A stretch of 64,000 nucleotides of DNA from assembly GCA_945868475.1 (NCBI GenBank), contig CAMBLM010000001.1:248001-312000 (forward strand). The letters run 5' to 3'. A program made the position numbers and the translations under genes. The notes beneath the pieces are model-generated. The model had not been told where the DNA came from and did not search any database. It saw nothing but the letters and a program-made list of their open reading frames with translations. This DNA is from an uncultured Ruminococcus sp. (lineage in GTDB: Bacteria > Bacillota > Clostridia > Oscillospirales > Ruminococcaceae). Positions 1 to 64,000 of the stretch are shown piece by piece (within the stretch, counting starts at the first letter, position 1; the number at the start of each line of letters is the position of its first letter).

Positions 1-2
1 AA

Positions 3-485
3 GGTTCTTTAGAGTGCGGCCTTTTTTATGGAGAAACCGAGAAAGGATATATTTCCTGCGTTTTTCACCAAAGCAGCGGAGGATTTGCGGCTGAAACCGA
101 GTCGTGGAGCGAAGTTGATAACACAACTGTTTATAACGGCGTAAGTGCTGACGGTCAACCATATTGCGTTGCCGAAATGAATATGTATGGTTTTTCTGCT
201 TTTTTAGGCGAATTTCCAATTGGTGAAGATACTTGGGTTAATATCACAATGTCTTTTCCCGAAAGTGAAATGGATGCTGTTCGTGATGATATTATTTCGA
301 TGATGGGTACACTAACTTTGATAAATGATCCGGTCAGCATCGATGAATCCTCTAAAAATAATTATGAGAATCCTAAAACCGGTGAATCCGCTATGCCGAT
401 AGCTGCTTCTGTACTGATGATCGCATCGGCGGCAGTTATACTTAAATCAATAAATTTTAATGCTGATAAAAGGCATAAAAAATAA
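3..485 (+). CDS. C-terminal part of a surface protein with sorting-like tail (partial)
   Basis: The reading frame is open from the left edge, so the N-terminus and true start lie outside the window. About 160 residues remain. The visible part has no family motif that I recognise. Its end is informative: NPKTGE is followed by a hydrophobic stretch (about 17 residues) and a basic tail ending DKRHKK. This resembles a sortase cell-wall sorting signal (LPxTG-like, here NPKTG) or a simple C-terminal membrane anchor. It stops 21 bases before tyrS, and no terminator is visible between them, so read-through into tyrS is possible. A surface-anchored protein is likely; its activity is unknown. Confidence 0.6.
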   Translation, partial: GSLECGLFYGETEKGYISCVFHQSSGGFAAETESWSEVDNTTVYNGVSADGQPYCVAEMNMYGFSAFLGEFPIGEDTWVNITMSFPESEMDAVRDDIISMMGTLTLINDPVSIDESSKNNYENPKTGESAMPIAASVLMIASAAVILKSINFNADKRHKK

Positions 486-506
486 CTAAAATAAGGAGAA
501 GTAATA

Positions 507-1721
507 ATGACTTTATACGAAGAACTTGTAAGAAGAGGACTTATCGCTCAGGTCACCGATGAAAAGGAGATCAGCGAAATGATAAACAACGGAAAGGCTA
601 CTTTTTATATCGGTTTCGACCCGACAGCAGACAGTCTTCACGTTGGACACTTTATGGCACTCTGCCTTATGAAGCGTTTGCAGATGGCAGGCAACAAGCC
701 TATCGTTCTTATCGGCGGCGGCACAGCTATGATCGGCGATCCTTCGGGCAAGACTGATATGAGAAAGATGATGACAAAAGAAACTATCGACCACAACGTT
801 GAATGTTTCAAGAAGCAGATGAGCAGATTTATCGACTTTTCTGAGGACAAGGCTATCGTTGTAAACAACGGTGACTGGCTGCTCGACCTTAACTACGTTG
901 ACGTTCTGCGTGAAGTAGGTGCTTGTTTCAGCGTAAATAAGATGCTCACTTTCGAGTGCTATAAGCAGAGAATGGAAAGAGGACTTACATTCCTTGAATT
1001 CAACTATATGATAATGCAGTCATACGATTTCTATATGCTTTTCCGGAAATACGGCTGTAATATGCAGTTCGGCGGTGATGACCAGTGGGCAAATATGCTC
1101 GGCGGCACGGAGCTTATCCGTAAAAAACTCGGCAAAGACGCTCATGCAATGACTATCACGCTTCTCCTCAACAGCGAGGGCAAGAAGATGGGCAAAACTG
1201 TAAGCGGTGCTGTATGGCTCGACCCCGAAAAGACTTCCCCGTACGATTTCTTCCAGTACTGGAGAAACGTTGATGATGCTGATGTTATCAAGTGTCTTAA
1301 AATGCTCACATTCGTTCCTATCGAGCAGATCGAAGAAATGGAAAAGACTATGCAGGGCGCAGAACTCAACAAGGCAAAGGAACTCCTCGCTTATGAGCTC
1401 ACAAAGCTTGTCCACGGCGAAGAAGAGGCTGAAAAGGCTCTCGCAGCTGCAAAGGCTATTTTTGCAAACGGCGGTGCATCTGCTGATATGCCTTCGACTG
1501 AGATCCCTGCCGCTGAACTTGAGGGCGGTATCAATATTCTTGATCTCCTTGTTAAGACAGGTCTTTGCCCGTCCAAGAGCGAGGGAAGAAGACTTGTTCA
1601 GCAGAACGGTATTGCTGTTGATGATGTAAAGGTAACTGACCCGAATGCAGTTATTACCATCAATGATTCCGTTGTTATCAAAAAGGGAAAGAAGATATTC
1701 CATAAGGCTGTTAAAGCGTAA
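507..1721 (+). CDS. tyrS: Tyrosyl-tRNA synthetase
   Basis: Class I aminoacyl-tRNA synthetase that charges tRNA-Tyr with tyrosine using ATP in the cytoplasm. The 404 residues match the usual bacterial length. The HIGH motif is HVGH at about residues 45-48. The KMSKS equivalent is KMGKT at 227-231, a normal variant in TyrRS. An S4-type RNA-binding domain occupies roughly residues 345-395. The ATG is preceded by AAGGAG at a good distance. No T-box leader is present, because the upstream DNA is coding, so T-box control is not supported here. A strong hairpin terminator follows. Assignment is secure. Confidence 0.97.
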
Positions 1722-1739
1722 GACATTATAAACGAAAAA

Positions 1740-1771
1740 CGCCGCAGAGAATCACATCTGCGGCGAATTTT
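1740..1771 (+). terminator. Intrinsic terminator after tyrS
   Basis: A perfect 9-base stem (CGCCGCAGA, 1740-1748, with TCTGCGGCG, 1757-1765) around an 8-base loop is followed by AATTTTGTT. It fits Rho-independent termination of tyrS. Confidence 0.8.
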
Positions 1772-1789
1772 GTTATATACTTTTTAGAT

Positions 1790-1826
1790 AAAATAAAAAG
1801 GACGCTTCTTTTGAAAGCATCCTTTT
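1790..1826 (-). terminator. Intrinsic terminator for rpmB
   Basis: The arms 1796-1807 and 1815-1826 pair. On the minus strand the single imperfect position becomes a G-U wobble, and the stem is followed by UUUUAUUUUA, so it terminates minus-strand rpmB. It lies back to back with the tyrS terminator. Confidence 0.75.
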
Positions 1827-1847
1827 CATGCATTACAATTGCGGTAA

Positions 1848-2036
1848 TTATACTGCACGGGTAACCTTATTGGAACGAAGACATCTGGAGCATACATAGA
1901 TATGTGTAGGAGTTCCGTTTACGATTGCCTTTACGCGCTTAACATTAGGCTTCCAAGTTCTGTTTGAACGACGGTGAGAATGGGAAACCTTTATACCGAA
2001 AGTAACACCCTTTCCGCAAATTTCGCACTTTGCCAT
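1848..2036 (-). CDS. rpmB: Large ribosomal subunit protein bL28
   Basis: This 62-residue basic protein of the 50S subunit matches bL28. It begins MAKCEICGKGVTFG and carries two CXXC pairs (CEIC near the N-terminus, CSRC near residue 51), the zinc-binding form of L28. AAGGAGG lies upstream of its ATG, with its own promoter further upstream. It is a single-gene unit facing tyrS. In Bacillus, rpmB lies beside spoVM; here the two are far apart, so the synteny is broken at this point. Confidence 0.96.
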   Translation of the reverse strand: MAKCEICGKGVTFGIKVSHSHRRSNRTWKPNVKRVKAIVNGTPTHIYVCSRCLRSNKVTRAV

Positions 2037-2082
2037 AGGGTTACACCTCCTTTTTAATAGTCGTTACATAGTCAACGTTAAG

Positions 2083-2111
2083 ATTATACCACAAGTAAAA
2101 TTAAATTGCAA
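2083..2111 (-). promoter_or_regulatory. Sigma-A promoter of rpmB
   Basis: On the minus strand TTGCAA (2111-2106) and TATAAT (2088-2083) are separated by 17 bases. A TG lies upstream of the -10 box. Confidence 0.8.
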
Positions 2112-2179
2112 GTGTTTTTTCAAAAAAAATCAGAAAAAACCAAAGTTTTTTATTTTGTACAGAAAATCAACAAAATCAC

Positions 2180-2208
2180 TTGTGTTTTTTTATTAAATAT
2201 GGTATAAT
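2180..2208 (+). promoter_or_regulatory. Sigma-A promoter of the scpAB operon
   Basis: TTGTGT (2180-2185), 17 bases, then TATAAT (2203-2208), about 40 bases before the first gene. The spacing and -10 box are ideal. Confidence 0.8.
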
Positions 2209-2249
2209 GAATCCGATTAGTTGTTTGAAATTCTGTATGGAGAGTGTAT

Positions 2250-2942
2250 ATGAGTACAATTTTATCGGGAAGACTGCTGTCGTTTCTCGTTCGTCTTATA
2301 GTTTTAATGGTCGCGTTTCCTGTCCATGAATCTGCGCATGGTCTTGTTGCCTACTGGCTCGGTGATGATACTGCAAAAAAGCAGGGCAGGATAAGCCTTA
2401 ACCCTGCAAAGCACATAAGCCTTTGGGGTGCTCTGTTTATGCTCTTTGTCGGCGTAGGTGCGGCAAAGCCTGTTCCTATCGATGCGCGAAAATTCAAAAA
2501 TCCAAAGGTCGGAATGGCTGTTTCGTCGCTTGCAGGGCCTGTTTCAAACCTTATATTGGCGTATCTTTCGATGATAGTTTTCCGTGTACTTTATATTGTT
2601 GAGTTTGTAAAAGGTTCAAGTACAGTGTTGAGCGTTGCTGAGTATATATTTGAGTATGGAGCGATACTTAATATCGGACTTGCTGTGTTCAATCTGCTTC
2701 CTATCCCGCCGCTCGACGGTTCGAGAATTTTGACTCTGTTTCTGCCGCAGGATAAATACTTCGGCATCATGAAATATGAACGCTACATTTTCGGAGTGCT
2801 GTTCATTGTTGTATTTTTAGGCTTGCTGGATAAACCGCTTGCATTTCTCCAGAATGTGACAGCGAATGTACTTTGGTCGCTTACGAACTGGGTCGATCTT
2901 ATCGCAAATTTGTTTATAAAAAGTAACATCGGGGTAATCTGA
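2250..2942 (+). CDS. Membrane site-2 protease-like protein (peptidase M50)
   Basis: An intramembrane zinc metalloprotease-like protein of about 230 residues. The zinc-binding HESAH (HEXXH) lies in an early hydrophobic segment near residue 27. The second metal-site signature NLLPIPPLDGSR is near residue 152. Several membrane segments are present and there is no PDZ domain, which places it with the small YwhC-type M50 proteins rather than RseP. ATG 2250 is preferred over GTG 2244 because GGAGAG then has proper spacing. It is the first gene of the scpA-scpB operon, an arrangement common in Clostridia. Its substrate is unknown. Confidence 0.85.
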   Translation: MSTILSGRLLSFLVRLIVLMVAFPVHESAHGLVAYWLGDDTAKKQGRISLNPAKHISLWGALFMLFVGVGAAKPVPIDARKFKNPKVGMAVSSLAGPVSNLILAYLSMIVFRVLYIVEFVKGSSTVLSVAEYIFEYGAILNIGLAVFNLLPIPPLDGSRILTLFLPQDKYFGIMKYERYIFGVLFIVVFLGLLDKPLAFLQNVTANVLWSLTNWVDLIANLFIKSNIGVI

Positions 2943-2943
2943 T

Positions 2944-3687
2944 TTGGAAACAATATCTTTTAAGCTGGAGGTGTTTGAAGGGCCGCTTGACCTGCTCCTG
3001 CACCTTATATCAAAGCATAAACTGAATATCAACGATATACCGATAGTAATGCTCGTTGATCAATATCTTGAATACATCGATAAGGCTGTTGACAAAGATA
3101 TGGAAAGCGCAGGCGAGTTTCTTGAAATGGCAGCACAGCTCGTGTATATGAAAACCGTTTCGCTCCTGCCGTCAAGGGAGGAGGCGGAAGTGATGAAGAA
3201 AGAGCTGGAGGGACGGCTTATTGAGTATTCTCTCTGCAAGCTTGCTTCGGGACTTATGCAGCAGCGCTATATCGGAAACAATATCACCGTGCGAAAGCGT
3301 ATGCACATAGAATTTGACAACACTTATCCGCTTATCCACGATCCGGAGGAGCTTCTTGCGGCATATAAAAATATTGGTGCGAAAAAGCCTGAAGAGCCGA
3401 TAAAGCTTGATTCATTCAACACTATTGTAAAGAAAAAGATAGTTTCCGTTACCTCAAAGATAGTTTATGTCCTGCGAAATCTTTATAAGACGGGAAAATG
3501 TATGACCGACAGCCTTTTTGAAGGTCTGACCGACCGTTCGGAGAGAGTTGCGGTGTTTCTTGCAATACTTGAACTGACTAAATCCGGACGAATACTGCTT
3601 AATGATGACAACAGCGAGATAGTTTTTAACAAGGACTATGTAAAACCGACACAGCCGACAGAAAACGAAACTCCCACATATAACTAA
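2944..3687 (+). CDS. scpA: Segregation and condensation protein A
   Basis: Kleisin subunit that bridges the SMC head domains in the bacterial condensin complex and works with ScpB in chromosome segregation. The N-terminal region contains the family signature FEGPLDLLLHLI near residues 11-22, and the C-terminal part fits the winged-helix end of a kleisin. The length of 247 residues is typical. The start is a TTG lying directly after the upstream stop, with a weak GGGG ribosome site; this suggests translational coupling. scpB follows after 18 bases. Confidence 0.95.
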   Translation: METISFKLEVFEGPLDLLLHLISKHKLNINDIPIVMLVDQYLEYIDKAVDKDMESAGEFLEMAAQLVYMKTVSLLPSREEAEVMKKELEGRLIEYSLCKLASGLMQQRYIGNNITVRKRMHIEFDNTYPLIHDPEELLAAYKNIGAKKPEEPIKLDSFNTIVKKKIVSVTSKIVYVLRNLYKTGKCMTDSLFEGLTDRSERVAVFLAILELTKSGRILLNDDNSEIVFNKDYVKPTQPTENETPTYN

Positions 3688-3705
3688 AGGGGGAATGACT
3701 TTAAA

Positions 3706-4299
3706 ATGAGATTAAATGAAGAACTTTCGATAGTCGAATCCATACTTTTCGCAAGCGGTGATCCGGTGGAAAAATCAAGGCTTGCGCAGGCTTCCGGCAT
3801 CGAAGAGGAAACGATAGAAAAAATAATAAATATGCTCAATGACCGCTATGAAGAAAACGAAAGCGCGTTGATGATAATCAAGCTTTCGGACAGCTATCAG
3901 CTCTGCGTCCGTGAAAAATTCATCGACTATATCCGTGCGGCAATGGAAACCCGAAAGGCTGCTCCGCTTTCGCCTGCCGCAATGGAAGTCCTTACGATAA
4001 TCGCTTACAATCAGCCTGTTACCAAAGGTTTTGTTGAGCATATCAGAGGAACAGACAGTTCAAGCGTTGTAAATTCGCTTGTTGAAAAAAATCTGCTTGA
4101 AGAGGCAGGCAGACTTGACGTCCCCGGGCGGCCTATCGCGTATAAAACGACAGCGGCATTCCTGCGAAGCTTTCAGCTTTCCTCGCTTGATGATCTTCCT
4201 GCTGTTCCGAACGGAGATTCACAGGTAAGCTTTGATGAGCTTCTTATAAAGGAAAACGAAGCTGATATTTCCGATGAAGCGGAAGGATCAAAGGAATAA
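3706..4299 (+). CDS. scpB: Segregation and condensation protein B
   Basis: Winged-helix partner of ScpA in the SMC-ScpAB complex. The 197-residue protein begins with the usual ScpB opening (VESILFASGDPV), and carries the conserved stretch EVLTIIAYNQPVT near residues 95-107 followed by a strong V-S-LVEKNLLEEAGR region. The ATG has a good AGGGGG site upstream. The acidic C-terminal tail is common in the family. It is co-transcribed with scpA. Confidence 0.95.
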   Translation: MRLNEELSIVESILFASGDPVEKSRLAQASGIEEETIEKIINMLNDRYEENESALMIIKLSDSYQLCVREKFIDYIRAAMETRKAAPLSPAAMEVLTIIAYNQPVTKGFVEHIRGTDSSSVVNSLVEKNLLEEAGRLDVPGRPIAYKTTAAFLRSFQLSSLDDLPAVPNGDSQVSFDELLIKENEADISDEAEGSKE

Positions 4300-4304
4300 G
4301 GCTT

Positions 4305-5072
4305 ATGACGGCACTTATTATAATAGCGGCAATAGTGTTTTTGCTTTTTCTTTTATTCAAAGCCAAGATACGCGTTGAGCTGAAATATCTTGGCGGAGTG
4401 CTTGATCTTAAAGTAAAGTATCTCTGCTTTACGATATTTCCGTTTAAAGAAAAGAAGCCAAAGCGCGAACGCCGAAAGAAAACGAAGTCACATTCTGAAG
4501 ATAACGGTTCGGAAGATAAAGTTGAGCTTTCTTCTGATGCAAAGGAAGCTGTGAGTGAAGCGGAGGATTTCATAGATCGTACCTCTGATGAAGCCGCTGA
4601 CTCTGCTGTTTCGGAAAAGGATAAAAAGAAGCTTTCCGAAACATTCAATATGATAAAAGTCCGTATTGAGCAGTTCAAGCTGCTTTGGAAAACTGTAAAA
4701 AAGTTTTTGACAAAGCTTTTCAAAGGCATAAAAATAACAAACCTTATGATCGATTTTGTCGTAAGCGGTGAAGATGCCTGCGAAGCTGCTGTGAATTACG
4801 GAAAAATCAGCGCGGCTGTTTATAACGGCATTGCACTGTTAAAGCTTATGTTCAGAGTTTCCGTAAAAACGGTCGATATTGGCTGTGAATTTGAGTCGGG
4901 AAAGAGCAGCTATGACTGCGCCGCGAATGTAACGCTCGGACTCGGAACGGCTGTCGGGCTTCTGCTCGGAGTGCTTTTCGGGTATATGAAAAACAAAGAG
5001 AAGATAGATGAACTTGGGGCTTCATTAAACAGCTCCGATTCAGATAATAAATTAGAAAACTCAATGGCTTGA
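4305..5072 (+). CDS. DUF2953 membrane-associated protein
   Basis: This 255-residue protein starts with a hydrophobic segment (residues 2-19) and continues with a beta-rich KIRVELKYLGG motif that I recognise from DUF2953. A highly charged linker (about residues 50-105) follows, then a C-terminal region with another hydrophobic stretch near 215-230. DUF2953 proteins commonly lie next to ytfJ in spore formers, as here, but no biochemical role is established. It starts 5 bases after scpB, in the same operon. Confidence 0.75.
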   Translation: MTALIIIAAIVFLLFLLFKAKIRVELKYLGGVLDLKVKYLCFTIFPFKEKKPKRERRKKTKSHSEDNGSEDKVELSSDAKEAVSEAEDFIDRTSDEAADSAVSEKDKKKLSETFNMIKVRIEQFKLLWKTVKKFLTKLFKGIKITNLMIDFVVSGEDACEAAVNYGKISAAVYNGIALLKLMFRVSVKTVDIGCEFESGKSSYDCAANVTLGLGTAVGLLLGVLFGYMKNKEKIDELGASLNSSDSDNKLENSMA

Positions 5073-5097
5073 TTTTCAGGCAGAAAGGATAAAAACA

Positions 5098-5586
5098 ATG
5101 GACGATAAAGTAAAAGATTTAGTCAGAACTTCACTCGATAAAGTAAAGGAGCTTTCTGATGCCGATACAATAATCGGAGATCCGATAAAGCTTGACGGCG
5201 TTACGATAATCCCTGTTTCAAAGGTTTCTTACGGCTTTGCGGCAGGCGGCTCTGATCTTCCGTCAAAGTCGAGCAGTGAACTTTTCGGCGGCGGCACCGG
5301 CGGAGGAGTTACAATTCAGCCTATTGCGTTTATAGTTGTTGCAAACGGCGATGTAAAGCTTCTCCAGATCAACCAGGACAAGTCATCAACGGGTGCTATC
5401 GTTAATCTTGTCCCCGAACTTTTTGACAAGGTGCAGGGACTTTTCAGCAAGAAAAAGGCTGATGATGAACCTCTTGGCGTAACTCCCGACATCAACACTG
5501 AGGGACTGAATCTTTCTCTTGATGATGAACCTGAAACGAGCGATAACAGCAAAAAATCGAACAGCTCGTCAGAATTTGATTTCTAA
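5098..5586 (+). CDS. ytfJ: Sporulation protein YtfJ (GerW family)
   Basis: The 162-residue protein fits the YtfJ/GerW spore protein family. It has the expected TIIGDPIKLDGVTIIPVSKVSYGFAAGGS region near residues 25-53, a glycine-rich segment (FGGGTGGG), and an IQPIAFIVVANGDVKLL block. In Bacillus subtilis GerW is needed for germinant responses of spores. The acidic Ser-rich tail is variable. AAAGGA precedes the ATG. Its position between DUF2953 and a DacF-type carboxypeptidase is a familiar clostridial order, and it supports a spore-forming ancestry. Confidence 0.9.
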   Translation: MDDKVKDLVRTSLDKVKELSDADTIIGDPIKLDGVTIIPVSKVSYGFAAGGSDLPSKSSSELFGGGTGGGVTIQPIAFIVVANGDVKLLQINQDKSSTGAIVNLVPELFDKVQGLFSKKKADDEPLGVTPDINTEGLNLSLDDEPETSDNSKKSNSSSEFDF

Positions 5587-5642
5587 AATCCGAGTTTTCG
5601 TCATAGTATGTACTGCTAATTATAAATTTGGTGGTGTATGCT

Positions 5643-6779
5643 ATGAAAAAAATGATCGCTGTGGTGCTTTCGTGCGTGATGATATTAGCTTTTACGCCTA
5701 AAACGAATGCCGCAGAAAATATTTCGCTTTCCGCTAAGGCGGCTGTCCTTATTGAAGCTGAAACGGGAACGATAATTCTTGCAAAAAACGAGAACCAAAA
5801 GCTGCCGATGGCGAGCACAACAAAGATAATGACCACTTTGCTGACGCTTGAAAGCGGTGATCTTGACAAAGTTTATGCCGTTCCCGATGAGGCTCTTATG
5901 ACAGAGGGTTCGTCAATGGGACTTTGCTTCGGCGAAAGCGTTACAAAAAATCAACTTTGCTATGGAATGATGCTCCCATCGGGGAATGATGCGGCGAATA
6001 CGGCGGCACTTCTTATAAGCGGCAGCTTTGAGAGCTTTGCACGGCGAATGAATCGCAGAGCTGCTAAGATCGGTATGGAAAACTCGAATTTCGTCACGCC
6101 GTCGGGACTTCATGATGAAAAACATTACTCAACAGCTTACGATATGGCTCTGCTTACGCGTGAAGCACTCAAAAACGAGCATTTCGGTGAGATATGCCGA
6201 ACGAAAAGCATAAAGCTTTCTTCGGATGGTTTTCAGTCGGATAAGTACCTCTCGAATACGAACCGTTTGCTGACCAAATATCAATACTGCATCGGAGTAA
6301 AGACGGGTTTTACCGATGAAGCGGGTCGGTGCCTTGTTTCGGCTGCCGAAAAAGACGGTGTAAAGCTTATTGCTGTTACATTGAACGCTTCGGACGATTG
6401 GAACGACCATATCAAAATGTTTGAAATAGGTTTTGCTTGTACAAAACGTGTTAAGCCCGATAACTTTACAGATAAATTCAGCGTTGATCTTGTCGGAGGA
6501 ACATCTGACAGTGTGAAGTGCAGGCTTTCCGAAGCACCTGAGTTTACCTCAGTGAATGGTTCACTGCCTGATATAACGGAAAAATCTTTTATTCCCGATT
6601 TCGTCTATGCACCAATCATGGAGGGGGATGAGGTCGGATATGTTGAGTACAGCGCTTACGGAGATGTTTTATGCAGACGGACAATAGTTGCGGATGAAAG
6701 CTGTTCTTATAAAAGCAGCGATGTAAAAAAATCTTTGTATAATAGTGTGATAGATATGCTTAAAAAGCTTTTTGAATAA
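5643..6779 (+). CDS. dacF: Serine-type D-Ala-D-Ala carboxypeptidase (DacF/PBP5-like)
   Basis: A low-molecular-mass penicillin-binding protein that trims the terminal D-alanine from peptidoglycan stem peptides outside the membrane. A signal peptide covers about residues 1-24 from the ATG at 5643. The three active-site motifs are present: STTK (SXXK), SGN, and KTG in GVKTGFTDEAG. ATG 5643 is chosen over the upstream GTG because it begins a clean signal peptide and has GGTGG at proper spacing. The C-terminal domain and a short terminal hydrophobic or amphipathic helix fit membrane attachment. The dacF symbol is by neighbourhood; it could equally be dacA or dacB. Confidence 0.87.
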   Translation: MKKMIAVVLSCVMILAFTPKTNAAENISLSAKAAVLIEAETGTIILAKNENQKLPMASTTKIMTTLLTLESGDLDKVYAVPDEALMTEGSSMGLCFGESVTKNQLCYGMMLPSGNDAANTAALLISGSFESFARRMNRRAAKIGMENSNFVTPSGLHDEKHYSTAYDMALLTREALKNEHFGEICRTKSIKLSSDGFQSDKYLSNTNRLLTKYQYCIGVKTGFTDEAGRCLVSAAEKDGVKLIAVTLNASDDWNDHIKMFEIGFACTKRVKPDNFTDKFSVDLVGGTSDSVKCRLSEAPEFTSVNGSLPDITEKSFIPDFVYAPIMEGDEVGYVEYSAYGDVLCRRTIVADESCSYKSSDVKKSLYNSVIDMLKKLFE

Positions 6780-6794
6780 AAAAGGAGAATGATC

Positions 6795-7523
6795 GTGGAA
6801 AAAATAAGACTGCAAAAGCTCATTTCCGAAAGCGGATTATGCTCGCGCCGAAAGGCTGAGGAGTTTATAATCAACGGAAAGGTCAAGGTCAACGGACACC
6901 CTGCGTCTATCGGTGACGGTGCAACCTACAATGATATTATCACCGTAAACGGCGAGCGTATCCGCCTTGAAAAGAAACGCAAAAAATATTATATCATGCT
7001 CAACAAACCGCGAGGATATGTAACAACGATGTCGGACGAACTTGACAGAAGGTGCGTTACGGAACTTCTCACCGGGCTTGATGAAGGGGTTTATCCGATA
7101 GGAAGACTTGACAGAAATTCCGAGGGTATGCTGCTTTTCACCAATGACGGAAAGTTCGCCAATGATATTATGCATCCGAGCCGTCATATCTCAAAAACAT
7201 ATCGCGTTACCGTTCGTCCGTCCATAACCGAGGATCAGCTCGTTCAGCTTACTGCAGGTGTTGAGATCGACGGAAGAAAAACACTTCCTGCAAATGTTGA
7301 AGTTCTTGACGAAGAAGAGGGCAGGGTAGTGCTTCGCATAATAATCCGTGAGGGAAGAAACCGTCAGATACGTAAAATGTGTGAAGCTGTCGGACTTGAA
7401 GTTGCTCGACTTCGCAGAACGGCTATCGGTCCTGTGAAACTTGGTATGCTCAAACCCGGAACATGGCGTGAACTTACCGCGGAAGAAGTAAAGGCACTTC
7501 GCAATGCTGTTAATGAACAGTAA
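6795..7523 (+). CDS. rluB: Ribosomal large subunit pseudouridine synthase B
   Basis: Modifies uridine in 23S rRNA helix 89-type sites. The N-terminal S4 RNA-binding domain (about residues 3-60, with RLQKLISESGLCSRRKAEEFI) is followed by the RsuA/RluB catalytic domain, where the catalytic aspartate lies in GRLDRNSEG. The C-terminal EGRNRQIRKMCEAVG block is typical. GTG 6795 is preferred over ATG 6789 because the AAAGGAG site would be too close to the latter. It is the last gene of the scpAB operon and lies 15 bases after dacF. Confidence 0.93.
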   Translation: MEKIRLQKLISESGLCSRRKAEEFIINGKVKVNGHPASIGDGATYNDIITVNGERIRLEKKRKKYYIMLNKPRGYVTTMSDELDRRCVTELLTGLDEGVYPIGRLDRNSEGMLLFTNDGKFANDIMHPSRHISKTYRVTVRPSITEDQLVQLTAGVEIDGRKTLPANVEVLDEEEGRVVLRIIIREGRNRQIRKMCEAVGLEVARLRRTAIGPVKLGMLKPGTWRELTAEEVKALRNAVNEQ

Positions 7524-7569
7524 AAATGTTGCAAAATATGAACAAATTGAAAATATAATAGATTTAATC

Positions 7570-7598
7570 TTGCCAACCAAGTTTAAATGATGTATAAT
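7570..7598 (+). promoter_or_regulatory. Sigma-A promoter of the carboxyl-transfer operon
   Basis: TTGCCA (7570-7575), 17 bases, TATAAT (7593-7598), about 42 bases before the ATG of the carboxyltransferase gene. Confidence 0.8.
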
Positions 7599-7639
7599 AT
7601 ATGATGGTTTAATTTTAAGTATTGAACGGAGGAACGTTT

Positions 7640-8995
7640 ATGTTGACTGAAAGCCAGAAAACCAAGCTCGCTGACTACAAAAACAACGCAGCGGCTTCGA
7701 CAAAGGCAAAAGAAAGACTTACTGATTTATTCGACGATGGTGTTTATACCGAGATCAATTCCGCTGTAAAGGCTGAAGATGCAGCTGTTGTTACTGCATA
7801 CGGCTATGTGGACGGAAGCCCTGTTTATGCATTTTCTCAGGATAAAAGCGTAAACAACGGTGCTGTTACAAAGGCTGTTGCAGCTAAGATCTGCAAGGTT
7901 TATGAACTCGCATCGAGAAATGGTGTTCCTGTTGTTGGAATTTTTGATTCCAACGGTGCTGTAGTTACCGATGGTGCTGATGCTATCGCTTCTTACAGCG
8001 AGATCCTCGCATATACAAACAATCTTTCCGGCGTTGTTCCCCAGATCGCTGTTATCGCAGGCACTTGCGTAGGCAGTGCAGCTCTTATCGCTGCATCTTC
8101 CGATTTTGTTGTTGCAACAGAAGACAGTGCTATCTACCTTACAGCAGGTGAAGGCAAGAATGGTGCAGACGCAGCAAAGCTCGGCGGCGTTTCCGTACTT
8201 GCAAAGGACGATGCTGAAGCAGTGAAGAGCGCAAGAGATATTCTTTCTCTTCTCCCTGCAAACAACCTTGCGGTTGCTCCCGAATTTGAATTTACTGCTC
8301 CTGCAAAGGCTGCAGACGGCAAGGCAGCAGATGTTGCTGAGGCTCTCGCAGACGAAGGCAGCGTTATTGAACTTTCCAAGGAGTTTGGTAAGGCATCTTA
8401 CACAGCTCTTGCAACTCTCGGTGGTTCTGTTGTTGGTATTGCAGCAACAAACAAGACAGCTGATAAACTCACTTCCGATGACAGCTCCAAGCTTGCTCGT
8501 TTTGTAAGAACCTGCGATGCTTTCTCTATCCCAGTTGTTACTGTTATCGATACAGAGGGCTTTGAGAACAATGATAATATCCGCGATCTCGCAAAGCTTG
8601 CAAATGCTTATGCTGAAGCAACAACTGTTAAGGTTTCCGTTGTTACAGGCAACGCTATCGGCTCAGCAATGGTAGCACTCGGAACAGCTAATGCTGATAT
8701 GACATTTGCTTATCCCAATGCTGTAATTTCTCCTGTTGCTCCTGTTACTGCTGCTGAATTCCTTTATCACGATAAGCTCAAGGGTGCAGCTGATGTTAAG
8801 GCTGAAAGAAACAAGATCGCTGCTGAATATGCTGAAAATGAAGCTTCTGCATTCGCTGCTGCTGAAAAGGGCTGCGTTGATGCGGTTATCACTTCCGATG
8901 AAACAAGAGCTAAGGTTCAGTCTGTTCTTGAACTTATGGCAGGCAAGCGTCTTAACAAGCGTCTTCCTAAGAAGCACAGCAATATGCCTTTCTAA
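7640..8995 (+). CDS. Biotin-dependent acyl-CoA carboxyltransferase subunit (divergent)
   Basis: A two-half crotonase-fold carboxyltransferase of the PccB/MmdA/12S type, which moves the carboxyl group between carboxybiotin and an acyl-CoA. At 451 residues from ATG 7640 (GGAGG at good spacing) it is shorter than typical members (about 510). The N-terminal KERLTDLFDDGVYTEIN matches the family opening, and both halves contain the expected Gly-Ser-Ala oxyanion-type loops (TCVGSAALIA and GNAIGSAMVALG). The usual RKAYGGA block in the second half is not recognisable. Next come a biotin carrier and an OadA-like subunit, so the partners are clear. The acyl-CoA is inferred to be methylmalonyl-CoA or propionyl-CoA. 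Confidence 0.8.
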   Translation: MLTESQKTKLADYKNNAAASTKAKERLTDLFDDGVYTEINSAVKAEDAAVVTAYGYVDGSPVYAFSQDKSVNNGAVTKAVAAKICKVYELASRNGVPVVGIFDSNGAVVTDGADAIASYSEILAYTNNLSGVVPQIAVIAGTCVGSAALIAASSDFVVATEDSAIYLTAGEGKNGADAAKLGGVSVLAKDDAEAVKSARDILSLLPANNLAVAPEFEFTAPAKAADGKAADVAEALADEGSVIELSKEFGKASYTALATLGGSVVGIAATNKTADKLTSDDSSKLARFVRTCDAFSIPVVTVIDTEGFENNDNIRDLAKLANAYAEATTVKVSVVTGNAIGSAMVALGTANADMTFAYPNAVISPVAPVTAAEFLYHDKLKGAADVKAERNKIAAEYAENEASAFAAAEKGCVDAVITSDETRAKVQSVLELMAGKRLNKRLPKKHSNMPF

Positions 8996-9073
8996 GGTAT
9001 CATTTGTTTTCCTGAAAAGAATGTTTATCCGACAGTTTTCTGTCAAAAATAAATTGAATGGAGTTAATACATA

Positions 9074-9442
9074 ATGAAAAGATTTAATATTACTGTAAAT
9101 GGCAAAGCTTATGACGTAGCAGTCGAAGAAACAACAGGCGGCGCTGCTCCTGTTGCTGCAGCACCCGTTGCTGCTCCTGTCGCTGCACCCGCTCCTGCTG
9201 CAGCTCCTGCACCTGCTGCTCCTGCAGGCGGTGAACCTGTAACTGCTCCAATGCCGGGAACTATCCTTGATATCAAGGTTTCCGTAGGCACAGAAGTTAA
9301 GGAAGGTCAGCCTGTTGCTGTTCTCGAAGCTATGAAGATGGAAAATGATATCCCTGCTGCTAAGAGCGGCAAGGTCGTTGCTATCAATGCTAAGAAGGGT
9401 GATTCCGTTCAGACAGGCGATGTTATCCTTACAATTGCATAA
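9074..9442 (+). CDS. Biotin carboxyl carrier protein (1.3S / gamma-type)
   Basis: A 122-residue biotinyl carrier. The N-terminal 20 residues (KRFNITVNGKAYDVAVEE) match the decarboxylase or transcarboxylase carrier rather than AccB. Next comes a long Ala-Pro linker (about 25-53), then a lipoyl/biotinyl domain with the biotin-attachment motif EAMKMEN, Lys near residue 88. It sits between two carboxyltransferase subunits and would carry the carboxyl group between them on one swinging arm. The Ala-Pro linker is encoded by a low-complexity GCTGCTCCT-type repeat, prone to slippage. Confidence 0.92.
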   Translation: MKRFNITVNGKAYDVAVEETTGGAAPVAAAPVAAPVAAPAPAAAPAPAAPAGGEPVTAPMPGTILDIKVSVGTEVKEGQPVAVLEAMKMENDIPAAKSGKVVAINAKKGDSVQTGDVILTIA

Positions 9443-9467
9443 GTTTTGTGAAAGGTTGATATAAATT

Positions 9468-10862
9468 ATGGCTAAGATTAAAGTTACGGAAACCGTCCTT
9501 CGTGACGCACACCAGTCGCTTATCGCAACCCGTATGCCTTTAAGCGATATGCTTCCTATTCTTTCAAAAATGGACAAGGTAGGCTTCTATTCAGCAGAAG
9601 TTTGGGGCGGAGCTACATTCGATGCTTGCATCCGTTTCCTTAATGAAGATCCTTGGGACAGACTCCGCACGATCCGTAAGGAGATGCCCAACACTAAGCT
9701 CCAGATGCTTTTCAGAGGACAGAATATGCTCGGCTACCGTCACTATGCTGACGATGTACTCGAATATTTTGTACAGAAGTCTGTTGCAAACGGTATCGAT
9801 ATCATCAGAATTTTCGATGCCCTCAACGATATCAGAAATCTTAAAACTGCTATTCACGCAGCTAAGAAGGAAGGCGCTCATGCTCAGGTAGCGATGTCTT
9901 TCACAGTTGGCGATGTATTCACAGATGAATACTATGCTAACTATGCAAAGCAGTGTGAAGCTGAGGGTGCTGATTCTATCTGCATCAAGGATATGGCTGC
10001 TCTTCTTACACCTTATCGCACAGTTTCTCTTGTTAAGGCTGTTAAGGAAGCTGTTGATATCCCTGTACAGCTCCACACACACTACACATCGGGTCTTGCT
10101 TCCATGTGCCTCTTAAAGGGTATTGAAAACGGACTTGATATGATCGATACAAGCATGTCACCTCTTGCACTCGGTACTTCCCATGCTCCGACTGAATCTA
10201 TGGTTGCTGCACTTCAGGGTACAGAGTACGATACAGGTCTTGATCTTGTTCTCCTCAATGAGATCAGAGATTACTTCATGACACTTCGTAAGAAGTATAT
10301 CGACAGTGGACTTCTTGATCCTAAGATGCTTGCTACAGATACAAATGCTCTTATGTATCAGGTTCCGGGCGGAATGCTCTCCAACCTCCTTTCACAGCTC
10401 AAGCAGGCAGGTAAGGAAGACCAGTTTGTTGAAGTACTCAAGGAAGTTCCTAAGGTTCGTGCTGATTCCGGTATGCCTCCTCTCGTAACTCCTACTTCCC
10501 AGATTGTTGGTACACAGGCTGTATTCAACGTTATCAACGGCGAACGCTACAAGACGGTTACTAAGGAATTTAAGGGACTTGTTAAGGGCGAATACGGCAA
10601 AACTCCTGTTGCTATTTCTAAGGAATTCCAGGATAAGATCCTCAAGGGCGAAGAAGCTATTACCTGCCGTCCTGCTGATCTCCTCGAACCTGAGCTCGAT
10701 AAGCTCCGTGAAGAATGCGCGGAATGGATCGAACAGGAAGAAGATGTTCTCACATACGCGATGTTCCCGAAGGTTGCACCTAAGTTCTTTGAAGCAAGAA
10801 GAAATGCGAAGTACGGCATTGACGGACATGCTGATGCTGCTTCCAAGGTTCACCCGGTTTGA
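9468..10862 (+). CDS. oadA: Oxaloacetate decarboxylase alpha / pyruvate carboxyltransferase (5S-type) subunit
   Basis: HMGL-like TIM-barrel carboxyltransferase that interconverts oxaloacetate and pyruvate with carboxybiotin. The opening VTETVLRDAHQSLIATRM carries the catalytic and metal-binding RDAHQS. The second metal-site LHTHYTSGLA is near residue 205. The 464 residues end after the conserved carboxylase domain and lack a biotin domain, which is supplied by the separate carrier just upstream. No OadB (sodium-pumping beta subunit) is nearby. The trio could be a transcarboxylase or the soluble part of a pump. Confidence 0.9.
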   Translation: MAKIKVTETVLRDAHQSLIATRMPLSDMLPILSKMDKVGFYSAEVWGGATFDACIRFLNEDPWDRLRTIRKEMPNTKLQMLFRGQNMLGYRHYADDVLEYFVQKSVANGIDIIRIFDALNDIRNLKTAIHAAKKEGAHAQVAMSFTVGDVFTDEYYANYAKQCEAEGADSICIKDMAALLTPYRTVSLVKAVKEAVDIPVQLHTHYTSGLASMCLLKGIENGLDMIDTSMSPLALGTSHAPTESMVAALQGTEYDTGLDLVLLNEIRDYFMTLRKKYIDSGLLDPKMLATDTNALMYQVPGGMLSNLLSQLKQAGKEDQFVEVLKEVPKVRADSGMPPLVTPTSQIVGTQAVFNVINGERYKTVTKEFKGLVKGEYGKTPVAISKEFQDKILKGEEAITCRPADLLEPELDKLREECAEWIEQEEDVLTYAMFPKVAPKFFEARRNAKYGIDGHADAASKVHPV

Positions 10863-10881
10863 TCTAACAAATGACGTTTAT

Positions 10882-10912
10882 AAAAAGAGTCGAGAAATCG
10901 GCTCTTTTTTAT
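10882..10912 (+). terminator. Intrinsic terminator of the carboxyl-transfer operon
   Basis: A 12-base stem (10882-10893 with 10898-10909, one G-U) around GAAA ends in a run of T residues. It closes the operon before the yicC promoter. Confidence 0.85.
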
Positions 10913-10922
10913 TCTGTACTAC

Positions 10923-10951
10923 TTGATTTTAAGCCGAAAATATGTTATAAT
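10923..10951 (+). promoter_or_regulatory. Sigma-A promoter upstream of yicC
   Basis: TTGATT (10923-10928), 17 bases, TATAAT (10946-10951). A short inverted repeat, GCTTTTTCA (10980-10988) with TGAAAAAGC (11001-11009), lies in the leader just before the GTG. Confidence 0.8.
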
Positions 10952-11018
10952 AATATGAAAAGCTGATTAAGAACGAAGTGCTTTTTCAGCGAACATATTT
11001 TGAAAAAGCGGTGATTTT

Positions 11019-11897
11019 GTGATAAAAAGCATGACAGGTTTCGGAAGATGCCTTGAATCCGTGGATGGTAAAACAATCATTGTGGAGATCAAATCTGTTA
11101 ATCACAGATACTACGAATTCTCGTCAAGACTTCCAAGAAGCTGCGGATACCTCGATGAAAAACTTAAATCATTCATTCAGGGAAAAGTTTCAAGAGGTAA
11201 GATAGATGTCGGCGTTTCCATTCAGTCCGATGGTGTGAGCGATGAAAAGATCGAAGTCAATTCAGAAGTTGCAAAGGGATATATTACAGCCCTCAGAAGT
11301 GCAAATGAAGAACTGGGTCTTGAAGATGATCTTACACTTTCAAGAATCATGCGTCTGCCTGATATTTTTGATGTGAAAAAGATCGAGGAAGATGAAGAAA
11401 CGGTTTGGAATGAAGTTAGATCGGTCGCTGAAAAAGCGCTTGAAAGATTTATTGCTATGCGTGAAGCCGAGGGCGAAAAAATGCGCGAGGATATTCTTTC
11501 AAGACTTGATTATATCACAGAACTTGTGGAAAAAATAGAGAAGAAGTCACCTGAAACTACTGAAAAGTATCGTAAGAAGCTTTTTGATAAGATCTCCGAG
11601 ATACTTAATGATACAAATGTTGATGAGCAGAGGATACTTACCGAAGCTGCGATTTTTTCCGAGAAAACTGCTGTTGATGAGGAAACAGTCCGTCTGCGCA
11701 GCCACATAAATCAGTGCAGGGAAATGCTTTCGATGAACGAAGCTGTCGGCAGAAAGCTTGATTTTCTTATTCAGGAATTCAACCGCGAAGCAAATACGAT
11801 CGGCTCAAAATGTCAGGATATTGAGATCACAAAGGTGGTCGTTGACTTGAAATCCGAGATTGAAAAGATTCGCGAACAGGTTCAGAACATCGAATAA
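11019..11897 (+). CDS. yicC: YicC family protein (endoribonuclease-like)
   Basis: The protein has 292 residues with the typical YicC opening MIKSMTGFGR and the C-terminal KLDFLIQEFNREANTIGSKC block. YicC-type proteins in Escherichia coli and Bacillus (YloC) have been reported as endoribonucleases; that role is transferred here by family only. The GTG start gives the canonical N-terminus. In Firmicutes this gene regularly precedes remA and gmk, as it does here. The weak GGTGA ribosome site lies close to the start. Confidence 0.9.
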   Translation: MIKSMTGFGRCLESVDGKTIIVEIKSVNHRYYEFSSRLPRSCGYLDEKLKSFIQGKVSRGKIDVGVSIQSDGVSDEKIEVNSEVAKGYITALRSANEELGLEDDLTLSRIMRLPDIFDVKKIEEDEETVWNEVRSVAEKALERFIAMREAEGEKMREDILSRLDYITELVEKIEKKSPETTEKYRKKLFDKISEILNDTNVDEQRILTEAAIFSEKTAVDEETVRLRSHINQCREMLSMNEAVGRKLDFLIQEFNREANTIGSKCQDIEITKVVVDLKSEIEKIREQVQNIE

Positions 11898-11915
11898 TTT
11901 TAATGGGAGAGCGCT

Positions 11916-12173
11916 ATGAAGCTTATCAATATTGGCTTTGGAAATATGATTTCCGCAAGCCGACTTATTACGATCGTAAGTCCCGAGTCTGCTCCGATAA
12001 AACGAATCATTCAGGATGCAAAAGACAAAGGAATGCTCATTGATGCAACTTATGGTCGAAGAACCAGAGCTGTTATTATCATGGACAGCGACCATGTGAT
12101 CCTTTCGGCTGTACAGCCTGAAACTGTTGCAGGCAGACTTGACAATGATGATGAGGTGGACGATGATGAGTAA
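11916..12173 (+). CDS. remA: Extracellular matrix regulator RemA family DNA-binding protein
   Basis: An 85-residue DUF370 protein. The sequence [21 protein letters not shown] and the block [23 protein letters not shown] are hallmarks of RemA, a small DNA-binding regulator that activates biofilm matrix operons in Bacillus subtilis. Its targets in this organism are unknown. It has an acidic C-terminal tail. It lies between yicC and gmk, the standard location, and its end overlaps gmk by 8 bases, which suggests translational coupling. Confidence 0.92.
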
Positions 12174-12771
12174 GGGTACATTATTTATTGTTTCGGGGCC
12201 GTCGGGCTGTGGAAAGGGAACGGTTCTTGCTGAAATTTTAAAGCAGGACAATGTTTATTACTCCGTTTCCGCTACGACAAGAGATCCGCGCCCCGGTGAA
12301 GTCAATGGTGTAAATTATCATTTTCTTTCCAAAGATGAGTTTGAAAAGCTTATTGAAAACGGCGGTATGCTTGAATATGCGAACTATTGCGGAAATTATT
12401 ACGGCACGCCGAAAAAGCCTGTTGAAGATATGCTTGCTGAGGGCAAGAATGTTATACTTGAGATAGAAGTTCAGGGAGCTTTGAAAGTAATGGAAAAATG
12501 TCCCGAGGCAGTTTCGGTTTTCATTCTTCCGCCGTCACTCAAAGAACTTCGCAGAAGACTTCACAAACGCGGTACGGAAACCGAGGAAGTCATTGAAAAG
12601 CGTATCGGAGAAGCGGCAGGCGAAATACGCAAGGCTGTGAACTACGATTATGTTATGATAAACGGCGAGTTGGAAATTGCTGTTTCCGATTTGCTTTCTA
12701 TAATCAATTCCCAAAAACTAAAAAAAGAAAATTCAGAATATTTAATTGATGAGGTGCTTGAAAATGCTTAG
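12166..12771 (+). CDS. gmk: Guanylate kinase
   Basis: Phosphorylates GMP to GDP using ATP. The P-loop GPSGCGKG lies at about residues 10-17 from ATG 12166. The GMP-binding [17 protein letters not shown] block follows near residues 37-54, and the lid region has [16 protein letters not shown] 12166 is preferred to the adjacent ATG 12163 because of GAGGTGG spacing; the difference is one residue. The gene overlaps remA at its start and rpoZ at its end. Confidence 0.96.
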
Positions 12772-12985
12772 ACCAACTATTTCACAGATCGCAACAAAGG
12801 GTGAAAGCTACTATTCCGTAGTTATCGCTGTAGCAAAGCGCGCAAGAGAGATCTCCGATGAGCTTTACGAAAACAAGCAGATACTCGAACAGAAGCCTGT
12901 AAAGACAGCTGTTGAAGAGTTCGCTGCAAGAAAGTATTATATTGTTGAAGATCCTTCTTTGAAATCTCCTGCTACCAAAGAATAA
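12764..12985 (+). CDS. rpoZ: RNA polymerase omega subunit
   Basis: This 73-residue protein begins [31 protein letters not shown] and continues with KPVKTAVEEFAARKYYI, matching omega, which aids assembly and stability of RNA polymerase. The first 8 bases overlap gmk. GAGGTG upstream of the ATG acts as its ribosome site. The yicC-remA-gmk-rpoZ-priA-def-fmt order is a conserved Firmicutes block. Confidence 0.93.
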   Translation: MLRPTISQIATKGESYYSVVIAVAKRAREISDELYENKQILEQKPVKTAVEEFAARKYYIVEDPSLKSPATKE

Positions 12986-13003
12986 AACTTGGAGGGATAA
13001 AGC

Positions 13004-15451
13004 TTGGCTGGTGAGAAATATATTGCCGCTGTCGCGGTGAGCAATACATCGCTGTATTTCGACAGACGGTACAAATATATAGTTCCGACCGAGCTTGAAG
13101 AGATCGTTTGCCCGGGGTGCAGAGTTATTGTTCCGTTTGGAAAAGGCAACCGCAAGAGAATAGGTGTTGTTGTTCGTCTTGACCTTGCGGCGGGACTTTC
13201 GCCCGAAGAAAAAATGTCGGATTTCAAGCCGATTCGTTCGGTGGTGGATAAAGAACCACCGCTTAATGGCGAAATGCTCGAACTTATGATGTGGCTGCGA
13301 GAAACAACGCTCTGCACATATTTTGAAGCTTTTCGTGCGCTCATTCCGATAGGACTTAATGTGGATTATACGGAAAGATACGTCACGGCCGGCGGAGAAC
13401 TTCCGTCGGAAGAGATTCTTTCAGACAGTGCAAAAAAAGTATGGAAAAACTTCTGTGAAGATGTATCGACTATCGAAAACGCAAAGGGTACGGATATTGC
13501 CGAACTTGTTGATAAAGGCTTTCTTGTTGAAAATGATGACATAAAACGCCGCAAGAAAGATGATACCATAAAAATGCTTCGTCTTTCCGAGGAATATCTT
13601 GCCGAAAGCAGTGCATTTAACGTTTCCGAGAAAGGAAGAGCTGTAGTTGAGCTGCTTGAAGGCTGCGGCGCGGCTTCGGTAAAAGAAATTTCGTATATCT
13701 GCGGAGTTTCGGCAAGTGTTATCTCGACTTTGAAAAAAAATCACATCGTTGAGGCCTTTGAAAATGAGTACATCAGTGACCCTGTTGTTGATATAACCGA
13801 AAAGGTAAGTGATATCGTTCTTTCCGATGAACAGCAAGAGGCATTTAACGGAATATCTGCTCTTATAGATGAGGGAAAACCCGAGGCGGCACTTCTTTAT
13901 GGAGTGACGGGCAGCGGAAAGACCTCTGTATTTATAAAGCTTATTCAGTATGTTCTTGACAAGGGGCGAAATGTAATAATGCTTATTCCCGAAATTTCGC
14001 TTACACCTCAGGTCGTGAGAAAATTTCAGGGACTTTTCGGAAACAAAATTTCCGTTATGCACAGCAATCTTTCGCTGACGCAAAGGCTCGATGAGTTCAA
14101 GCGTGTAAAAGCAGGCAAAGCGCGTATCGTTGTCGGTACACGAAGTGCTGTTTTTGCACATCTTGATAATATCGGGCTTATAATTATGGATGAAGAGGGC
14201 GAACAGACCTATAAATCCGAATCCTCACCGCGTTATAATGCAAAGGATATTGCAAAAAAGCGGTGTGTGACGCATAACGCTCTGCTTCTTATGGCTTCGG
14301 CTACACCATCGGTAGAAAGTTTTTATTATGCTCAAACAGGCAGATACAAACTTTTTACAATGAAGCGGCGTTACTCTCAAAACAGGCTTCCCGATGTTGA
14401 GATAATTGACCTTGCGACAGAGGGATTCTATGACAGCTCGGCGATCTTATCAGAACGGCTCGTTGATGAGCTTTCGATAAATCTTGACAGGGGAGAACAA
14501 AGTATTCTTCTTCTCAATCGAAGAGGTTATCATACTTTTATAAGCTGCTGCGATTGTAAGCAGACTGTCACCTGTCCGAACTGCAGTGTTCCGCTGACTT
14601 ATCACAAGGTCAACAATATGCTTGTATGCCACTATTGCGGCCATATCGAAAATATGATAACGGTTTGTCCGAATTGCGGTAAAAATCACATAAAGCAGAC
14701 GGGTTTTGGTACTCAAAAGGTCGAGGACGAAGTGGCAAAGCTTTTTCCGAATGCAAGACTTTTGCGAATGGATGCGGATACGACATATTCGCGAACTGCA
14801 TATGAGAAAAACTTCCGTGCGTTTGAAAACGGCGAGTATGACATTATGCTCGGCACTCAGATGATCGCAAAGGGTCTGGATTTTCCGAATGTGACCCTTG
14901 TTGGAGTTGTTTCGATAGACAAAGCACTGTTTTCAGGCGACTTCCGAAGCTATGAGCGGACGTTTTCACTTTTAACGCAGGTCGTTGGACGATGCGGCAG
15001 AGGTGAAAAACAGGGACGAGCTTATATTCAGACATTCGTACCGCAGCATTATGTTATAAACCTTGCGGCAAAGCAGGATTATGAGGAATTCTACCGTCAG
15101 GAGATAGAAATGCGTAAAACATTGCTCTACCCGCCTTTCTGTGATACCTGTCTTATCGAACTTTCGTCAGAAATAGATAGCTGTGCGCAGAATGCATCGT
15201 TTTGTTTTATGCGTAAACTAAAAGAAAAGATAGCCACGGAAAATATTCGGATACCGCTTGTTGTTCTTGATCCGTCACGCTGTACATACGAAAAACTGAA
15301 TGGCAGGTACAGGTACAGAATTATTATAAAATGTAAAAACAACACAGTTTTCCGAAGTTTTATCGGTGATGTTTATAAAAGCTGTTCAAAGCTTCGTGAA
15401 TTTGCAAATGTCAGAGCATACATTGATATTAATGGTGATATAAGCATTTAA
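13004..15451 (+). CDS. priA: Primosomal replication protein N' (PriA helicase)
   Basis: Superfamily 2 DNA helicase that restarts stalled replication forks. The start is TTG, with GGAGGG upstream. The 815 residues contain the N-terminal 3'-end binding domain, Walker A GVTGSGKTS near residue 300, motif II as DEEG (see findings), and a zinc-binding insert with four CXXC-type pairs near 520-565 (CDCK, CPNC, CHYC, CPNC). The C-terminal helicase motif (LTQVVGRCGRGEKQGRAYIQT) is intact. It is in the gmk-rpoZ operon. Confidence 0.95.
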   Translation: MAGEKYIAAVAVSNTSLYFDRRYKYIVPTELEEIVCPGCRVIVPFGKGNRKRIGVVVRLDLAAGLSPEEKMSDFKPIRSVVDKEPPLNGEMLELMMWLRETTLCTYFEAFRALIPIGLNVDYTERYVTAGGELPSEEILSDSAKKVWKNFCEDVSTIENAKGTDIAELVDKGFLVENDDIKRRKKDDTIKMLRLSEEYLAESSAFNVSEKGRAVVELLEGCGAASVKEISYICGVSASVISTLKKNHIVEAFENEYISDPVVDITEKVSDIVLSDEQQEAFNGISALIDEGKPEAALLYGVTGSGKTSVFIKLIQYVLDKGRNVIMLIPEISLTPQVVRKFQGLFGNKISVMHSNLSLTQRLDEFKRVKAGKARIVVGTRSAVFAHLDNIGLIIMDEEGEQTYKSESSPRYNAKDIAKKRCVTHNALLLMASATPSVESFYYAQTGRYKLFTMKRRYSQNRLPDVEIIDLATEGFYDSSAILSERLVDELSINLDRGEQSILLLNRRGYHTFISCCDCKQTVTCPNCSVPLTYHKVNNMLVCHYCGHIENMITVCPNCGKNHIKQTGFGTQKVEDEVAKLFPNARLLRMDADTTYSRTAYEKNFRAFENGEYDIMLGTQMIAKGLDFPNVTLVGVVSIDKALFSGDFRSYERTFSLLTQVVGRCGRGEKQGRAYIQTFVPQHYVINLAAKQDYEEFYRQEIEMRKTLLYPPFCDTCLIELSSEIDSCAQNASFCFMRKLKEKIATENIRIPLVVLDPSRCTYEKLNGRYRYRIIIKCKNNTVFRSFIGDVYKSCSKLREFANVRAYIDINGDISI

Positions 15452-15484
15452 AAAATGCAGCATATAAAAATGGAGGAATATAAA

Positions 15485-15955
15485 ATGGCACTCAGAAACA
15501 TTGTAAATAAATCGGAGGAAGTTCTTCATAAGAATTGCAGACCTGTTGAAAATTTTGATGAAAAACTCGGTATTTTACTTGATGATATGGCAGAAACTAT
15601 GTATAAGGCAAAGGGAGTCGGACTTGCAGCTCCGCAGGTCGGAATCCTCCGACGTGCAGTTGTTATTGATGTAGGCGATGGTCTTGTTGAACTTGTCAAT
15701 CCTGTGATCGTTAAGAAATCGGGCAAACAGAGAGGTATTGAAGGTTGTCTTTCCTGCCCTGACCAGTGGGGATATGTTGTCCGTCCGATGTATGTGACTG
15801 TAAAGGCACAGGACCGTACAGGCAAAGATATCGAGATAAAGGCAAAGGAGTTTTTTGCAAGAGCTATCTGCCATGAACTTGATCATCTTGATGGTCATCT
15901 CTTCATTGAAAAGGTGGATGAATTCGTTGACCCTAAGGATCTTGAGGACGCATAA
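15485..15955 (+). CDS. def: Peptide deformylase
   Basis: Metalloenzyme that removes the formyl group from nascent proteins. The three signature motifs are visible: GVGLAAPQVG (residues 43-52), EGCLS near 87-91, and HELDH near 130-134, whose two histidines and the Cys of EGCLS bind the metal. ATG 15485 has GGAGGA upstream; the in-frame ATG at 15455 lacks a site. The length of 156 residues is normal. fmt lies 18 bases downstream and supplies the formylated substrate. Confidence 0.95.
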   Translation: MALRNIVNKSEEVLHKNCRPVENFDEKLGILLDDMAETMYKAKGVGLAAPQVGILRRAVVIDVGDGLVELVNPVIVKKSGKQRGIEGCLSCPDQWGYVVRPMYVTVKAQDRTGKDIEIKAKEFFARAICHELDHLDGHLFIEKVDEFVDPKDLEDA

Positions 15956-15973
15956 TCAAAAGGAGAACACCCA

Positions 15974-16912
15974 ATGAATATAGTTTTTATGGGAACGCCT
16001 GATTTCGCTGTTCCTTGTTTAAAAGCACTTGTTGAGAGCGGTGAATCTGTTTCTGCTGTATTTACACAGCCTGATAAACCAAAGGGCAGAGGTATGAAGC
16101 TTCTTCCTTCTCCCGTAAAGGAAACGGCCTTGTCATATGGAATACCTGTTTATCAGCCAACAAGTCTGAAAAAAGGTGAAGATGCAGAGCAGGCTCTCAA
16201 AGTTCTGAAAGAAATTGCTCCTGACCTTATTGTAGTTGTTGCTTACGGAAAAATTCTCCCGAAAGAGATACTTGACTTACCAAAGTATTTTTGTGTGAAT
16301 GTACATGCCTCGCTTCTTCCGAAGTACCGCGGTGCTGCTCCTATTCAGAGAGTTGTTCTTGATGGTGAAAAGGAAACCGGTGTTACAACAATGCTCATGG
16401 CTGAGGGGCTTGATACGGGTGATATGCTTCTTTCCGAAAAAACAGAGATAGGTGCGAATGAAACAGCTTCAGAACTTCACGACAGGCTTTCTGAAATGGG
16501 CGCAAAGCTTCTTCTTGATACAGTTAAGGCTGTAAAGGATAACAACATTACACCTATTCCTCAGAACGATTCTCTATCAAATTATGCTGCAATGATAACC
16601 AAGGATATGTGTCCTATTGATTTCACACGTCCTGCTGCCGAAATTCACAGACAGATATGCGGTCTTTCATCTTCGCCGTGTGCCAAAGCTATGTACAACG
16701 GCAAGTTCTTGAAAATATACAAATCAGAGATGACGGGTGAAATATCGGATGCTGCTCCCGGAACTATTGTAAATGAAAAGAACTTTACAGTGGTTTGCGG
16801 CGATAAAAATACAGTTACATTCCTTGAAATTCAGGCTGAGGGCGGCAAACGTATGAAAACTGCTGATTATCTCCGAGGAAAACCTGTTTCAAAGGGAGAA
16901 GTTCTTTCTTAA
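15974..16912 (+). CDS. fmt: Methionyl-tRNA formyltransferase
   Basis: Formylates initiator Met-tRNA from 10-formyltetrahydrofolate. The N-terminal domain starts MNIVFMGTPDFAVPCL and holds the catalytic region NVHASLLPKYRGAAPIQ near residues 108-124. A C-terminal OB-like domain follows. The length of 312 residues is typical. It is paired with def in the same operon, and AGGAG precedes the ATG. folD, elsewhere in the window, feeds the same one-carbon pool. Confidence 0.96.
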   Translation: MNIVFMGTPDFAVPCLKALVESGESVSAVFTQPDKPKGRGMKLLPSPVKETALSYGIPVYQPTSLKKGEDAEQALKVLKEIAPDLIVVVAYGKILPKEILDLPKYFCVNVHASLLPKYRGAAPIQRVVLDGEKETGVTTMLMAEGLDTGDMLLSEKTEIGANETASELHDRLSEMGAKLLLDTVKAVKDNNITPIPQNDSLSNYAAMITKDMCPIDFTRPAAEIHRQICGLSSSPCAKAMYNGKFLKIYKSEMTGEISDAAPGTIVNEKNFTVVCGDKNTVTFLEIQAEGGKRMKTADYLRGKPVSKGEVLS

Positions 16913-16949
16913 TGTGCATATTGTCTTCATCTGAAAGGAGAAATGCTCA

Positions 16950-17636
16950 ATGCTTTATGATCCTACCTATATTCTGGTAATTCCCGCACTTATATTTGCT
17001 CTTGTTGCACAGTGCATGGTAAAATCAACATTCAGCAAATACAGTCAAATACGCAACAGACGCGGGGTTACAGCAGCCGAAGTTGCACGAAAGATACTGG
17101 ACGAAAACGGATTATATGATGTTAGAATTGAACGAGTGAGCGGAGAGCTGACCGACCATTATGATCCACGGACGAATGTTGTTCGACTTTCCGATTCTGT
17201 ATATAACAGCACATCGGTTGCGGCGGTCGGTGTCGCAGCTCATGAAACGGGTCACGCAATACAGCATTCGGTCGGATATGCACCGATAAAAATAAGAAAT
17301 GCGATTCTTCCTGTGGCTCAGATAGGTTCACAGGCTGCAATGCCGCTTGTATTGATCGGGCTTATATTCAGCCGTTCACTTGGTTTTCTTATTGATGTTG
17401 GCATAATTGTTTATGTTGCAGTGGTACTTTTCCAGCTTGTGACGCTTCCTGTTGAATTCAATGCAAGCGGAAGAGCTTTGCGTATACTTGAGGGAAGCTA
17501 TATACTTGAAAACGATGAGAACAAAATGGCTAAGAAAGTCCTTACCGCTGCGGCAATGACTTATGTTGCCGCACTTTTCTCAGCATTGACAACACTTTTG
17601 CGCTTAGTGCTTATCTCAAATAACAGAAGACGCTGA
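16950..17636 (+). CDS. Membrane zinc metallopeptidase, YugP-like
   Basis: This 228-residue membrane protein begins with a hydrophobic segment, has the zinc-binding motif HETGH (in VAAHETGHAIQH near residues 92-103), and has two or three later hydrophobic segments near 130-175 and the C-terminus. The block RNRRGVTAAEVARKILDENGL near residue 36 is typical of the YugP/Zn_peptidase_2 family. Substrates are unknown. It is frequently encoded between fmt and rsmB in Clostridia, as here, and has AAAGGAG before the ATG. Confidence 0.85.
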   Translation: MLYDPTYILVIPALIFALVAQCMVKSTFSKYSQIRNRRGVTAAEVARKILDENGLYDVRIERVSGELTDHYDPRTNVVRLSDSVYNSTSVAAVGVAAHETGHAIQHSVGYAPIKIRNAILPVAQIGSQAAMPLVLIGLIFSRSLGFLIDVGIIVYVAVVLFQLVTLPVEFNASGRALRILEGSYILENDENKMAKKVLTAAAMTYVAALFSALTTLLRLVLISNNRRR

Positions 17637-17661
17637 AATCTATAAAGGAGAAAAAGCTGAT

Positions 17662-18975
17662 ATGAAGTCTGCAAGAATGATCGTTTGCGAACTGCTTGAA
17701 AAGCTTGAAAAAAGTGCATATTCAAACCTTGCGCTCGATGGAGTTTTGCAGAGTTCCGATTTTTCAGCGAGGGACAAAGCATTTATCTCTCGGCTTTTCT
17801 ATGGCGTTATCGAACGTAAAGCAACGCTTGACTATATAATTTCACTTTACAGCTCTAAGCCGATGCAAAAGCTTGATACTGTCATTCTTGAAACGCTTCG
17901 TATGGGAATTTACCAGCTTTTGTATATGGATTCCGTTCCCGATAATGCGGCAGTGAACGAGTCGGTCGAACTGGTAAAACAGCTTGGCAAAAAGAGTGCG
18001 GCTCCATTTGTGAATGCTGTGCTTCGCAGCTTCATCAGAGATGATAAAAAGTTCGCCTTGCCGAAGGATAAACTGAAAAAATTTTGCGTTGAATATTCCT
18101 GCTCTTCAGAGCTTGCAGAACGACTTATAAAACAATATGGGGAAGAAAAGGCATCTGAATTTCTGAAACGATCGCTTGAACCTCACAAGCTTTATCTTCG
18201 CGTAAACAACACCAGATCAGACTGCGGATCGCTCATTGCTGAATTTGAGAAAGATAATATTGTTGTAAAAAAATGTGATATCCTTGATAATTGTCTTGAA
18301 GCAGATCCTTTTGGCTCAGTTGAGAATAATGAGCTTTTCAAAAAAGGTTACTATCATGTTCAGGATCTTTCATCACAGCTTTGCTGCGCGGCGCTTGAAC
18401 CGAAAAAATGTGATAAGATACTTGATATATGTTCCGCGCCTGGTGGAAAGGCGTTCACCATTACAGAGATAACAGGTGATGAATGTGAGCTTTATGCTTG
18501 TGAACTTCACGATAAAAGAGTAAAACTTATAAAAAGCGGTGCTGAACGGCTTGGACTGAAAAGTATAAAAGCTTTACAGAATGATGCAAAAGTTTTTAAT
18601 GAAAGTTTTCCGCAATTCGATAAGATACTCTGTGATGTGCCTTGTTCGGGAACTGGAGTTATACGTTCAAAGCCTGAGATAAAGTATTCAGACTTGAATA
18701 AGTTTGACAGTCTGCCAAAGATACAATATGATATACTGAACACAGCATCAAAATATCTTAAAATCGGCGGCGAGCTTGTTTACTCGACCTGTACTGTGCT
18801 TAAAGAGGAAAATGAACTTGTGGTCGATAAATTTTTAAAAGAAAACAAAAATTTTGAGGGAGTTCCGTTCCTTGCTTACATCGGTGCTCCTTTTGGAGAT
18901 CACAAAGCCTCTATAATTGCCGAAAGCTTTGATTGTGAGGGCTTTTTCATAAGCAAAATACGCAGGATAAACTGA
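17662..18975 (+). CDS. rsmB: 16S rRNA (cytosine-967-C5) methyltransferase
   Basis: Methylates C967 (E. coli numbering) in 16S rRNA using SAM. The N-terminal NusB-like RNA-binding domain (about 1-145) contains the NAAVNESVELVKQLG signature. The C-terminal methyltransferase has the SAM motif DICSAPGGKAF, the PCSGTG motif with one catalytic Cys, and YSTCT with the second. The 437 residues are full length. The ATG has AAAGGAG. It is followed by rlmN after 25 bases. Confidence 0.95.
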   Translation: MKSARMIVCELLEKLEKSAYSNLALDGVLQSSDFSARDKAFISRLFYGVIERKATLDYIISLYSSKPMQKLDTVILETLRMGIYQLLYMDSVPDNAAVNESVELVKQLGKKSAAPFVNAVLRSFIRDDKKFALPKDKLKKFCVEYSCSSELAERLIKQYGEEKASEFLKRSLEPHKLYLRVNNTRSDCGSLIAEFEKDNIVVKKCDILDNCLEADPFGSVENNELFKKGYYHVQDLSSQLCCAALEPKKCDKILDICSAPGGKAFTITEITGDECELYACELHDKRVKLIKSGAERLGLKSIKALQNDAKVFNESFPQFDKILCDVPCSGTGVIRSKPEIKYSDLNKFDSLPKIQYDILNTASKYLKIGGELVYSTCTVLKEENELVVDKFLKENKNFEGVPFLAYIGAPFGDHKASIIAESFDCEGFFISKIRRIN

Positions 18976-19000
18976 AATATTTACCTATGAGGTGACATTT

Positions 19001-20026
19001 TTGAAAAAAGATATACTTTCTTATTCGCTTGAGGAGCTTGAAGCGGCACTTGCGGAGATAGGCGAAAAAAAATTCCGCGCAAAACAGATCTATGAGTGGC
19101 TTCATGTACAAAGAGTGTCGGAATTTGACAAGATGAGTAATATTTCATTGTCATTGCGCACAAAATTGGATGATGAATTTTATATAAATAGTATAAATAT
19201 AGTAAAAAAGCTTGAATCTCATATAGATAATACTGTAAAATATCTATATGAGCTTTCGGACGGCAATCACGTTGAGTGTGTTATGATGGAGTACAAGCAT
19301 GGAAACAGCCTTTGCATTTCGACGCAGGTTGGCTGCAAAATGGGATGCCGTTTCTGTGCTTCGACGATCGCAGGCTTTAAGCGTAATCTTCTTCCGTCTG
19401 AAATGCTTTTACAGATCTATACAGCAGAAAAGGAAAGCGGCAAGCATGTTGACAGTCTTGTACTTATGGGCATCGGTGAACCGCTCGATAATTTCGACAA
19501 TGTTGTAAAGTTTTTACAGCTTCTTACGTATGAAACGGGCAAGAATATGAGCCTGCGCCATGTTTCGCTCTCGACCTGCGGACTTGTGAACAGGATCTAT
19601 GACCTCGCGGAGTATAAATTCGGGCTGACGCTTTCTATTTCGCTCCACGCGGTAACAGATAAAAAGCGCAGCGATATAATGCCCGTAAACAACCGTTTCT
19701 GTATAAATGAGCTTTTGCAGGCTTGCCGCGATTACATTGATAAGACCGGCAGAAGAATAAGCTTTGAATATTCCGTTATCCACGGAGTTAACGACTCGCC
19801 CGAAGATGCTGCAGGACTTATAAAACTGCTAAAAAATATGAATTGCCACGTTAATCTGATCCCTGTGAATGAGATAAAAGAACGTGATTTCAAGGCAGAC
19901 AGAAAGTCGCTTGAAAAATTTGAGGAAATGCTCATAAAGGGTGGACTCAATGCTACAACAAGGCGCACTCTCGGTGCTGATATAAACGCCGCCTGCGGAC
20001 AGCTCAGGCGTGAATACGAGATCTGA
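19001..20026 (+). CDS. rlmN: Dual-specificity RNA methyltransferase RlmN
   Basis: Radical-SAM enzyme that methylates adenine 2503 of 23S rRNA at C2 and some tRNAs at A37. The CXXXCXXC cluster motif is CKMGCRFC near residue 110. The GEPLDNF motif and the C-terminal cysteine region (DINAACGQL), used for methyl carriage, are present. TTG 19001 is chosen over GTG 18992 because TGAGGTGA then has proper spacing. Length is 341 residues. Confidence 0.95.
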   Translation: MKKDILSYSLEELEAALAEIGEKKFRAKQIYEWLHVQRVSEFDKMSNISLSLRTKLDDEFYINSINIVKKLESHIDNTVKYLYELSDGNHVECVMMEYKHGNSLCISTQVGCKMGCRFCASTIAGFKRNLLPSEMLLQIYTAEKESGKHVDSLVLMGIGEPLDNFDNVVKFLQLLTYETGKNMSLRHVSLSTCGLVNRIYDLAEYKFGLTLSISLHAVTDKKRSDIMPVNNRFCINELLQACRDYIDKTGRRISFEYSVIHGVNDSPEDAAGLIKLLKNMNCHVNLIPVNEIKERDFKADRKSLEKFEEMLIKGGLNATTRRTLGADINAACGQLRREYEI

Positions 20027-20043
20027 TATACCATGAAAGGACG

Positions 20044-20778
20044 GTGAATACTGCGATGTATGCTTTTTCCGATACAAATATTGGTTTGACACGAAAAGAA
20101 AATCAGGACAGAGTTCGTACCGGGATTCTTGCAGATGATGCGGTGTTTGCTGTTATTTGTGACGGTATGGGCGGAGAAAATGCAGGAAGTGAAGCAAGCG
20201 AACGTGCTATTCAGGTCATATATGACCGCATCACAAAGGTTTTCCGCCGCGATTATGATGATAATTCGATAAAAAATCTTCTTATTTCGGCAGTGACTAC
20301 TGCAAATGCTGTTGTTTACGATGTTGCGTGGTCGGACGAAAATATGTCGGGCATGGGAACTACATGCGTTATTGCGCTGAAAGTTGGCAATAAAGTTCAC
20401 GTTATAAATGTCGGGGATTCGCGCGCTTACCGCATTGACGGAAAAATAGACCTTATTACAAAAGATCACACTGTTGTTATGCGTATGTACGAAAATGGTG
20501 AGATCTCTTACGAAGATATGAAGACCCACCCACAGAAAAATTACATAACTAAGGCTGTTGGTGTTAAGGATATGATCTCACCGGATTATTTTGTTCTTGA
20601 CGCAGATGAGGATACTGCGATCCTTCTTTGTTCGGACGGACTTACAAATAACTGCAGTGAAGAAGATATGTTCAGGATAGTTTCTTCGGCTTCGCCCGAG
20701 GATATTCCGTCAAAACTTATAAAAATTGCGCTTGAAAACGGCGGCAATGATAATATATCGGTTGCTGTCATAAAATAA
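20044..20778 (+). CDS. prpC: PP2C-family protein phosphatase (Stp/PrpC)
   Basis: Metal-dependent Ser/Thr phosphatase that opposes the PASTA kinase encoded next. Signature blocks are RKENQDRV near residue 21, the metal-site CDGMGGENAG near 42-51, and the C-terminal DGLTNNCSEEDM and NDNISV. The GTG start at 20044 follows AAAGGA; an ATG 12 bases later is possible. The phosphatase-kinase-RsgA-ThiN-SpoVM order matches the Bacillus block except that rpe is absent. Confidence 0.93.
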   Translation: MNTAMYAFSDTNIGLTRKENQDRVRTGILADDAVFAVICDGMGGENAGSEASERAIQVIYDRITKVFRRDYDDNSIKNLLISAVTTANAVVYDVAWSDENMSGMGTTCVIALKVGNKVHVINVGDSRAYRIDGKIDLITKDHTVVMRMYENGEISYEDMKTHPQKNYITKAVGVKDMISPDYFVLDADEDTAILLCSDGLTNNCSEEDMFRIVSSASPEDIPSKLIKIALENGGNDNISVAVIK

Positions 20779-20856
20779 ATAATGGTTTTCCTATAGTTAT
20801 ATCGGAAACCGACTTTTCATTGGATTAAGGACGAATTTATTACAGGAGTGAAGTTA

Positions 20857-23088
20857 ATGGATAAAAACATAGGCAAGAAGATCGACGGTCGCTATGAAAT
20901 TACCGAGCTTATCGGTGTAGGCGGCATGGCTGATGTTTACAAGGCCAATGATCTTCTCGAAAACAGAGTTGTTGCGGTAAAGATCCTCAAAAACGAATTT
21001 GCGGACAATGAGGATTTCGTGCGGCGTTTTCGCAACGAGTCCAAGGCAATAGCTGTTTTGTCACACCCTAATATCGTAAAGGTGTTCGATGTAGGCTTCT
21101 CCGATAAACTCCAGTTTATCGTTATGGAGTATATCGATGGAATTACGCTCAAAGAATTTATGGAACAGCAGGGTGTACTCAAATGGAAGGACACTGTTCA
21201 CTTCATCATTCAGATACTTAAAGCACTCCAGCATGCTCACGACAGGGGAATTGTCCACCGTGACATCAAGCCGCAGAACATTATGCTTTTCCCTGACGGA
21301 CAGATAAAGGTCATGGACTTCGGCATTGCGCGTTTTGCCCGTGAAGAAGGAAAGACCATTTCCGACAAGGCTATCGGCTCTGTTCATTATATCAGCCCCG
21401 AGCAGGCGAGAGGAGATATTACCGATGAAAAGAGTGATATCTATTCTGTTGGCGTAATGATGTATGAGATGCTCACAGGTGTAAAGCCTTTTGATGCGGA
21501 TAATCCTGTGACTGTTGCGCTTATGCACATGCAGAACGAACCCAAGATGCCGCGTGAGATCAATGATTCTATCCCCGAGGGACTTGAGGAGATCGTTGTC
21601 CGCGCAATGCAGAAAGAACCGTCAAAGCGTTATCAGTCCGCTTCCGAGATGATAAAGGATATCGAAGAATTCAAGAAAAATCCAAGCATTGTTTTTGAAT
21701 ATAAATATCTTTCCGAAAAAACGCAGTATTACAATGCAAATGCTGTATCAAGAGCCGCTGCAGCTTATGAGGCAGCAGGAAATGAAAAGGCTTCAAAGCC
21801 TGCTCACGATAAGGCAGGGGAACACGCTGCCGCAAAAACAAAAACCAAGGTAAAGACCAAGTCCCAAAAAGACGATTACGATGAGGATTATGACGATTAC
21901 GATGATTATGAGGACGATGAAAAGGTTTCAAAATCCTCTTATCTCGTTGTTATTCTTACAGCTATCGCTGCAGGTATTCTTATAATCGTTGTTGCTTTTA
22001 CAGCACTCGCGATCATTAAAACCATCAGCAACGGCAAAGATGCGGAAGTTGGAAAGATGCCTAATATTGTTGGCTACAGCTTCCAGGAGGTCAAGACATA
22101 CTGGGCAAGCAACTTTAAGGATATAACTATCGAATCGCAGGAATACTCGTCCGAATATCCGGAGGGTGCTATCATTTCGCAGACACCTGCCGAGGGACGT
22201 GATTATCTTGTCGGTCAGGTCGAAGTAAAGGTAACAGTCAGCAAGGGTCCCCGAATGGTTTCGATACCGAATGTTTACGGCCTTGACTCCGCAACGGCAC
22301 AGAATATGCTTGCAAACAATGAAGGATTCAATGTCATAATTATGAGCGTATGTGATGATGAAGTCGATAAGGACTATGTGATTATGACAGACCCTGCACG
22401 AAATGAGCAGGCTGAATATGGTTCGACCGTTTACCTTTATGTAAGCCGAGGACCGGAGGAGCAGGACGTTATCGTTCCCGATGTTGTGGGTCAGGATCTT
22501 GACAAGGCAAAGGAACTCCTCAAGGATAAATTCACCGTTCAGGTCATGACAGCTGATTCGGCAGAACCCGAAAATACGGTTATTGAACAGTCGATACCTG
22601 CTGTTGGCGATGATGGTTCAGCGAATATTGTTCCGATAAAATCAACCATTATTCTTACGGTAAGTACGGGTGTTGTTCCCGAAGAAGAAGCAGTTATCAC
22701 CTTTAAGATTCCGAGCAATATCGACAGCGGTTCGGTAACATTCAACTGTTACTACAATGGAAAGATAATCGGAACAGAGCAGATCGATAATATCGCTTAT
22801 GCAAAGACTGTTTCCATCACAGTGAAGGGCAGCGGTCTTGAAACAATAATCCTTGAAGCAATAAACAACGGAACAAATGAAAATGCAACTGTCGGCGAAT
22901 ATGAGATCGACTTTGATGAAAATACTGTCACCGAAACAAACTTTGAAAAGGAACTTCTCCGAAATTTGTTTGCTGAAGCACAGACTGAAACAGAACCCGA
23001 TTACAATGATGATGGTTCGGACGACAACAGTGATTACGTTGATCTTAACGATGAAGATTTCTGGAACAATCTTTTGAACGGATATTAA
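20857..23088 (+). CDS. prkC: PASTA-domain Ser/Thr protein kinase (PrkC)
   Basis: Membrane kinase that senses cell-wall fragments and phosphorylates cytoplasmic targets. The kinase domain (about residues 10-275) has the glycine loop IGVGGMADVYKA, catalytic Lys near 42, HRD at 134-136 and DFG at 154-156. A charged juxtamembrane region rich in Asp-Tyr precedes one membrane segment at about 361-389. Three extracellular PASTA domains follow (about 400-465, 468-535, 538-605), then a beta-rich domain and an acidic tail. It is 743 residues from ATG 20857, which has AGGAG upstream. The kinase and PASTA parts are clear; the last domain is not assigned. Confidence 0.95.
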   Translation: MDKNIGKKIDGRYEITELIGVGGMADVYKANDLLENRVVAVKILKNEFADNEDFVRRFRNESKAIAVLSHPNIVKVFDVGFSDKLQFIVMEYIDGITLKEFMEQQGVLKWKDTVHFIIQILKALQHAHDRGIVHRDIKPQNIMLFPDGQIKVMDFGIARFAREEGKTISDKAIGSVHYISPEQARGDITDEKSDIYSVGVMMYEMLTGVKPFDADNPVTVALMHMQNEPKMPREINDSIPEGLEEIVVRAMQKEPSKRYQSASEMIKDIEEFKKNPSIVFEYKYLSEKTQYYNANAVSRAAAAYEAAGNEKASKPAHDKAGEHAAAKTKTKVKTKSQKDDYDEDYDDYDDYEDDEKVSKSSYLVVILTAIAAGILIIVVAFTALAIIKTISNGKDAEVGKMPNIVGYSFQEVKTYWASNFKDITIESQEYSSEYPEGAIISQTPAEGRDYLVGQVEVKVTVSKGPRMVSIPNVYGLDSATAQNMLANNEGFNVIIMSVCDDEVDKDYVIMTDPARNEQAEYGSTVYLYVSRGPEEQDVIVPDVVGQDLDKAKELLKDKFTVQVMTADSAEPENTVIEQSIPAVGDDGSANIVPIKSTIILTVSTGVVPEEEAVITFKIPSNIDSGSVTFNCYYNGKIIGTEQIDNIAYAKTVSITVKGSGLETIILEAINNGTNENATVGEYEIDFDENTVTETNFEKELLRNLFAEAQTETEPDYNDDGSDDNSDYVDLNDEDFWNNLLNGY

Positions 23089-23092
23089 TATT

Positions 23093-23968
23093 ATGGAATC
23101 AACAAAAGGATTGATAATAAAATCTATCGGGGGACTTTATTCTGTAAAGTCCCCCTTGGGCGTTATTGAATGTAAGGCAAGGGGAATATTCAGAAAGCAA
23201 AATATCTCTCCATGTGTCGGTGATGAAGTTGTCGTGTCGGATGGGGTCATCTCAGAGATAATGCCGAGAAAAAATGAACTTATCCGACCTCCGCTCGCAA
23301 ATCTTGACTATATGATATTCGTGGTTTCGACCTGCGAACCGTCGCCGAATTTTCTTCTTCTTGACAAGTTTATCGCGATATGTGTTTTCAAGGGGATAAA
23401 GCCGCTTATTGCCGTTACAAAGTCAGATATAAAGGCTGACGATTCGATAACGGAAATATATAAAAATTCTGGCGCAGAGGTATTCGTAATAGATTATTCT
23501 GATGAAAAAAGCTTTAAAGCACTTTATGATAAGATAGCCGGAAAGCTTTGTGCCTTTACAGGAAATACAGGTGTTGGAAAATCTACGCTTCTCAACCACC
23601 TCGATACTGATACTGTTCGTGCGACGGGTGAAATAAGCCAGAAGCTCGGCAGAGGCAGACACACGACGCGTCACGTTGAAATGTTTGAGATGAAAAACGG
23701 CGCACTTGTTGCCGATACTCCGGGATTTTCTACATTTGAAACGAATAAATACGATATTATCCTAAAAGACGAGCTTGCAGGCTGCTTTAACGAGTTTGAA
23801 AAGTATTTCGGAAAGTGCCGCTTTCCTGATTGTTCGCATACAAAGGAGAAAGGCTGCGCCGTTATTGATGCAGTGAAAAACGGTGAGATACCGACATCAC
23901 GCCACGAAAGCTATGTTGCTATGTATGAAGAAGCAAAGCAGATAAAGGAATGGGAAATCGGAAAATGA
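23093..23968 (+). CDS. rsgA: Ribosome small subunit-dependent GTPase A
   Basis: Circularly permuted GTPase that checks late 30S assembly. An N-terminal OB-fold precedes the GTPase motifs in permuted order: TKSD (G4), GNTGVGKST (G1), and DTPGF (G3). The C-terminal zinc knuckle has the Cys-His set CRFPDCSHTKEKGC. The ATG lies 4 bases after the prkC stop, with weak upstream signals, suggesting coupling. Length of 291 residues is normal. In Bacillus this gene is in the same block. Confidence 0.94.
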   Translation: MESTKGLIIKSIGGLYSVKSPLGVIECKARGIFRKQNISPCVGDEVVVSDGVISEIMPRKNELIRPPLANLDYMIFVVSTCEPSPNFLLLDKFIAICVFKGIKPLIAVTKSDIKADDSITEIYKNSGAEVFVIDYSDEKSFKALYDKIAGKLCAFTGNTGVGKSTLLNHLDTDTVRATGEISQKLGRGRHTTRHVEMFEMKNGALVADTPGFSTFETNKYDIILKDELAGCFNEFEKYFGKCRFPDCSHTKEKGCAVIDAVKNGEIPTSRHESYVAMYEEAKQIKEWEIGK

Positions 23969-24591
23969 GCGAATGCTATATTTTCGGCGGAGCAAAAATA
24001 AAAAATTATAATTTTATAAAGATACCAAACGATGCTTTTATCATCGCAGCAGACAGTGGAGTTTCTCATCTGAAAGGTTTTGGAGTTGAACCGGATATTA
24101 TTATGGGCGATTTTGACAGTTGCGAAGTTCCGACTGAATACAACTGCGAGATCGTTCGATTTAAACCTGAAAAAGATGATACTGACCTCATGATAGCGGT
24201 AAAAAAGGCTATTTCGCTCGGCTTTGACAATATTTTTATTCTCGGAGCAACAGGCGGCAGATTTGATCATACGATAGCAGCTCTCCAAACACTTGAATTT
24301 GTCTATGAACATGGTGCTTACGGCGCAATTTTTGATGAAAATAACGCCGTATATATTCAAGATGTTGGGAAAAAAAGATATAAGGCCGATAAAAGCTGTT
24401 ATTTTTCCGTTTTGTCGCTCACAGATGAATCGGTTATATCGATAAGAGGTACGAAATATGAGCTGAATGAAGCGGTCATCGTGCGTAGCTTTCCAATCGG
24501 AGTGAGCAATGAATTTTCCGAGAAATACGCAGAAATTGAGCTTTCAAAGGGAAAAATTCTTATAATCTATTCAAAAAAGCAAGTTTTGTAA
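23965..24591 (+). CDS. thiN: Thiamine pyrophosphokinase
   Basis: Converts thiamine to thiamine diphosphate using ATP. Family motifs include AADSGVSHLKGFGVEPDIIMGDFDS (residues about 29-53) and the ATP-linked KDDTDLMIA and LGATGGRFDHT blocks. The ATG at 23965 overlaps the rsgA stop by ATGA, the usual sign of coupling; an ATG 15 bases upstream is less likely. Length of 208 residues is typical. In Bacillus the gene rpe lies between rsgA and thiN, and it is missing here. Confidence 0.93.
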   Translation: MSECYIFGGAKIKNYNFIKIPNDAFIIAADSGVSHLKGFGVEPDIIMGDFDSCEVPTEYNCEIVRFKPEKDDTDLMIAVKKAISLGFDNIFILGATGGRFDHTIAALQTLEFVYEHGAYGAIFDENNAVYIQDVGKKRYKADKSCYFSVLSLTDESVISIRGTKYELNEAVIVRSFPIGVSNEFSEKYAEIELSKGKILIIYSKKQVL

Positions 24592-24620
24592 CCATTTTTC
24601 CGACTGCGGCATAGTATATA

Positions 24621-24640
24621 CCAAACTGAAGTTTGGAGGA
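24621..24640 (+). promoter_or_regulatory. Stem-loop abutting the spoVM ribosome binding site
   Basis: CCAAAC (24621-24626), TGAA, GTTTGG (24631-24636) is a perfect 6-base stem. Its 3' arm runs into the GGAGGAG ribosome site of spoVM, so folding could partly hide the site. A CATAGTAT sequence (24610-24617) just upstream resembles the -10 of sporulation sigma-E promoters, but no convincing -35 box was found. Confidence 0.4.
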
Positions 24641-24646
24641 GATATT

Positions 24647-24736
24647 ATGAAAGTCGTAGTCATCAAAAGTCCTAAAATGCTCGCTAACATTTTTCGGATA
24701 ATCTTTCGGATAAAAAAAGACGACAGCGACAGCTAA
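24647..24736 (+). CDS. spoVM: Stage V sporulation protein M (SpoVM)
   Basis: A 29-residue protein, MKVVVIKSPKMLANIF followed by RIIFRIKKDDSDS. It closely parallels Bacillus SpoVM (26 residues): M1-K2, Ile6 and Pro9 sit at the same positions, and an amphipathic helix with a basic C-terminal side follows. SpoVM recognises the positive curvature of the forespore membrane and anchors SpoIVA, starting spore-coat assembly. A strong TTTGGAGGAG precedes the ATG. The position directly after thiN repeats the Bacillus prpC-prkC-rsgA-thiN-spoVM order. This match of length, key residues and context makes the call strong. Confidence 0.9.
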   Translation: MKVVVIKSPKMLANIFRIIFRIKKDDSDS

Positions 24737-24741
24737 AAATG

Positions 24742-24782
24742 ACCGCCCGAGGAAAATTCATTCCTTGGGCGGTTTGTTTTTG
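24742..24782 (+). terminator. Strong terminator after spoVM, shared with the convergent gene
   Basis: A 13-base stem (24742-24754 with 24761-24773, one G-U on the plus strand) ends in TTTGTTTTT. On the minus strand the stem is also followed by CATTTTTAG, so it may serve the Xer-type gene too, whose end lies within the hairpin. Confidence 0.85.
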
Positions 24783-25765
24783 TTCTTGATATTTGCAAGT
24801 GGGGAAGCATCCATTGCTTCTTTAACATTTTCGTTTGATAAATGCGTGTAAATTTCGGTCGTTGAGATACTTTTGTGTCCGAGTATATTTCTTAGAGTAA
24901 GTGTATCAACATTACCGTGCTGATACATAAGCGTTGCAGCAGTGTGGCGAAGCTTGTGGGCTGATAAGCCTCGATTATCAAGATTGCTGTCATGAAGTGC
25001 TCTGTCAACTATCTGTTCAACTCTTCTGTTGGTTATTCTTGAACCTTGCTTGCTTAAAAAAAGTGCATTCGGTTCTTTATCTGATGGCTTCCTCGTGGGA
25101 AGATAAGTTACTATAGCATCGGCGCAGGCATCATTAACGTGAATGATACGTTCTTTGTTGCCTTTTCCAAGCAGGCGCATAGAACGCTCATCAAGATTAA
25201 CATCCTGCATATTTAATCCAACAAGCTCACTCAATCTCATTCCGCAGTTGATAAAAAGCGTTATGATACAATAATCACGCAAGTAAAAGGGATCCTCTGT
25301 GTTCATATTTTCGAGCAATTTTATACTTTCATCAAGCGTTAAAAATTTTGGAAGATGTTCATGCATTTTAGGATAATCAACATCTTTTGTTGGTTCGTCA
25401 TCAATAAGTTCAAGATCACGATGCAAACATCGGAAAAAAAGTCGGAGAGATGCAAGTTTTCTATGTCGTGTTTTTGCTGTGTTTTTTCGGTCTGCGGCAA
25501 CATAATTAAGATATTGGAGAATATCAAGTTTGGTTAATGATTTGATATACTCGATCGGAACATCAGAAATATCGATCTTATTAAACGGAGTGTCAGGCGG
25601 AACAACACCATTTTTTACCTTTAAATAACGTAAAAAAATTCTTAAATCTATAAAATATGTATCAATAGTTTTTTCTGCTTTCAGCAAAACAACGCGCTGA
25701 TATGTGAAAAAATCGTTGAGAAAGTATGGGCATTCATCAGGATTTATCATAACTAACGGGTTCAC
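24758..25765 (-). CDS. Tyrosine recombinase, XerC/XerD-like
   Basis: Site-specific recombinase of about 335 residues. The N-terminal SAM-like core-binding domain (about 1-120) precedes the catalytic domain. The catalytic set is visible: Arg in CGMRLSELVGL, Lys in LGKGNKERIIHV, HKLRH, GHKS, and the tyrosine in TEIYTHL. The organisation fits a chromosomal dimer-resolution recombinase rather than a phage integrase, because neighbours are housekeeping genes and no attachment site repeats were seen. The GTG start at 25765 is very near AAGGA; ATG 25750 is an alternative. Confidence 0.85.
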   Translation of the reverse strand: MNPLVMINPDECPYFLNDFFTYQRVVLLKAEKTIDTYFIDLRIFLRYLKVKNGVVPPDTPFNKIDISDVPIEYIKSLTKLDILQYLNYVAADRKNTAKTRHRKLASLRLFFRCLHRDLELIDDEPTKDVDYPKMHEHLPKFLTLDESIKLLENMNTEDPFYLRDYCIITLFINCGMRLSELVGLNMQDVNLDERSMRLLGKGNKERIIHVNDACADAIVTYLPTRKPSDKEPNALFLSKQGSRITNRRVEQIVDRALHDSNLDNRGLSAHKLRHTAATLMYQHGNVDTLTLRNILGHKSISTTEIYTHLSNENVKEAMDASPLANIKNKNKPPKE

Positions 25766-25789
25766 TTCCTTATAATAACTGTTTACTTT

Positions 25790-25818
25790 ATTTTAATATT
25801 AAATAAATTTTTTGTCAA
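25790..25818 (-). promoter_or_regulatory. Sigma-A promoter of the Xer-type gene
   Basis: On the minus strand TTGACA (25818-25813), 17 bases, TAAAAT (25795-25790), about 25 bases before the start. Confidence 0.8.
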
Positions 25819-25861
25819 GTCGGAAATTTTTATTTAAACTATGGTATTTTATAAAAAAATG

Positions 25862-25870
25862 TGTTATAAT
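25862..25870 (+). promoter_or_regulatory. Extended -10 promoter of the M16-lgt-folD operon
   Basis: TGTTATAAT (TG-N-TATAAT) with no clear -35 box (TGGTAT at the right distance). It is followed by about 230 bases of non-coding leader before the first peptidase gene. Confidence 0.55.
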
Positions 25871-25893
25871 TAAAACGATATTTAATTTTAAGG

Positions 25894-25935
25894 AAAAGGG
25901 ACAAACTGCCAAAAAGTTTGTCAAACCTGCCTTTT
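25894..25935 (+). other. Nested stem-loop in the leader of the M16 operon
   Basis: The perfect stem GACAAACT (25900-25907) with AGTTTGTC (25915-25922) sits inside an outer stem AAAAGG (25894-25899) with CCTTTT (25930-25935). It is not followed by a T run and matches no riboswitch class that I recognise. The rest of the 334-base gap (25766-26099) holds two opposite promoters and the element described next. Confidence 0.45.
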
Positions 25936-25937
25936 AG

Positions 25938-26071
25938 TACTGATCTCTAATGAATGTGTAGAAAAAAATCGGTGCCCAAACCATATAAACCTGTTTTCAA
26001 CATCAAGCTGTTTTCAACAGCTGCAAGGTTTTTGCTTGATTTTTTGTACATATTCTGATTAGATATTAGTA
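25938..26071. mobile_element. MITE-like element, copy 1 (134 bp, imperfect terminal inverted repeats, TA-flanked)
   Basis: The left end TACTGATCTCTAAT continues into GAATGTGTAG and an A-run followed by TCGG. The reverse complement of the right end reads TACTAATATCTAATCAGAAT and continues into ATGTACAAAAAATC. The two ends align over about 35 bases with few mismatches and one small gap. Both ends carry TA, consistent with a TA target duplication. The interior has a 12-base direct repeat (25991-26002 and 26008-26019) and an inner inverted repeat AGCTGTT-TTC-AACAGCT. There is no open reading frame. It ends 28 bases before the TTG start of the next gene. Confidence 0.65.
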
Positions 26072-26099
26072 TAAATCAATTATAATTGGAGTGATATGT

Positions 26100-27377
26100 T
26101 TGAAGATCAGCTATAAACGCGAAAAAATAGCGGACGGGATCCATTTCAATTCTATCCGCAACCAAAGCCTTAAAACAAACAGTATTGTTGTGAACCTTAT
26201 ATCTCCGCTCTCCGAAGATACAGCCTCACTCAATGCCGCCGCATCATACATTCTTACCGATAGCAGCAAAGAATATCCATCACTTGTTGCAATTAATCAA
26301 AAACTTGACGAACTTTACGGCGCAGGACTTAAAGGTGCAGTTCTCCGTGCGGGCGATAATCAGTTCGTTTCGATAATAAGCTCCTGCATCAATGATCGTT
26401 TTGCTTTCGACAATGAAAAAGTAACAGAAGAACTTGCAAGAGTTACTCTCGGCTGTATTCTTGAACCCAATCTTGATGAAAACGGATTTTATGCACCCGA
26501 CTTTGCACTAAAAAAACAGGAACTTCTTGATGATATCGATGCGGTTATCAACGAAAAGCGTTCTTATGCTTTCCAGCGCGCAGGAAAGATCATCTACAGA
26601 GGTGAGCCTGCCGCAGTATCGGTAAAGGGCGAGCGTGAGAGTGCGGAAAAGATCACTGCCTCAACTTCGTATGAACAGTATAAAAAGCTCCTCAAAACCG
26701 CACAGATCGAAGTTTTCTTTGTCGGCGCAGATGAACCGAATGACATAAAGAGATCTATATGCGAAAGCTTTGCAAAGCTTGACCGTGACTACAGCGGCAA
26801 AGTTGAAACCAAACGTTCCGCTCTTAAAGCATCTCCCGAAGAGTTCACAGATGAACTGGAAGTTGCACAGTGCAAAATGGTTCTTGCGTTCAAATCCGAA
26901 AACGCTGACCGCTGTGCTGCAACGCTTATGAACGCAGTTTTCGGTGCAACTCCGTTCTCAAAGCTTTTCCTTAATGTTCGTGAAAAAATGAGCCTTTGCT
27001 ATTACTGCTCATCGAATTATAATGATATGAAGAGCGTTATGACCGTTGACAGCGGCGTTGAAAAAGCAAACATTGAAAAGGCAAAAGACGAGATAATCCA
27101 CCAGTTTGAGCTTATGCAGAAAGGCGATTTCGACGAAAAGGAAATCAATGAGGCAAGACTTTCTCTTATAAACAGTCTGCGCAGTGTAAATGACAGTGCG
27201 GCAAGTCTTGTAAGCTGGTATACATCGCAGATCTTTCTCGGCACGGAGCTTTCGCCCGAAGATGAGATAGAACTTCTTGAAAAGGTAACGAAAGAGGATA
27301 TCGTTAATGCTGCAAAGTCGTTCAAGCTTGACACGGTTTATGTCCTCAAGGGAAAGGAGAGTGCTGAAAATGAATAA
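26100..27377 (+). CDS. M16-family peptidase-like protein, YfmF type
   Basis: A 425-residue protein with the fold of pitrilysin-type peptidases but without an HXXEH zinc motif in its N-terminal half, so it is expected to be the non-catalytic partner. The C-terminal half retains the KMVLAFKS and PFSKLFLNVREKMSLCYYCSS region typical of M16 beta subunits. The TTG at 26100 is preferred because GGAG (26088-26091) is then 8 bases away; the GTG at 26091 lies inside the ribosome site. It overlaps the next gene by 8 bases, which codes for the likely catalytic partner. The two act as a pair in Firmicutes, probably in the cytoplasm. Confidence 0.83.
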   Translation: MKISYKREKIADGIHFNSIRNQSLKTNSIVVNLISPLSEDTASLNAAASYILTDSSKEYPSLVAINQKLDELYGAGLKGAVLRAGDNQFVSIISSCINDRFAFDNEKVTEELARVTLGCILEPNLDENGFYAPDFALKKQELLDDIDAVINEKRSYAFQRAGKIIYRGEPAAVSVKGERESAEKITASTSYEQYKKLLKTAQIEVFFVGADEPNDIKRSICESFAKLDRDYSGKVETKRSALKASPEEFTDELEVAQCKMVLAFKSENADRCAATLMNAVFGATPFSKLFLNVREKMSLCYYCSSNYNDMKSVMTVDSGVEKANIEKAKDEIIHQFELMQKGDFDEKEINEARLSLINSLRSVNDSAASLVSWYTSQIFLGTELSPEDEIELLEKVTKEDIVNAAKSFKLDTVYVLKGKESAENE

Positions 27378-28662
27378 GGAAGTCATCAAAAACGCCCGTA
27401 CAGGTGAGGAATATACTCTTATCAAGCACCCAACGGGACTTGATATCTATGTTTGGAAAATGGACAATTTCAGCACGACCCACGCGCTTTTCGGAACAAA
27501 ATACGGCTCTATCAACACGAAATTCAAGACAAAGAATGATCCTGATTTTATAACTGTTCCGAACGGTATTGCACATTATCTCGAACACAAGCTTTTCGAG
27601 AATGAGGACTGCGATGTTTTCAGCCTTTATGCGAAAACGGGTGCATCTGCAAACGCATATACCTCGTTTGACAGAACCTGCTACCTATTTACAACGACAA
27701 ACAATGTTTATGAGTCACTTGAAATACTGCTCAACTTCGTGCAGTCGCCTTATTTCACCGAGGAAACCGTCCGCAAGGAGCAGGGCATCATTGGTCAGGA
27801 AATAAGAATGTACGATGATAACGCAGGCTGGAGAGTTTTCTTCAATATGCTTCAGGGAATGTATCATAATCACCCTGTAAAGATCGACATTGCCGGAACG
27901 GTCGAGAGCATCGCGCAGATAAATGCCGATCTGCTTTACAAGTGCTATTATACTTTCTACAACCTCAACAATATGGTGCTTTCGATAGCAGGAAATGTTG
28001 ACGTTGACAAGGTTCTTGAAGTTTGCGACAAGTGCCTTAAACAGAATGAAAATATCGAGCTTGAAACTGCATTTGAGGACGAACCCGACAGCGTATGTGA
28101 AAAGGAAGTCGTTCAGAAGCTTGAAATTGCGATGCCTATGTTCAATATTGGTTTCAAGGCAAAGCCTGAAAGTGGTCTTGCTGCACTCAAAGCAGAGATT
28201 GAAACAAACTTTGTTCTTTCACTCATTGCAAACGAAAGCTCGGAGTTCTATAAAAAACTTTATGACGAGGGCATAATCAATTCGACATTCTACAGTGAAG
28301 TATTCTGCGGCGACGGATATTTCTGCTCGATCTTCGGCGGCGAGGCTCGTGACCCGCGTCTTGTCCGCGATAAGATCGTTGAAGAGGTTGAGCGCTGCAA
28401 GCGCGAGGGACTTGACGAAAAGCGTTTCGGTACTATCAAAAAAGCATACTATGGTTCACTTATCAAGGGACTGGACAATGCTGAAAATCTTGCAACGATA
28501 ATGCTCAACAACGGCATGGAGGGACTTTCCGCATTCGACAGAATTGAAACTGTTGCAAACTGCACATTTGAGGATGTTACAAAACGTCTTATGACGCAGT
28601 TCAACACGGAAAATGTTACTCTGTCGATAATTGACCCCGTAAACGGCAGGGAGGATAAGTAA
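27370..28662 (+). CDS. M16-family zinc peptidase, YfmH type
   Basis: A 430-residue pitrilysin-family peptidase. The inverted zinc motif HYLEH (HXXEH) is in PNGIAHYLEHKLFEN near residue 72, and the downstream glutamate region KEQGIIGQEIRMYDDN is intact, so it should be active. GGAGAG lies before ATG 27370, which overlaps the previous gene. Its substrate is not known; processing of small peptides is a family property. lgt begins at the stop codon, so the genes are coupled. Confidence 0.87.
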   Translation: MNKEVIKNARTGEEYTLIKHPTGLDIYVWKMDNFSTTHALFGTKYGSINTKFKTKNDPDFITVPNGIAHYLEHKLFENEDCDVFSLYAKTGASANAYTSFDRTCYLFTTTNNVYESLEILLNFVQSPYFTEETVRKEQGIIGQEIRMYDDNAGWRVFFNMLQGMYHNHPVKIDIAGTVESIAQINADLLYKCYYTFYNLNNMVLSIAGNVDVDKVLEVCDKCLKQNENIELETAFEDEPDSVCEKEVVQKLEIAMPMFNIGFKAKPESGLAALKAEIETNFVLSLIANESSEFYKKLYDEGIINSTFYSEVFCGDGYFCSIFGGEARDPRLVRDKIVEEVERCKREGLDEKRFGTIKKAYYGSLIKGLDNAENLATIMLNNGMEGLSAFDRIETVANCTFEDVTKRLMTQFNTENVTLSIIDPVNGREDK

Positions 28663-29714
28663 TGACTAACGCAGAGTGGAATACTCTTTCATTTCCAAAG
28701 CTTGGCATTGATATTCCTGTTTACAGCACTGCATTCACAGTTTTCGGTATTGAAGTAAAGTGGTACGGAATAATGATCGGACTGGGTCTTTTGCTTGCGG
28801 TGGTCTATTGTTTCAGACGAATGAAAGATGCAGGCATTGATTCCGACAAAGCAACGGATGCAGTTTTCGGCGGATTTATCGGTGCAATAATCGGTGCTCG
28901 TCTTTACTATGTTTTTATGATGTGGGACGAGTACAAAGGTGATATCAAGGCGATCCTTTCGGTGAGGGACGGAGGGCTTGCTATTTACGGCGGACTTATC
29001 GGTGCGCTTCTTGTCGGATTGATAATTGCAAAAATAAAGAAGGTCAAGCTTCTTCCGCTGCTTGACCTTGCAGGTATAGGATTTCTCATTGGTCAGACAT
29101 TCGGACGCTGGGGAAACTTCTTCAATCACGAATGTTTCGGAAGCAATACAACGCTTCCGTGGGGAATGACAAGCCCGAGAATTGCTGCGGCTCTCAAAGC
29201 CAACGCAGACAGCATCTACAGCTCGACTGGCGTAACGGTTGACCCGACTATGCCTGTTCACCCATGCTTTTTATATGAATCATTGTGGTGTCTTATCGGT
29301 TTTCTGATACTTCATTTTTATTACAAACACAGAAAATTTGACGGTGAAATTTTCGCAATGTATGTTTTCTGGTATGGACTTGGAAGATTCTTTATCGAAG
29401 GTCTGCGCACAGACAGCCTTATGGTCGGACATCTGAGAATTTCCCAGTTTGTTGCGGCTGTAAGCGTAATTGCGTCAATAATCGTCATAATTGCTGCGCG
29501 TTCAAAGATAAAACAGAACGGCGGCTGCACTTTGTATAAGGATACTGAAGAATCAAAGGCTATCCTTGCCGAAGCAGAGCGCAGAAATGCCGAATATGAT
29601 AAAAAACGTGCCGAAAAGAAACACAAAAAAGAATCATCTGAGGAAAAACTTGACCCTAAAGACAGATTGACTGATGATGAAACGGAGGATAATGAAAATG
29701 GCAAAGATAATTGA
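28662..29714 (+). CDS. lgt: Prolipoprotein diacylglyceryl transferase
   Basis: Membrane enzyme that transfers diacylglycerol from phosphatidylglycerol to the lipobox cysteine of prelipoproteins. Several hydrophobic segments and the Lgt signature GRWGNFFNHECFG near residue 148 are present, with catalytic Arg and Asn residues in it. The C-terminus is extended by a charged Lys-Glu rich tail of about 60 residues (beyond residue 285), larger than usual. The ATG overlaps the previous stop. The GH74-like lipoprotein in this window is a possible client. Confidence 0.93.
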   Translation: MTNAEWNTLSFPKLGIDIPVYSTAFTVFGIEVKWYGIMIGLGLLLAVVYCFRRMKDAGIDSDKATDAVFGGFIGAIIGARLYYVFMMWDEYKGDIKAILSVRDGGLAIYGGLIGALLVGLIIAKIKKVKLLPLLDLAGIGFLIGQTFGRWGNFFNHECFGSNTTLPWGMTSPRIAAALKANADSIYSSTGVTVDPTMPVHPCFLYESLWCLIGFLILHFYYKHRKFDGEIFAMYVFWYGLGRFFIEGLRTDSLMVGHLRISQFVAAVSVIASIIVIIAARSKIKQNGGCTLYKDTEESKAILAEAERRNAEYDKKRAEKKHKKESSEEKLDPKDRLTDDETEDNENGKDN

Positions 29715-30552
29715 CGGAAAGGCAATTTCCGCAGCAGTAAAGGAACAGGTCAGAGTTGAAACCGAACAGCTCAAAGATAAGGGCATAAGCGTTGGACTGG
29801 CAGTTGTTATCGTTGGCAACAATCCTGCTTCAAGAGTATATGTAAACAACAAGAAGAAAGCCTGTGAGGTAGTAGGTTTTGAATCATTCGAGTACGCTCT
29901 TCCCGAAGAAACAACGCAGGAAGAACTCATCGATCTTGTAAAGAAACTCAACGCCGATGAAAAGGTAAACGGAATACTTGTTCAGCTTCCTCTTCCGAAG
30001 CACATTGACGAAACGGCTGTGATAAACACCATCGTTCCCGAAAAGGATGTTGATGCATTTCATCCTGAAAATGTCGGACATATTATGATCGGCGACTATA
30101 AGTTTCTGCCGTGTACACCTGCCGGCGTTATTGAAATGCTCGATCAGAGCGGCATATCCGTTGACGGAAAGAACTGTGTCGTTATCGGCAGAAGCAATAT
30201 TGTCGGCAAGCCAATGTCGATGCTTCTTTTGAAGAAAAACGGAACAGTTACTATCTGTCATTCGCATACAAAGAACCTTGCTGAGATATGCAGAACTGCT
30301 GATATTCTCGTTGCGGCTGTAGGAAAGGCAAACTTTGTTACAGCTGATATGATAAAAGAGGGCGCAGTTGTTATCGATGTAGGTATGAATAGACTTGACA
30401 ACGGCAAGCTCTGCGGCGACGTTGATTATAATGACTGCTTCGATAAGGCAGGCTACATAACTCCTGTCCCCGGCGGTGTTGGACCAATGACAATTGCAAT
30501 GCTTATGAAAAACACGCTCACTTCCGCAAAAAAGAAAAACGGCATTGAATAA
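29698..30552 (+). CDS. folD: Bifunctional methylenetetrahydrofolate dehydrogenase / cyclohydrolase
   Basis: Interconverts 5,10-methylene-THF and 10-formyl-THF with NADP. The catalytic Lys-rich NNKKKACE region near residue 46 and the signature GILVQLPLPKH near 98 are present. The dinucleotide-binding GRSNIVGKPMS motif lies near 164. The ATG at 29698 is chosen because GGAGG is 9 bases upstream; the start lies inside the end of lgt, an overlap of 17 bases. Its length of 284 residues is normal. Confidence 0.95.
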   Translation: MAKIIDGKAISAAVKEQVRVETEQLKDKGISVGLAVVIVGNNPASRVYVNNKKKACEVVGFESFEYALPEETTQEELIDLVKKLNADEKVNGILVQLPLPKHIDETAVINTIVPEKDVDAFHPENVGHIMIGDYKFLPCTPAGVIEMLDQSGISVDGKNCVVIGRSNIVGKPMSMLLLKKNGTVTICHSHTKNLAEICRTADILVAAVGKANFVTADMIKEGAVVIDVGMNRLDNGKLCGDVDYNDCFDKAGYITPVPGGVGPMTIAMLMKNTLTSAKKKNGIE

Positions 30553-30560
30553 AAGAACAA

Positions 30561-30596
30561 CTCCCTTGGCAAAATATTGTCAAGGGAGGATTTTTT
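30561..30596 (+). terminator. Terminator-like hairpin that contains the PBP ribosome binding site
   Basis: CTCCCTTGGCAA (30561-30572) pairs with TTGTCAAGGGAG (30577-30588) with one G-U, loop AATA. A GA and a run of six T residues follow, and the ATG of the penicillin-binding protein starts right after. The ribosome site AAGGGAGG lies in the 3' arm of the stem, so folding would hide it. Confidence 0.75.
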
Positions 30597-32189
30597 ATGC
30601 CAAAAAAAATTACAGCGGTGAATTATGCCGCTTTTTTTACAGCTTTGCTTCTTATTGTAAGAATTGCAGTCATAGATAATGATACCCAGGTTCTTGAAGC
30701 GGCATCAGGCAGAGGGAGATATGCTCTTTCGGATAAGTGTGAATACGCATCGATATATGACAGAAACGGTCAAAGACTGAACAATCGAAGCGTTGAGTAT
30801 ATTGCTGTTCTTGACCCTCATAATGCTGATTCACTGAATGCGGCAAAGTATGCTTGCGACCCAACTGCATTTCATAACGGAATGTCCGGAAATCTTCCTT
30901 TTTTCTGCAAAGTGAATTCGGAAAATATACAAAACGTTGTTGTTTTTCGCAGATATATTCGGACGGAAAGCTCACAGCCTGCGCGGCATTTGGTAGGCTA
31001 CACCTCGGACGGAAAGGGAGTTTGCGGTATTGAACTTGCATATGATGATTTTCTTCGGGAGAATTATACAGAAAACCGAGCTGTATTCAGCGTTGATGCA
31101 ATGGGTTCTGTTCTTGAGGGAATGGTTTCCGAGAAAACTATCCCAAAAGAAATGGAGAGCGGAGTTATAACAACGCTTGACATCGATATACAGACAATTA
31201 CCGAAAATGCTTTCCGAAAATCGGGATATAAAAAAGGGGCAGCAGTGGTTATGGACATAAAAAGCGGAGATATCCTTGCATGTGCAAGTTTTCCTGAATT
31301 TGATCCGCAAGATCTTGCTGCAAGTCTTGAAAATGAGGATTCACCGTTCATAAATCGGGCATTTTCAGCATATAGTATTGGCTCAATCTTCAAGCTTGTG
31401 ACAGCTTCGGCTGCGCTTGAATCGGGAATAAGCGAGGATTTTTCCTATATCTGCGACGGCTCAATAGACATTGACGGTCAGGTCTTTAACTGTCATAAAT
31501 GGGGCGGGCACGGCGAAATTTCAATGGAAGAAGCGATGGTAAGCTCCTGCAATCCTTATTTTATCGCACTTAGTGAAACATTGTCACCGGAAATTCTTCA
31601 CGATACAGCAGAGAAGCTTGGATTCGGTGAAGGAATTGAATTTGCCGATGGAATATATTCTCAAAGCGGATATCTTCCATCGGAATGTGAACTTTCTGTC
31701 AAGGCGGAAAAGGGTAATTTTTCGTTCGGACAAGGAAAACTAACTGCAACTCCGATCCAGATATGCAGACTTACTTGTGCAATAGCTAATAATGGAATTA
31801 TGCCGCAGACAAGGCTTATAAGCGGACTTCGTGACGAAAAAGGCATTGAAACAACTGTCAATTTAACAAAAAGCGAGCGTGTAATTTCCTGCCTTACTGC
31901 GCAAAAGCTGAAAAGATATATGAAAGGTGTAGTAAATGCTTCAAATTCATTTTCACATTCGGAGCTGATAAGCTGTGCAGGCAAAACTTCGACCGCGCAG
32001 ACGGGGAGATACAATGCTGACGGAAAAGAGATAATGAACTGCTGGTTTACGGGCTATTTTCCATCCGATTCGCCGCAGTATGCCGTAACGATACTCGTTG
32101 AGGGGGGCATTTCCGGAAACGTTAGCTGCGGCGGTATATTTAAAGAAACCGCAGAGAATATATGCAATTTAAAAAGCCGACAGAACTGA
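30597..32189 (+). CDS. Class B penicillin-binding protein (PBP2/PbpA-like transpeptidase)
   Basis: Membrane-anchored peptidoglycan transpeptidase of 530 residues. One N-terminal membrane segment (about 6-24) precedes a short dimerisation domain and a transpeptidase domain. SXXK is SIFK (in YSIGSIFKLVT near residue 264), SXN is SCN near 317, and the third motif is KTS rather than KTG (AGKTSTAQT near 462). The fold resembles SpoVD/FtsI/PbpA proteins; the size is closer to PbpA. The cell-division or sporulation role is not decided by sequence. A bidirectional hairpin follows. Confidence 0.85.
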   Translation: MPKKITAVNYAAFFTALLLIVRIAVIDNDTQVLEAASGRGRYALSDKCEYASIYDRNGQRLNNRSVEYIAVLDPHNADSLNAAKYACDPTAFHNGMSGNLPFFCKVNSENIQNVVVFRRYIRTESSQPARHLVGYTSDGKGVCGIELAYDDFLRENYTENRAVFSVDAMGSVLEGMVSEKTIPKEMESGVITTLDIDIQTITENAFRKSGYKKGAAVVMDIKSGDILACASFPEFDPQDLAASLENEDSPFINRAFSAYSIGSIFKLVTASAALESGISEDFSYICDGSIDIDGQVFNCHKWGGHGEISMEEAMVSSCNPYFIALSETLSPEILHDTAEKLGFGEGIEFADGIYSQSGYLPSECELSVKAEKGNFSFGQGKLTATPIQICRLTCAIANNGIMPQTRLISGLRDEKGIETTVNLTKSERVISCLTAQKLKRYMKGVVNASNSFSHSELISCAGKTSTAQTGRYNADGKEIMNCWFTGYFPSDSPQYAVTILVEGGISGNVSCGGIFKETAENICNLKSRQN

Positions 32190-32203
32190 ATCTGTCGGCT
32201 TTT
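32172..32203. terminator. Bidirectional hairpin terminator between the PBP gene and the minus-strand small gene
   Basis: AAAAGCCGACAGA (32172-32184) and TCTGTCGGCTTTT (32191-32203) form a perfect 13-base stem. The T run lies in the stem arms on both strands, so it can stop both convergent transcripts. Confidence 0.8.
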
Positions 32204-32218
32204 GAAGTTATGTATAGA

Positions 32219-32428
32219 TCAATCTTCGTCAAAGTTGCCGGGAATATTAAGCTGCTTTACAGGGATTCTTTTAAGAGGAGAATATTGATACTTTGCGCAT
32301 GAAGATGATCCGTCAACAAGACCGCGCTTTTCACAGAGGACCTTTCCGCCGTCCTTTGCTCTTGTGCCGTATGTACAATATTCGCAGCGGGGAGGAATAT
32401 TGTTACCGAAGTATTTCTTTTTTGCCAT
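32219..32428 (-). CDS. Small cysteine-rich protein of unknown function
   Basis: A 69-residue basic protein that starts MAKKKYFGNNIPPRCEYC and ends with an acidic tail. Four cysteines, CEYC, a single C near residue 32 and one near residue 44, suggest a small zinc-binding fold, but the spacing matches no family I can name. An AAAGGA lies 11 bases before the ATG. No promoter was recognised; it may be read from the minus-strand ylbJ transcript that precedes it. I do not assign a function. Confidence 0.65.
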   Translation of the reverse strand: MAKKKYFGNNIPPRCEYCTYGTRAKDGGKVLCEKRGLVDGSSSCAKYQYSPLKRIPVKQLNIPGNFDED

Positions 32429-32482
32429 TGAGAATCATTTCCTTTCGAGAGTTCTGAATGCATTTCAATTATTTTTATTATA

Positions 32483-33568
32483 TCATATTTTTTTATTTTT
32501 TTCTATAAAATTTTTTGATAATAATAAAATTGTCATAATTAACAAAAATAGACTTGGAATTGGTGAGTTTTGCCGAACTGTTTCTCCGTTCAAAGCTGAA
32601 ACTTGTATATAATTTGAAATATTAAATACTATTATTAATATTTTACAACAAAAATATGACAAAATCATTGTTACAATACGACTTATCAAGAAATTATAGG
32701 TAGACAATTTGCCATCAATGATACCCTCAACCTGAAATATAACACAAAAACCGCCAAAAGATAACATTGCGGTCACAACGGGCAGAAGAGAAATATCGGG
32801 TGGTAAAGCGGAAATGTTGCTTATTTCAAGTATTGAGCGAAGCAATATTCTGCATATTTCAGGCGAAATATTTGTTATCGATGAAATTATCCGTGAAAAA
32901 AATCCAATTGATCCCGATGCATCAAGCACGGCTAAAAATGATGCAAAAAACACGATAGCCGCACATATTTTGGCTATGCCTATTCCTCCTGAATTTACCG
33001 ATGAAAGAAAGTCATTTAGTTTGAAATCAAGCCGCCGTCCAACAGTATCCTTTCTGGGGAGAGGTGAACGCAGACCGTACAAAAACATTGTCGTCATATT
33101 TGCAATAAATACGCTTGCAAAGATCACCATTCCGACAGAGGTACTGTTATATATCTTCACTCCAGCCGCTCCGATGAAAAAAGCAGGACCGCCCATATAG
33201 CAGAAGCCGAGCATTTTTTCAGCTGTACTTTTATCGATGTTTCCGCTTTCATATAAATTTATAATGAGCTTTGCGCCGACAGGATAACCTCCGACGGAAC
33301 TTATGAGAAAAATTGAGAACAAGTCAGCTCTAACGCGGAAAACATATCTTGAAATCGGCGAAAACGGTATGCTTAATTTATAGTAAAGTCCCGAGGAAAT
33401 AATTATTCCCGAGGCGATCATAAAAGGAAAAAGCGATGGAATGATAACATTCACGCAGACCTTTATCGATGATATAACGCCCTCGGCAACCGCTTTATTG
33501 AAATACAGCAAAGCCGCCGAGTATGCAATAATGGCAGCGGCGATAACTATTCCGGATATTTTTTTCAT
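32483..33568 (-). CDS. ylbJ: Sporulation integral membrane protein YlbJ
   Basis: A polytopic membrane protein of 361 residues, related to the nucleoside-transporter gate family. The N-terminal hydrophobic segment starts KKISGIVIAAAIIAYSAALLYF-like, and the block SVGGYPVGAKLI near residue 88 with FCYMGGPAFFIG are YlbJ hallmarks. It is needed for spore maturation in Bacillus under sigma-E control. ATG 33568 is chosen because AAAGGA is 9 bases away. The sporulation pair yqfC-yqfD lies divergently, sharing the 107-base intergenic region. Confidence 0.9.
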   Translation of the reverse strand: MKKISGIVIAAAIIAYSAALLYFNKAVAEGVISSIKVCVNVIIPSLFPFMIASGIIISSGLYYKLSIPFSPISRYVFRVRADLFSIFLISSVGGYPVGAKLIINLYESGNIDKSTAEKMLGFCYMGGPAFFIGAAGVKIYNSTSVGMVIFASVFIANMTTMFLYGLRSPLPRKDTVGRRLDFKLNDFLSSVNSGGIGIAKICAAIVFFASFLAVLDASGSIGFFSRIISSITNISPEICRILLRSILEISNISALPPDISLLPVVTAMLSFGGFCVIFQVEGIIDGKLSTYNFLISRIVTMILSYFCCKILIIVFNISNYIQVSALNGETVRQNSPIPSLFLLIMTILLLSKNFIEKNKKI

Positions 33569-33675
33569 CTTCACAAATCCTTTCACTGTTTTTGGAAAAC
33601 TGTTCCGTTAAAAAGTATATGTGCGTTTTTTAGTTAATATAATTTATAAAGACAAGTGATTCGGAGGAATGTGCA

Positions 33676-33945
33676 GTGCTTGTAAGAGCAAAAAAAATGT
33701 ACAGTTTGCTTACGGCAAAATTTATTAAAAAGCGGCTTTACCTTAATACATATATGAATCTCACCGATAATACTCATCTTGAAATTGAAAATTGCAAGCG
33801 GATAATCGAACTGAACGATGTTTATGTTCGGTTGAAAACATCAACGGTAACGCTTCAGGTATGGGGCGAGGACTTGAAAATATCCGATTATAATACCGCA
33901 GGAGTAGTCATTGACGGTAAAATTTCTTCGATAGAATTTGAATAA
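33676..33945 (+). CDS. yqfC: Sporulation protein YqfC (YabP/YqfC family)
   Basis: An 89-residue protein with the conserved block CKRIIELNDVYVRLKTSTVTLQVWGEDLKI in the middle, matching YqfC. In Bacillus it is transcribed by sigma-E together with yqfD and is needed for the spore envelope. The start is GTG with GGAGG 9 bases upstream. yqfD starts 35 bases after the stop with a special leader (see the following entry). Confidence 0.9.
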   Translation: MLVRAKKMYSLLTAKFIKKRLYLNTYMNLTDNTHLEIENCKRIIELNDVYVRLKTSTVTLQVWGEDLKISDYNTAGVVIDGKISSIEFE

Positions 33946-33947
33946 GA

Positions 33948-33983
33948 GGGGAGGACTGCGCTTTTTCGGCGCATATTCTTATG
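33948..33983 (+). promoter_or_regulatory. Ribosome binding site of yqfD bridged to the start codon by a hairpin
   Basis: GGGGAGG (33948-33954) is 26 bases from the ATG at 33981, too far for normal initiation. Between them TGCGC (33957-33961), loop TTTTTCG, and GCGCA (33969-33973) form a perfect 5-base stem. Removing the hairpin leaves about 9 bases, the normal spacing. No in-frame start codon was found closer to the site. Confidence 0.5.
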
Positions 33984-35159
33984 AGAAAAAGCTTATTTGG
34001 GAGTGTTTATTTCAAACTTTTTTCGGCGGATTGCGGTGACATTGTAAACAAGCTTCGTGCAACGGGTTTTGCTGTAAAGAATATAAGTATTGAGAACGGT
34101 AAGTTCGTCACGGGAACTGTTGATTGGTACGATCTTGATGAACTTAAAGCATTTGCCGAGGATAACAAAGCACAGTTTGAGCAGCTTGACAGGAAGGGCG
34201 TTGCATTTACGATTCAGAAGTACAAAAAAAGACTGGGTTTGGCAGCAGGCTTGCTGGCGGCTCTGATGCTTGTTTTTTTCTTGTCAAATACAGTGTTGAG
34301 AATTGAAGTTTATGGCAATGAAAGCGTTTCGGACGAGCGTGTAAAAAGTATACTTGCCGATTATGGGATAAAAATAGGCGCATTTATCCCATCACTTGAC
34401 CTACGCGATTCGGAGCAGAGGATAATCACCGCTTTCGATTCATTCAGTTGGATAGGGATACGCTCATCAGGGTGCAGAATACTTGTTGATATAAGCGAAC
34501 TTACGGAAAAACCCGAGATGATACCGATATCAACACCTTGCAATGTTGTCGCCGCCTGCGATGCCCAGATCGTTGACATACGAAACGTTCACCTCGGTAT
34601 GCTCGTTCCAATGCTTTATGACGGCGTTAGGAAAGGTGATATCCTCATTAGCGGAACTATAGACGGAAAGCTTGACCATGATTATTTTGTACACGCGATG
34701 GGAGAAATAATCGGCAGATATGACCGCGAAGTTACGTTTGAACAGCCATATTCCGACAGTGTTTTAAACTATGGTTCGGAGAAAACGAAAAAATCACTTT
34801 ATTTCTTCGGGCTGAGGATACCTTTATATTTAAACAAAGAAGAAAAGTTTGAATATGAGTACAGTGAAGAAATAAAGTATGCTCAATTTTTAGGTCTGGA
34901 GCTGCCTGTCGGGATCGTTGAAGCAGAAATAACGCCATACACTGTCGATGAGATAGAATATTCGCCCGAGCAGGCAAAGATCATACTTGAAAGCAAGATA
35001 GCGGTTTACGAGAAAAATTTTCTTGAAGATAAGGATATAATTGTTGTAGGCAAACAGGTCGAATTTTCCGGAAACAATGATAAATTAGTCGCAACGGTAA
35101 AATACTGTCTTGAAAGCGACATTGGTGTTACGCAGGAGATACTTGCCAAAAAATATTAA
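33981..35159 (+). CDS. yqfD: Sporulation protein YqfD
   Basis: A 392-residue membrane protein with one hydrophobic segment near residues 77-97 and the FtsQ/POTRA-like block that follows (NTVLRIEVYGNESVSDERVKSIL), which I recognise as YqfD. In Bacillus it is a sigma-E protein that takes part in spore maturation. The large C-terminal region faces the intermembrane space or mother-cell side by inference. Its ATG is placed by the start of the family-like N-terminus (LFGSVYFKLF). It follows yqfC in the usual order. Confidence 0.9.
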   Translation: MRKSLFGSVYFKLFSADCGDIVNKLRATGFAVKNISIENGKFVTGTVDWYDLDELKAFAEDNKAQFEQLDRKGVAFTIQKYKKRLGLAAGLLAALMLVFFLSNTVLRIEVYGNESVSDERVKSILADYGIKIGAFIPSLDLRDSEQRIITAFDSFSWIGIRSSGCRILVDISELTEKPEMIPISTPCNVVAACDAQIVDIRNVHLGMLVPMLYDGVRKGDILISGTIDGKLDHDYFVHAMGEIIGRYDREVTFEQPYSDSVLNYGSEKTKKSLYFFGLRIPLYLNKEEKFEYEYSEEIKYAQFLGLELPVGIVEAEITPYTVDEIEYSPEQAKIILESKIAVYEKNFLEDKDIIVVGKQVEFSGNNDKLVATVKYCLESDIGVTQEILAKKY

Positions 35160-35209
35160 AGAATATTTTTATTGATTTATGTAAATTTGGTTAATTTGCA
35201 AGAAATATA

Positions 35210-35238
35210 TTGACATTTAACTTTAAGTGCTGTATAAT
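35210..35238 (+). promoter_or_regulatory. Consensus sigma-A promoter of the GH74-like gene
   Basis: TTGACA (35210-35215), exactly 17 bases, TATAAT (35233-35238). A perfect consensus promoter, as if its basal activity is strong and regulation occurs by repression. Confidence 0.88.
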
Positions 35239-35248
35239 CATTATAACT

Positions 35249-35262
35249 TGAAAACGATTTCT
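35249..35262 (+). promoter_or_regulatory. cre-like operator (LacI/CcpA-family) downstream of the promoter
   Basis: TGAAAACGATTTCT fits the catabolite-responsive element pattern TG-N-AA-N-CG-N-WWW-CA except for the final base (T in place of A). It starts 10 bases after the -10 box and so lies over the likely transcription start, where a bound repressor would block RNA polymerase. Confidence 0.6.
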
Positions 35263-35283
35263 CAATATGAAAGGATCGATAAA

Positions 35284-37515
35284 ATGAAAAATCACAGCAC
35301 GATAAAAAAGATCGGAGCGGCAGCAGTCTGCTTATGTATGATGTTCGGCGTTCTGACGGGTTGTTCGGACAATAAAACTTCTGATAACGCTGAAACCACA
35401 TCTGCGGCTGCAAATGCAACGGACACCGATTCCGCGCAGGCTGTTCTTAACACCGACTGGAGTTACGGTCAGGTAGAAATTGGCGGCGGCGGATTTGTTA
35501 CGGGCGTTTTCAGCACTTGCGAGGAGAATGTTTACTATGCCCGTACAGATGTTGGCGGTGCATACCGTTGGGACGAAGCCGCACAGCAGTGGAAGTCACT
35601 CAGCTATTGGGTAACGGATGAGGACAAGGGCTTGCTCGGAATTGACGGACTTGCGGTTGACCCTAACGATGCTTCAAAGCTCTATCTTCTTGCAGGAACA
35701 GAGTATTTCAGCGGTGGAAAGACGGCTATACTTATTTCTGACAATTACGGTGAAACATTTACTGTTGTTGATGTTACCGATAAAATAAAAGCTCACGGCA
35801 ACGGAATGGGCAGAGGCAACGGCGAAAGAATAGCTGTTGACCCTAACAACGGCAGCATTATCTTTGTCGGCGGAAGAACGGGCGGAATGCTCAAAAGCAC
35901 AGACGGCGGAAACACTTGGGAACAGGTAGCAAGCTTCCCCGTAACTTCGACAACTAACGGCAACGGCATAAACGGTATCGTTTTTGACCCATCATCGGAA
36001 AAAGACGGTGCTTCGCAGAAGATATATGCTTCGGTTTCGAGAAATGGTGACGATAATATCTTTGTTTCCGAGGACGGCGGCGCAAGCTGGAATCCTATCA
36101 AGGATGGCAACACAAAGCTTATGCCGCAGAGAATGAAACTCGATTCAAAAGGTAATCTTTATGTTGGGTATGCTACAAAGGAAGGACCTTGGAACGCAGG
36201 TGCGGGCGCACTCTGGAGATACAATACCGATGGTTCTGTTGAAGATATTTCGCCTATGAGTGTTTCTATTGGCGATATTGTTATCGACCCGACAGATGAT
36301 AACAAGCTCATAACTGTTTCTACCAACAACTGGAACGAACAGCCTAACGGTGCTTTCGGTGACTCATTCTTTGTATCAGCAGATGGTGGCAAGAACTGGA
36401 AAAATATCATTAAAGATATGACAATGAGTGACGGCGGTATCCCTTGGATCGCAGGCTATGCTATTCACTGGTGCTGTTCGCTTGAAATAAATCCATTCAA
36501 TACAAATGAAATTATGGTAACTTCGGGCAACGGTATTTTTGCATGCGATAATATCTGGGACGAGCATCCTGAGTTTTACTTTAATGCAAAAGGAATAGAA
36601 GAAGTTGTTCCCGAGGATATCGTAACAATGGAGGGTTATCCGCTCGTTTCCGCTATCGGTGATTATGATGGCTTTGTACATAATGACATAAAAGAACCTG
36701 CCGAACGTCATAAGGGACAGATTGGCTCATGCACAAGCATTGCTATCGCATATCAGAACAGAGATTACTGGGCAAAGGTCGGCGGAAGCGAATCCGAAAT
36801 GGCGCTTATCTACAGCACAGACGGCGGCGAAACATGGAATGATATCACCACTTCTCCCGAAGAGGGCAAGATACTTTACCGTGGAAAGCTTGGCTTCACG
36901 GCTGACGGCTCACGACTTTTCTGGAGTTCCACAAACAGCTTCAGCGCATACTATACCGAAGATTTCGGACAGACATGGACAAAGTGCGAGGGTATCACCG
37001 GCAAAGATGTTTACTTCCTGGGTGACCCGAATAACAGCAATTATGTATATGCCTGCGGAAACAGTGCGGTTTTCTTGAGCTCTGACGGCGGAAAGACATT
37101 TTCAAGAATGGCAATTGTAAGCCCAAGCTTCTCAAGATTATGTGCAGACCCATCCGAAGAGGGAACATTCTATATTCCCGGCGGTGCAGGACTTTACAAG
37201 GCAACGAACCACGGCGAGAATGTAACACTTATTGACGGCATCAAATATTGCGAAGCAGTCGGACTGGGCAAGGCAAAGAATGACGGCGATCCGTATGTTA
37301 TCTATATCTACGGTACCCCCAAGGATTCCGATGTAAAGGGTGTTTATATGTCCGAGGACAATGGGGCAACTTGGGTACGCATCAATGATGATCTCCACAA
37401 CTTCGGCGGAACCGGCAATGGCGTATTCGTAAGCGGCGATATGAACGTTTACGGCAGATGCTATATGAGTACGGTCGGACTTGGAATAGCTTATTTCGAC
37501 AAAAACGAAAAGTAA
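35284..37515 (+). CDS. GH74-like xyloglucanase, lipoprotein
   Basis: A 743-residue exported protein. A signal peptide ends with the lipobox LTGC near residue 23, followed by a Ser-Thr-Ala linker, so it is lipid-anchored. The N-terminal block VEIGGGGFVTGVFSTCEENVYYARTDVGG-like is the typical GH74 entrance, and at least eight Asp-box/BNR-type repeats (S-D-GG-TW) give two seven-bladed propellers by family analogy. GH74 enzymes cut the xyloglucan backbone. No dockerin or carbohydrate-binding module is visible, so it is not cellulosome-attached. The nearest alternative is a GH74-type glycan-binding protein. Confidence 0.85.
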   Translation: MKNHSTIKKIGAAAVCLCMMFGVLTGCSDNKTSDNAETTSAAANATDTDSAQAVLNTDWSYGQVEIGGGGFVTGVFSTCEENVYYARTDVGGAYRWDEAAQQWKSLSYWVTDEDKGLLGIDGLAVDPNDASKLYLLAGTEYFSGGKTAILISDNYGETFTVVDVTDKIKAHGNGMGRGNGERIAVDPNNGSIIFVGGRTGGMLKSTDGGNTWEQVASFPVTSTTNGNGINGIVFDPSSEKDGASQKIYASVSRNGDDNIFVSEDGGASWNPIKDGNTKLMPQRMKLDSKGNLYVGYATKEGPWNAGAGALWRYNTDGSVEDISPMSVSIGDIVIDPTDDNKLITVSTNNWNEQPNGAFGDSFFVSADGGKNWKNIIKDMTMSDGGIPWIAGYAIHWCCSLEINPFNTNEIMVTSGNGIFACDNIWDEHPEFYFNAKGIEEVVPEDIVTMEGYPLVSAIGDYDGFVHNDIKEPAERHKGQIGSCTSIAIAYQNRDYWAKVGGSESEMALIYSTDGGETWNDITTSPEEGKILYRGKLGFTADGSRLFWSSTNSFSAYYTEDFGQTWTKCEGITGKDVYFLGDPNNSNYVYACGNSAVFLSSDGGKTFSRMAIVSPSFSRLCADPSEEGTFYIPGGAGLYKATNHGENVTLIDGIKYCEAVGLGKAKNDGDPYVIYIYGTPKDSDVKGVYMSEDNGATWVRINDDLHNFGGTGNGVFVSGDMNVYGRCYMSTVGLGIAYFDKNEK

Positions 37516-37520
37516 TTTTG

Positions 37521-37553
37521 AAGAGCAGCAGATATCTCTGCTGCTCTTTTTTT
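37521..37553 (+). terminator. Strong terminator after the GH74-like gene
   Basis: AAGAGCAGCAGA (37521-37532) and TCTGCTGCTCTT (37537-37548) form a perfect 12-base stem around TATC, followed by a run of T residues. Confidence 0.9.
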
Positions 37554-37575
37554 ATGAAAAAACAGTGAAAGGTCT

Positions 37576-37603
37576 TTTACTTCGCGAAAAAATATGTTAT
37601 AAT
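37576..37603 (+). promoter_or_regulatory. Promoter of the ABC transporter operon
   Basis: TTTACT (37576-37581), 16 bases, TATAAT (37598-37603) with an extended TG at -10. It lies about 36 bases before the first gene. Confidence 0.65.
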
Positions 37604-37639
37604 AGCTATATATAATATTTTCAAAAAAGGAAGTAAAAA

Positions 37640-38341
37640 ATGAGCTTTGTTGAATTAAAGAATGTGTATAAACGTTATAAAATGGGCGAAGTTACTATAA
37701 ATGCATCTGACGGGATAAATTTCAGCATCGAAAAGGGCGAATTTGCTGTTATTGTCGGAGCAAGCGGTGCGGGAAAGACTACAGTTCTCAATATGCTTGG
37801 CGGAATGGACAGCTGTGACGAGGGTGAGATAATCGTTGACGGCGTTGATATTGCAAAATATTCTCCGAAAGAGCTTATTTCGTACAGACGATATGATATT
37901 GGCTTCGTTTTCCAGTTTTACAATCTTGTCCAGAACCTTACGGCGAAAGAAAATGTTGAGCTTGCTACGGAAATATGCAAAGACTGCATCGGTGCAGAAC
38001 AGATACTCCGTGAAGTCGGACTTGGCGACAGAATGAACAACTTTCCTGCACAGCTTTCGGGCGGCGAACAGCAGCGTGTTTCTATTGCAAGAGCACTTGC
38101 CAAAAAGCCAAAGCTTCTGCTTTGTGACGAGCCGACGGGTGCACTCGATTATCAGACGGGAAAAACTATCCTAAAACTTTTGCAGGATACCTGCCGAAAT
38201 ACGGGTACGACAGTTGTTGTCATAACGCATAACCTTGCGATCACTCCGATGGCTGACCGAGTTATCACCATAAAAAGCAGCAAGGTCGAAAGTATTGTTC
38301 TGAATGATAAGCCTGCTTCGATAGACACCATTGAATGGTAA
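37640..38341 (+). CDS. ABC transporter ATP-binding protein (MacB/LolD type)
   Basis: A 233-residue ATPase with Walker [10 protein letters not shown] (near residues 38-46), Q-loop FVFQFYNL, signature [15 protein letters not shown], Walker [13 protein letters not shown], and H-loop ITHN. It belongs to the FtsX-type exporter ATPases and pairs with the FtsX-like permease that starts 14 bases downstream. These systems often export peptides, antibiotics or lipoprotein cargo, or sense cell-wall damage; which applies is not shown. Confidence 0.92.
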
Positions 38342-38355
38342 AGAGGTAACGTTCT

Positions 38356-41313
38356 ATGAAAAAATCAATGCTGAAAAATACATTCCGAAGTATAAAAAAC
38401 ACTTTCGGAAGATTTATTGCGATCTTTGCAATAATTGCGCTCGGTTCAGGATTTTTTTCGGGAATAAAAGCTGCCTCGCCCGATATGAAAAAGAACGCTT
38501 GGAATTATTATAATGAACATTCGCTTGACAATATCCACATAATGTCAACTCTTGGATTTGAACAGAACGAAGTCGATGATATCGCTTCATTCGATGATGC
38601 ATTTTATTCCGAAGGAGCATATTCGTCCGACCTTTTTATAGAGAGTGATTCTGTTTCGCGTAAAGCTGTAAAGGTTTATTCCTACGATCCGGAGAGTAAG
38701 TTCAACTATCCCGAGATCATTGAGGGACGACTTCCGCAGAACAGTGACGAATGTGTTGTTGACTATAAATTCCGAGAAACTGAACAGCCGAAAATAGGGG
38801 ATAAAGTAGCTTTTTCTGCCCCGAACGAAGATGATATCTCCGATACGCTTTTACGGAATGAATATACTGTTGTGGGTTATATAAGGCTGCCGATGTATAT
38901 CTCATTTGAGCGTGGAACAACATCTATCGGAAACGGAACGCTGAACGGTTATGTTCTTATCCCAAAAGAAAATTTTGACCTTGAAGTTTTCACCGATGTT
39001 TATGTTAAAGTTGATGGTGCTGAAAAGCTTGACCCGTTCAAGAACGAATATGATGATTTTATCGAAGAAAAGATAAACTTGCTTGAAGACTTCGGTGAAA
39101 CAGAGATAGAAAAGCGTGTGAAGAAGATCACCGATGATGCTTACGAAGAAATAAATGATGCAAAAGCTGAGGTCAGTGATTCGCAGAAAGATATTGAAGA
39201 TGCAAAAGAGAAGCTTGTCGATGGTGAGATAGAATATAATGACGGTTTGAGAGCCATTGAAAAGCTTAGAGCTGTTTCGGGAAAACTCAATGAGATCCTT
39301 TCAGACTATGAAACAGCCGCCGTTTCCGACCAAAGTGAAATATCCGCTGTTATCGATGAATTGGATCAGGGCGATTTCTTTTCGGCTGATGAAGATCTTG
39401 TTCAGCTTTTGACGGGATATATGTCTATACCTGCCGAATATGACAACGGCACAAAGGCTGCATGCAAAAACGGACTGGAACAGTATATTTCAGCAATTGA
39501 TAATTCTATAACAGACAATTCGGAAAATCTTGCCAAGGCACGTTCCGAGCTTGACAATGCTGCCAACGAAATTGCAGACGGCGAAGCAAAACTCAAAGAT
39601 GCGCAGGCAGAGATAGCCGATGCAGAAAAAGAAGTTGCCGACAAGACAAAAGACGCAAAATGGTATGTAATGGGCCGTAGTGACATTTATCCGTCATTCG
39701 GAAATTACGGCGATGACTGCGACAAGGTCGATGCTATTGCAAAGGTATTCCCCGTATTCTTTATCCTTATTGCCGCGCTTGTCTGCTGGACGACAATGAC
39801 GCGAATGGTCGAGGAGCAGCGTATCCAGACGGGTACATTCAAGGCACTCGGCTACGGTTACGGCGAAATAATGGGACAATATATACTTTATGCCGTTCTT
39901 GCGAGCATTCCGGGAGTTATCGCAGGTGTGGCACTTGGACTGGGAACTATCCCTAAGCTTATTTTCACCTGTTATAAATCGATATATGCTTTCGATAAAT
40001 TTTCCGCTTCATTCAGGTGGGACTATGCGCTCTACTGCGCAGTTGCTGCCTGCCTCTGTACGGGACTTTCATCGTTTATGGCTTGCCAAGTGGAGCTTAT
40101 CTCAAAGCCTGCGGAGCTTATGCGCCCCAAGCCGCCGAAAAACGGAAAGCGTATCTTCCTTGAAAGGATAAAACCGCTCTGGAGCAGAATGAAGTTTACC
40201 ACAAAGGTCACATTCCGAAATCTTTTCCGATACAAAAGCCGTGTTATAATGATGGTGATCGGTATCGGAGGATGTACAGCATTGCTTGTTACGGGTTTCG
40301 GACTTCGTGATTCGATAGTAAGTATCGTTGACAGACAGTATTCAAACGTTTTCCTATATGATGCGGTGGCTGCGCTTGATGACGGAAAAGCTGACTATGC
40401 CAAAGTCAAAAAAGCCGCTGATGATACAGGTCTTGTTGACAATTCGATGTTTGCAATGCAGAAAGTCGATGATCTTTATTCGGAAAAAGGCTCTGCCGAA
40501 GTCTATCTGATCGTTCCCGATGATGAAAAAAATATTTCCGATTTTTTCGATATCCATAACCGTGTGACAAAAGAGCATTACAATCTTTCGGATAATGGGA
40601 TCGTTATAAATGAAAAGCTTGCACGTTTGCTCGATGTAAAACTTGGCGACAGTGTTTATTTTGAGCAGGGACATTCCGCTGAGATCATCGGAATAATGGA
40701 AAATTACACGTTCAACTATGCATTTATAGCTTCGGGCGGCTTTGACAAGCTTGGACTTGACTATGAACTTAAAAATAACGTAATGTACATTGATATGAAC
40801 TATGTTTCGAGGGAAAGTGAGCTTTCCGAAGCTCTTGTTGAGCGTGATGATGTGCTTGCGGTAAACTATTCTTCAAGCGGAAGTGACAGCTTCAGAACTC
40901 TTGTTGAAAGCCTTTCCTTTATCGTTATTCTTGTAATAGTCTGCGCAGGAGCGCTTGCATTTGTTGTAATGTTCAATCTTACGAATATAAATGTAAATGA
41001 ACGTTTGCATGAACTTGCAACGATAAAAGTCCTCGGATTTTATGACGGCGAAGTTGCAGCGTATATTTACCGTGAAAACACGATATCCGCACTTATGGGA
41101 ATGATAGCGGGACTTATTTTCGGCGTTTTCTTCGAGGGCTTTGTAAGACATACCTGCGAAGTCGATTCTGTAATGTTTGCACCCGATATCCCTGCATATT
41201 GTTTCTTAGCTGCTGCGGCTCTTACTATCGTATTTGCGGTCTTTGTGAACATAATGCTTTATTTCCGCCTGAAAAAGATAGATATGGCGGCTTCGCTCAA
41301 ATCAGTTGAGTGA
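38356..41313 (+). CDS. FtsX-like permease with long extracytoplasmic coiled coil
   Basis: A 985-residue permease. One N-terminal membrane segment (about 16-36) is followed by a large extracytoplasmic domain with a Glu/Lys/Asp-rich coiled coil (about residues 255-440; repeats such as DAKAEVSDSQKDIEDAKE). Two FtsX-type membrane domains follow, one near 470-590 and one at the C-terminus near 850-970. The first has the EEQRIQTGTFKALGYG block and the second HELATIKVLGFYDGEVAAYIYREN, the FtsX signature. Long coiled-coil permeases of this type are common in Clostridia. Its cargo is unknown. Confidence 0.87.
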   Translation: MKKSMLKNTFRSIKNTFGRFIAIFAIIALGSGFFSGIKAASPDMKKNAWNYYNEHSLDNIHIMSTLGFEQNEVDDIASFDDAFYSEGAYSSDLFIESDSVSRKAVKVYSYDPESKFNYPEIIEGRLPQNSDECVVDYKFRETEQPKIGDKVAFSAPNEDDISDTLLRNEYTVVGYIRLPMYISFERGTTSIGNGTLNGYVLIPKENFDLEVFTDVYVKVDGAEKLDPFKNEYDDFIEEKINLLEDFGETEIEKRVKKITDDAYEEINDAKAEVSDSQKDIEDAKEKLVDGEIEYNDGLRAIEKLRAVSGKLNEILSDYETAAVSDQSEISAVIDELDQGDFFSADEDLVQLLTGYMSIPAEYDNGTKAACKNGLEQYISAIDNSITDNSENLAKARSELDNAANEIADGEAKLKDAQAEIADAEKEVADKTKDAKWYVMGRSDIYPSFGNYGDDCDKVDAIAKVFPVFFILIAALVCWTTMTRMVEEQRIQTGTFKALGYGYGEIMGQYILYAVLASIPGVIAGVALGLGTIPKLIFTCYKSIYAFDKFSASFRWDYALYCAVAACLCTGLSSFMACQVELISKPAELMRPKPPKNGKRIFLERIKPLWSRMKFTTKVTFRNLFRYKSRVIMMVIGIGGCTALLVTGFGLRDSIVSIVDRQYSNVFLYDAVAALDDGKADYAKVKKAADDTGLVDNSMFAMQKVDDLYSEKGSAEVYLIVPDDEKNISDFFDIHNRVTKEHYNLSDNGIVINEKLARLLDVKLGDSVYFEQGHSAEIIGIMENYTFNYAFIASGGFDKLGLDYELKNNVMYIDMNYVSRESELSEALVERDDVLAVNYSSSGSDSFRTLVESLSFIVILVIVCAGALAFVVMFNLTNINVNERLHELATIKVLGFYDGEVAAYIYRENTISALMGMIAGLIFGVFFEGFVRHTCEVDSVMFAPDIPAYCFLAAAALTIVFAVFVNIMLYFRLKKIDMAASLKSVE

Positions 41314-41335
41314 TCTCCCGGAGGAGGGAAATTTT

Positions 41336-42571
41336 ATGAACAATAAAAATGAAAAGCTTGTCAGCGTTATAATAATCATACTTTCACTGATAGCATTTGT
41401 TGTGGTCGCCTGCATTGTTATCTTTCGCAAGCCTGCTGATGCTCAGGAGATAATGCCGAAGATCGTCGGTTATACCGTTGATGATGTCAGCGGCTGCTAC
41501 AGCAGATTTTTCACGCTTGATGTAGAATATGACTATGATACCGACTATGAAAAGGGCGTTATCCTTTCGCAGAGCATTGCTCCCGAAGAGGCATATATTC
41601 CGGGTGAAACGGTTGTTAAAGTAATAGCGAGCGGAGGAAAACGCCAAGCGGAAACGACAGCAGAGCAGACTGAGGCAGTGACAGAAACCAAACCTGCCGA
41701 ACCCGAAACGCCAAAGCTTGTACAAACACTTCTTGTTGATGAACCAAGTTTTGATTTTGAAACAATGTCCGAGGGTGAACCCTCTACAATAATCACTTCG
41801 GGTATCGATACAGACAATGAAGAAATAAGTGTTGCTCTTGACGATCTTTACAATGTACTTATAAAAAAATACGGTGATGCAGGTTTTATGTTTGTTAATC
41901 TTGAAAGCGGAGCATCGGTCGAATACAATGCAGATGTTTCATTCTCGGCGGCAAGCATTATAAAAGCACCTTATGTAAGAGCAGTTCTCGGAAACGAAAC
42001 AGACCTTTCCGAAAGCTTTGAAATGACCGAGGATATGCTCAATTCAAGTTCTGAACTTATCGATAATCAACCAATTGGAACAAAGTTCACCATCGAAGAA
42101 CTTGCGAAAGCTACCATTGAAAAGAGCGACAATACGGCATATAAAATGCTCTATAACTACATAGGCTATGACTGCTTCAATCAGCTTGCGGATGGACTTG
42201 GACGTGACGAGCGAATGACCGATGACAACTACTGGTTCAAATTAACCGCAAGAGAAACTGCTGTTTACTTCAAGGATATTTATTTCTTCAATGAGGAGCA
42301 TCAAAACGGTGCGCTTATGAAAGAATTCCTTGCAAACAGCGAGCATAATGATCTTTTCTCAGACGAGCTTGAAGAATATACGGTCTGCGAAAAATACGGT
42401 TTTCTTCCGCAGGATGATTTCTATACTCTTGGTGCGGCGGCTGTTGTCTATACCGATTCACCGTATGTTATCGTACTCTATATCCGAAGCACTTCTTCAA
42501 ATATCAAAACCCAGCTTTTCCATGACTGCGCACGATATGCAGATAATTTGAACAAGCTTATTTCAGAATAA
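41336..42571 (+). CDS. Membrane-anchored PASTA and beta-lactamase-fold protein
   Basis: A 411-residue protein from ATG 41336 (GGAGGAGGG upstream). One membrane segment (about 10-31) is followed by a single PASTA domain (about 38-105), a Thr-Glu-Pro linker, and a serine beta-lactamase-like domain (about 160-410). SXXK is SIIK and SXN is SDN, in EKSDNTAYK. The expected KTG is not evident; EKYGF occupies a plausible position, so activity is uncertain. The PASTA repeat resembles the first PASTA of the PrkC in this window (PNIVGY and PKIVGY). It shares the operon with the transporter and lies 22 bases after it. Confidence 0.82.
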   Translation: MNNKNEKLVSVIIIILSLIAFVVVACIVIFRKPADAQEIMPKIVGYTVDDVSGCYSRFFTLDVEYDYDTDYEKGVILSQSIAPEEAYIPGETVVKVIASGGKRQAETTAEQTEAVTETKPAEPETPKLVQTLLVDEPSFDFETMSEGEPSTIITSGIDTDNEEISVALDDLYNVLIKKYGDAGFMFVNLESGASVEYNADVSFSAASIIKAPYVRAVLGNETDLSESFEMTEDMLNSSSELIDNQPIGTKFTIEELAKATIEKSDNTAYKMLYNYIGYDCFNQLADGLGRDERMTDDNYWFKLTARETAVYFKDIYFFNEEHQNGALMKEFLANSEHNDLFSDELEEYTVCEKYGFLPQDDFYTLGAAAVVYTDSPYVIVLYIRSTSSNIKTQLFHDCARYADNLNKLISE

Positions 42572-42612
42572 AAAAACGCGTGACTTTCGCAAAATGAAAG
42601 TCACGCGTTTTT
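42572..42612. terminator. Very strong bidirectional terminator
   Basis: A perfect 17-base stem (42572-42588 with 42596-42612) of the form A-run, GC-rich core, T-run. It lies between the convergent PASTA gene and queF and terminates both. Confidence 0.92.
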
Positions 42613-42613
42613 A

Positions 42614-43111
42614 TTATCTGTTATCGACTTTTTCGGGATAAAGATCGTGATGTGTAAGTCTGTCAACTGCGACCTGTTCCCACATCGTACCTTTCTTGCC
42701 ATAATTGCAGTAAGGGTCAATGGAAATGCCGCCGCGCGGAGTGAATTTGCCCCAGACTTCGATATACTTAGGATCCATAAGCTTGATAAGGTCTTTCATA
42801 ATGATGTTCATACAGTCCTCGTGAAAATCACCGTGGTTACGGAAGCTGTAAAGATAAAGCTTCAAGGATTTGCTTTCTACCATTTTTACGGACGGAACAT
42901 AGGAAATATATATCGTCGCAAAGTCAGGCTGTCCCGTGATGGGGCAGAGGCTTGTAAATTCGGGACAGTTGAACTTTACGAAATAATCATTGTCCTGATG
43001 CTTGTTTACGAAAGTTTCAAGCACGTTTGGGTCATAGTCGGTAGGATACTTGGTTTTCTGATTGCCGAGGAGCGTAATGCCCTGTGTTTCTTCGGTATTT
43101 CTTCCTGTCAT
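42614..43111 (-). CDS. queF: NADPH-dependent 7-cyano-7-deazaguanine reductase
   Basis: Reduces preQ0 to preQ1, the last step before tRNA insertion. The 165-residue protein is the short YkvM-like type. The catalytic Cys lies in the [12 protein letters not shown] block near residue 55, and the QueF motif [22 protein letters not shown] is intact near 75-96. GGAGAA precedes its ATG. It is the last gene of the six-gene que operon. Confidence 0.96.
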
Positions 43112-43124
43112 TTTTTGTTCTCCT

Positions 43125-43805
43125 TTACTTTAAAAGCGGATCGGTGACGCCGTTTGCTTCAAATGCTTTCTGACGGTCGATACAAGTTCCGCATACGCCG
43201 CAAGGCTTGTCGTGACCTTCATAGCAGCTCCAAGTCAGTTCATAAGGTACGCCGAGTTCAAGTCCTTTCTTTACAACGCCTGCCTTGTTCATTCCGACAA
43301 AAGGTGCTTCGACCTTGACCTGATGACCGCTGCCCTCCCAAACGGCTGTATTCATAGCATTATTGAACACCTCAGAGCAGTCGGGGTAAGCATTTCCTGC
43401 CGCATCATCAGCGTGAGCACCGTAGAGAATAACTCCGCAGCCTTTGGACAAAGCTATGCTTGCCGCAGAAGCAATAAAAAGACCGTTTCTGAACGGAACA
43501 TAGGTCGAAACCGGCGAACCGTCTGTTTCTTTAAGCTGTTCTGCATAGCTTTCGTGCGGAACTTCCTTGTCGGAATGCTGCAAAAGAGAGCAGTCCGAGA
43601 ACTTGAACATTTCCGAAAGGTCAAGCTTTATAAACTCAACCCCGTAGTGCTTTGCTATTTTGTCAGCAGCTTCAACTTCCTTTGTATGCTTCTGACCATA
43701 TGAAACGGAGAGTGCAACAACATTATCCTTTCCATATCTGTCAATGGCAAGTGCAAGACAAGTCGTGCTGTCAACGCCGCCGCTGAATAAAACAAGTGCT
43801 TTCAT
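43125..43805 (-). CDS. queC: 7-cyano-7-deazaguanine synthase
   Basis: ATP-dependent enzyme that converts 7-carboxy-7-deazaguanine to preQ0. The PP-loop [12 protein letters not shown] is near residues 7-18, and the zinc-binding cluster CGVCGTC is near residue 205. Length of 226 residues is normal. It lies downstream of the P-loop kinase gene (gap 12 bases) and is followed by queF after 13 bases. Confidence 0.96.
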
Positions 43806-43817
43806 AGTCGTACTCCT

Positions 43818-44333
43818 TTATAAATTTTGTAGGTCAATTTTATATTCATCATTGATAAGGATATATTTGCAGTCATATTTTCTGCAAAATTCCAGATTTT
43901 CCTTGTTTTCGGAAATAAGCTCTTCCGCATTGAGCCAACTGTCATCAAGCCGCTTTTCAATATCGTCTGCGTGACGCTTTATATCGGCAAAATGCTCGTT
44001 TATATACTTTTCCGTCATTATAAGGCAGAGAAATTTTATATGCCGCAGATATCTTTCGTCAAAATCATTTTTCCAGTCAAAAGGTATATAGCACCCTTCA
44101 ATGATAAGGTTTTGTTCGTTTTCAATTGCGGTTTTGACTATCTCTTTTACGATATTCCAAAGATAGGGGAGAAGCTCTTTATCATCCGACGGTGTAAGCT
44201 TCGTCTGACCGCTCCGTATTAGTCCCATTTTGAGATGATCTATCGAAAGATACGGATATTTGTATTTTTCAAGAAGCTTTTGCGCGAGAAGAGTTTTGCC
44301 TGTATGTGAACAGCCGTTTATAAGTATTACCAT
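43818..44333 (-). CDS. P-loop kinase of unknown substrate (AAA_33 / zeta-like)
   Basis: A 171-residue P-loop NTPase. The Walker A is GCSHTGKT at residues 7-14, an unusual form, with a lid-like central region and the potential base in SIDHLKMG. It resembles small nucleoside or shikimate-type kinases and zeta-toxin-like proteins; I cannot name a substrate. It is firmly inside the que operon: 6 bases after folE and 12 bases before queC. No antitoxin partner is adjacent, which argues against a toxin role. It could act on a queuosine-pathway intermediate or be a hitchhiker. Confidence 0.7.
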   Translation of the reverse strand: MVILINGCSHTGKTLLAQKLLEKYKYPYLSIDHLKMGLIRSGQTKLTPSDDKELLPYLWNIVKEIVKTAIENEQNLIIEGCYIPFDWKNDFDERYLRHIKFLCLIMTEKYINEHFADIKRHADDIEKRLDDSWLNAEELISENKENLEFCRKYDCKYILINDEYKIDLQNL

Positions 44334-44339
44334 ATTTTG

Positions 44340-44930
44340 TTACATCTTCATTTGCATGAAAAGTCTGTTCTGGAGTGCAGCTTCGGTCTCAAAACGTCCT
44401 CTGAAAGTGGTTGAAACCGTCTTTGCGCTCGGTTTCTTGATCCCGCGTGCCGTCATACAGCTGTGATTTGCTTCGATTATTACAGCAACATCGGGAGAGC
44501 CGCTTGCAAGTGTGATAATTTCTGCAATATCAGCACCAAGACGTTCCTGAAGCTGTAAACGCTTTGCTGCCATATCAGCAATTCTTGCGATCTTGGACAA
44601 GCCGAGAACTTTTCCGTTAGGAATATATGCGACCGATACTTTCATATCATACATCAGTGCAATATGATGCTCACAATATGAGAAAACCTCGATATCCTTT
44701 ACAAGAACAATATCATCGCTGTGCCTTGAAAAACCATCCTCAAATGATTTGTTGAACATTTCCGCGATCTCTGCGTTAGAATAGCGCATTCCCTCAAAAA
44801 CCTCTCCGTACATTCTTGCAACACGGTCGGGAGTTTCACGAAGTCCTTCTCTGTCGGGATCTTCGCCGAGTGCAACAAGAATACCTCGGATATGTTCTTT
44901 TATAGCTTCATAGTCAAAATCCTTTTTCAT
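44340..44930 (-). CDS. folE: GTP cyclohydrolase I
   Basis: Zinc enzyme that converts GTP to 7,8-dihydroneopterin triphosphate, the shared precursor of queuosine and folate. The zinc-binding CEHH is in [14 protein letters not shown] near residue 77, and a second metal Cys lies in the SCMTARG block near residue 148. The 196-residue length is normal. Its place in the que operon shows it supplies this pathway, in which QueD uses the product. The ATG directly follows the queE stop. Confidence 0.96.
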
Positions 44931-45599
44931 TTAAACACCCCGTTTATTCGGATCCCAGATGAATTTATGCATCTGTAGTTGCAAATTTACATCGTTAAGC
45001 TTATTATCTATCATAAATGAAACGATCTCGGCAGGCTCAATTTTGCCGAATACAGCACTAAGATATACACCGCATTTTTTATCAAGTTCATATTCTTTTA
45101 TGATCTCAACTGCGCGTTCAAGATCACTCACGGAAGAAACCACAAATTTTACAGTGTCGCATTTTTGTAAAAATTTATAGTTCTCAGTTTTCATAAAGCG
45201 CTCCATTCCGCTGCCGCCAAGCTTATAATCAAGTGTAAAGCACGGACGCTTGACAATGTTTGCGAAAGGTTCAATGAGAACGCTTCCGTTTGTTTCGATC
45301 TCAACGTTGAGCGAATCATCTTTTCCAAGCCGTTCAAGCAGAGTTCCTATATTATCACGGAGCAAAGGTTCGCCGCCTGTAAGGGTAACATTCTTTACAT
45401 CTGTTGCTTTGATATAGTCGTAAATCTCATCTTCGTTCATTGATTCAAACGAAGCTGATGGCTCATTTGCCCATTTCGTATCGCAGTATCCGCAGTTGAG
45501 ATTACAGCCCTTGAAGCGGATGAAAACGGCAAGCTGACCAGCTTTTTGTCCTTCACCGTTTATGCTGACGAATTTTTCGACAACTTCAAAATCAGCCAC
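44931..45599 (-). CDS. queE: 7-carboxy-7-deazaguanine synthase
   Basis: Radical-SAM enzyme that contracts 6-carboxytetrahydropterin to 7-carboxy-7-deazaguanine. The cluster-binding CXXXCXXC equivalent is CNLNCGYC near residue 34-41, with the preceding FVSINGEGQKAGQLAVFIRF typical of QueE. GTG at 45599 is preferred to the upstream ATG at 45647, which lies inside queD, because AAAGGA is 8 bases away and the protein then starts MADFEVVEKF. It is 222 residues. GTG initiation and an overlap-type spacing fit co-translation with queD. Confidence 0.93.
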   Translation of the reverse strand: MADFEVVEKFVSINGEGQKAGQLAVFIRFKGCNLNCGYCDTKWANEPSASFESMNEDEIYDYIKATDVKNVTLTGGEPLLRDNIGTLLERLGKDDSLNVEIETNGSVLIEPFANIVKRPCFTLDYKLGGSGMERFMKTENYKFLQKCDTVKFVVSSVSDLERAVEIIKEYELDKKCGVYLSAVFGKIEPAEIVSFMIDNKLNDVNLQLQMHKFIWDPNKRGV

Positions 45600-45603
45600 G
45601 TTA

Positions 45604-46029
45604 TCAGTCCTTTCCGCAGTAGCTTGCACAGTTGTTCGGAGTTTCATATACTGTTAAGGTTCTGACCTTGTAACCCTTGCTCTGCATTATATCGTAAAAA
45701 TATTTTGAGAAATTTTCCGCAGTCGGGCGAAAATCAACTTCGATAAGTCGGAAATTTTCATCTTTAAGAGCAGCAACGGTCGATTCTTTGAGCGAATCCT
45801 TTTCATAAATAAAAGCATGGTCAAATGAATCGGCAAGATTTTTTAAGTCATTCTTCAAGTCACCAAAATCAACAATCATTCCGCGGCGTTGACCGTCCTG
45901 AACAAGCTCGTTGCTTTCGATCTCAATTTCTATCTTCCAGCGGTGACCGTGAAGATTTGAGCATTTTCCGTCATAGCCACTCAAAAAATGTGCGCTGTCG
46001 AATGCAGCTTCGGTTTTTAAAATATACAT
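45604..46029 (-). CDS. queD: 6-carboxy-5,6,7,8-tetrahydropterin synthase
   Basis: Zinc enzyme that converts the FolE product to 6-carboxytetrahydropterin. Zinc-binding and catalytic residues are visible: the first His in FDSAHFL, Cys in GKCSNLHGH, the HXH pair, and DHAFIYE. Length of 141 residues is typical. The ATG at 46029 has AGGGAGA upstream; an upstream extension in the same frame would run into the MITE-like element and is not used. It is the first gene of the que operon, immediately downstream of the leader. Confidence 0.95.
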   Translation of the reverse strand: MYILKTEAAFDSAHFLSGYDGKCSNLHGHRWKIEIEIESNELVQDGQRRGMIVDFGDLKNDLKNLADSFDHAFIYEKDSLKESTVAALKDENFRLIEVDFRPTAENFSKYFYDIMQSKGYKVRTLTVYETPNNCASYCGKD

Positions 46030-46048
46030 AACTTTTCTCCCTGAATAA

Positions 46049-46132
46049 TACTGATCTCTAAAGAATGTACAGACAAAAATCGGCGTAAACACATATATGC
46101 AAGCTTTTAATCATTCTGATTAGACATTAGTA
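46049..46132. mobile_element. MITE-like element, copy 2 (84 bp, shorter)
   Basis: The plus-strand left end TACTGATCTCTAA-GAATGTACAG and the right end, whose reverse complement reads TACTAATGTCTAATCAGAAT, match copy 1 at the same positions. The left-end sequence ACTGATCTCTAA is identical in both. The interior is about 50 bases shorter and mostly unlike copy 1 after TCGG. Both ends carry TA. It lies between the leader terminator of the que operon and the queD ribosome site. Confidence 0.65.
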
Positions 46133-46171
46133 TAAAAATATAAAAGGGCATGGCTGAACACCATACCCTTT
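46133..46171 (-). terminator. Intrinsic terminator in the leader of the que operon
   Basis: On the minus strand AAAGGGTATGG (46171-46161) pairs with CCATGCCCTTT (46153-46143). The only non-canonical pair is a U-G wobble on this strand, and it would be a mismatch on the other, so it belongs to the minus transcript. UAUAUUUUUA follows. It lies about 90 bases downstream of the promoter and would stop transcription before queD. Confidence 0.8.
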
Positions 46172-46179
46172 GATCTGCG

Positions 46180-46232
46180 GTTTATGATGTCCTGGTTTTG
46201 TTTATAGACAGGATGGCACTAACGAACTGTCT
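46180..46232 (-). promoter_or_regulatory. Candidate riboswitch aptamer upstream of queD (preQ1-like)
   Basis: On the minus strand AGACAG (46232-46227), a 15-base loop starting UUC, CUGUCU (46211-46206) and an A-rich tail AUAAACAAAACC give a hairpin plus tail like a class I preQ1 aptamer, which has a short stem, a loop beginning UUC and an A-rich tail. The pairing of the tail back to the loop is not clear here, so class is not assigned. The combination with a following terminator and a queuosine operon favours a preQ1-type switch. Confidence 0.45.
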
Positions 46233-46257
46233 TATGTCGTTTTAATATATCTATTTT

Positions 46258-46286
46258 ATTATAATATTAGTATATCGATTTGTCAA
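46258..46286 (-). promoter_or_regulatory. Perfect consensus sigma-A promoter of the que operon
   Basis: On the minus strand TTGACA (46286-46281), 17 bases, TATAAT (46263-46258). A leader of about 220 bases separates it from queD. Confidence 0.9.
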
Positions 46287-46329
46287 GTGGTGAAAATTCT
46301 TAATAATTTTTAAACAATTGTTAAAGTTA

Positions 46330-46358
46330 TTGAAAAGGTAAATAAAATGATATATAAT
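46330..46358 (+). promoter_or_regulatory. Sigma-A promoter of the SGNH-like surface gene
   Basis: TTGAAA (46330-46335), 17 bases, TATAAT (46353-46358), divergent from the que promoter. Confidence 0.8.
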
Positions 46359-46407
46359 AATCACAGTATATTTTGTTAATATTTACACAAAGAAACGGAG
46401 GATGAAA

Positions 46408-47151
46408 ATGCAGATGCGAAAAGAAAAGAAACACGCAAAATTCAGATTTTCATTTATCCTGCTTTTTATATTTGCAAGCTTCGCTGCCTGTTTTGCGCTG
46501 TATATGAACAGCGATAATGCCATTCCCGTTTCAAACAGCAATACGGAAGAAACATCCGGTGTTGACAGTGACGGGCTTTATGAAAATAAAACAAGTGTTG
46601 TTAACCCAGTCCCAAAAAGCGATCACGCGCAGGATGGCTATTTCGACAACGTTTTGATGCTCGCACCCGAACAGATGAGAGGATTGTCTGATTACGGAAC
46701 AGTCCCGCGTGATAACCTTTTTACAGGAGATTTTACGCCATCGGATATTATGACAAGTTTGGCTGTTTCATTCCTTGCAGGCAAAGATTACAGTTCACTT
46801 TACATATTTTTTGGCACTGATTCCGTTGCATCCCAAGATTTTGACAGTCTGGCAGAGCTTATTTCCGATATAAACGAAAAAAAGACAAATGTGAAGATAT
46901 ACCTTGTTTCGGCTATTCCAATAAAGGCAGATACCGAAACCGAAACGCTTACAAATGCCGATATTGAAAGTTTAAATTCACTTTTGCTAAGATTCGCAAA
47001 CGAAAGTGACGTAAATTATCTTGATCTCAATACATTCCTTGTAGGCAACGACGGAAAGCTTCCTAACAGCAAAGCGGAAGCTGTCGGCGACAGACTCAAA
47101 AAGGACACTTATCTCGAAATAGCTGATTTTCTGCTAACGCATATTGCTTGA
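46408..47151 (+). CDS. Membrane-anchored SGNH-hydrolase-like protein of unknown function
   Basis: A 247-residue protein with a basic start, one membrane segment at about residues 14-34, a Ser/Thr/Asn linker, and a C-terminal domain with an alternating beta-alpha pattern (NVLMLAPEQMRGLSDYG, SLYIFFGTDSV, KIYLVSAIPI). It looks like a degenerate SGNH/GDSL fold without the GDS nucleophile motif. GGAGG precedes ATG 46408, one of three clustered ATGs. No enzymatic role is claimed. It stands alone between the que and pyrH promoters. Confidence 0.55.
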   Translation: MQMRKEKKHAKFRFSFILLFIFASFAACFALYMNSDNAIPVSNSNTEETSGVDSDGLYENKTSVVNPVPKSDHAQDGYFDNVLMLAPEQMRGLSDYGTVPRDNLFTGDFTPSDIMTSLAVSFLAGKDYSSLYIFFGTDSVASQDFDSLAELISDINEKKTNVKIYLVSAIPIKADTETETLTNADIESLNSLLLRFANESDVNYLDLNTFLVGNDGKLPNSKAEAVGDRLKKDTYLEIADFLLTHIA

Positions 47152-47185
47152 ATGTGAAATTTATAGAAAAATTTTCATTTCGCAC

Positions 47186-47214
47186 TTTACATATTGGAGA
47201 AAATGTAGTAAAAT
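47186..47214 (+). promoter_or_regulatory. Sigma-A promoter of the pyrH-frr operon
   Basis: TTTACA (47186-47191), 17 bases, TAAAAT (47209-47214), about 36 bases before the pyrH ATG. Confidence 0.7.
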
Positions 47215-47249
47215 AAAATAGATAGATTATGCAAAGGAGTAAATTTAAT

Positions 47250-47978
47250 ATGTCTGATGTACCTAAATATAAAAGAGTTCTTCTGAAGCTCAGCGGCGAA
47301 GCTCTCGCAGGTGATAAAAAAACAGGACTCGACTATTCTGTCATCACGCCGATTTGCGAAAGCATCAAAAAATGCGCTGATATCGGAGTTGAAATGGGTA
47401 TCGTTGTCGGCGGCGGAAACTTCTGGAGAGGCCGTTCAAGCGGTGCTATGGACAGAACAAGAGCCGATCACATCGGTATGCTCGCAACCACTATGAATGC
47501 ACTTGCTGTTGCAGATGTTCTCGAATCGCTCGGGGTTGATGTTCGTGTCCAGACTGCTATCGCAATGCACCAGGTAGCAGAACCCTATGTTCGCAATAAG
47601 GCGGTTCGCCACCTTGAAAAGGGAAGAGTTGTCATCTTCGGATGCGGTACAGGCAACCCATTCTTCTCAACTGATACAGCATCCACGCTTCGTGCTGCTG
47701 AAATAAATGCTGACATCGTTCTCAAAGCAACGATGGTTGACGGTGTTTATGACAAAGACCCGAACAAATATCCCGATGCTGTAAAGTATGACGAACTCAG
47801 CTTCAATGATATTCTTGTAAAGAACCTTGCTGTAATGGACAGCACGGCTGCTTCGATGTGCAAGGACAACAACCTGCCCATAATCGTATTTGACCTTAGC
47901 AGACCCGATAACATTTATGATGCCTGCATAGGCAAGAAGATCGGTACTATCGTTATCGACAGAACTAAAAATCAATAA
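47250..47978 (+). CDS. pyrH: Uridylate kinase
   Basis: Converts UMP to UDP; a hexameric amino-acid-kinase-family enzyme. The opening [13 protein letters not shown], the [10 protein letters not shown] block and the [12 protein letters not shown] motif are typical. ATG 47250 follows AAGGAG at the right distance; the upstream ATG at 47229 lacks one. The pyrH-frr-uppS-cdsA-dxr-rseP-ispG-polC order is a classic Firmicutes block. Confidence 0.95.
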
Positions 47979-48008
47979 TTCGGCAAAAGCCGCATAAAGG
48001 AGTATATT

Positions 48009-48563
48009 ATGAACGAACACGTTACAAAAGCACAGGAAAAAATGGAAAAATGCCTCGGCAGTCTTGAACATGAGCTTTCTACCGTAAGAGCAGGAAGAGC
48101 TAACCCTGCTGTACTCGACAAGGTGCTCGTTGACTACTATGGCACACCTACACCTATCCAGCAGATGGCTGCTGTTTCCGTTGCGGAAGCAAGGATCCTT
48201 GTTATCCAGCCATGGGATAAGACACAGCTCAAAGCCATCGAAAAGGCTATCCTTAATTCCGATATCGGCATCAATCCTACAAACGATGGTAACGTTCTCC
48301 GTCTTGCATTTCCTCAGCCTACAGAAGAACGTCGTAAGGAACTCGTTAAGCAGGTAAAGAAGTTTGGCGAAGAAGCTAAGGTAACTATCAGAAATGTTAG
48401 AAGAGATACTCTTGACAAGCTCAAGACACTCAAAAAGAACAACGAGATCACAGAAGATGATATGAAGGACATCGAAAAGGATGTTCAGAAGGTAACTGAC
48501 ACATTCTGCGATAAAGTTGATTCCGTTATTTCCGTTAAGGAAAAGGAAATCATGTCTATCTGA
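48009..48563 (+). CDS. frr: Ribosome recycling factor
   Basis: Splits post-termination ribosomes together with EF-G. The 184 residues contain the RAGRANPAVLDKVLVDYYGTPTPIQQMA block near residues 28-55, and the C-terminal coiled arm KVTDTFCDKVDSVISVKEKEIM. The stop codon TGA overlaps the ATG of uppS by one base, indicating coupled translation. AAGGAG precedes the ATG. Confidence 0.96.
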   Translation: MNEHVTKAQEKMEKCLGSLEHELSTVRAGRANPAVLDKVLVDYYGTPTPIQQMAAVSVAEARILVIQPWDKTQLKAIEKAILNSDIGINPTNDGNVLRLAFPQPTEERRKELVKQVKKFGEEAKVTIRNVRRDTLDKLKTLKKNNEITEDDMKDIEKDVQKVTDTFCDKVDSVISVKEKEIMSI

Positions 48564-49270
48564 TGAAAACGGCGAATGTGCTTCCGAAGCATATCGGATT
48601 TATTATGGACGGCAACGGACGTTGGGCGCAGAAAAGGGGACTTCCCCGAACCGCCGGTCATGCGGAGGGTGCGCAGACGTTCCGTCGCATCGCCCGATAC
48701 TGCAAGACGCTCGGGATAAAGTATATCACTTTCTATGCGTTTTCGACCGAAAACTGGAAACGCCCAAAACAGGAAGTTGATATGATAATGAAGCTTTTTA
48801 TGCAGTATCTTGACGAGGCTAAAGATTTCGCAAAAGATAAAACAAGGCTTGTTTTTCTCGGTGATAAGTCCCGTTTTGAACCAAAAATGAGGGACAAAAT
48901 GATCGAGCTTGAAAAGGCTTCGGAAAATTTTAATGAGATGACACTCGCCATAGCTGTAAATTACGGCGGCAGAGATGATATCGTCCATTCTGTCAAAGCT
49001 GCTGCGGAGATGCTTCAAAACGGGGATATAAAAATTTCCGATATTAATGAAAGTCTGATAACAAGCCTGCTTTACACAGGAACAATGCCTGATGTTGACC
49101 TTATTATCCGTCCAAGCGGTGAACAGCGCATTTCAAACTTTCTTATATGGCAGTCTGCGTATGCGGAGCTTTATTTCACAGATGTACTTTGGCCTGATTT
49201 TTCACCCAAAGACCTTGATAAAGCACTTGAAGATTTTGCTTCGAGAGGTCGGCGTTTTGGCGGAGTATAA
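48563..49270 (+). CDS. uppS: Isoprenyl transferase (undecaprenyl diphosphate synthase)
   Basis: Makes the C55 lipid carrier for cell-wall synthesis by cis-condensation of isopentenyl diphosphate. The signature GFIMDGNGRWAQKRGL is near residues 12-27, with the catalytic Asp, and the C-terminal RPSGEQRISNFLIWQSAYAELYF block is intact. Length of 235 residues fits. It shares one base with the stop of frr. Its substrate supply comes from dxr and ispG, encoded in the same operon. Confidence 0.95.
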   Translation: MKTANVLPKHIGFIMDGNGRWAQKRGLPRTAGHAEGAQTFRRIARYCKTLGIKYITFYAFSTENWKRPKQEVDMIMKLFMQYLDEAKDFAKDKTRLVFLGDKSRFEPKMRDKMIELEKASENFNEMTLAIAVNYGGRDDIVHSVKAAAEMLQNGDIKISDINESLITSLLYTGTMPDVDLIIRPSGEQRISNFLIWQSAYAELYFTDVLWPDFSPKDLDKALEDFASRGRRFGGV

Positions 49271-49390
49271 AATTGACAGAATATGAATATTCTTGCACAT
49301 AACTGTTCTATAATAATATAAGTGCGTTATATCTTTGCATCTTAATATAATTCGGAACAGATAAATGGTGCTTATTTTGGAGTTTAAATT

Positions 49391-50221
49391 ATGCTTACAA
49401 GAATTTTGACAGCTATTGTCGGGATCACTATTGGAGTAATAGTAGTTCTTCTGGCTGATACGGTCGTTTTTGAGATCGCGATCGCTGTATTGTCATTCCT
49501 TATTGTTTATGAACTGCTTTCCAACTGCAAATGCCTGCAATACAAAATACACAGTGCTGTTTGTCTTGCTTATGCAGCGGCACTACCGTTTCTGACGAAC
49601 TTTTGCAGCATCAACGTGATCTATATCGTTGCGGCGGCTTGTACGCTGGTAATGCTGGTCGGATTTATCGCATATCATAAAACATTAAGCTTCGACAAGC
49701 TTTGCTTTATGATAGCTTCAACGGTGCTTTCTTCTGCGGCAATGAGCTGTCTTGTTATCCTTAACAGAATGGACGAAACACATGGTGCATTTTACGTTGT
49801 GCTTTGCCTTGCGGCTGCTTGGCTCAGTGACGGAGCGGCATATTTCGTGGGAACATTCTGCGGAAAGCATAAGCTTTGTCCCGAAATATCGCCCAAGAAA
49901 ACCGTTGAGGGTGCAGTTGGCGGAGTTGTCGGAAATATAATCATACTTTATATTTTCGTTATCGTTTATACAACAGTGATGCATTCAAAAGGATATGAAT
50001 TCTCCACAAACTACGTTTGGACCGGTATTGTCGGACTGATAACAAGCCTTTTAAGTATGGTCGGCGATCTTTCAGCATCGCTTATAAAGCGTCAGAACAA
50101 TATAAAGGACTTCGGCAAAATAATGCCCGGACACGGCGGAGTGCTTGACCGTTTCGACAGTGTTCTCGTTGTTGCGCCGTTTATGGCACTTGCTTTTAAA
50201 TATTTAGCAATTTTCAATTAA
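49391..50221 (+). CDS. cdsA: Phosphatidate cytidylyltransferase
   Basis: Multi-pass membrane enzyme that makes CDP-diacylglycerol from phosphatidate and CTP. At least six hydrophobic segments precede the CDS signature SLLSMVGDLSASLIKRQNNIKDFG with GHGGVLDRFDS near residue 247. The length of 276 residues is typical. The 120-base gap before it contains a weak possible promoter (TTGCAC with TATAAG, spacing 18), low confidence. Its own lipid output supports membrane synthesis. Confidence 0.94.
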   Translation: MLTRILTAIVGITIGVIVVLLADTVVFEIAIAVLSFLIVYELLSNCKCLQYKIHSAVCLAYAAALPFLTNFCSINVIYIVAAACTLVMLVGFIAYHKTLSFDKLCFMIASTVLSSAAMSCLVILNRMDETHGAFYVVLCLAAAWLSDGAAYFVGTFCGKHKLCPEISPKKTVEGAVGGVVGNIIILYIFVIVYTTVMHSKGYEFSTNYVWTGIVGLITSLLSMVGDLSASLIKRQNNIKDFGKIMPGHGGVLDRFDSVLVVAPFMALAFKYLAIFN

Positions 50222-50223
50222 TG

Positions 50224-50254
50224 TTTAGGGTATGCAAAACAAGCATACCCTAAA
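50224..50254 (+). terminator. Hairpin between cdsA and dxr
   Basis: TTTAGGGTATGC (50224-50235) and GCATACCCTAAA (50243-50254) form a perfect 12-base stem around a 7-base loop. It lacks a clean T run (ATTGGTTTTTGGG follows), so it may be a weak terminator or an mRNA-stability element. Confidence 0.5.
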
Positions 50255-50283
50255 ATTGGTTTTTGGGAGTGAGCTTTTTATAA

Positions 50284-51426
50284 ATGGAAACAATATCTCT
50301 TATCGGTTCGACAGGTTCTATAGGCGAACAGACGCTTGGTGTCTGCCGAAAGCACAATATCAGAGTAAAAACACTTGCCGCAGGAAGCAGCGCAAAACGC
50401 CTTGCAGAGCAGGCACATGAATTCAGACCCGAATATATCTGCATTTTTGATGAAAGCAAATATTCCGAACTGAAAACACTTACCGCTGATATTGATGTCG
50501 AAATAGGCTGCGGCATAGAGGGACTATGCCAAGCCGCTGTTATCGAAGCAGACAAATTCGTTAATTCCGTTGTTGGAATGGTTGGACTTTTGCCGACACT
50601 CAAAGCTATTGAAGCCGGCAGAGATATTGCTCTTGCGAATAAAGAAACCCTTGTTGCAGGCGGGGAGCTTGTAATGAAATCGGCAGCCGAAAAGGGTGTG
50701 AAAATATATCCTATCGACAGCGAACATTCGGCTATTTTTCAATGTCTGCAGGGCAATGACCAAAAAGAACTTCGCAAAATAATTCTCACAGCTTCAGGAG
50801 GTCCTTTCTTTGGCAAGACCAAAGATGAACTGAAAAATGTTACTCCTGCTGATGCACTCAAACACCCGAACTGGAGTATGGGTAACAAAATAACTATCGA
50901 TTCCGCAACTCTTATGAACAAGGGGCTTGAATTTATCGAAGCCAAATGGCTTTTTGGCGTTTCTCCCGAGCAGATAGAAATTGTCGTGAACCGAGAGAGC
51001 ATTTTACATTCAGCTGTAGAGTATAACGACTATTCCGTTATCGGACAGCTCGGAACTCCCGATATGAAAATACCTATCCAGTATGCTCTTTTATATCCGA
51101 ACAGAGTTGAATGCGATGTAAAGCCTTTATCACTTACAGACTGCGGAACACTCTCATTCTTCAAACCGGACTTTGAAACGTTTGACTGTCTTTCTGCCGC
51201 AATAAAGGCTATAAAGCTTGGCGGTGCGTATCCTTGCATCGTGAACAGTGTAAACGAAGAAGCGGTCCGTCTGTTTTTGGACGGAAAAATTTCTTTTCTT
51301 AGGATCGGAGAATTAGCAATGGAAGCACTCGAAAAATTCGAGTTTACAGACATTACTTCATACGACGATGTAGCTGCCGCAGATGCCGCTGCAAGAGAAT
51401 TCGTTTATAGGAGAGTACAGCTTTAA
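50284..51426 (+). CDS. dxr: 1-deoxy-D-xylulose 5-phosphate reductoisomerase
   Basis: Second step of the methylerythritol phosphate route to isoprenoids, NADPH-dependent. The NADPH-binding GSTGSIGEQTL is near residues 7-17. The metal- and substrate-binding SEHSAIFQCL, near residue 146, follows the PIDSEHS pattern. Length of 380 residues is typical. Its stop is shared with the ATG of rseP by one base (TAATG). GGGAGTGAG precedes the ATG. Confidence 0.95.
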   Translation: METISLIGSTGSIGEQTLGVCRKHNIRVKTLAAGSSAKRLAEQAHEFRPEYICIFDESKYSELKTLTADIDVEIGCGIEGLCQAAVIEADKFVNSVVGMVGLLPTLKAIEAGRDIALANKETLVAGGELVMKSAAEKGVKIYPIDSEHSAIFQCLQGNDQKELRKIILTASGGPFFGKTKDELKNVTPADALKHPNWSMGNKITIDSATLMNKGLEFIEAKWLFGVSPEQIEIVVNRESILHSAVEYNDYSVIGQLGTPDMKIPIQYALLYPNRVECDVKPLSLTDCGTLSFFKPDFETFDCLSAAIKAIKLGGAYPCIVNSVNEEAVRLFLDGKISFLRIGELAMEALEKFEFTDITSYDDVAAADAAAREFVYRRVQL

Positions 51427-52472
51427 TGAAAACATTTTTATCCATCATCATCGGCATTTTCATCTTTGGTATTATTGTTATCGTACACGAATTCGGTCAC
51501 TATATCACGGCAAAGCTCTGCAAGGTAAGGGTGACAGAATTTGCAATAGGAATGGGGCCTGTTATATATCAGAAAAAGGGCAGGGAAACAACATTTTCGC
51601 TCAGGCTTCTTCCGCTCGGAGGATTCTGCTCAATGGGTGAGGACGATGATTCTGACGACCCGAATTCGTTCAGAAAAAAGCCTGTCCCTGCAAAAATGGC
51701 TGTTATTCTCGCAGGTGCATTTATGAACCTTGTGTTGGGATTTGTTATTTCTGTTGTTGCAATGCTTGTGAGCGGCGTTGGAATTTCGTCAAGAATAGTT
51801 TATTTTGATGAAGATGCTGTAAGTCCGAGTTACGGTTTGCAGTTAGATGATACTATAGAAAAGATAAACGGAACAAAGATCTTTACAGCCCGTGATATCA
51901 CTTATCTTTTAAGTACGGACGATGACGGCATTGTTGATTTTACTGTTAAGCGAAACGGAGAAACGGTAGAACTTAACGGCGTTCAGTTCCCGATGATAGC
52001 AGATGAAACGACCGGAAAATCCACGCTTAAATATGATTTTAAAGTGCTTGCCGAAAAGATAACGATAAAAAATATTATTCCATACGCCTTTAATAATGCT
52101 GTTTACTGCGGAAGAATTGTTTTAATGTCGCTTCGTGATCTTGTTACCGGAAAATATGGTCTGAACGATCTGCAAGGGCCTGTCGGTATCGTTACGACTA
52201 TCGGTTCATCAGTTACGGAGGCAGGACTTGACTGGGACTTTCTGCTTCAGCTTGCTGCGCTTATCACGATAAATATCGGAATTTTCAATCTTCTCCCTAT
52301 ACCTGCACTTGACGGCGGACGCTTTGTATTCCTTGTTATCGAAGCGATACGCAGAAAGCCGATGAAAGCCGAAACCGAGGGAATGATACATTTCGTAGGA
52401 CTGGCGCTTCTTATGCTGCTTATGATCGCCGTAACATTCAATGATGTAAAAAATATTTTCGTAAACCGCTGA
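51426..52472 (+). CDS. rseP: Site-2 intramembrane protease RseP
   Basis: Zinc metalloprotease that cleaves transmembrane anti-sigma factors or signal peptides within the membrane. The HEXXH equivalent is HEFGH in IVHEFGHYITAKL near residue 20. One central PDZ-like region (about 115-190) precedes the second motif NLLPIPALDGGR near residue 285. Length of 348 residues is typical for the Firmicutes RasP type. It overlaps dxr by one base, and ispG follows after 14 bases. Confidence 0.95.
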   Translation: MKTFLSIIIGIFIFGIIVIVHEFGHYITAKLCKVRVTEFAIGMGPVIYQKKGRETTFSLRLLPLGGFCSMGEDDDSDDPNSFRKKPVPAKMAVILAGAFMNLVLGFVISVVAMLVSGVGISSRIVYFDEDAVSPSYGLQLDDTIEKINGTKIFTARDITYLLSTDDDGIVDFTVKRNGETVELNGVQFPMIADETTGKSTLKYDFKVLAEKITIKNIIPYAFNNAVYCGRIVLMSLRDLVTGKYGLNDLQGPVGIVTTIGSSVTEAGLDWDFLLQLAALITINIGIFNLLPIPALDGGRFVFLVIEAIRRKPMKAETEGMIHFVGLALLMLLMIAVTFNDVKNIFVNR

Positions 52473-52486
52473 AAACGGAGGAGCTT

Positions 52487-53533
52487 ATGCGTAAAGTAAA
52501 ACCCGTAAAATTAAAAGATCTGACCTTTGACGGAAAGAAAATTTACATTCAGTCGATGCTGAATACTCCGTCTTATGATATAGAGGGAAGCGTTCGTCAG
52601 GCGAAACGCCTTGAAGAAGCAGGCTGTGATATAATAAGAGCTGCAATTCCCGATGAAAAAGCTCTCGAGCTTATTCCTGCAATAAAAAAAGAAGTTTCTG
52701 TTCCGCTTGTTGCGGATATTCATTTTGATTATCGTTTGGCATTGAAAAGTGCTGAACTCGGGATCGATAAAATTAGGATCAATCCCGGAAATATCGGCAG
52801 TCAGGACAGGGTAAGGGCTGTTGCCGATATTTGCAGACGTAAAAATATACCTATCAGAATAGGCGTGAACTCAGGTTCGCTTGAAAGAGAAATTCTCGCA
52901 AAATATGGTACGCCAACCGCAGAAGCACTTGTTGAAAGTGCGCTCGGTCATGCTTCTCTGCTTGAACAGTGCGATTTTGACAATATTGTTATTTCTATAA
53001 AATCTTCGGACGTAAAAACAATGATTGAAGCTTATCGTCTTCTTGCGCAAAAATGCAATTATCCTCTTCATTTGGGAGTTACCGAAGCAGGAACAGCACG
53101 AATGGGACTTATTAAATCCGCTGTCGGTATAGGCTCGCTTCTTTGTGACGGCATAGGTGAAACTATCCGTGTTTCACTCACCGCTGACCCGGTTGAGGAA
53201 GTATATGCAGCCAAAGATATCCTTAAAGCTGTAGGCAAGGGGAGCGGTGTAAAGCTTGTTTCCTGCCCGACCTGCGGAAGAACAAGAATTGACCTTATTT
53301 CGCTTGCACAAAAAGTCGAAGCAGCTATTAAAGATCTTGATAAGGATATAACCGTAGCTGTTATGGGTTGTGCTGTCAACGGTCCGGGTGAAGCTCGCGA
53401 AGCCGATATAGGGATCGCAGGCGGTGACGGCTGTGCAGTTTTATTCAAAAAAGGCGAAGTTATAAGAAAGATACCCGAAGATAAAATTCTCGAAGAGCTT
53501 ATCGCTGAGATAAAAGCTGTAGGAAATGACTGA
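52487..53533 (+). CDS. ispG: 4-hydroxy-3-methylbut-2-en-1-yl diphosphate synthase (flavodoxin)
   Basis: Iron-sulfur enzyme of the isoprenoid route. The 348 residues include the TIM-barrel block PLVADIHFDYRLAL near residue 70 and the cluster-binding cysteines in SCPTCGRTRIDL near 263-274 and the GCAVNGPGEA motif near 295. GGAGG lies upstream of the ATG. Together with dxr and uppS in the same transcript it links isoprenoid building-block supply to undecaprenyl synthesis. Confidence 0.95.
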   Translation: MRKVKPVKLKDLTFDGKKIYIQSMLNTPSYDIEGSVRQAKRLEEAGCDIIRAAIPDEKALELIPAIKKEVSVPLVADIHFDYRLALKSAELGIDKIRINPGNIGSQDRVRAVADICRRKNIPIRIGVNSGSLEREILAKYGTPTAEALVESALGHASLLEQCDFDNIVISIKSSDVKTMIEAYRLLAQKCNYPLHLGVTEAGTARMGLIKSAVGIGSLLCDGIGETIRVSLTADPVEEVYAAKDILKAVGKGSGVKLVSCPTCGRTRIDLISLAQKVEAAIKDLDKDITVAVMGCAVNGPGEAREADIGIAGGDGCAVLFKKGEVIRKIPEDKILEELIAEIKAVGND

Positions 53534-53557
53534 CCGCATATTTAGGAGTTGAAATAA

Positions 53558-56500
53558 TTGCTTATAAAAGAGCTTTTTTCGGAATATACCGAGCTGATAC
53601 CGAATTCAATCGGCAGGGGAGATATTCTGAAACTGCAATATACACCGAATTTTTCGGATATATATATTTATGCTTCGTTCGCCCAGCTTCAAAGCAGCGA
53701 ATACATATCAGACTTTGAAAATGGACTTGGAAAAGCACTCAATACTGCCGTTAGCCTTATTTGCAGATATGCGCCGAACCTTTTCAGCGACAAAGCTCTG
53801 CCTGAACTTGTTGTTCAGCTCAAAAAGAAGATTTCGCTCATAAACGGATGCTTCAAGGGAGCTATGTACAACATAGATGACAAGGATAAAAAGGTCATTA
53901 TCGCGATCAAAGGTGCAGGAGCGGATATGCTTATAAAGGCAGGCTTTGAGCGTGAAATGTCAAGAATTATCCGTGAATATTTCCAGGTCGAGTATTCGGT
54001 CGAGCTTAAATCTCTTTCTACCGCAGAAAATCGGCACGAGAACTATCAGCGTGATGTCGAAGCTTATATGGCAAGTATGCCGATACCCGACGCCCCGCCC
54101 CCAGACCCGTTTGCGGCTTTTGATACAGAGATTTCCGCCGATAAAATCGTAACGCTCGACTATAAGGATCTGCCGATACTTTCCGAAAATGCCGAAATTT
54201 TGAGAGGAAGAAAGATCGAAGCTCCCCCCGTAAATATTGCCGATATTCAGGGAAAGGTCAGCAATATCGTTATCTGGGGCGATGCCTTTGACTACAAAGA
54301 GAAAGAAATTCGCACCAAGAACGGCGAAAAGCGTGTTGTCAGCCTTAGCATAACTGACTATACAAGTTCGATCTCAATAAAAAGTTTTGAAAATATAGAT
54401 GATGAAAACATTCTTGCCAAATTTGCAAAGGGCGGAACTGTTCTTGTAAGAGGACGAACCGAATTTGATACCTTTGAAAATGAGCTTGTTTTCAAAGCGA
54501 ACGATATAATGAAAGTCCAGCGTGTTGAAAGAATGGACAGCGCCGAAACCAAGCGCGTTGAGCTTCACATGCACTCGAACATATCGATGATGGACGCGAT
54601 AACACCTGTTTCAAAACTCATCAAGCGAGCGTTCAAATGGGGACATAAGGCTATCGCAATAACCGACCACGGCGTTGTTCAGGCTTTCCCGGAAGCAAGC
54701 TCTACCGTTGCGGATATACGCAAGGGCGGTGGAGATTTCAAAGTAATTTATGGCTGTGAAGCTTATTCCGTAAATGACTGCACTGAAGCTGTCCGTTTGT
54801 TCCGTGACAAGGACATAAGGGACGAGCTTATCGTATTTGATCTTGAAACGACAGGTTTCAACGCAGAAGCAGAACGAATCATTGAAATAGGTGCGGTAAA
54901 AGTCCGCAATCTTGAAATTGAAGAAACATTTCAGACCTTTGTAAACCCGGGAAAAGACATTCCCGAAAGGATAACAAAACTCACAAGCATCACGAACGAT
55001 GATGTAAAAGACGCTCCTTCACAGGAGGAAGCACTTCGTCAATTCATCGAATTCTGCGGAGAAGCACCTGTACTTATAGCGCACAATGCAGGCTTTGACT
55101 GTTCATTTATAGAAGCAGGCTGTCTGCGATACGGCATAGAATTTCATTTTACAATGATAGATACTGTTGTAATGAGCCGAAGTATGCTTCCCGATCTGAA
55201 ACGCCACAAGCTCGACAGCGTTGCAAAGGAATTAAAGCTTGGCGAATTCGACCATCACCGTGCAGATGATGATGCAAAAATGCTTGCGAGGATTTTCGTT
55301 AAGCTTGCAACAAGGCTTGTTAACGAAAAGAGCGTAAAACGAATTTCGGAGATAAATGCCTGTGTTAAAGACGTTGACCCGAGATTGCTAAAAATGTACC
55401 ATCAGATAATTCTTGTAAAAGATGCTATCGGATTAAAAAATCTTTACAAGCTTATATCTTTCAGTAACCTCAAATATTACCGCCGCCGTCCGAGAATACC
55501 AATATCGGAAGTTATGAAGCATCGTGAGGGACTTATCCTTGGAAGTGCCTGCGAAGCAGGTGAGCTTTTCACTGCGATAAAAGACGGCCGACCGTGGGAA
55601 GAAATAAAAGAGATCGCAAGCTTTTACGATTACCTCGAGATCCAGCCTGTCGGAAATAACGAATTCCTTATCCGTGACCCCGACCAGCCTTCAATAAATA
55701 CTGTTGAAGATCTGCAGGAACTCAATAAAAAAGTCGTCAGAGTAGGTGATGAACTCGGAATACCCGTTGTTGCGACCTGCGATGTTCATTTTATGGACAA
55801 GTCGGATGCGATCTTCCGAAGAATTTTGCAGCAGGGCGGTCTGAAAATGGCTGACGCTGCAAATCAGCCTCCGCTTTATCTTAGAACTACCGATGAAATG
55901 CTTGAAGAATTCGCATATCTTGGAAAAGAAAAAGCTTATGAGGTCGTTGTAACGAATACGAACCTAATTGCGGATATGGTAAATCCTGATATTGTGCCGA
56001 TACCGCCGGGAACATTCACACCTGAGATCGAGGGTGCGGAAGAAGACCTACAGCGCATTACATGGGCAAGATGCAAGGAAATATACGGTGATCCGCTTCC
56101 CGAACTTGTTGAAAAGAGATTGGATAAAGAGCTTACCTCTATCATAAAGCACGGTTTCTCGGTGCTTTATATGATTGCGCAGAAGCTCGTTGCAAACTCG
56201 AACGAGCATGGATACCAGGTCGGTTCGCGAGGTTCGGTAGGTTCTTCATTCGTTGCTTCAATGGCAGGGATTTCGGAGGTAAATCCGCTTCCGCCGCATT
56301 ACATCTGCCCTAAATGCAAACACAGCGAATTTATCACGGACGGCTCGATAAGCTCAGGCTTTGACCTGCCGCCAAAGGACTGTCCAAACTGCAATATCCC
56401 GATGAACCGAAACGGTCATGATATACCGTTTGAAACGTTTCTCGGCTTTGACGGCGACAAAGCGCCTGATATTGACCTTAACTTTTCGGGCGAATATCAG

Positions 56501-57895
56501 ACCTTTGCACATAAATACACGGAAGAACTTTTCGGTGTTGACAACGTGTTCAAAGCAGGAACTATCGGTTCTGTCGCTGACAAGACCGCATACGGCTACG
56601 TTATGCACTATCTTGAAGAAACCGGACAGACTGCAACAAAGGCAGAGATTTCACGACTTACTATCGGCTGTACGGGCATAAAGCGAACGACTTCGCAGCA
56701 CCCCGGAGGAATGGTCGTTGTTCCGTCGAAATTTGAGGTCTATGACTTCACCCCTGTTCAGCACCCTGCCGATGACCCTGAATCCAACTTTATAACAACG
56801 CACTTCGACTTCCATTCGCTTCATGATACAATCTTGAAGCTTGACGAACTCGGACACGATGTGCCGACGCTCTATAAGCATCTCGAAGACCTCACGGGAA
56901 TCAAGACCGATGATATCTTCCCGGGTGATGAAAAGGTCATGAGCCTTTATACTTCGACAGAAGCTTTGGGCGTCACCCCCGAACAGATAGACAGCCTTAC
57001 GGGAACGCTTGCTATCCCTGAAATGGGTACAGGCTTCGCCCGTCAGATGCTCATAGACGCACAGCCGAAGAAATTCTCCGACCTTTTGCAGATCTCGGGA
57101 CTTTCGCACGGTACTGACGTATGGCTCGGCAATGCACAGGATCTTATCAAAAACGGAACTTGTACGATTTCCGAAGTTATCGGCTGCCGTGACGGTATTA
57201 TGACATACCTTATTTATCACGGTGTAGAACCGAAAACAGCGTTCAAGATCATGGAGATAACCCGAAAGGGCAAAGCGCCTAAGCTGCTTACTGAAGAAAT
57301 GAAGCAGGATATGCTTGCTCACGATGTTCCGCAGTGGTATATTGACAGCTGCTTGAAGATCAAGTATATGTTCCCGAAAGCCCACGCCGCAGCTTACGTT
57401 ATTTCCGCAAACCGACTTGCTTGGTTCAAGGTTTATTATCCGCTTGCGTTCTATGCGACGATATTTACCGTCCGCGGCGAAGATTTTGACGCTGAATCGG
57501 CAGTTGCAGGAAAAGAAGCGGTTCGCTACCGCCTTGATGAACTCAAGAAAAAAGGCAACGATCGCTCGGCAAAGGAAACCTCCACAATGGATATGCTCAT
57601 GATAATAAATGAGATGATGCAGCGTGGTTATGAATTCCTGCCGATAGATATTTACAAGTCGCACGGCACGGATTATACTATTGAGGACGGCAAAATCAGA
57701 CTTCCATTCTGCGCAGCGGCAGGTATCGGCGCAAATGCAGGTACAGCCATTTATGAAGCTGTTCAGCAGGGTCCGCTGCTTTCGATAGATGAACTCCAGG
57801 AGCGAAGCGGTGCAACAAAGACCGTTATCGAGATCCTTGAATCGATCGGTGCTATGGGTGATCTGCCAAAATCCGACCAGATGAGCTTATTCTAA
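53558..57895 (+). CDS. polC: DNA polymerase III alpha subunit, PolC type
   Basis: Main replicative polymerase of Gram-positive bacteria. The 1445 residues begin with a TTG preceded by AGGAG at 9 bases. Domains in order: N-terminal region, OB-fold (about 220-325), PHP beginning [15 protein letters not shown] near 330, a 3'-5' exonuclease inserted in PHP with [11 protein letters not shown] near 427, and polymerase palm, thumb and fingers from about 800, with [14 protein letters not shown] and catalytic aspartates in [15 protein letters not shown]. The C-terminus MSLF is a clamp-binding-like end. It is the terminal gene of the pyrH operon; no clear terminator was found after it. Confidence 0.97.
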
Positions 57896-57978
57896 ATTCA
57901 TGCTATACGAATTCACCAAGCAAAATGCTGTTATTTTGGAATATTAAGTCGATTTTGTCCAAAATTTTCGGCAAACTA

Positions 57979-58022
57979 TTGACAATTTGATGTTACTATG
58001 CTACTATAATAGCATAGTAACA
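57979..58022 (+). promoter_or_regulatory. Promoter of the his operon with palindromic operator over the -10 region
   Basis: TTGACA (57979-57984) is followed, with 17 bases, by the -10 candidate TACTAT (58002-58007, extended TG upstream). TATAAT (58005-58010) is 20 bases away and less likely. A perfect inverted repeat of 13-base arms, TGTTACTATGCTA (57991-58003) and TAGCATAGTAACA (58010-58022), spacer CTATAA, covers this -10. A repressor bound here would block the promoter. The hisZ ATG starts 34 bases downstream. Confidence 0.75.
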
Positions 58023-58055
58023 CTTTATCACAATGAATTACAGGAGCTTAAAGCT

Positions 58056-59255
58056 ATGAAAAGATTTGATTTGATAACTCCCGAGGGTACAAAAGATCTT
58101 CTTTTTGAGGACTGCGTTGTAAGAAACGGCGTTGAAAAGAAGATATCCGATATTTTCAAGTCCAAGGGTTATTGCGAGATAAAAACACCCGGTATTGAAT
58201 TTTTCGATGTATTCAATCTGCGTTCGCGTTATTTTCCGCAGGAAAGTATGTACAAGCTTGTTGACAATAAGGGCAGACTGCTTGTTGTTCGTCCCGATTC
58301 GACAATGCCTATAGCACGAGTTGCTGCAACAAGACTTCGTGAAGCAAAACTGCCTCTCAGAATGTTTTATAATCAGAACGTTTACCGCAGCAAATCCGCA
58401 ATGCGCGGCAGAAGTGATGAAATAAAGCAGATGGGTATTGAGCTTATCGGTTCGGACTCAAAGAGAGCCGATCTTGAAGTTATCACAACAGCTATCGAAG
58501 TTCTTTCTTCATGCGATAATGACAAATTCCGTCTTGAACTCGGCAACATCGGTCTTTTCAGAAAGCTTGTAGAAAAGCTCCCCGTTACCGAAGAAACAAG
58601 AGAAGAGATAAGAAGCCTTATTGAAGTAAAGAACTATCCTGCACTCAACGACCTGCTTGATTCTATCGGAGATACCGAAGTGACGAATTCCCTCAAACAG
58701 CTTCCTCGTCTTTTCGGCGGAGTTGAGGTCTTCGACAAAGCAGCAGAGCTTATGAACGACAGCGAGATAGATCAGATACTTGCAGAGCTTAAAGCACTTT
58801 ATACAAGCCTGCTTTCACTCGGTTATGACGGAAAGATCACAGTTGACCTCGGCATCGTAAACAAGATGCATTACTACACAGGTGTTGTTATCAAGGGTTA
58901 TCTTGAAGGCTACGGCGATGCTGTTCTTTCGGGCGGACGCTATAATCATCTTCTCGCCGAATTCGGATATGATGTCCCTGCAACCGGATTTGCTATCAAC
59001 GTTGACGCAGTATCGACTGTATTAAAGCGCAAAGAAACCGTAAAAGTTCCTGTTGCCGATGTGATAGTTTTCGCAGAGGACGGCTATGTTATAGACGGCT
59101 TGAAGCTTGTTTCAAAGCTTGGCACAGAGGGAAAGATCGCACTCAATTCCGTATTTGACACACTTGAAGAAACGAAGAATTATGCCCGTGAATACGGTAT
59201 AAAAAAGGTAATTTGCGTTTCCGATAAAACAACTGAGATAACTGTGGAGGGCTGA
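58056..59255 (+). CDS. hisZ: ATP phosphoribosyltransferase regulatory subunit
   Basis: A HisRS-like protein without the C-terminal anticodon domain length of a true synthetase that forms a complex with the short HisG. From ATG 58056 (GGAGC upstream) it is 399 residues and begins LITPEGTKDLLFEDC. Histidine-binding motifs such as GGRYNHLLAEFG near 296 and the FDVFNLRSRYFPQESMYK region fit. Its place directly before hisG settles it as hisZ rather than hisS. Confidence 0.93.
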   Translation: MKRFDLITPEGTKDLLFEDCVVRNGVEKKISDIFKSKGYCEIKTPGIEFFDVFNLRSRYFPQESMYKLVDNKGRLLVVRPDSTMPIARVAATRLREAKLPLRMFYNQNVYRSKSAMRGRSDEIKQMGIELIGSDSKRADLEVITTAIEVLSSCDNDKFRLELGNIGLFRKLVEKLPVTEETREEIRSLIEVKNYPALNDLLDSIGDTEVTNSLKQLPRLFGGVEVFDKAAELMNDSEIDQILAELKALYTSLLSLGYDGKITVDLGIVNKMHYYTGVVIKGYLEGYGDAVLSGGRYNHLLAEFGYDVPATGFAINVDAVSTVLKRKETVKVPVADVIVFAEDGYVIDGLKLVSKLGTEGKIALNSVFDTLEETKNYAREYGIKKVICVSDKTTEITVEG

Positions 59256-59258
59256 GAA

Positions 59259-59894
59259 ATGAATAACGAAAACAGAAAACTGCGTATTGCTCTCACAAAG
59301 GGCAGACTTGAAAAAGATACTGTCGGACTCCTTGAAAAGATAGGTTATGACTGCTCAGCTGTCCATGATAAGGGCAGAAAGCTTATCCTCCCCGTCGGTG
59401 ACAAGATCGAAGTCGTTCTTGCAAAGGCTGCCGATGTTATCACATATGTTGAACACGGTGTATGTGATATGGGCGTTGTCGGAAAAGATACCATTATGGA
59501 AATGAGCGGTAAATTTTTTGAAGTTGCAGACCTGGGTTTCGGCAGATGTAAATTTGCTCTTGCAGGAAAAAAGGGTACAAATTTTTATGAGGGTTTCAAT
59601 GTAAAAACTATCGCTACAAAGTATCCCAATGTTTCCCGTTCCTTCTTTGAGAAAAAGGGAATGGACGTTGATATCGTAAAGATCGAAGGAAGCGTTGAGC
59701 TTGCTCCGCTGCTTGACCTTGCTGACGCTATCGTTGATATCGTTGAAACGGGAACAACGCTTAAAGAAAACGGACTTGAAGTGTTTGAGGACGTTGCTCC
59801 GATATCTGCCCGTCTTATTGTAAATACAGTAAGCCTTAAAATTCGTCAGCAGGAAATTGAAGAGCTTATAAAATCAATAGAAGAAAATCTTTGA
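59259..59894 (+). CDS. hisG: ATP phosphoribosyltransferase, short form
   Basis: Catalyses the first step of histidine synthesis, from PRPP and ATP. The 211-residue length is the short form (no C-terminal regulatory domain), which needs HisZ for activity. The opening LRIALTKGRLEKDTVGLLEKIG and the PRPP-binding EGSVELAPLLDLADAIVDIVETGTTL block are typical. It begins 3 bases after the hisZ stop. Confidence 0.95.
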   Translation: MNNENRKLRIALTKGRLEKDTVGLLEKIGYDCSAVHDKGRKLILPVGDKIEVVLAKAADVITYVEHGVCDMGVVGKDTIMEMSGKFFEVADLGFGRCKFALAGKKGTNFYEGFNVKTIATKYPNVSRSFFEKKGMDVDIVKIEGSVELAPLLDLADAIVDIVETGTTLKENGLEVFEDVAPISARLIVNTVSLKIRQQEIEELIKSIEENL

Positions 59895-59914
59895 TAGAAA
59901 GAAGTGCAAATAAA

Positions 59915-61201
59915 ATGATACAGAAAATTATCGCAAACGGAACAGATGAAAAGAACTTCCTCAAAGAAGTTGAAAAGCGCAACGGTGAAAAAGATAAAAA
60001 GGTCGGCGAGATCGTCAGCGAGATAATCGAAACCGTAAAGAACGGCGGAGATAAGGCTGTTAAAGACTATACGCTCAAATTCGACGGCAAACTCCCACAG
60101 TATTATGAAGTTCCGAGAGAAGTTATCAACGATGCTCTCACAGAAGCTGACCCCGAATTTGTTAATGCGCTCCTCAATGCGCAGGAAAACATCACCGACT
60201 TCCATAACCGTCAGAAAGAGCAGGGCTTCATCAATCCTCTTTCAAATGGTGTTATCCTCGGTCAGAGGGTGAGGGGACTTGAAAGAGTTGGTCTTTATGT
60301 TCCCGGCGGCACGGCTGCTTATCCATCATCTGTACTTATGAACGCTATACCCGCAAAGATCGCAGGCGTTAAGGAAATTATTATGGTAACACCGCCGAAG
60401 AAGGACGGTACGCCTAACAAGGATATTCTCGTTGCGGCTGCTATCTGCGGCGTTGACAGAATATTTATGGCAGGCGGCGCACAGGCTATCGCTGCGCTTG
60501 CTTACGGCACAGAGGAGATCCCAAAGGTAGACAAAATTGTCGGACCCGGAAACATCTTCGTTGCAACAGCAAAGAAACTCCTTTTCGGTATGGTAGATAT
60601 CGATATGGTTGCAGGTCCGAGTGAAATTCTTGTTGTAGCCGATGAAACAGCTGATCCGAAATACCTTGCCGCTGACCTTATGTCGCAGGCTGAACACGAT
60701 GTTCTCGCTTCTGCAATTCTTATCACAACAAGCGAAGAGATCGCTGACAAGACTATAGCTGAAATTGAACGTCAGAAAGAAACACTTTCCCGTAAGGCTA
60801 TCATCGATCAGTCGCTTGATAATTATGGCGCTGTTATCATTGCGAAGAGCATTTCGAACGCTATCGAGCTTGCAAACGGACTTGCTCCCGAACATCTTGA
60901 AATGCAGGTAGATAATCCTATGCAGTATCTTGGTCAGCTCGACAATGTAGGCTCTATCTTCCTCGGAAAGTACGCTCCGGAGCCGCTCGGCGACTACTAT
61001 GCAGGTCCTAACCACGTTCTTCCTACAAGCGGCACGGCAAGATTTTTCTCTCCGCTCTCCGTAAACAGCTTTACAAAGCGTTCAAGCTTTATCTACTATA
61101 CAGAACAGGCTCTTATGGACGCAAAAGACGATATCGTATGCGTTGCGGAACGAGAGGGACTTACTGCTCACGCTAATGCAATCAAGGTAAGATTTGAATA
61201 A
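59915..61201 (+). CDS. hisD: Histidinol dehydrogenase
   Basis: Zinc and NAD-dependent, it converts histidinol to histidine in the last two steps. About 428 residues. Recognisable blocks are [23 protein letters not shown] near residue 125, [25 protein letters not shown] with a zinc-binding Gln-His pair, and [17 protein letters not shown] 59915 is chosen; a TTG at 59891 overlapping the hisG stop would add 8 residues. The ribosome site is weak (AAGAAGTG), so coupling with hisG is likely. Confidence 0.94.
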
Positions 61202-61231
61202 TATCAACTAAATTCCGCAGGAGGAACAAGA

Positions 61232-62290
61232 ATGTACGAACTTAACAGCAAGCTCAAAAGAGTTGAGGCTTATGATCCCATTGAGGGCAATTACAAAATC
61301 AGACTTGACGCAAACGAATCCTGTTTTAATATAAATGAAAAGCTTGGCGACAAGATCGCCGAAGTCGTAAAGAATGTTGCGCTAAACCGTTACCCTGACC
61401 CGACCGCATCAAAGGTAATAAAGGCATTTTCCGACCTTTACGGTCTTGATCCGCAGTTTGTAACGGCAGGCAACGGCTCGGACGAGCTTATCAGCATTAT
61501 CTGCGGCTGCTTCCTTGAAAAAGGGGACAAGGTTCTCACTCTTTCACCCGATTTTTCAATGTATGCTTTCTACAGCGAGCTTTATGAGCTTAAAGTCACA
61601 AATCTTCCCAAAGACAGCGTGACTTTGAAGATAGATGTTGACAAGGTCATCGAATACTGCAATAACAACGATGTAAAAGCACTTATTTTCTCAAATCCGT
61701 GCAACCCGACTTCGCTCGGATTAAAGCGTGAGGACGTTATCCGTCTTGTAAAGGGCGTAAGCTGTCTTGTTGTTGTTGACGAGGCATATATGGACTTCTG
61801 GGATCAGAGTATCCTCGACAAAGTTCCGGAACTTGATAACCTTATCATTCTCAAAACTTGCTCGAAATCTATCGGTCTTGCTGCAATAAGACTTGGATTT
61901 GCAGTTGCTTGTCCTACGATAACAAATGCACTCCGCGCCGTTAAATCACCATACAACACCGACTCGATCGAGCAGGCGGTCGGTACGCTTATTTTGAACG
62001 AAAAGGATACCTTGAACGAACTTTGCAGCGAAATAATCAGCAGCAGAGAAGAGCTTCAGACTGCGCTTGATGAGCTTGCAGTAAAATATACAAAGCTTGA
62101 AAAAGTATTTGACTCCGTTACGAATTTTATCTTCATAAAAACAGCCTCCGCAAAGGAGATACACGCAAAGCTGCTTGAACGCTCGATCGCAGTTCGCTTT
62201 ATGGGCGGCTATTTAAGAATTTCCGCAGGAACAAAGGAAGAAAACAAGGCAGTCATCACTGCACTTGATGAAATTCTTTCCGCAATGTAA
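61232..62290 (+). CDS. hisC: Histidinol-phosphate aminotransferase
   Basis: Fold-type I PLP enzyme that transfers an amino group to imidazole-acetol phosphate. The PLP-binding lysine lies in TCSKSIGLAAIRLGF near residue 213, and the substrate-site YPDPTASKVI and GNGSDELISI blocks are present. Length of 352 residues is typical. GGAGG precedes the ATG. It is in the his operon, between hisD and hisB. Confidence 0.95.
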   Translation: MYELNSKLKRVEAYDPIEGNYKIRLDANESCFNINEKLGDKIAEVVKNVALNRYPDPTASKVIKAFSDLYGLDPQFVTAGNGSDELISIICGCFLEKGDKVLTLSPDFSMYAFYSELYELKVTNLPKDSVTLKIDVDKVIEYCNNNDVKALIFSNPCNPTSLGLKREDVIRLVKGVSCLVVVDEAYMDFWDQSILDKVPELDNLIILKTCSKSIGLAAIRLGFAVACPTITNALRAVKSPYNTDSIEQAVGTLILNEKDTLNELCSEIISSREELQTALDELAVKYTKLEKVFDSVTNFIFIKTASAKEIHAKLLERSIAVRFMGGYLRISAGTKEENKAVITALDEILSAM

Positions 62291-62302
62291 GGAGGGGCAG
62301 AA

Positions 62303-62881
62303 ATGCGAGCAGCAGAACTCACAAGAAAGACCCGCGAAACTGATATTTACGTAAAGATCGACCTTGACGGTAACGGAAAAACCGATATTTCAACGGGCAT
62401 TGGTTTTTTTGACCACATGCTCACAGCCCTCGGAGTACACAGCGGCTTTGACCTTACCGTAAAAGCAGAGGGCGACCTATACGTTGATGCTCATCACACC
62501 GTTGAAGATACGGGCATCGTGCTTGGTCAGGCTTTTAAGCTTGCTATCGGTGATATGAGCGGTATTGAGCGCTATGGCAGTGCGTATATCCCAATGGACG
62601 AGGCTCTCGGTTTTGCCTGCGTTGATATCAGCAATCGTCCGTTCCTTGTTTTTGATGCGAATTTCAGCGATGACAGAACGGGTCAGTTCGACAACTGCCT
62701 TACCGAAGAATTTTTCCGTGCTTTCGCTTTCAATGCAGGTCTTACACTTCACGTTCTTGAAAAATACGGCAAGAACGATCACCATATAATTGAGGCTTTG
62801 TTCAAAGCCTGTGCTCACGCTTTAAAAATCGCAGCAAAGCAGAACGGCGGTGCTGTACTTTCCACAAAGGGAGTTTTGTAA
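62303..62881 (+). CDS. hisB: Imidazoleglycerol-phosphate dehydratase
   Basis: Manganese enzyme of 192 residues that dehydrates IGP. The two metal-binding blocks are visible: FFDHMLTALGVHSGFD near residue 36 with HHTVEDTGI near residue 63, and the second copy with HVLEKYGKNDHHIIEALFKACAHAL near residue 154. This is the monofunctional type (no phosphatase domain). The stop TAA is directly followed by the ATG of hisH, so there is no spacer. Confidence 0.95.
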   Translation: MRAAELTRKTRETDIYVKIDLDGNGKTDISTGIGFFDHMLTALGVHSGFDLTVKAEGDLYVDAHHTVEDTGIVLGQAFKLAIGDMSGIERYGSAYIPMDEALGFACVDISNRPFLVFDANFSDDRTGQFDNCLTEEFFRAFAFNAGLTLHVLEKYGKNDHHIIEALFKACAHALKIAAKQNGGAVLSTKGVL

Positions 62882-63484
62882 ATGATCGCAATTGTTGACT
62901 ACGGCGCAGGAAACATTTTCAGTGTTAAAAATGCGCTTGATTTTCTCGGCATTGAAAATAAGCTTACGGCAGATGCAAAAGACCTTGAAAACGCTGACCG
63001 GATCATTCTCCCGGGCGTAGGTGCTTTTCCTTGGGCAATGAAAAAGCTTAATGAAAGTGGTCTTGTTCCAACAATAAAGGAGCAAGCAAAGGTCAAGCCA
63101 TTCCTCGGGATCTGCCTTGGAATGCAGCTGATCTTCGACAAGGGATATGAGTTTGAAGAAACGGACGGATTGGGACTTATAAAGGGCAGCGTTGAAAAGA
63201 TCGAACGCGAAAAACTTTCCGTTCCGCACATGGGCTGGAACAGCCTTGTATATAACATGGAATGTCCTATTTTGAGAGGTATTTCCGAGGGAGAATATGT
63301 TTACTTCGTTCACTCCTATGCTGCAAAATGCAATGATGACAGTGTTGCGGCATACTGCGATTACGATGGAAAGGTAACGGCTCTCGTTTATGACGGAAAG
63401 TATGTTATCGGAACGCAGTTCCACCCCGAAAAGAGCGGCAAAACAGGTCTTAAAATGCTCAAAAACTTTTCGGAACTTGTCTGA
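62882..63484 (+). CDS. hisH: Imidazole glycerol phosphate synthase, glutaminase subunit
   Basis: Class I glutamine amidotransferase that feeds ammonia to HisF. The nucleophile Cys is in GICLGMQLIF near residue 80, and the catalytic His-Glu is in QFHPEKSG near residue 181. The opening IAIVDYGAGNIFSVKNALDFLG is typical of HisH. Length of 200 residues. It begins directly at the hisB stop and is followed by hisF, with no hisA between. Confidence 0.95.
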   Translation: MIAIVDYGAGNIFSVKNALDFLGIENKLTADAKDLENADRIILPGVGAFPWAMKKLNESGLVPTIKEQAKVKPFLGICLGMQLIFDKGYEFEETDGLGLIKGSVEKIEREKLSVPHMGWNSLVYNMECPILRGISEGEYVYFVHSYAAKCNDDSVAAYCDYDGKVTALVYDGKYVIGTQFHPEKSGKTGLKMLKNFSELV

Positions 63485-63499
63485 CGGGAGGATATAAAA

Positions 63500-64000
63500 A
63501 TGCTTGCAAAAAGAATAATCCCTTGCCTTGACGTTCGTGACGGAAAGGTCGTAAAGGGCATAAATTTTGTCGGAATAAAAGAGGTCGGCGACCCCGTTGA
63601 ATGTGCCGCCGAATATGACAGACAAGGCGCAGACGAAATAGTTTTCCTTGATATAACGGCATCAAACGAGGGCAGGGGAACAATGCTTGACGTTGTACGC
63701 AGAACAGCACAGAAAGTTTTCGTTCCGCTCACAGTTGGCGGCGGTATCCGAACGATAGATGATTTCCGCGATACTCTCCGTGCAGGAGCAGACAAGGTTT
63801 CAGTAAATTCTGCGGCTGTAAAAAATCCTCAGCTTATAAAAGAAGCTGCTGATATTTTTGGCTGTCAGTGTGTTGTTGTTGCTATCGATGCAAAGAAATG
63901 CGAGGACGGACACTATACAGTCGTTATCAACGGCGGACGGATCGATATGGGGATCGATGCTGTTGAATGGGCAAAGAAAGCCGAAGAACTCGGAGCGGGA
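63500..64000 (+). CDS. hisF: Imidazole glycerol phosphate synthase, cyclase subunit (partial)
   Basis: The TIM-barrel partner of HisH. The visible 167 residues start [23 protein letters not shown], with the catalytic Asp near residue 11 in CLDVRDG, and contain [28 protein letters not shown] and the PRFAR-phosphate-site block [13 protein letters not shown] precedes the ATG. It runs off the right edge of the window, so the C-terminal third is not seen. Start is 15 bases after hisH. Confidence 0.95.

Follow-up and report, generated by a model that had tools for sequence, protein, structure and literature searches.

A MITE family of a gut Ruminococcus, flanked by matched TNA triplets and very probably mobilised by an IS630-type transposase

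The stretch of DNA analysed here (the window) comprises 64,000 nucleotides of contig CAMBLM010000001.1 from an uncultured Ruminococcus sp. It contains two short elements of the same family, both placed between a promoter and the first gene. Copy 1 precedes the M16 peptidase gene, in the leader of the M16-lgt-folD operon, and copy 2 lies in the leader of queD (45607-46029, minus strand). The features are as follows.

25865..25870, plus strand: TATAAT of a promoter-like region upstream of copy 1, kept in four same-genus genomes without the element
25935..25937, plus strand: left flanking triplet of copy 1, TAG (family norm TNA)
25938..26071, plus strand: MITE copy 1 in the M16 peptidase leader, 134 bp with type A ends and two 17-bp repeat cores
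25938..25971, plus strand: left terminal inverted repeat of copy 1 (inner limit approximate)
25991..26019, plus strand: two 12-base cores CTGTTTTCAACA of the variable 17-bp repeat (25991-26002 and 26008-26019)
26038..26071, minus strand: right terminal inverted repeat of copy 1 (inner limit approximate)
26072..26074, plus strand: right flanking triplet of copy 1, TAA
46046..46048, plus strand: left flanking triplet of copy 2, TAA
46049..46132, plus strand: MITE copy 2 in the queD leader, 84 bp with type A ends and a shortened inner right arm
46133..46135, plus strand: right flanking triplet of copy 2, TAA

The ends of copy 1 (TACTGATCTCTAATGAATGT starting at 25938 and ATTCTGATTAGATATTAGTA finishing at 26071) lie exactly where a preliminary description had placed them and are indeed imperfect inverted repeats, which base-pair from end to end of the element (fold z -5.5). 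The same description had seen the left end recur at 46049. Both ends are present there, at 46049-46068 and 46113-46132 (the left and right 20-mer patterns each have 2 matches in the window, against 0 in 100 shuffles), and since this second pair encloses 84 bp, copy 2 is complete, though shorter, and more than a left end. The 12-base direct repeat reported inside copy 1 is also real, with occurrences at 25991 and 26008 at a spacing of 17, and is part of a 17-bp unit. Like other MITEs, the elements are short, have terminal inverted repeats and lack a transposase gene. Searching the window against Rfam gave no family at gathering score.

Two further hairpins lie close to the elements. The M16 leader has a perfect hairpin, GACAAACT-GCCAAAA-AGTTTGTC, at 25900-25922, just before copy 1; it is terminator-like on the minus strand, and none was seen in the leaders of the relatives. 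The queD leader (46143-46286, minus strand), upstream of the gene, has a perfect TTGACA-17-TATAAT promoter and a block, GACAGTTCGTTAGTGCCATCCTGTC...AAAACCAGGACA, that is conserved in three same-genus genomes, where the terminator-like hairpin of this leader is also present. Copy 2 sits between this leader terminator and the gene. The leader gave a weak Rfam PreQ1 match (12 bits against the 39 needed; none in the relatives), and the block may be a divergent preQ1 riboswitch.

The preliminary description had proposed a comparison with orthologous loci lacking the element, and such loci exist for both copies. In the four same-genus genomes the promoter region of the M16 leader is kept and the element is absent, and in three relatives the queD leader keeps its terminator-like hairpin without an element between the T-run and the ribosome-binding region. 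The M16 leaders are too diverged for the exact empty site of copy 1 to be read.

We found many further copies of the ends, in the genome itself and in relatives. BLAST with copy 1 gave 58 matches in its own genome (2.55 Mb, 31 contigs), and a degenerate left-end pattern matched 119 places there, with 0 for the reversed-pattern control. A covariance model of the 100-bp form found about 145 distinct places, with ~4 matches being the same place on the reverse strand; 150 candidates were scored, so that the real total is possibly higher. Roughly 140 copies are present in this genome. BLAST also gave 19 and 21 diverged matches in two same-genus genomes, and one same-genus genome has four 100% identical copies, which points to recent movement there. 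A 106-bp query matched 11 of 148 genomes of the family, own genome counted, while the covariance model, run on 291 genomes of the class, matched at E 1e-6 in only two, the own genome and a second member of its family. Among the families sampled, diverged copies are confined to this one, where scattered genera carry them. In a named sequence collection a looser pattern identified 79 loci and the exact left-end pattern none; the relatives in this collection come from gut metagenome assemblies labelled Ruminococcus, Oscillospiraceae or Clostridia. The family combines many dispersed copies with absence from related loci, as expected of a MITE. The MITE also matches 20 records labelled 'phage'. In one of them, a human-faecal record labelled Bacteriophage sp. 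(MT835868.1; L263, 1-16135), the MITE is 95% identical and the ORFs resemble genes of a chromosome (rnf-like, folC-like); the record is therefore probably virome-derived bacterial DNA. With ordinary chromosomal-looking genes in this one record examined, carriage of the MITE by phages is unsupported.

Members of the family are 100, 117, 134 or 151 bp long, in steps of 17 bp, with 100 bp being commonest. The stepwise unit is CTGTTTTCAACATCAAG, which lies at the hairpin tip in a copy number that varies between members. One common interior is found with different ends: type A (TACTGATCTCTAATGAATGTGTAGAC), type B (TACTAATTTTTAATCAAAGTGTAGAC), type C (TACTAAACACCAATAAAACTATAGAC) and type D (TACTAAACACCATTTAAAATTTGG). 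Type A copies, including both window copies, are more diverged, and type C copies are near-identical. Mosaics of two end types exist, such as L034 (own genome, C2:160868-161022), whose left end is of type C and whose right end is of type A, a pattern that suggests recombination between copies. The arms pair over almost their entire length, with small bulges that are constant. In 13 diverged copies, 96% of the cells pair and 13 pairs are changed on both sides, values reached by 0 of 500 shuffles; the outcome was the same with 44 distinct copies. Inverted repeats that a single enzyme recognises would be expected to covary in this way, and the covariation alone is no proof of an RNA function.

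Within their own genome, copies are intergenic in 90 of the 93 cases examined, with genes taken only as non-overlapping ORFs. They are spread over 50 tandem, 28 convergent and 12 divergent gaps, and the 50 copies in tandem gaps showed no orientation bias of the kind that a regulatory role might leave (25:25). Copy 1 contains no strict terminator. Given these two results and the leaders of relatives that lack the element, the family is most simply read as selfish DNA that the host tolerates between its genes. Expression of M16-lgt-folD or queD could be affected quantitatively.

We analysed the flanks of 98 oriented copies with distinct surroundings. The three bases on either side are equal in 82 of them (shuffle mean 50, maximum 59). 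TNA stands on both sides of 89 copies, and in 82 of these the middle base is equal (mean 50, maximum 62; 10,000 shuffles); the matched pairs include 12 TGA/TGA and 8 TTA/TTA pairs with unrelated flanks. Hence the terminal TA is part of the element, and the target duplication is TNA (TAA, TGA, TTA, TCA). The preliminary description had proposed an insertion of the TA type. The TA at both ends is real, but it belongs to the element itself, and the flanking duplication is not TA. The inner bases A and T, which adjoin the element, are invariant (98/98), while the outer T is found in 92 and the outer A in 95 of the 98 copies. Mismatched copies resemble CAA/TAA or TAA/TAG, copy 1 with TAG/TAA being one such imperfect pair, and none repeats a non-TNA triplet on both sides. 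Strictly, these flanks prove duplication of the middle base alone. Some copies sit inside other copies (L003/L028, L099), and the interior of the interrupted copy has about its normal length after one TNA is removed.

An autonomous transposase with the same ends, which had been suggested as something to look for, was found by searching loci that have a left end and no right end; this led to an ORF just inside one such left end (L206). The complete autonomous element (L210, 894-2023) is 1,130 bp long with a TAA flank on each side. It shares ~30 bp of the MITE left end, whereas at the right end only the outer ~11 bp are common (compared with the type C MITE). Two ORFs overlap in its coding region: the first encodes the HTH and the second, in the -1 frame, the DDE domain, and a frameshift presumably joins them at an A AAA AAA run. 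The second ORF (ORFB) matches the NCBIfam IS630 model NF033545 with 141 bits (cut-off 100) and also Pfam DDE_3, while ORFA scores 68 bits. It retains the catalytic D, D and E, separated by 78 and 31 residues. The partner has the HTH plus DDE arrangement of an IS630-type transposase. It departs from IS630 elements in its target, since each of the four autonomous copies that retain both ends is flanked by a matching pair of triplets (TAA, TTA, TCA and TCA) instead of a 2-bp TA duplication.

Relatives of the autonomous element are present in 13 of 397 genomes of the family, and PLSDB plasmids gave no match. In the own genome assembly we found no intact copy and two damaged ones, both truncated and located in other parts of the genome than the window. 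C9 has the left end, a promoter-like sequence and the first ORF, with the second ORF truncated; C19 has the second ORF and the right end, its beginning being lost. As both cognate transposase copies are truncated, mobility in this genome has probably stopped, barring a transposase from outside. Our search found no autonomous element with the exact type A ends of the window copies, L218 and L221 being nearest. ORFs that read like an IS66-type insertion sequence (L212, 1-1240) adjoin the right-end IS630 remnant of the own genome. In L215 a MITE of the same family lies inside the transposase gene of an autonomous IS630 copy (1210-1510), and the flanks of this insertion fit TA, not TNA.

We consider it very likely that the element is a MITE that relies for its movement on a transposase acting in trans, supplied by an IS630-family insertion sequence; this link is suggested by the common ends and the common type of target. 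The non-autonomous IS630/Tc1-mariner-type element envisaged in the preliminary description is favoured alike by the copies, the insertion-free relatives and the autonomous partner. An unlikely alternative within the same family is a canonical IS630 system, in which only the terminal TA of TACT...AGTA is duplicated and the adjacent TNA reflects a target preference. It would account for the TA at both element ends, agrees with the TA duplication of bacterial IS630 elements (PMC2170065), and gains from the inner A and T being less variable than the outer bases, from the lack of mismatched copies with a repeated non-TNA triplet and from the strict proof being confined to the middle base. However, TNATATNA targets would be required, and neither the agreement of that base, TGA and TTA pairs included, nor the near-normal interior of interrupted copies after removal of one TNA is expected from a preference.

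It is very unlikely that the sequences are a domesticated repeat family controlling its neighbours as a structured RNA or regulatory leader (attenuator, terminator or RNase site). The strong hairpin, the covarying pairs and the position of both window copies between promoter and first gene would fit such a role, but with matched target duplications and an autonomous partner the hairpin is accounted for by inverted repeats, relatives have these genes and leaders without the element, and the family, which has no Rfam match in the window, is scattered over all three kinds of gap without preferred orientation. Repeats of the REP type or derived from IS200/IS605, which a single-strand (HUH) transposase moves, would likewise be palindromic, abundant and intergenic, and the left flank is almost always TAA; yet the family has long terminal inverted repeats and matched flanking duplications, and an IS630 DDE transposase sits between the same ends. 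IS200/IS605 elements are not known to make a target duplication, and we regard an origin of this kind as barely credible.

For a MITE mobilised by an IS630-family enzyme, the transposase would bind the inverted repeats, excise the element and reinsert it at a TNA, in most cases an intergenic TAA, which would yield the TNA duplication. The copies described here were probably moved by the L210-type partner. The arms may stay complementary because one enzyme must recognise both, or through conversion between them, and the length of the 17-bp array probably changes through slippage. The MITE is likely to be of no use to its host. More tentatively, and with somewhat less than even confidence, we suggest that a bacterial IS630 lineage has exchanged a TA target of 2 bp for a TNA target of 3 bp, a change in integration chemistry in a family described as uniform, with MITE arms that still pair while the end types diversify. 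One flank base was possibly taken along in this switch, as the invariant A and T beside the element would allow.

Our analysis points to a probable source and mechanism for an abundant repeat family of gut Oscillospiraceae; the literature searched contained no earlier description, no paper joining such elements with Ruminococcus and no TNA duplication for IS630 (ISfinder being outside the scope of this search). A bacterial IS630 system with an altered target could reveal how Tc1/mariner-type transposases set duplication length. It also calls for caution in annotation, as the terminal TA of an IS630-like element is not necessarily a target duplication.

MITEs that depend on IS630 are already well known. 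In Streptococcus pneumoniae, RUP (107 bp, about 110 copies) has IS630-Spn1 ends and TA targets and is proposed to be moved by IS630-Spn1 (PMC2229807, PMC3049150). Like the present family it is a tightly folded intergenic MITE of ~100 bp with paired inverted repeats, IS630-type ends and no coding capacity, but it inserts at TA-containing sites rather than at TNA, and the present family belongs to Oscillospiraceae, is unrelated in sequence as far as seen, and has a variable 17-bp array and several end types. An internal minisatellite is known from BrickBuilt, a Porphyromonas gingivalis MITE with 19 copies and a 23-nt unit (PMC4596501). Both are intergenic MITEs with an internal tandem array of variable length, and they differ in the unit and the copy number, in the small inverted-repeat ends of BrickBuilt, and in host and sequence. 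The autonomous partner resembles ISY100 and IS630, bacterial Tc1-mariner relatives, in its N-terminal HTH and C-terminal DDE and in passing the NCBIfam IS630 model, whereas those elements duplicate TA (PMC2170065) and the partner transposase is split in two overlapping frames at its A AAA AAA run. Duplications departing from TA occur in the same superfamily, where most Fot elements (eukaryotic IS630-Tc1-mariner) use TAA (PMC7386202) and the Sailor group duplicates TATA (PMC8533490), but these are eukaryotic or wider groups and their targets are not TNA with a free middle base. Hence, with relatives in the literature that duplicate TA, TAA or TATA, the TNA duplication is the departure that sets this lineage apart within a known kind of element.
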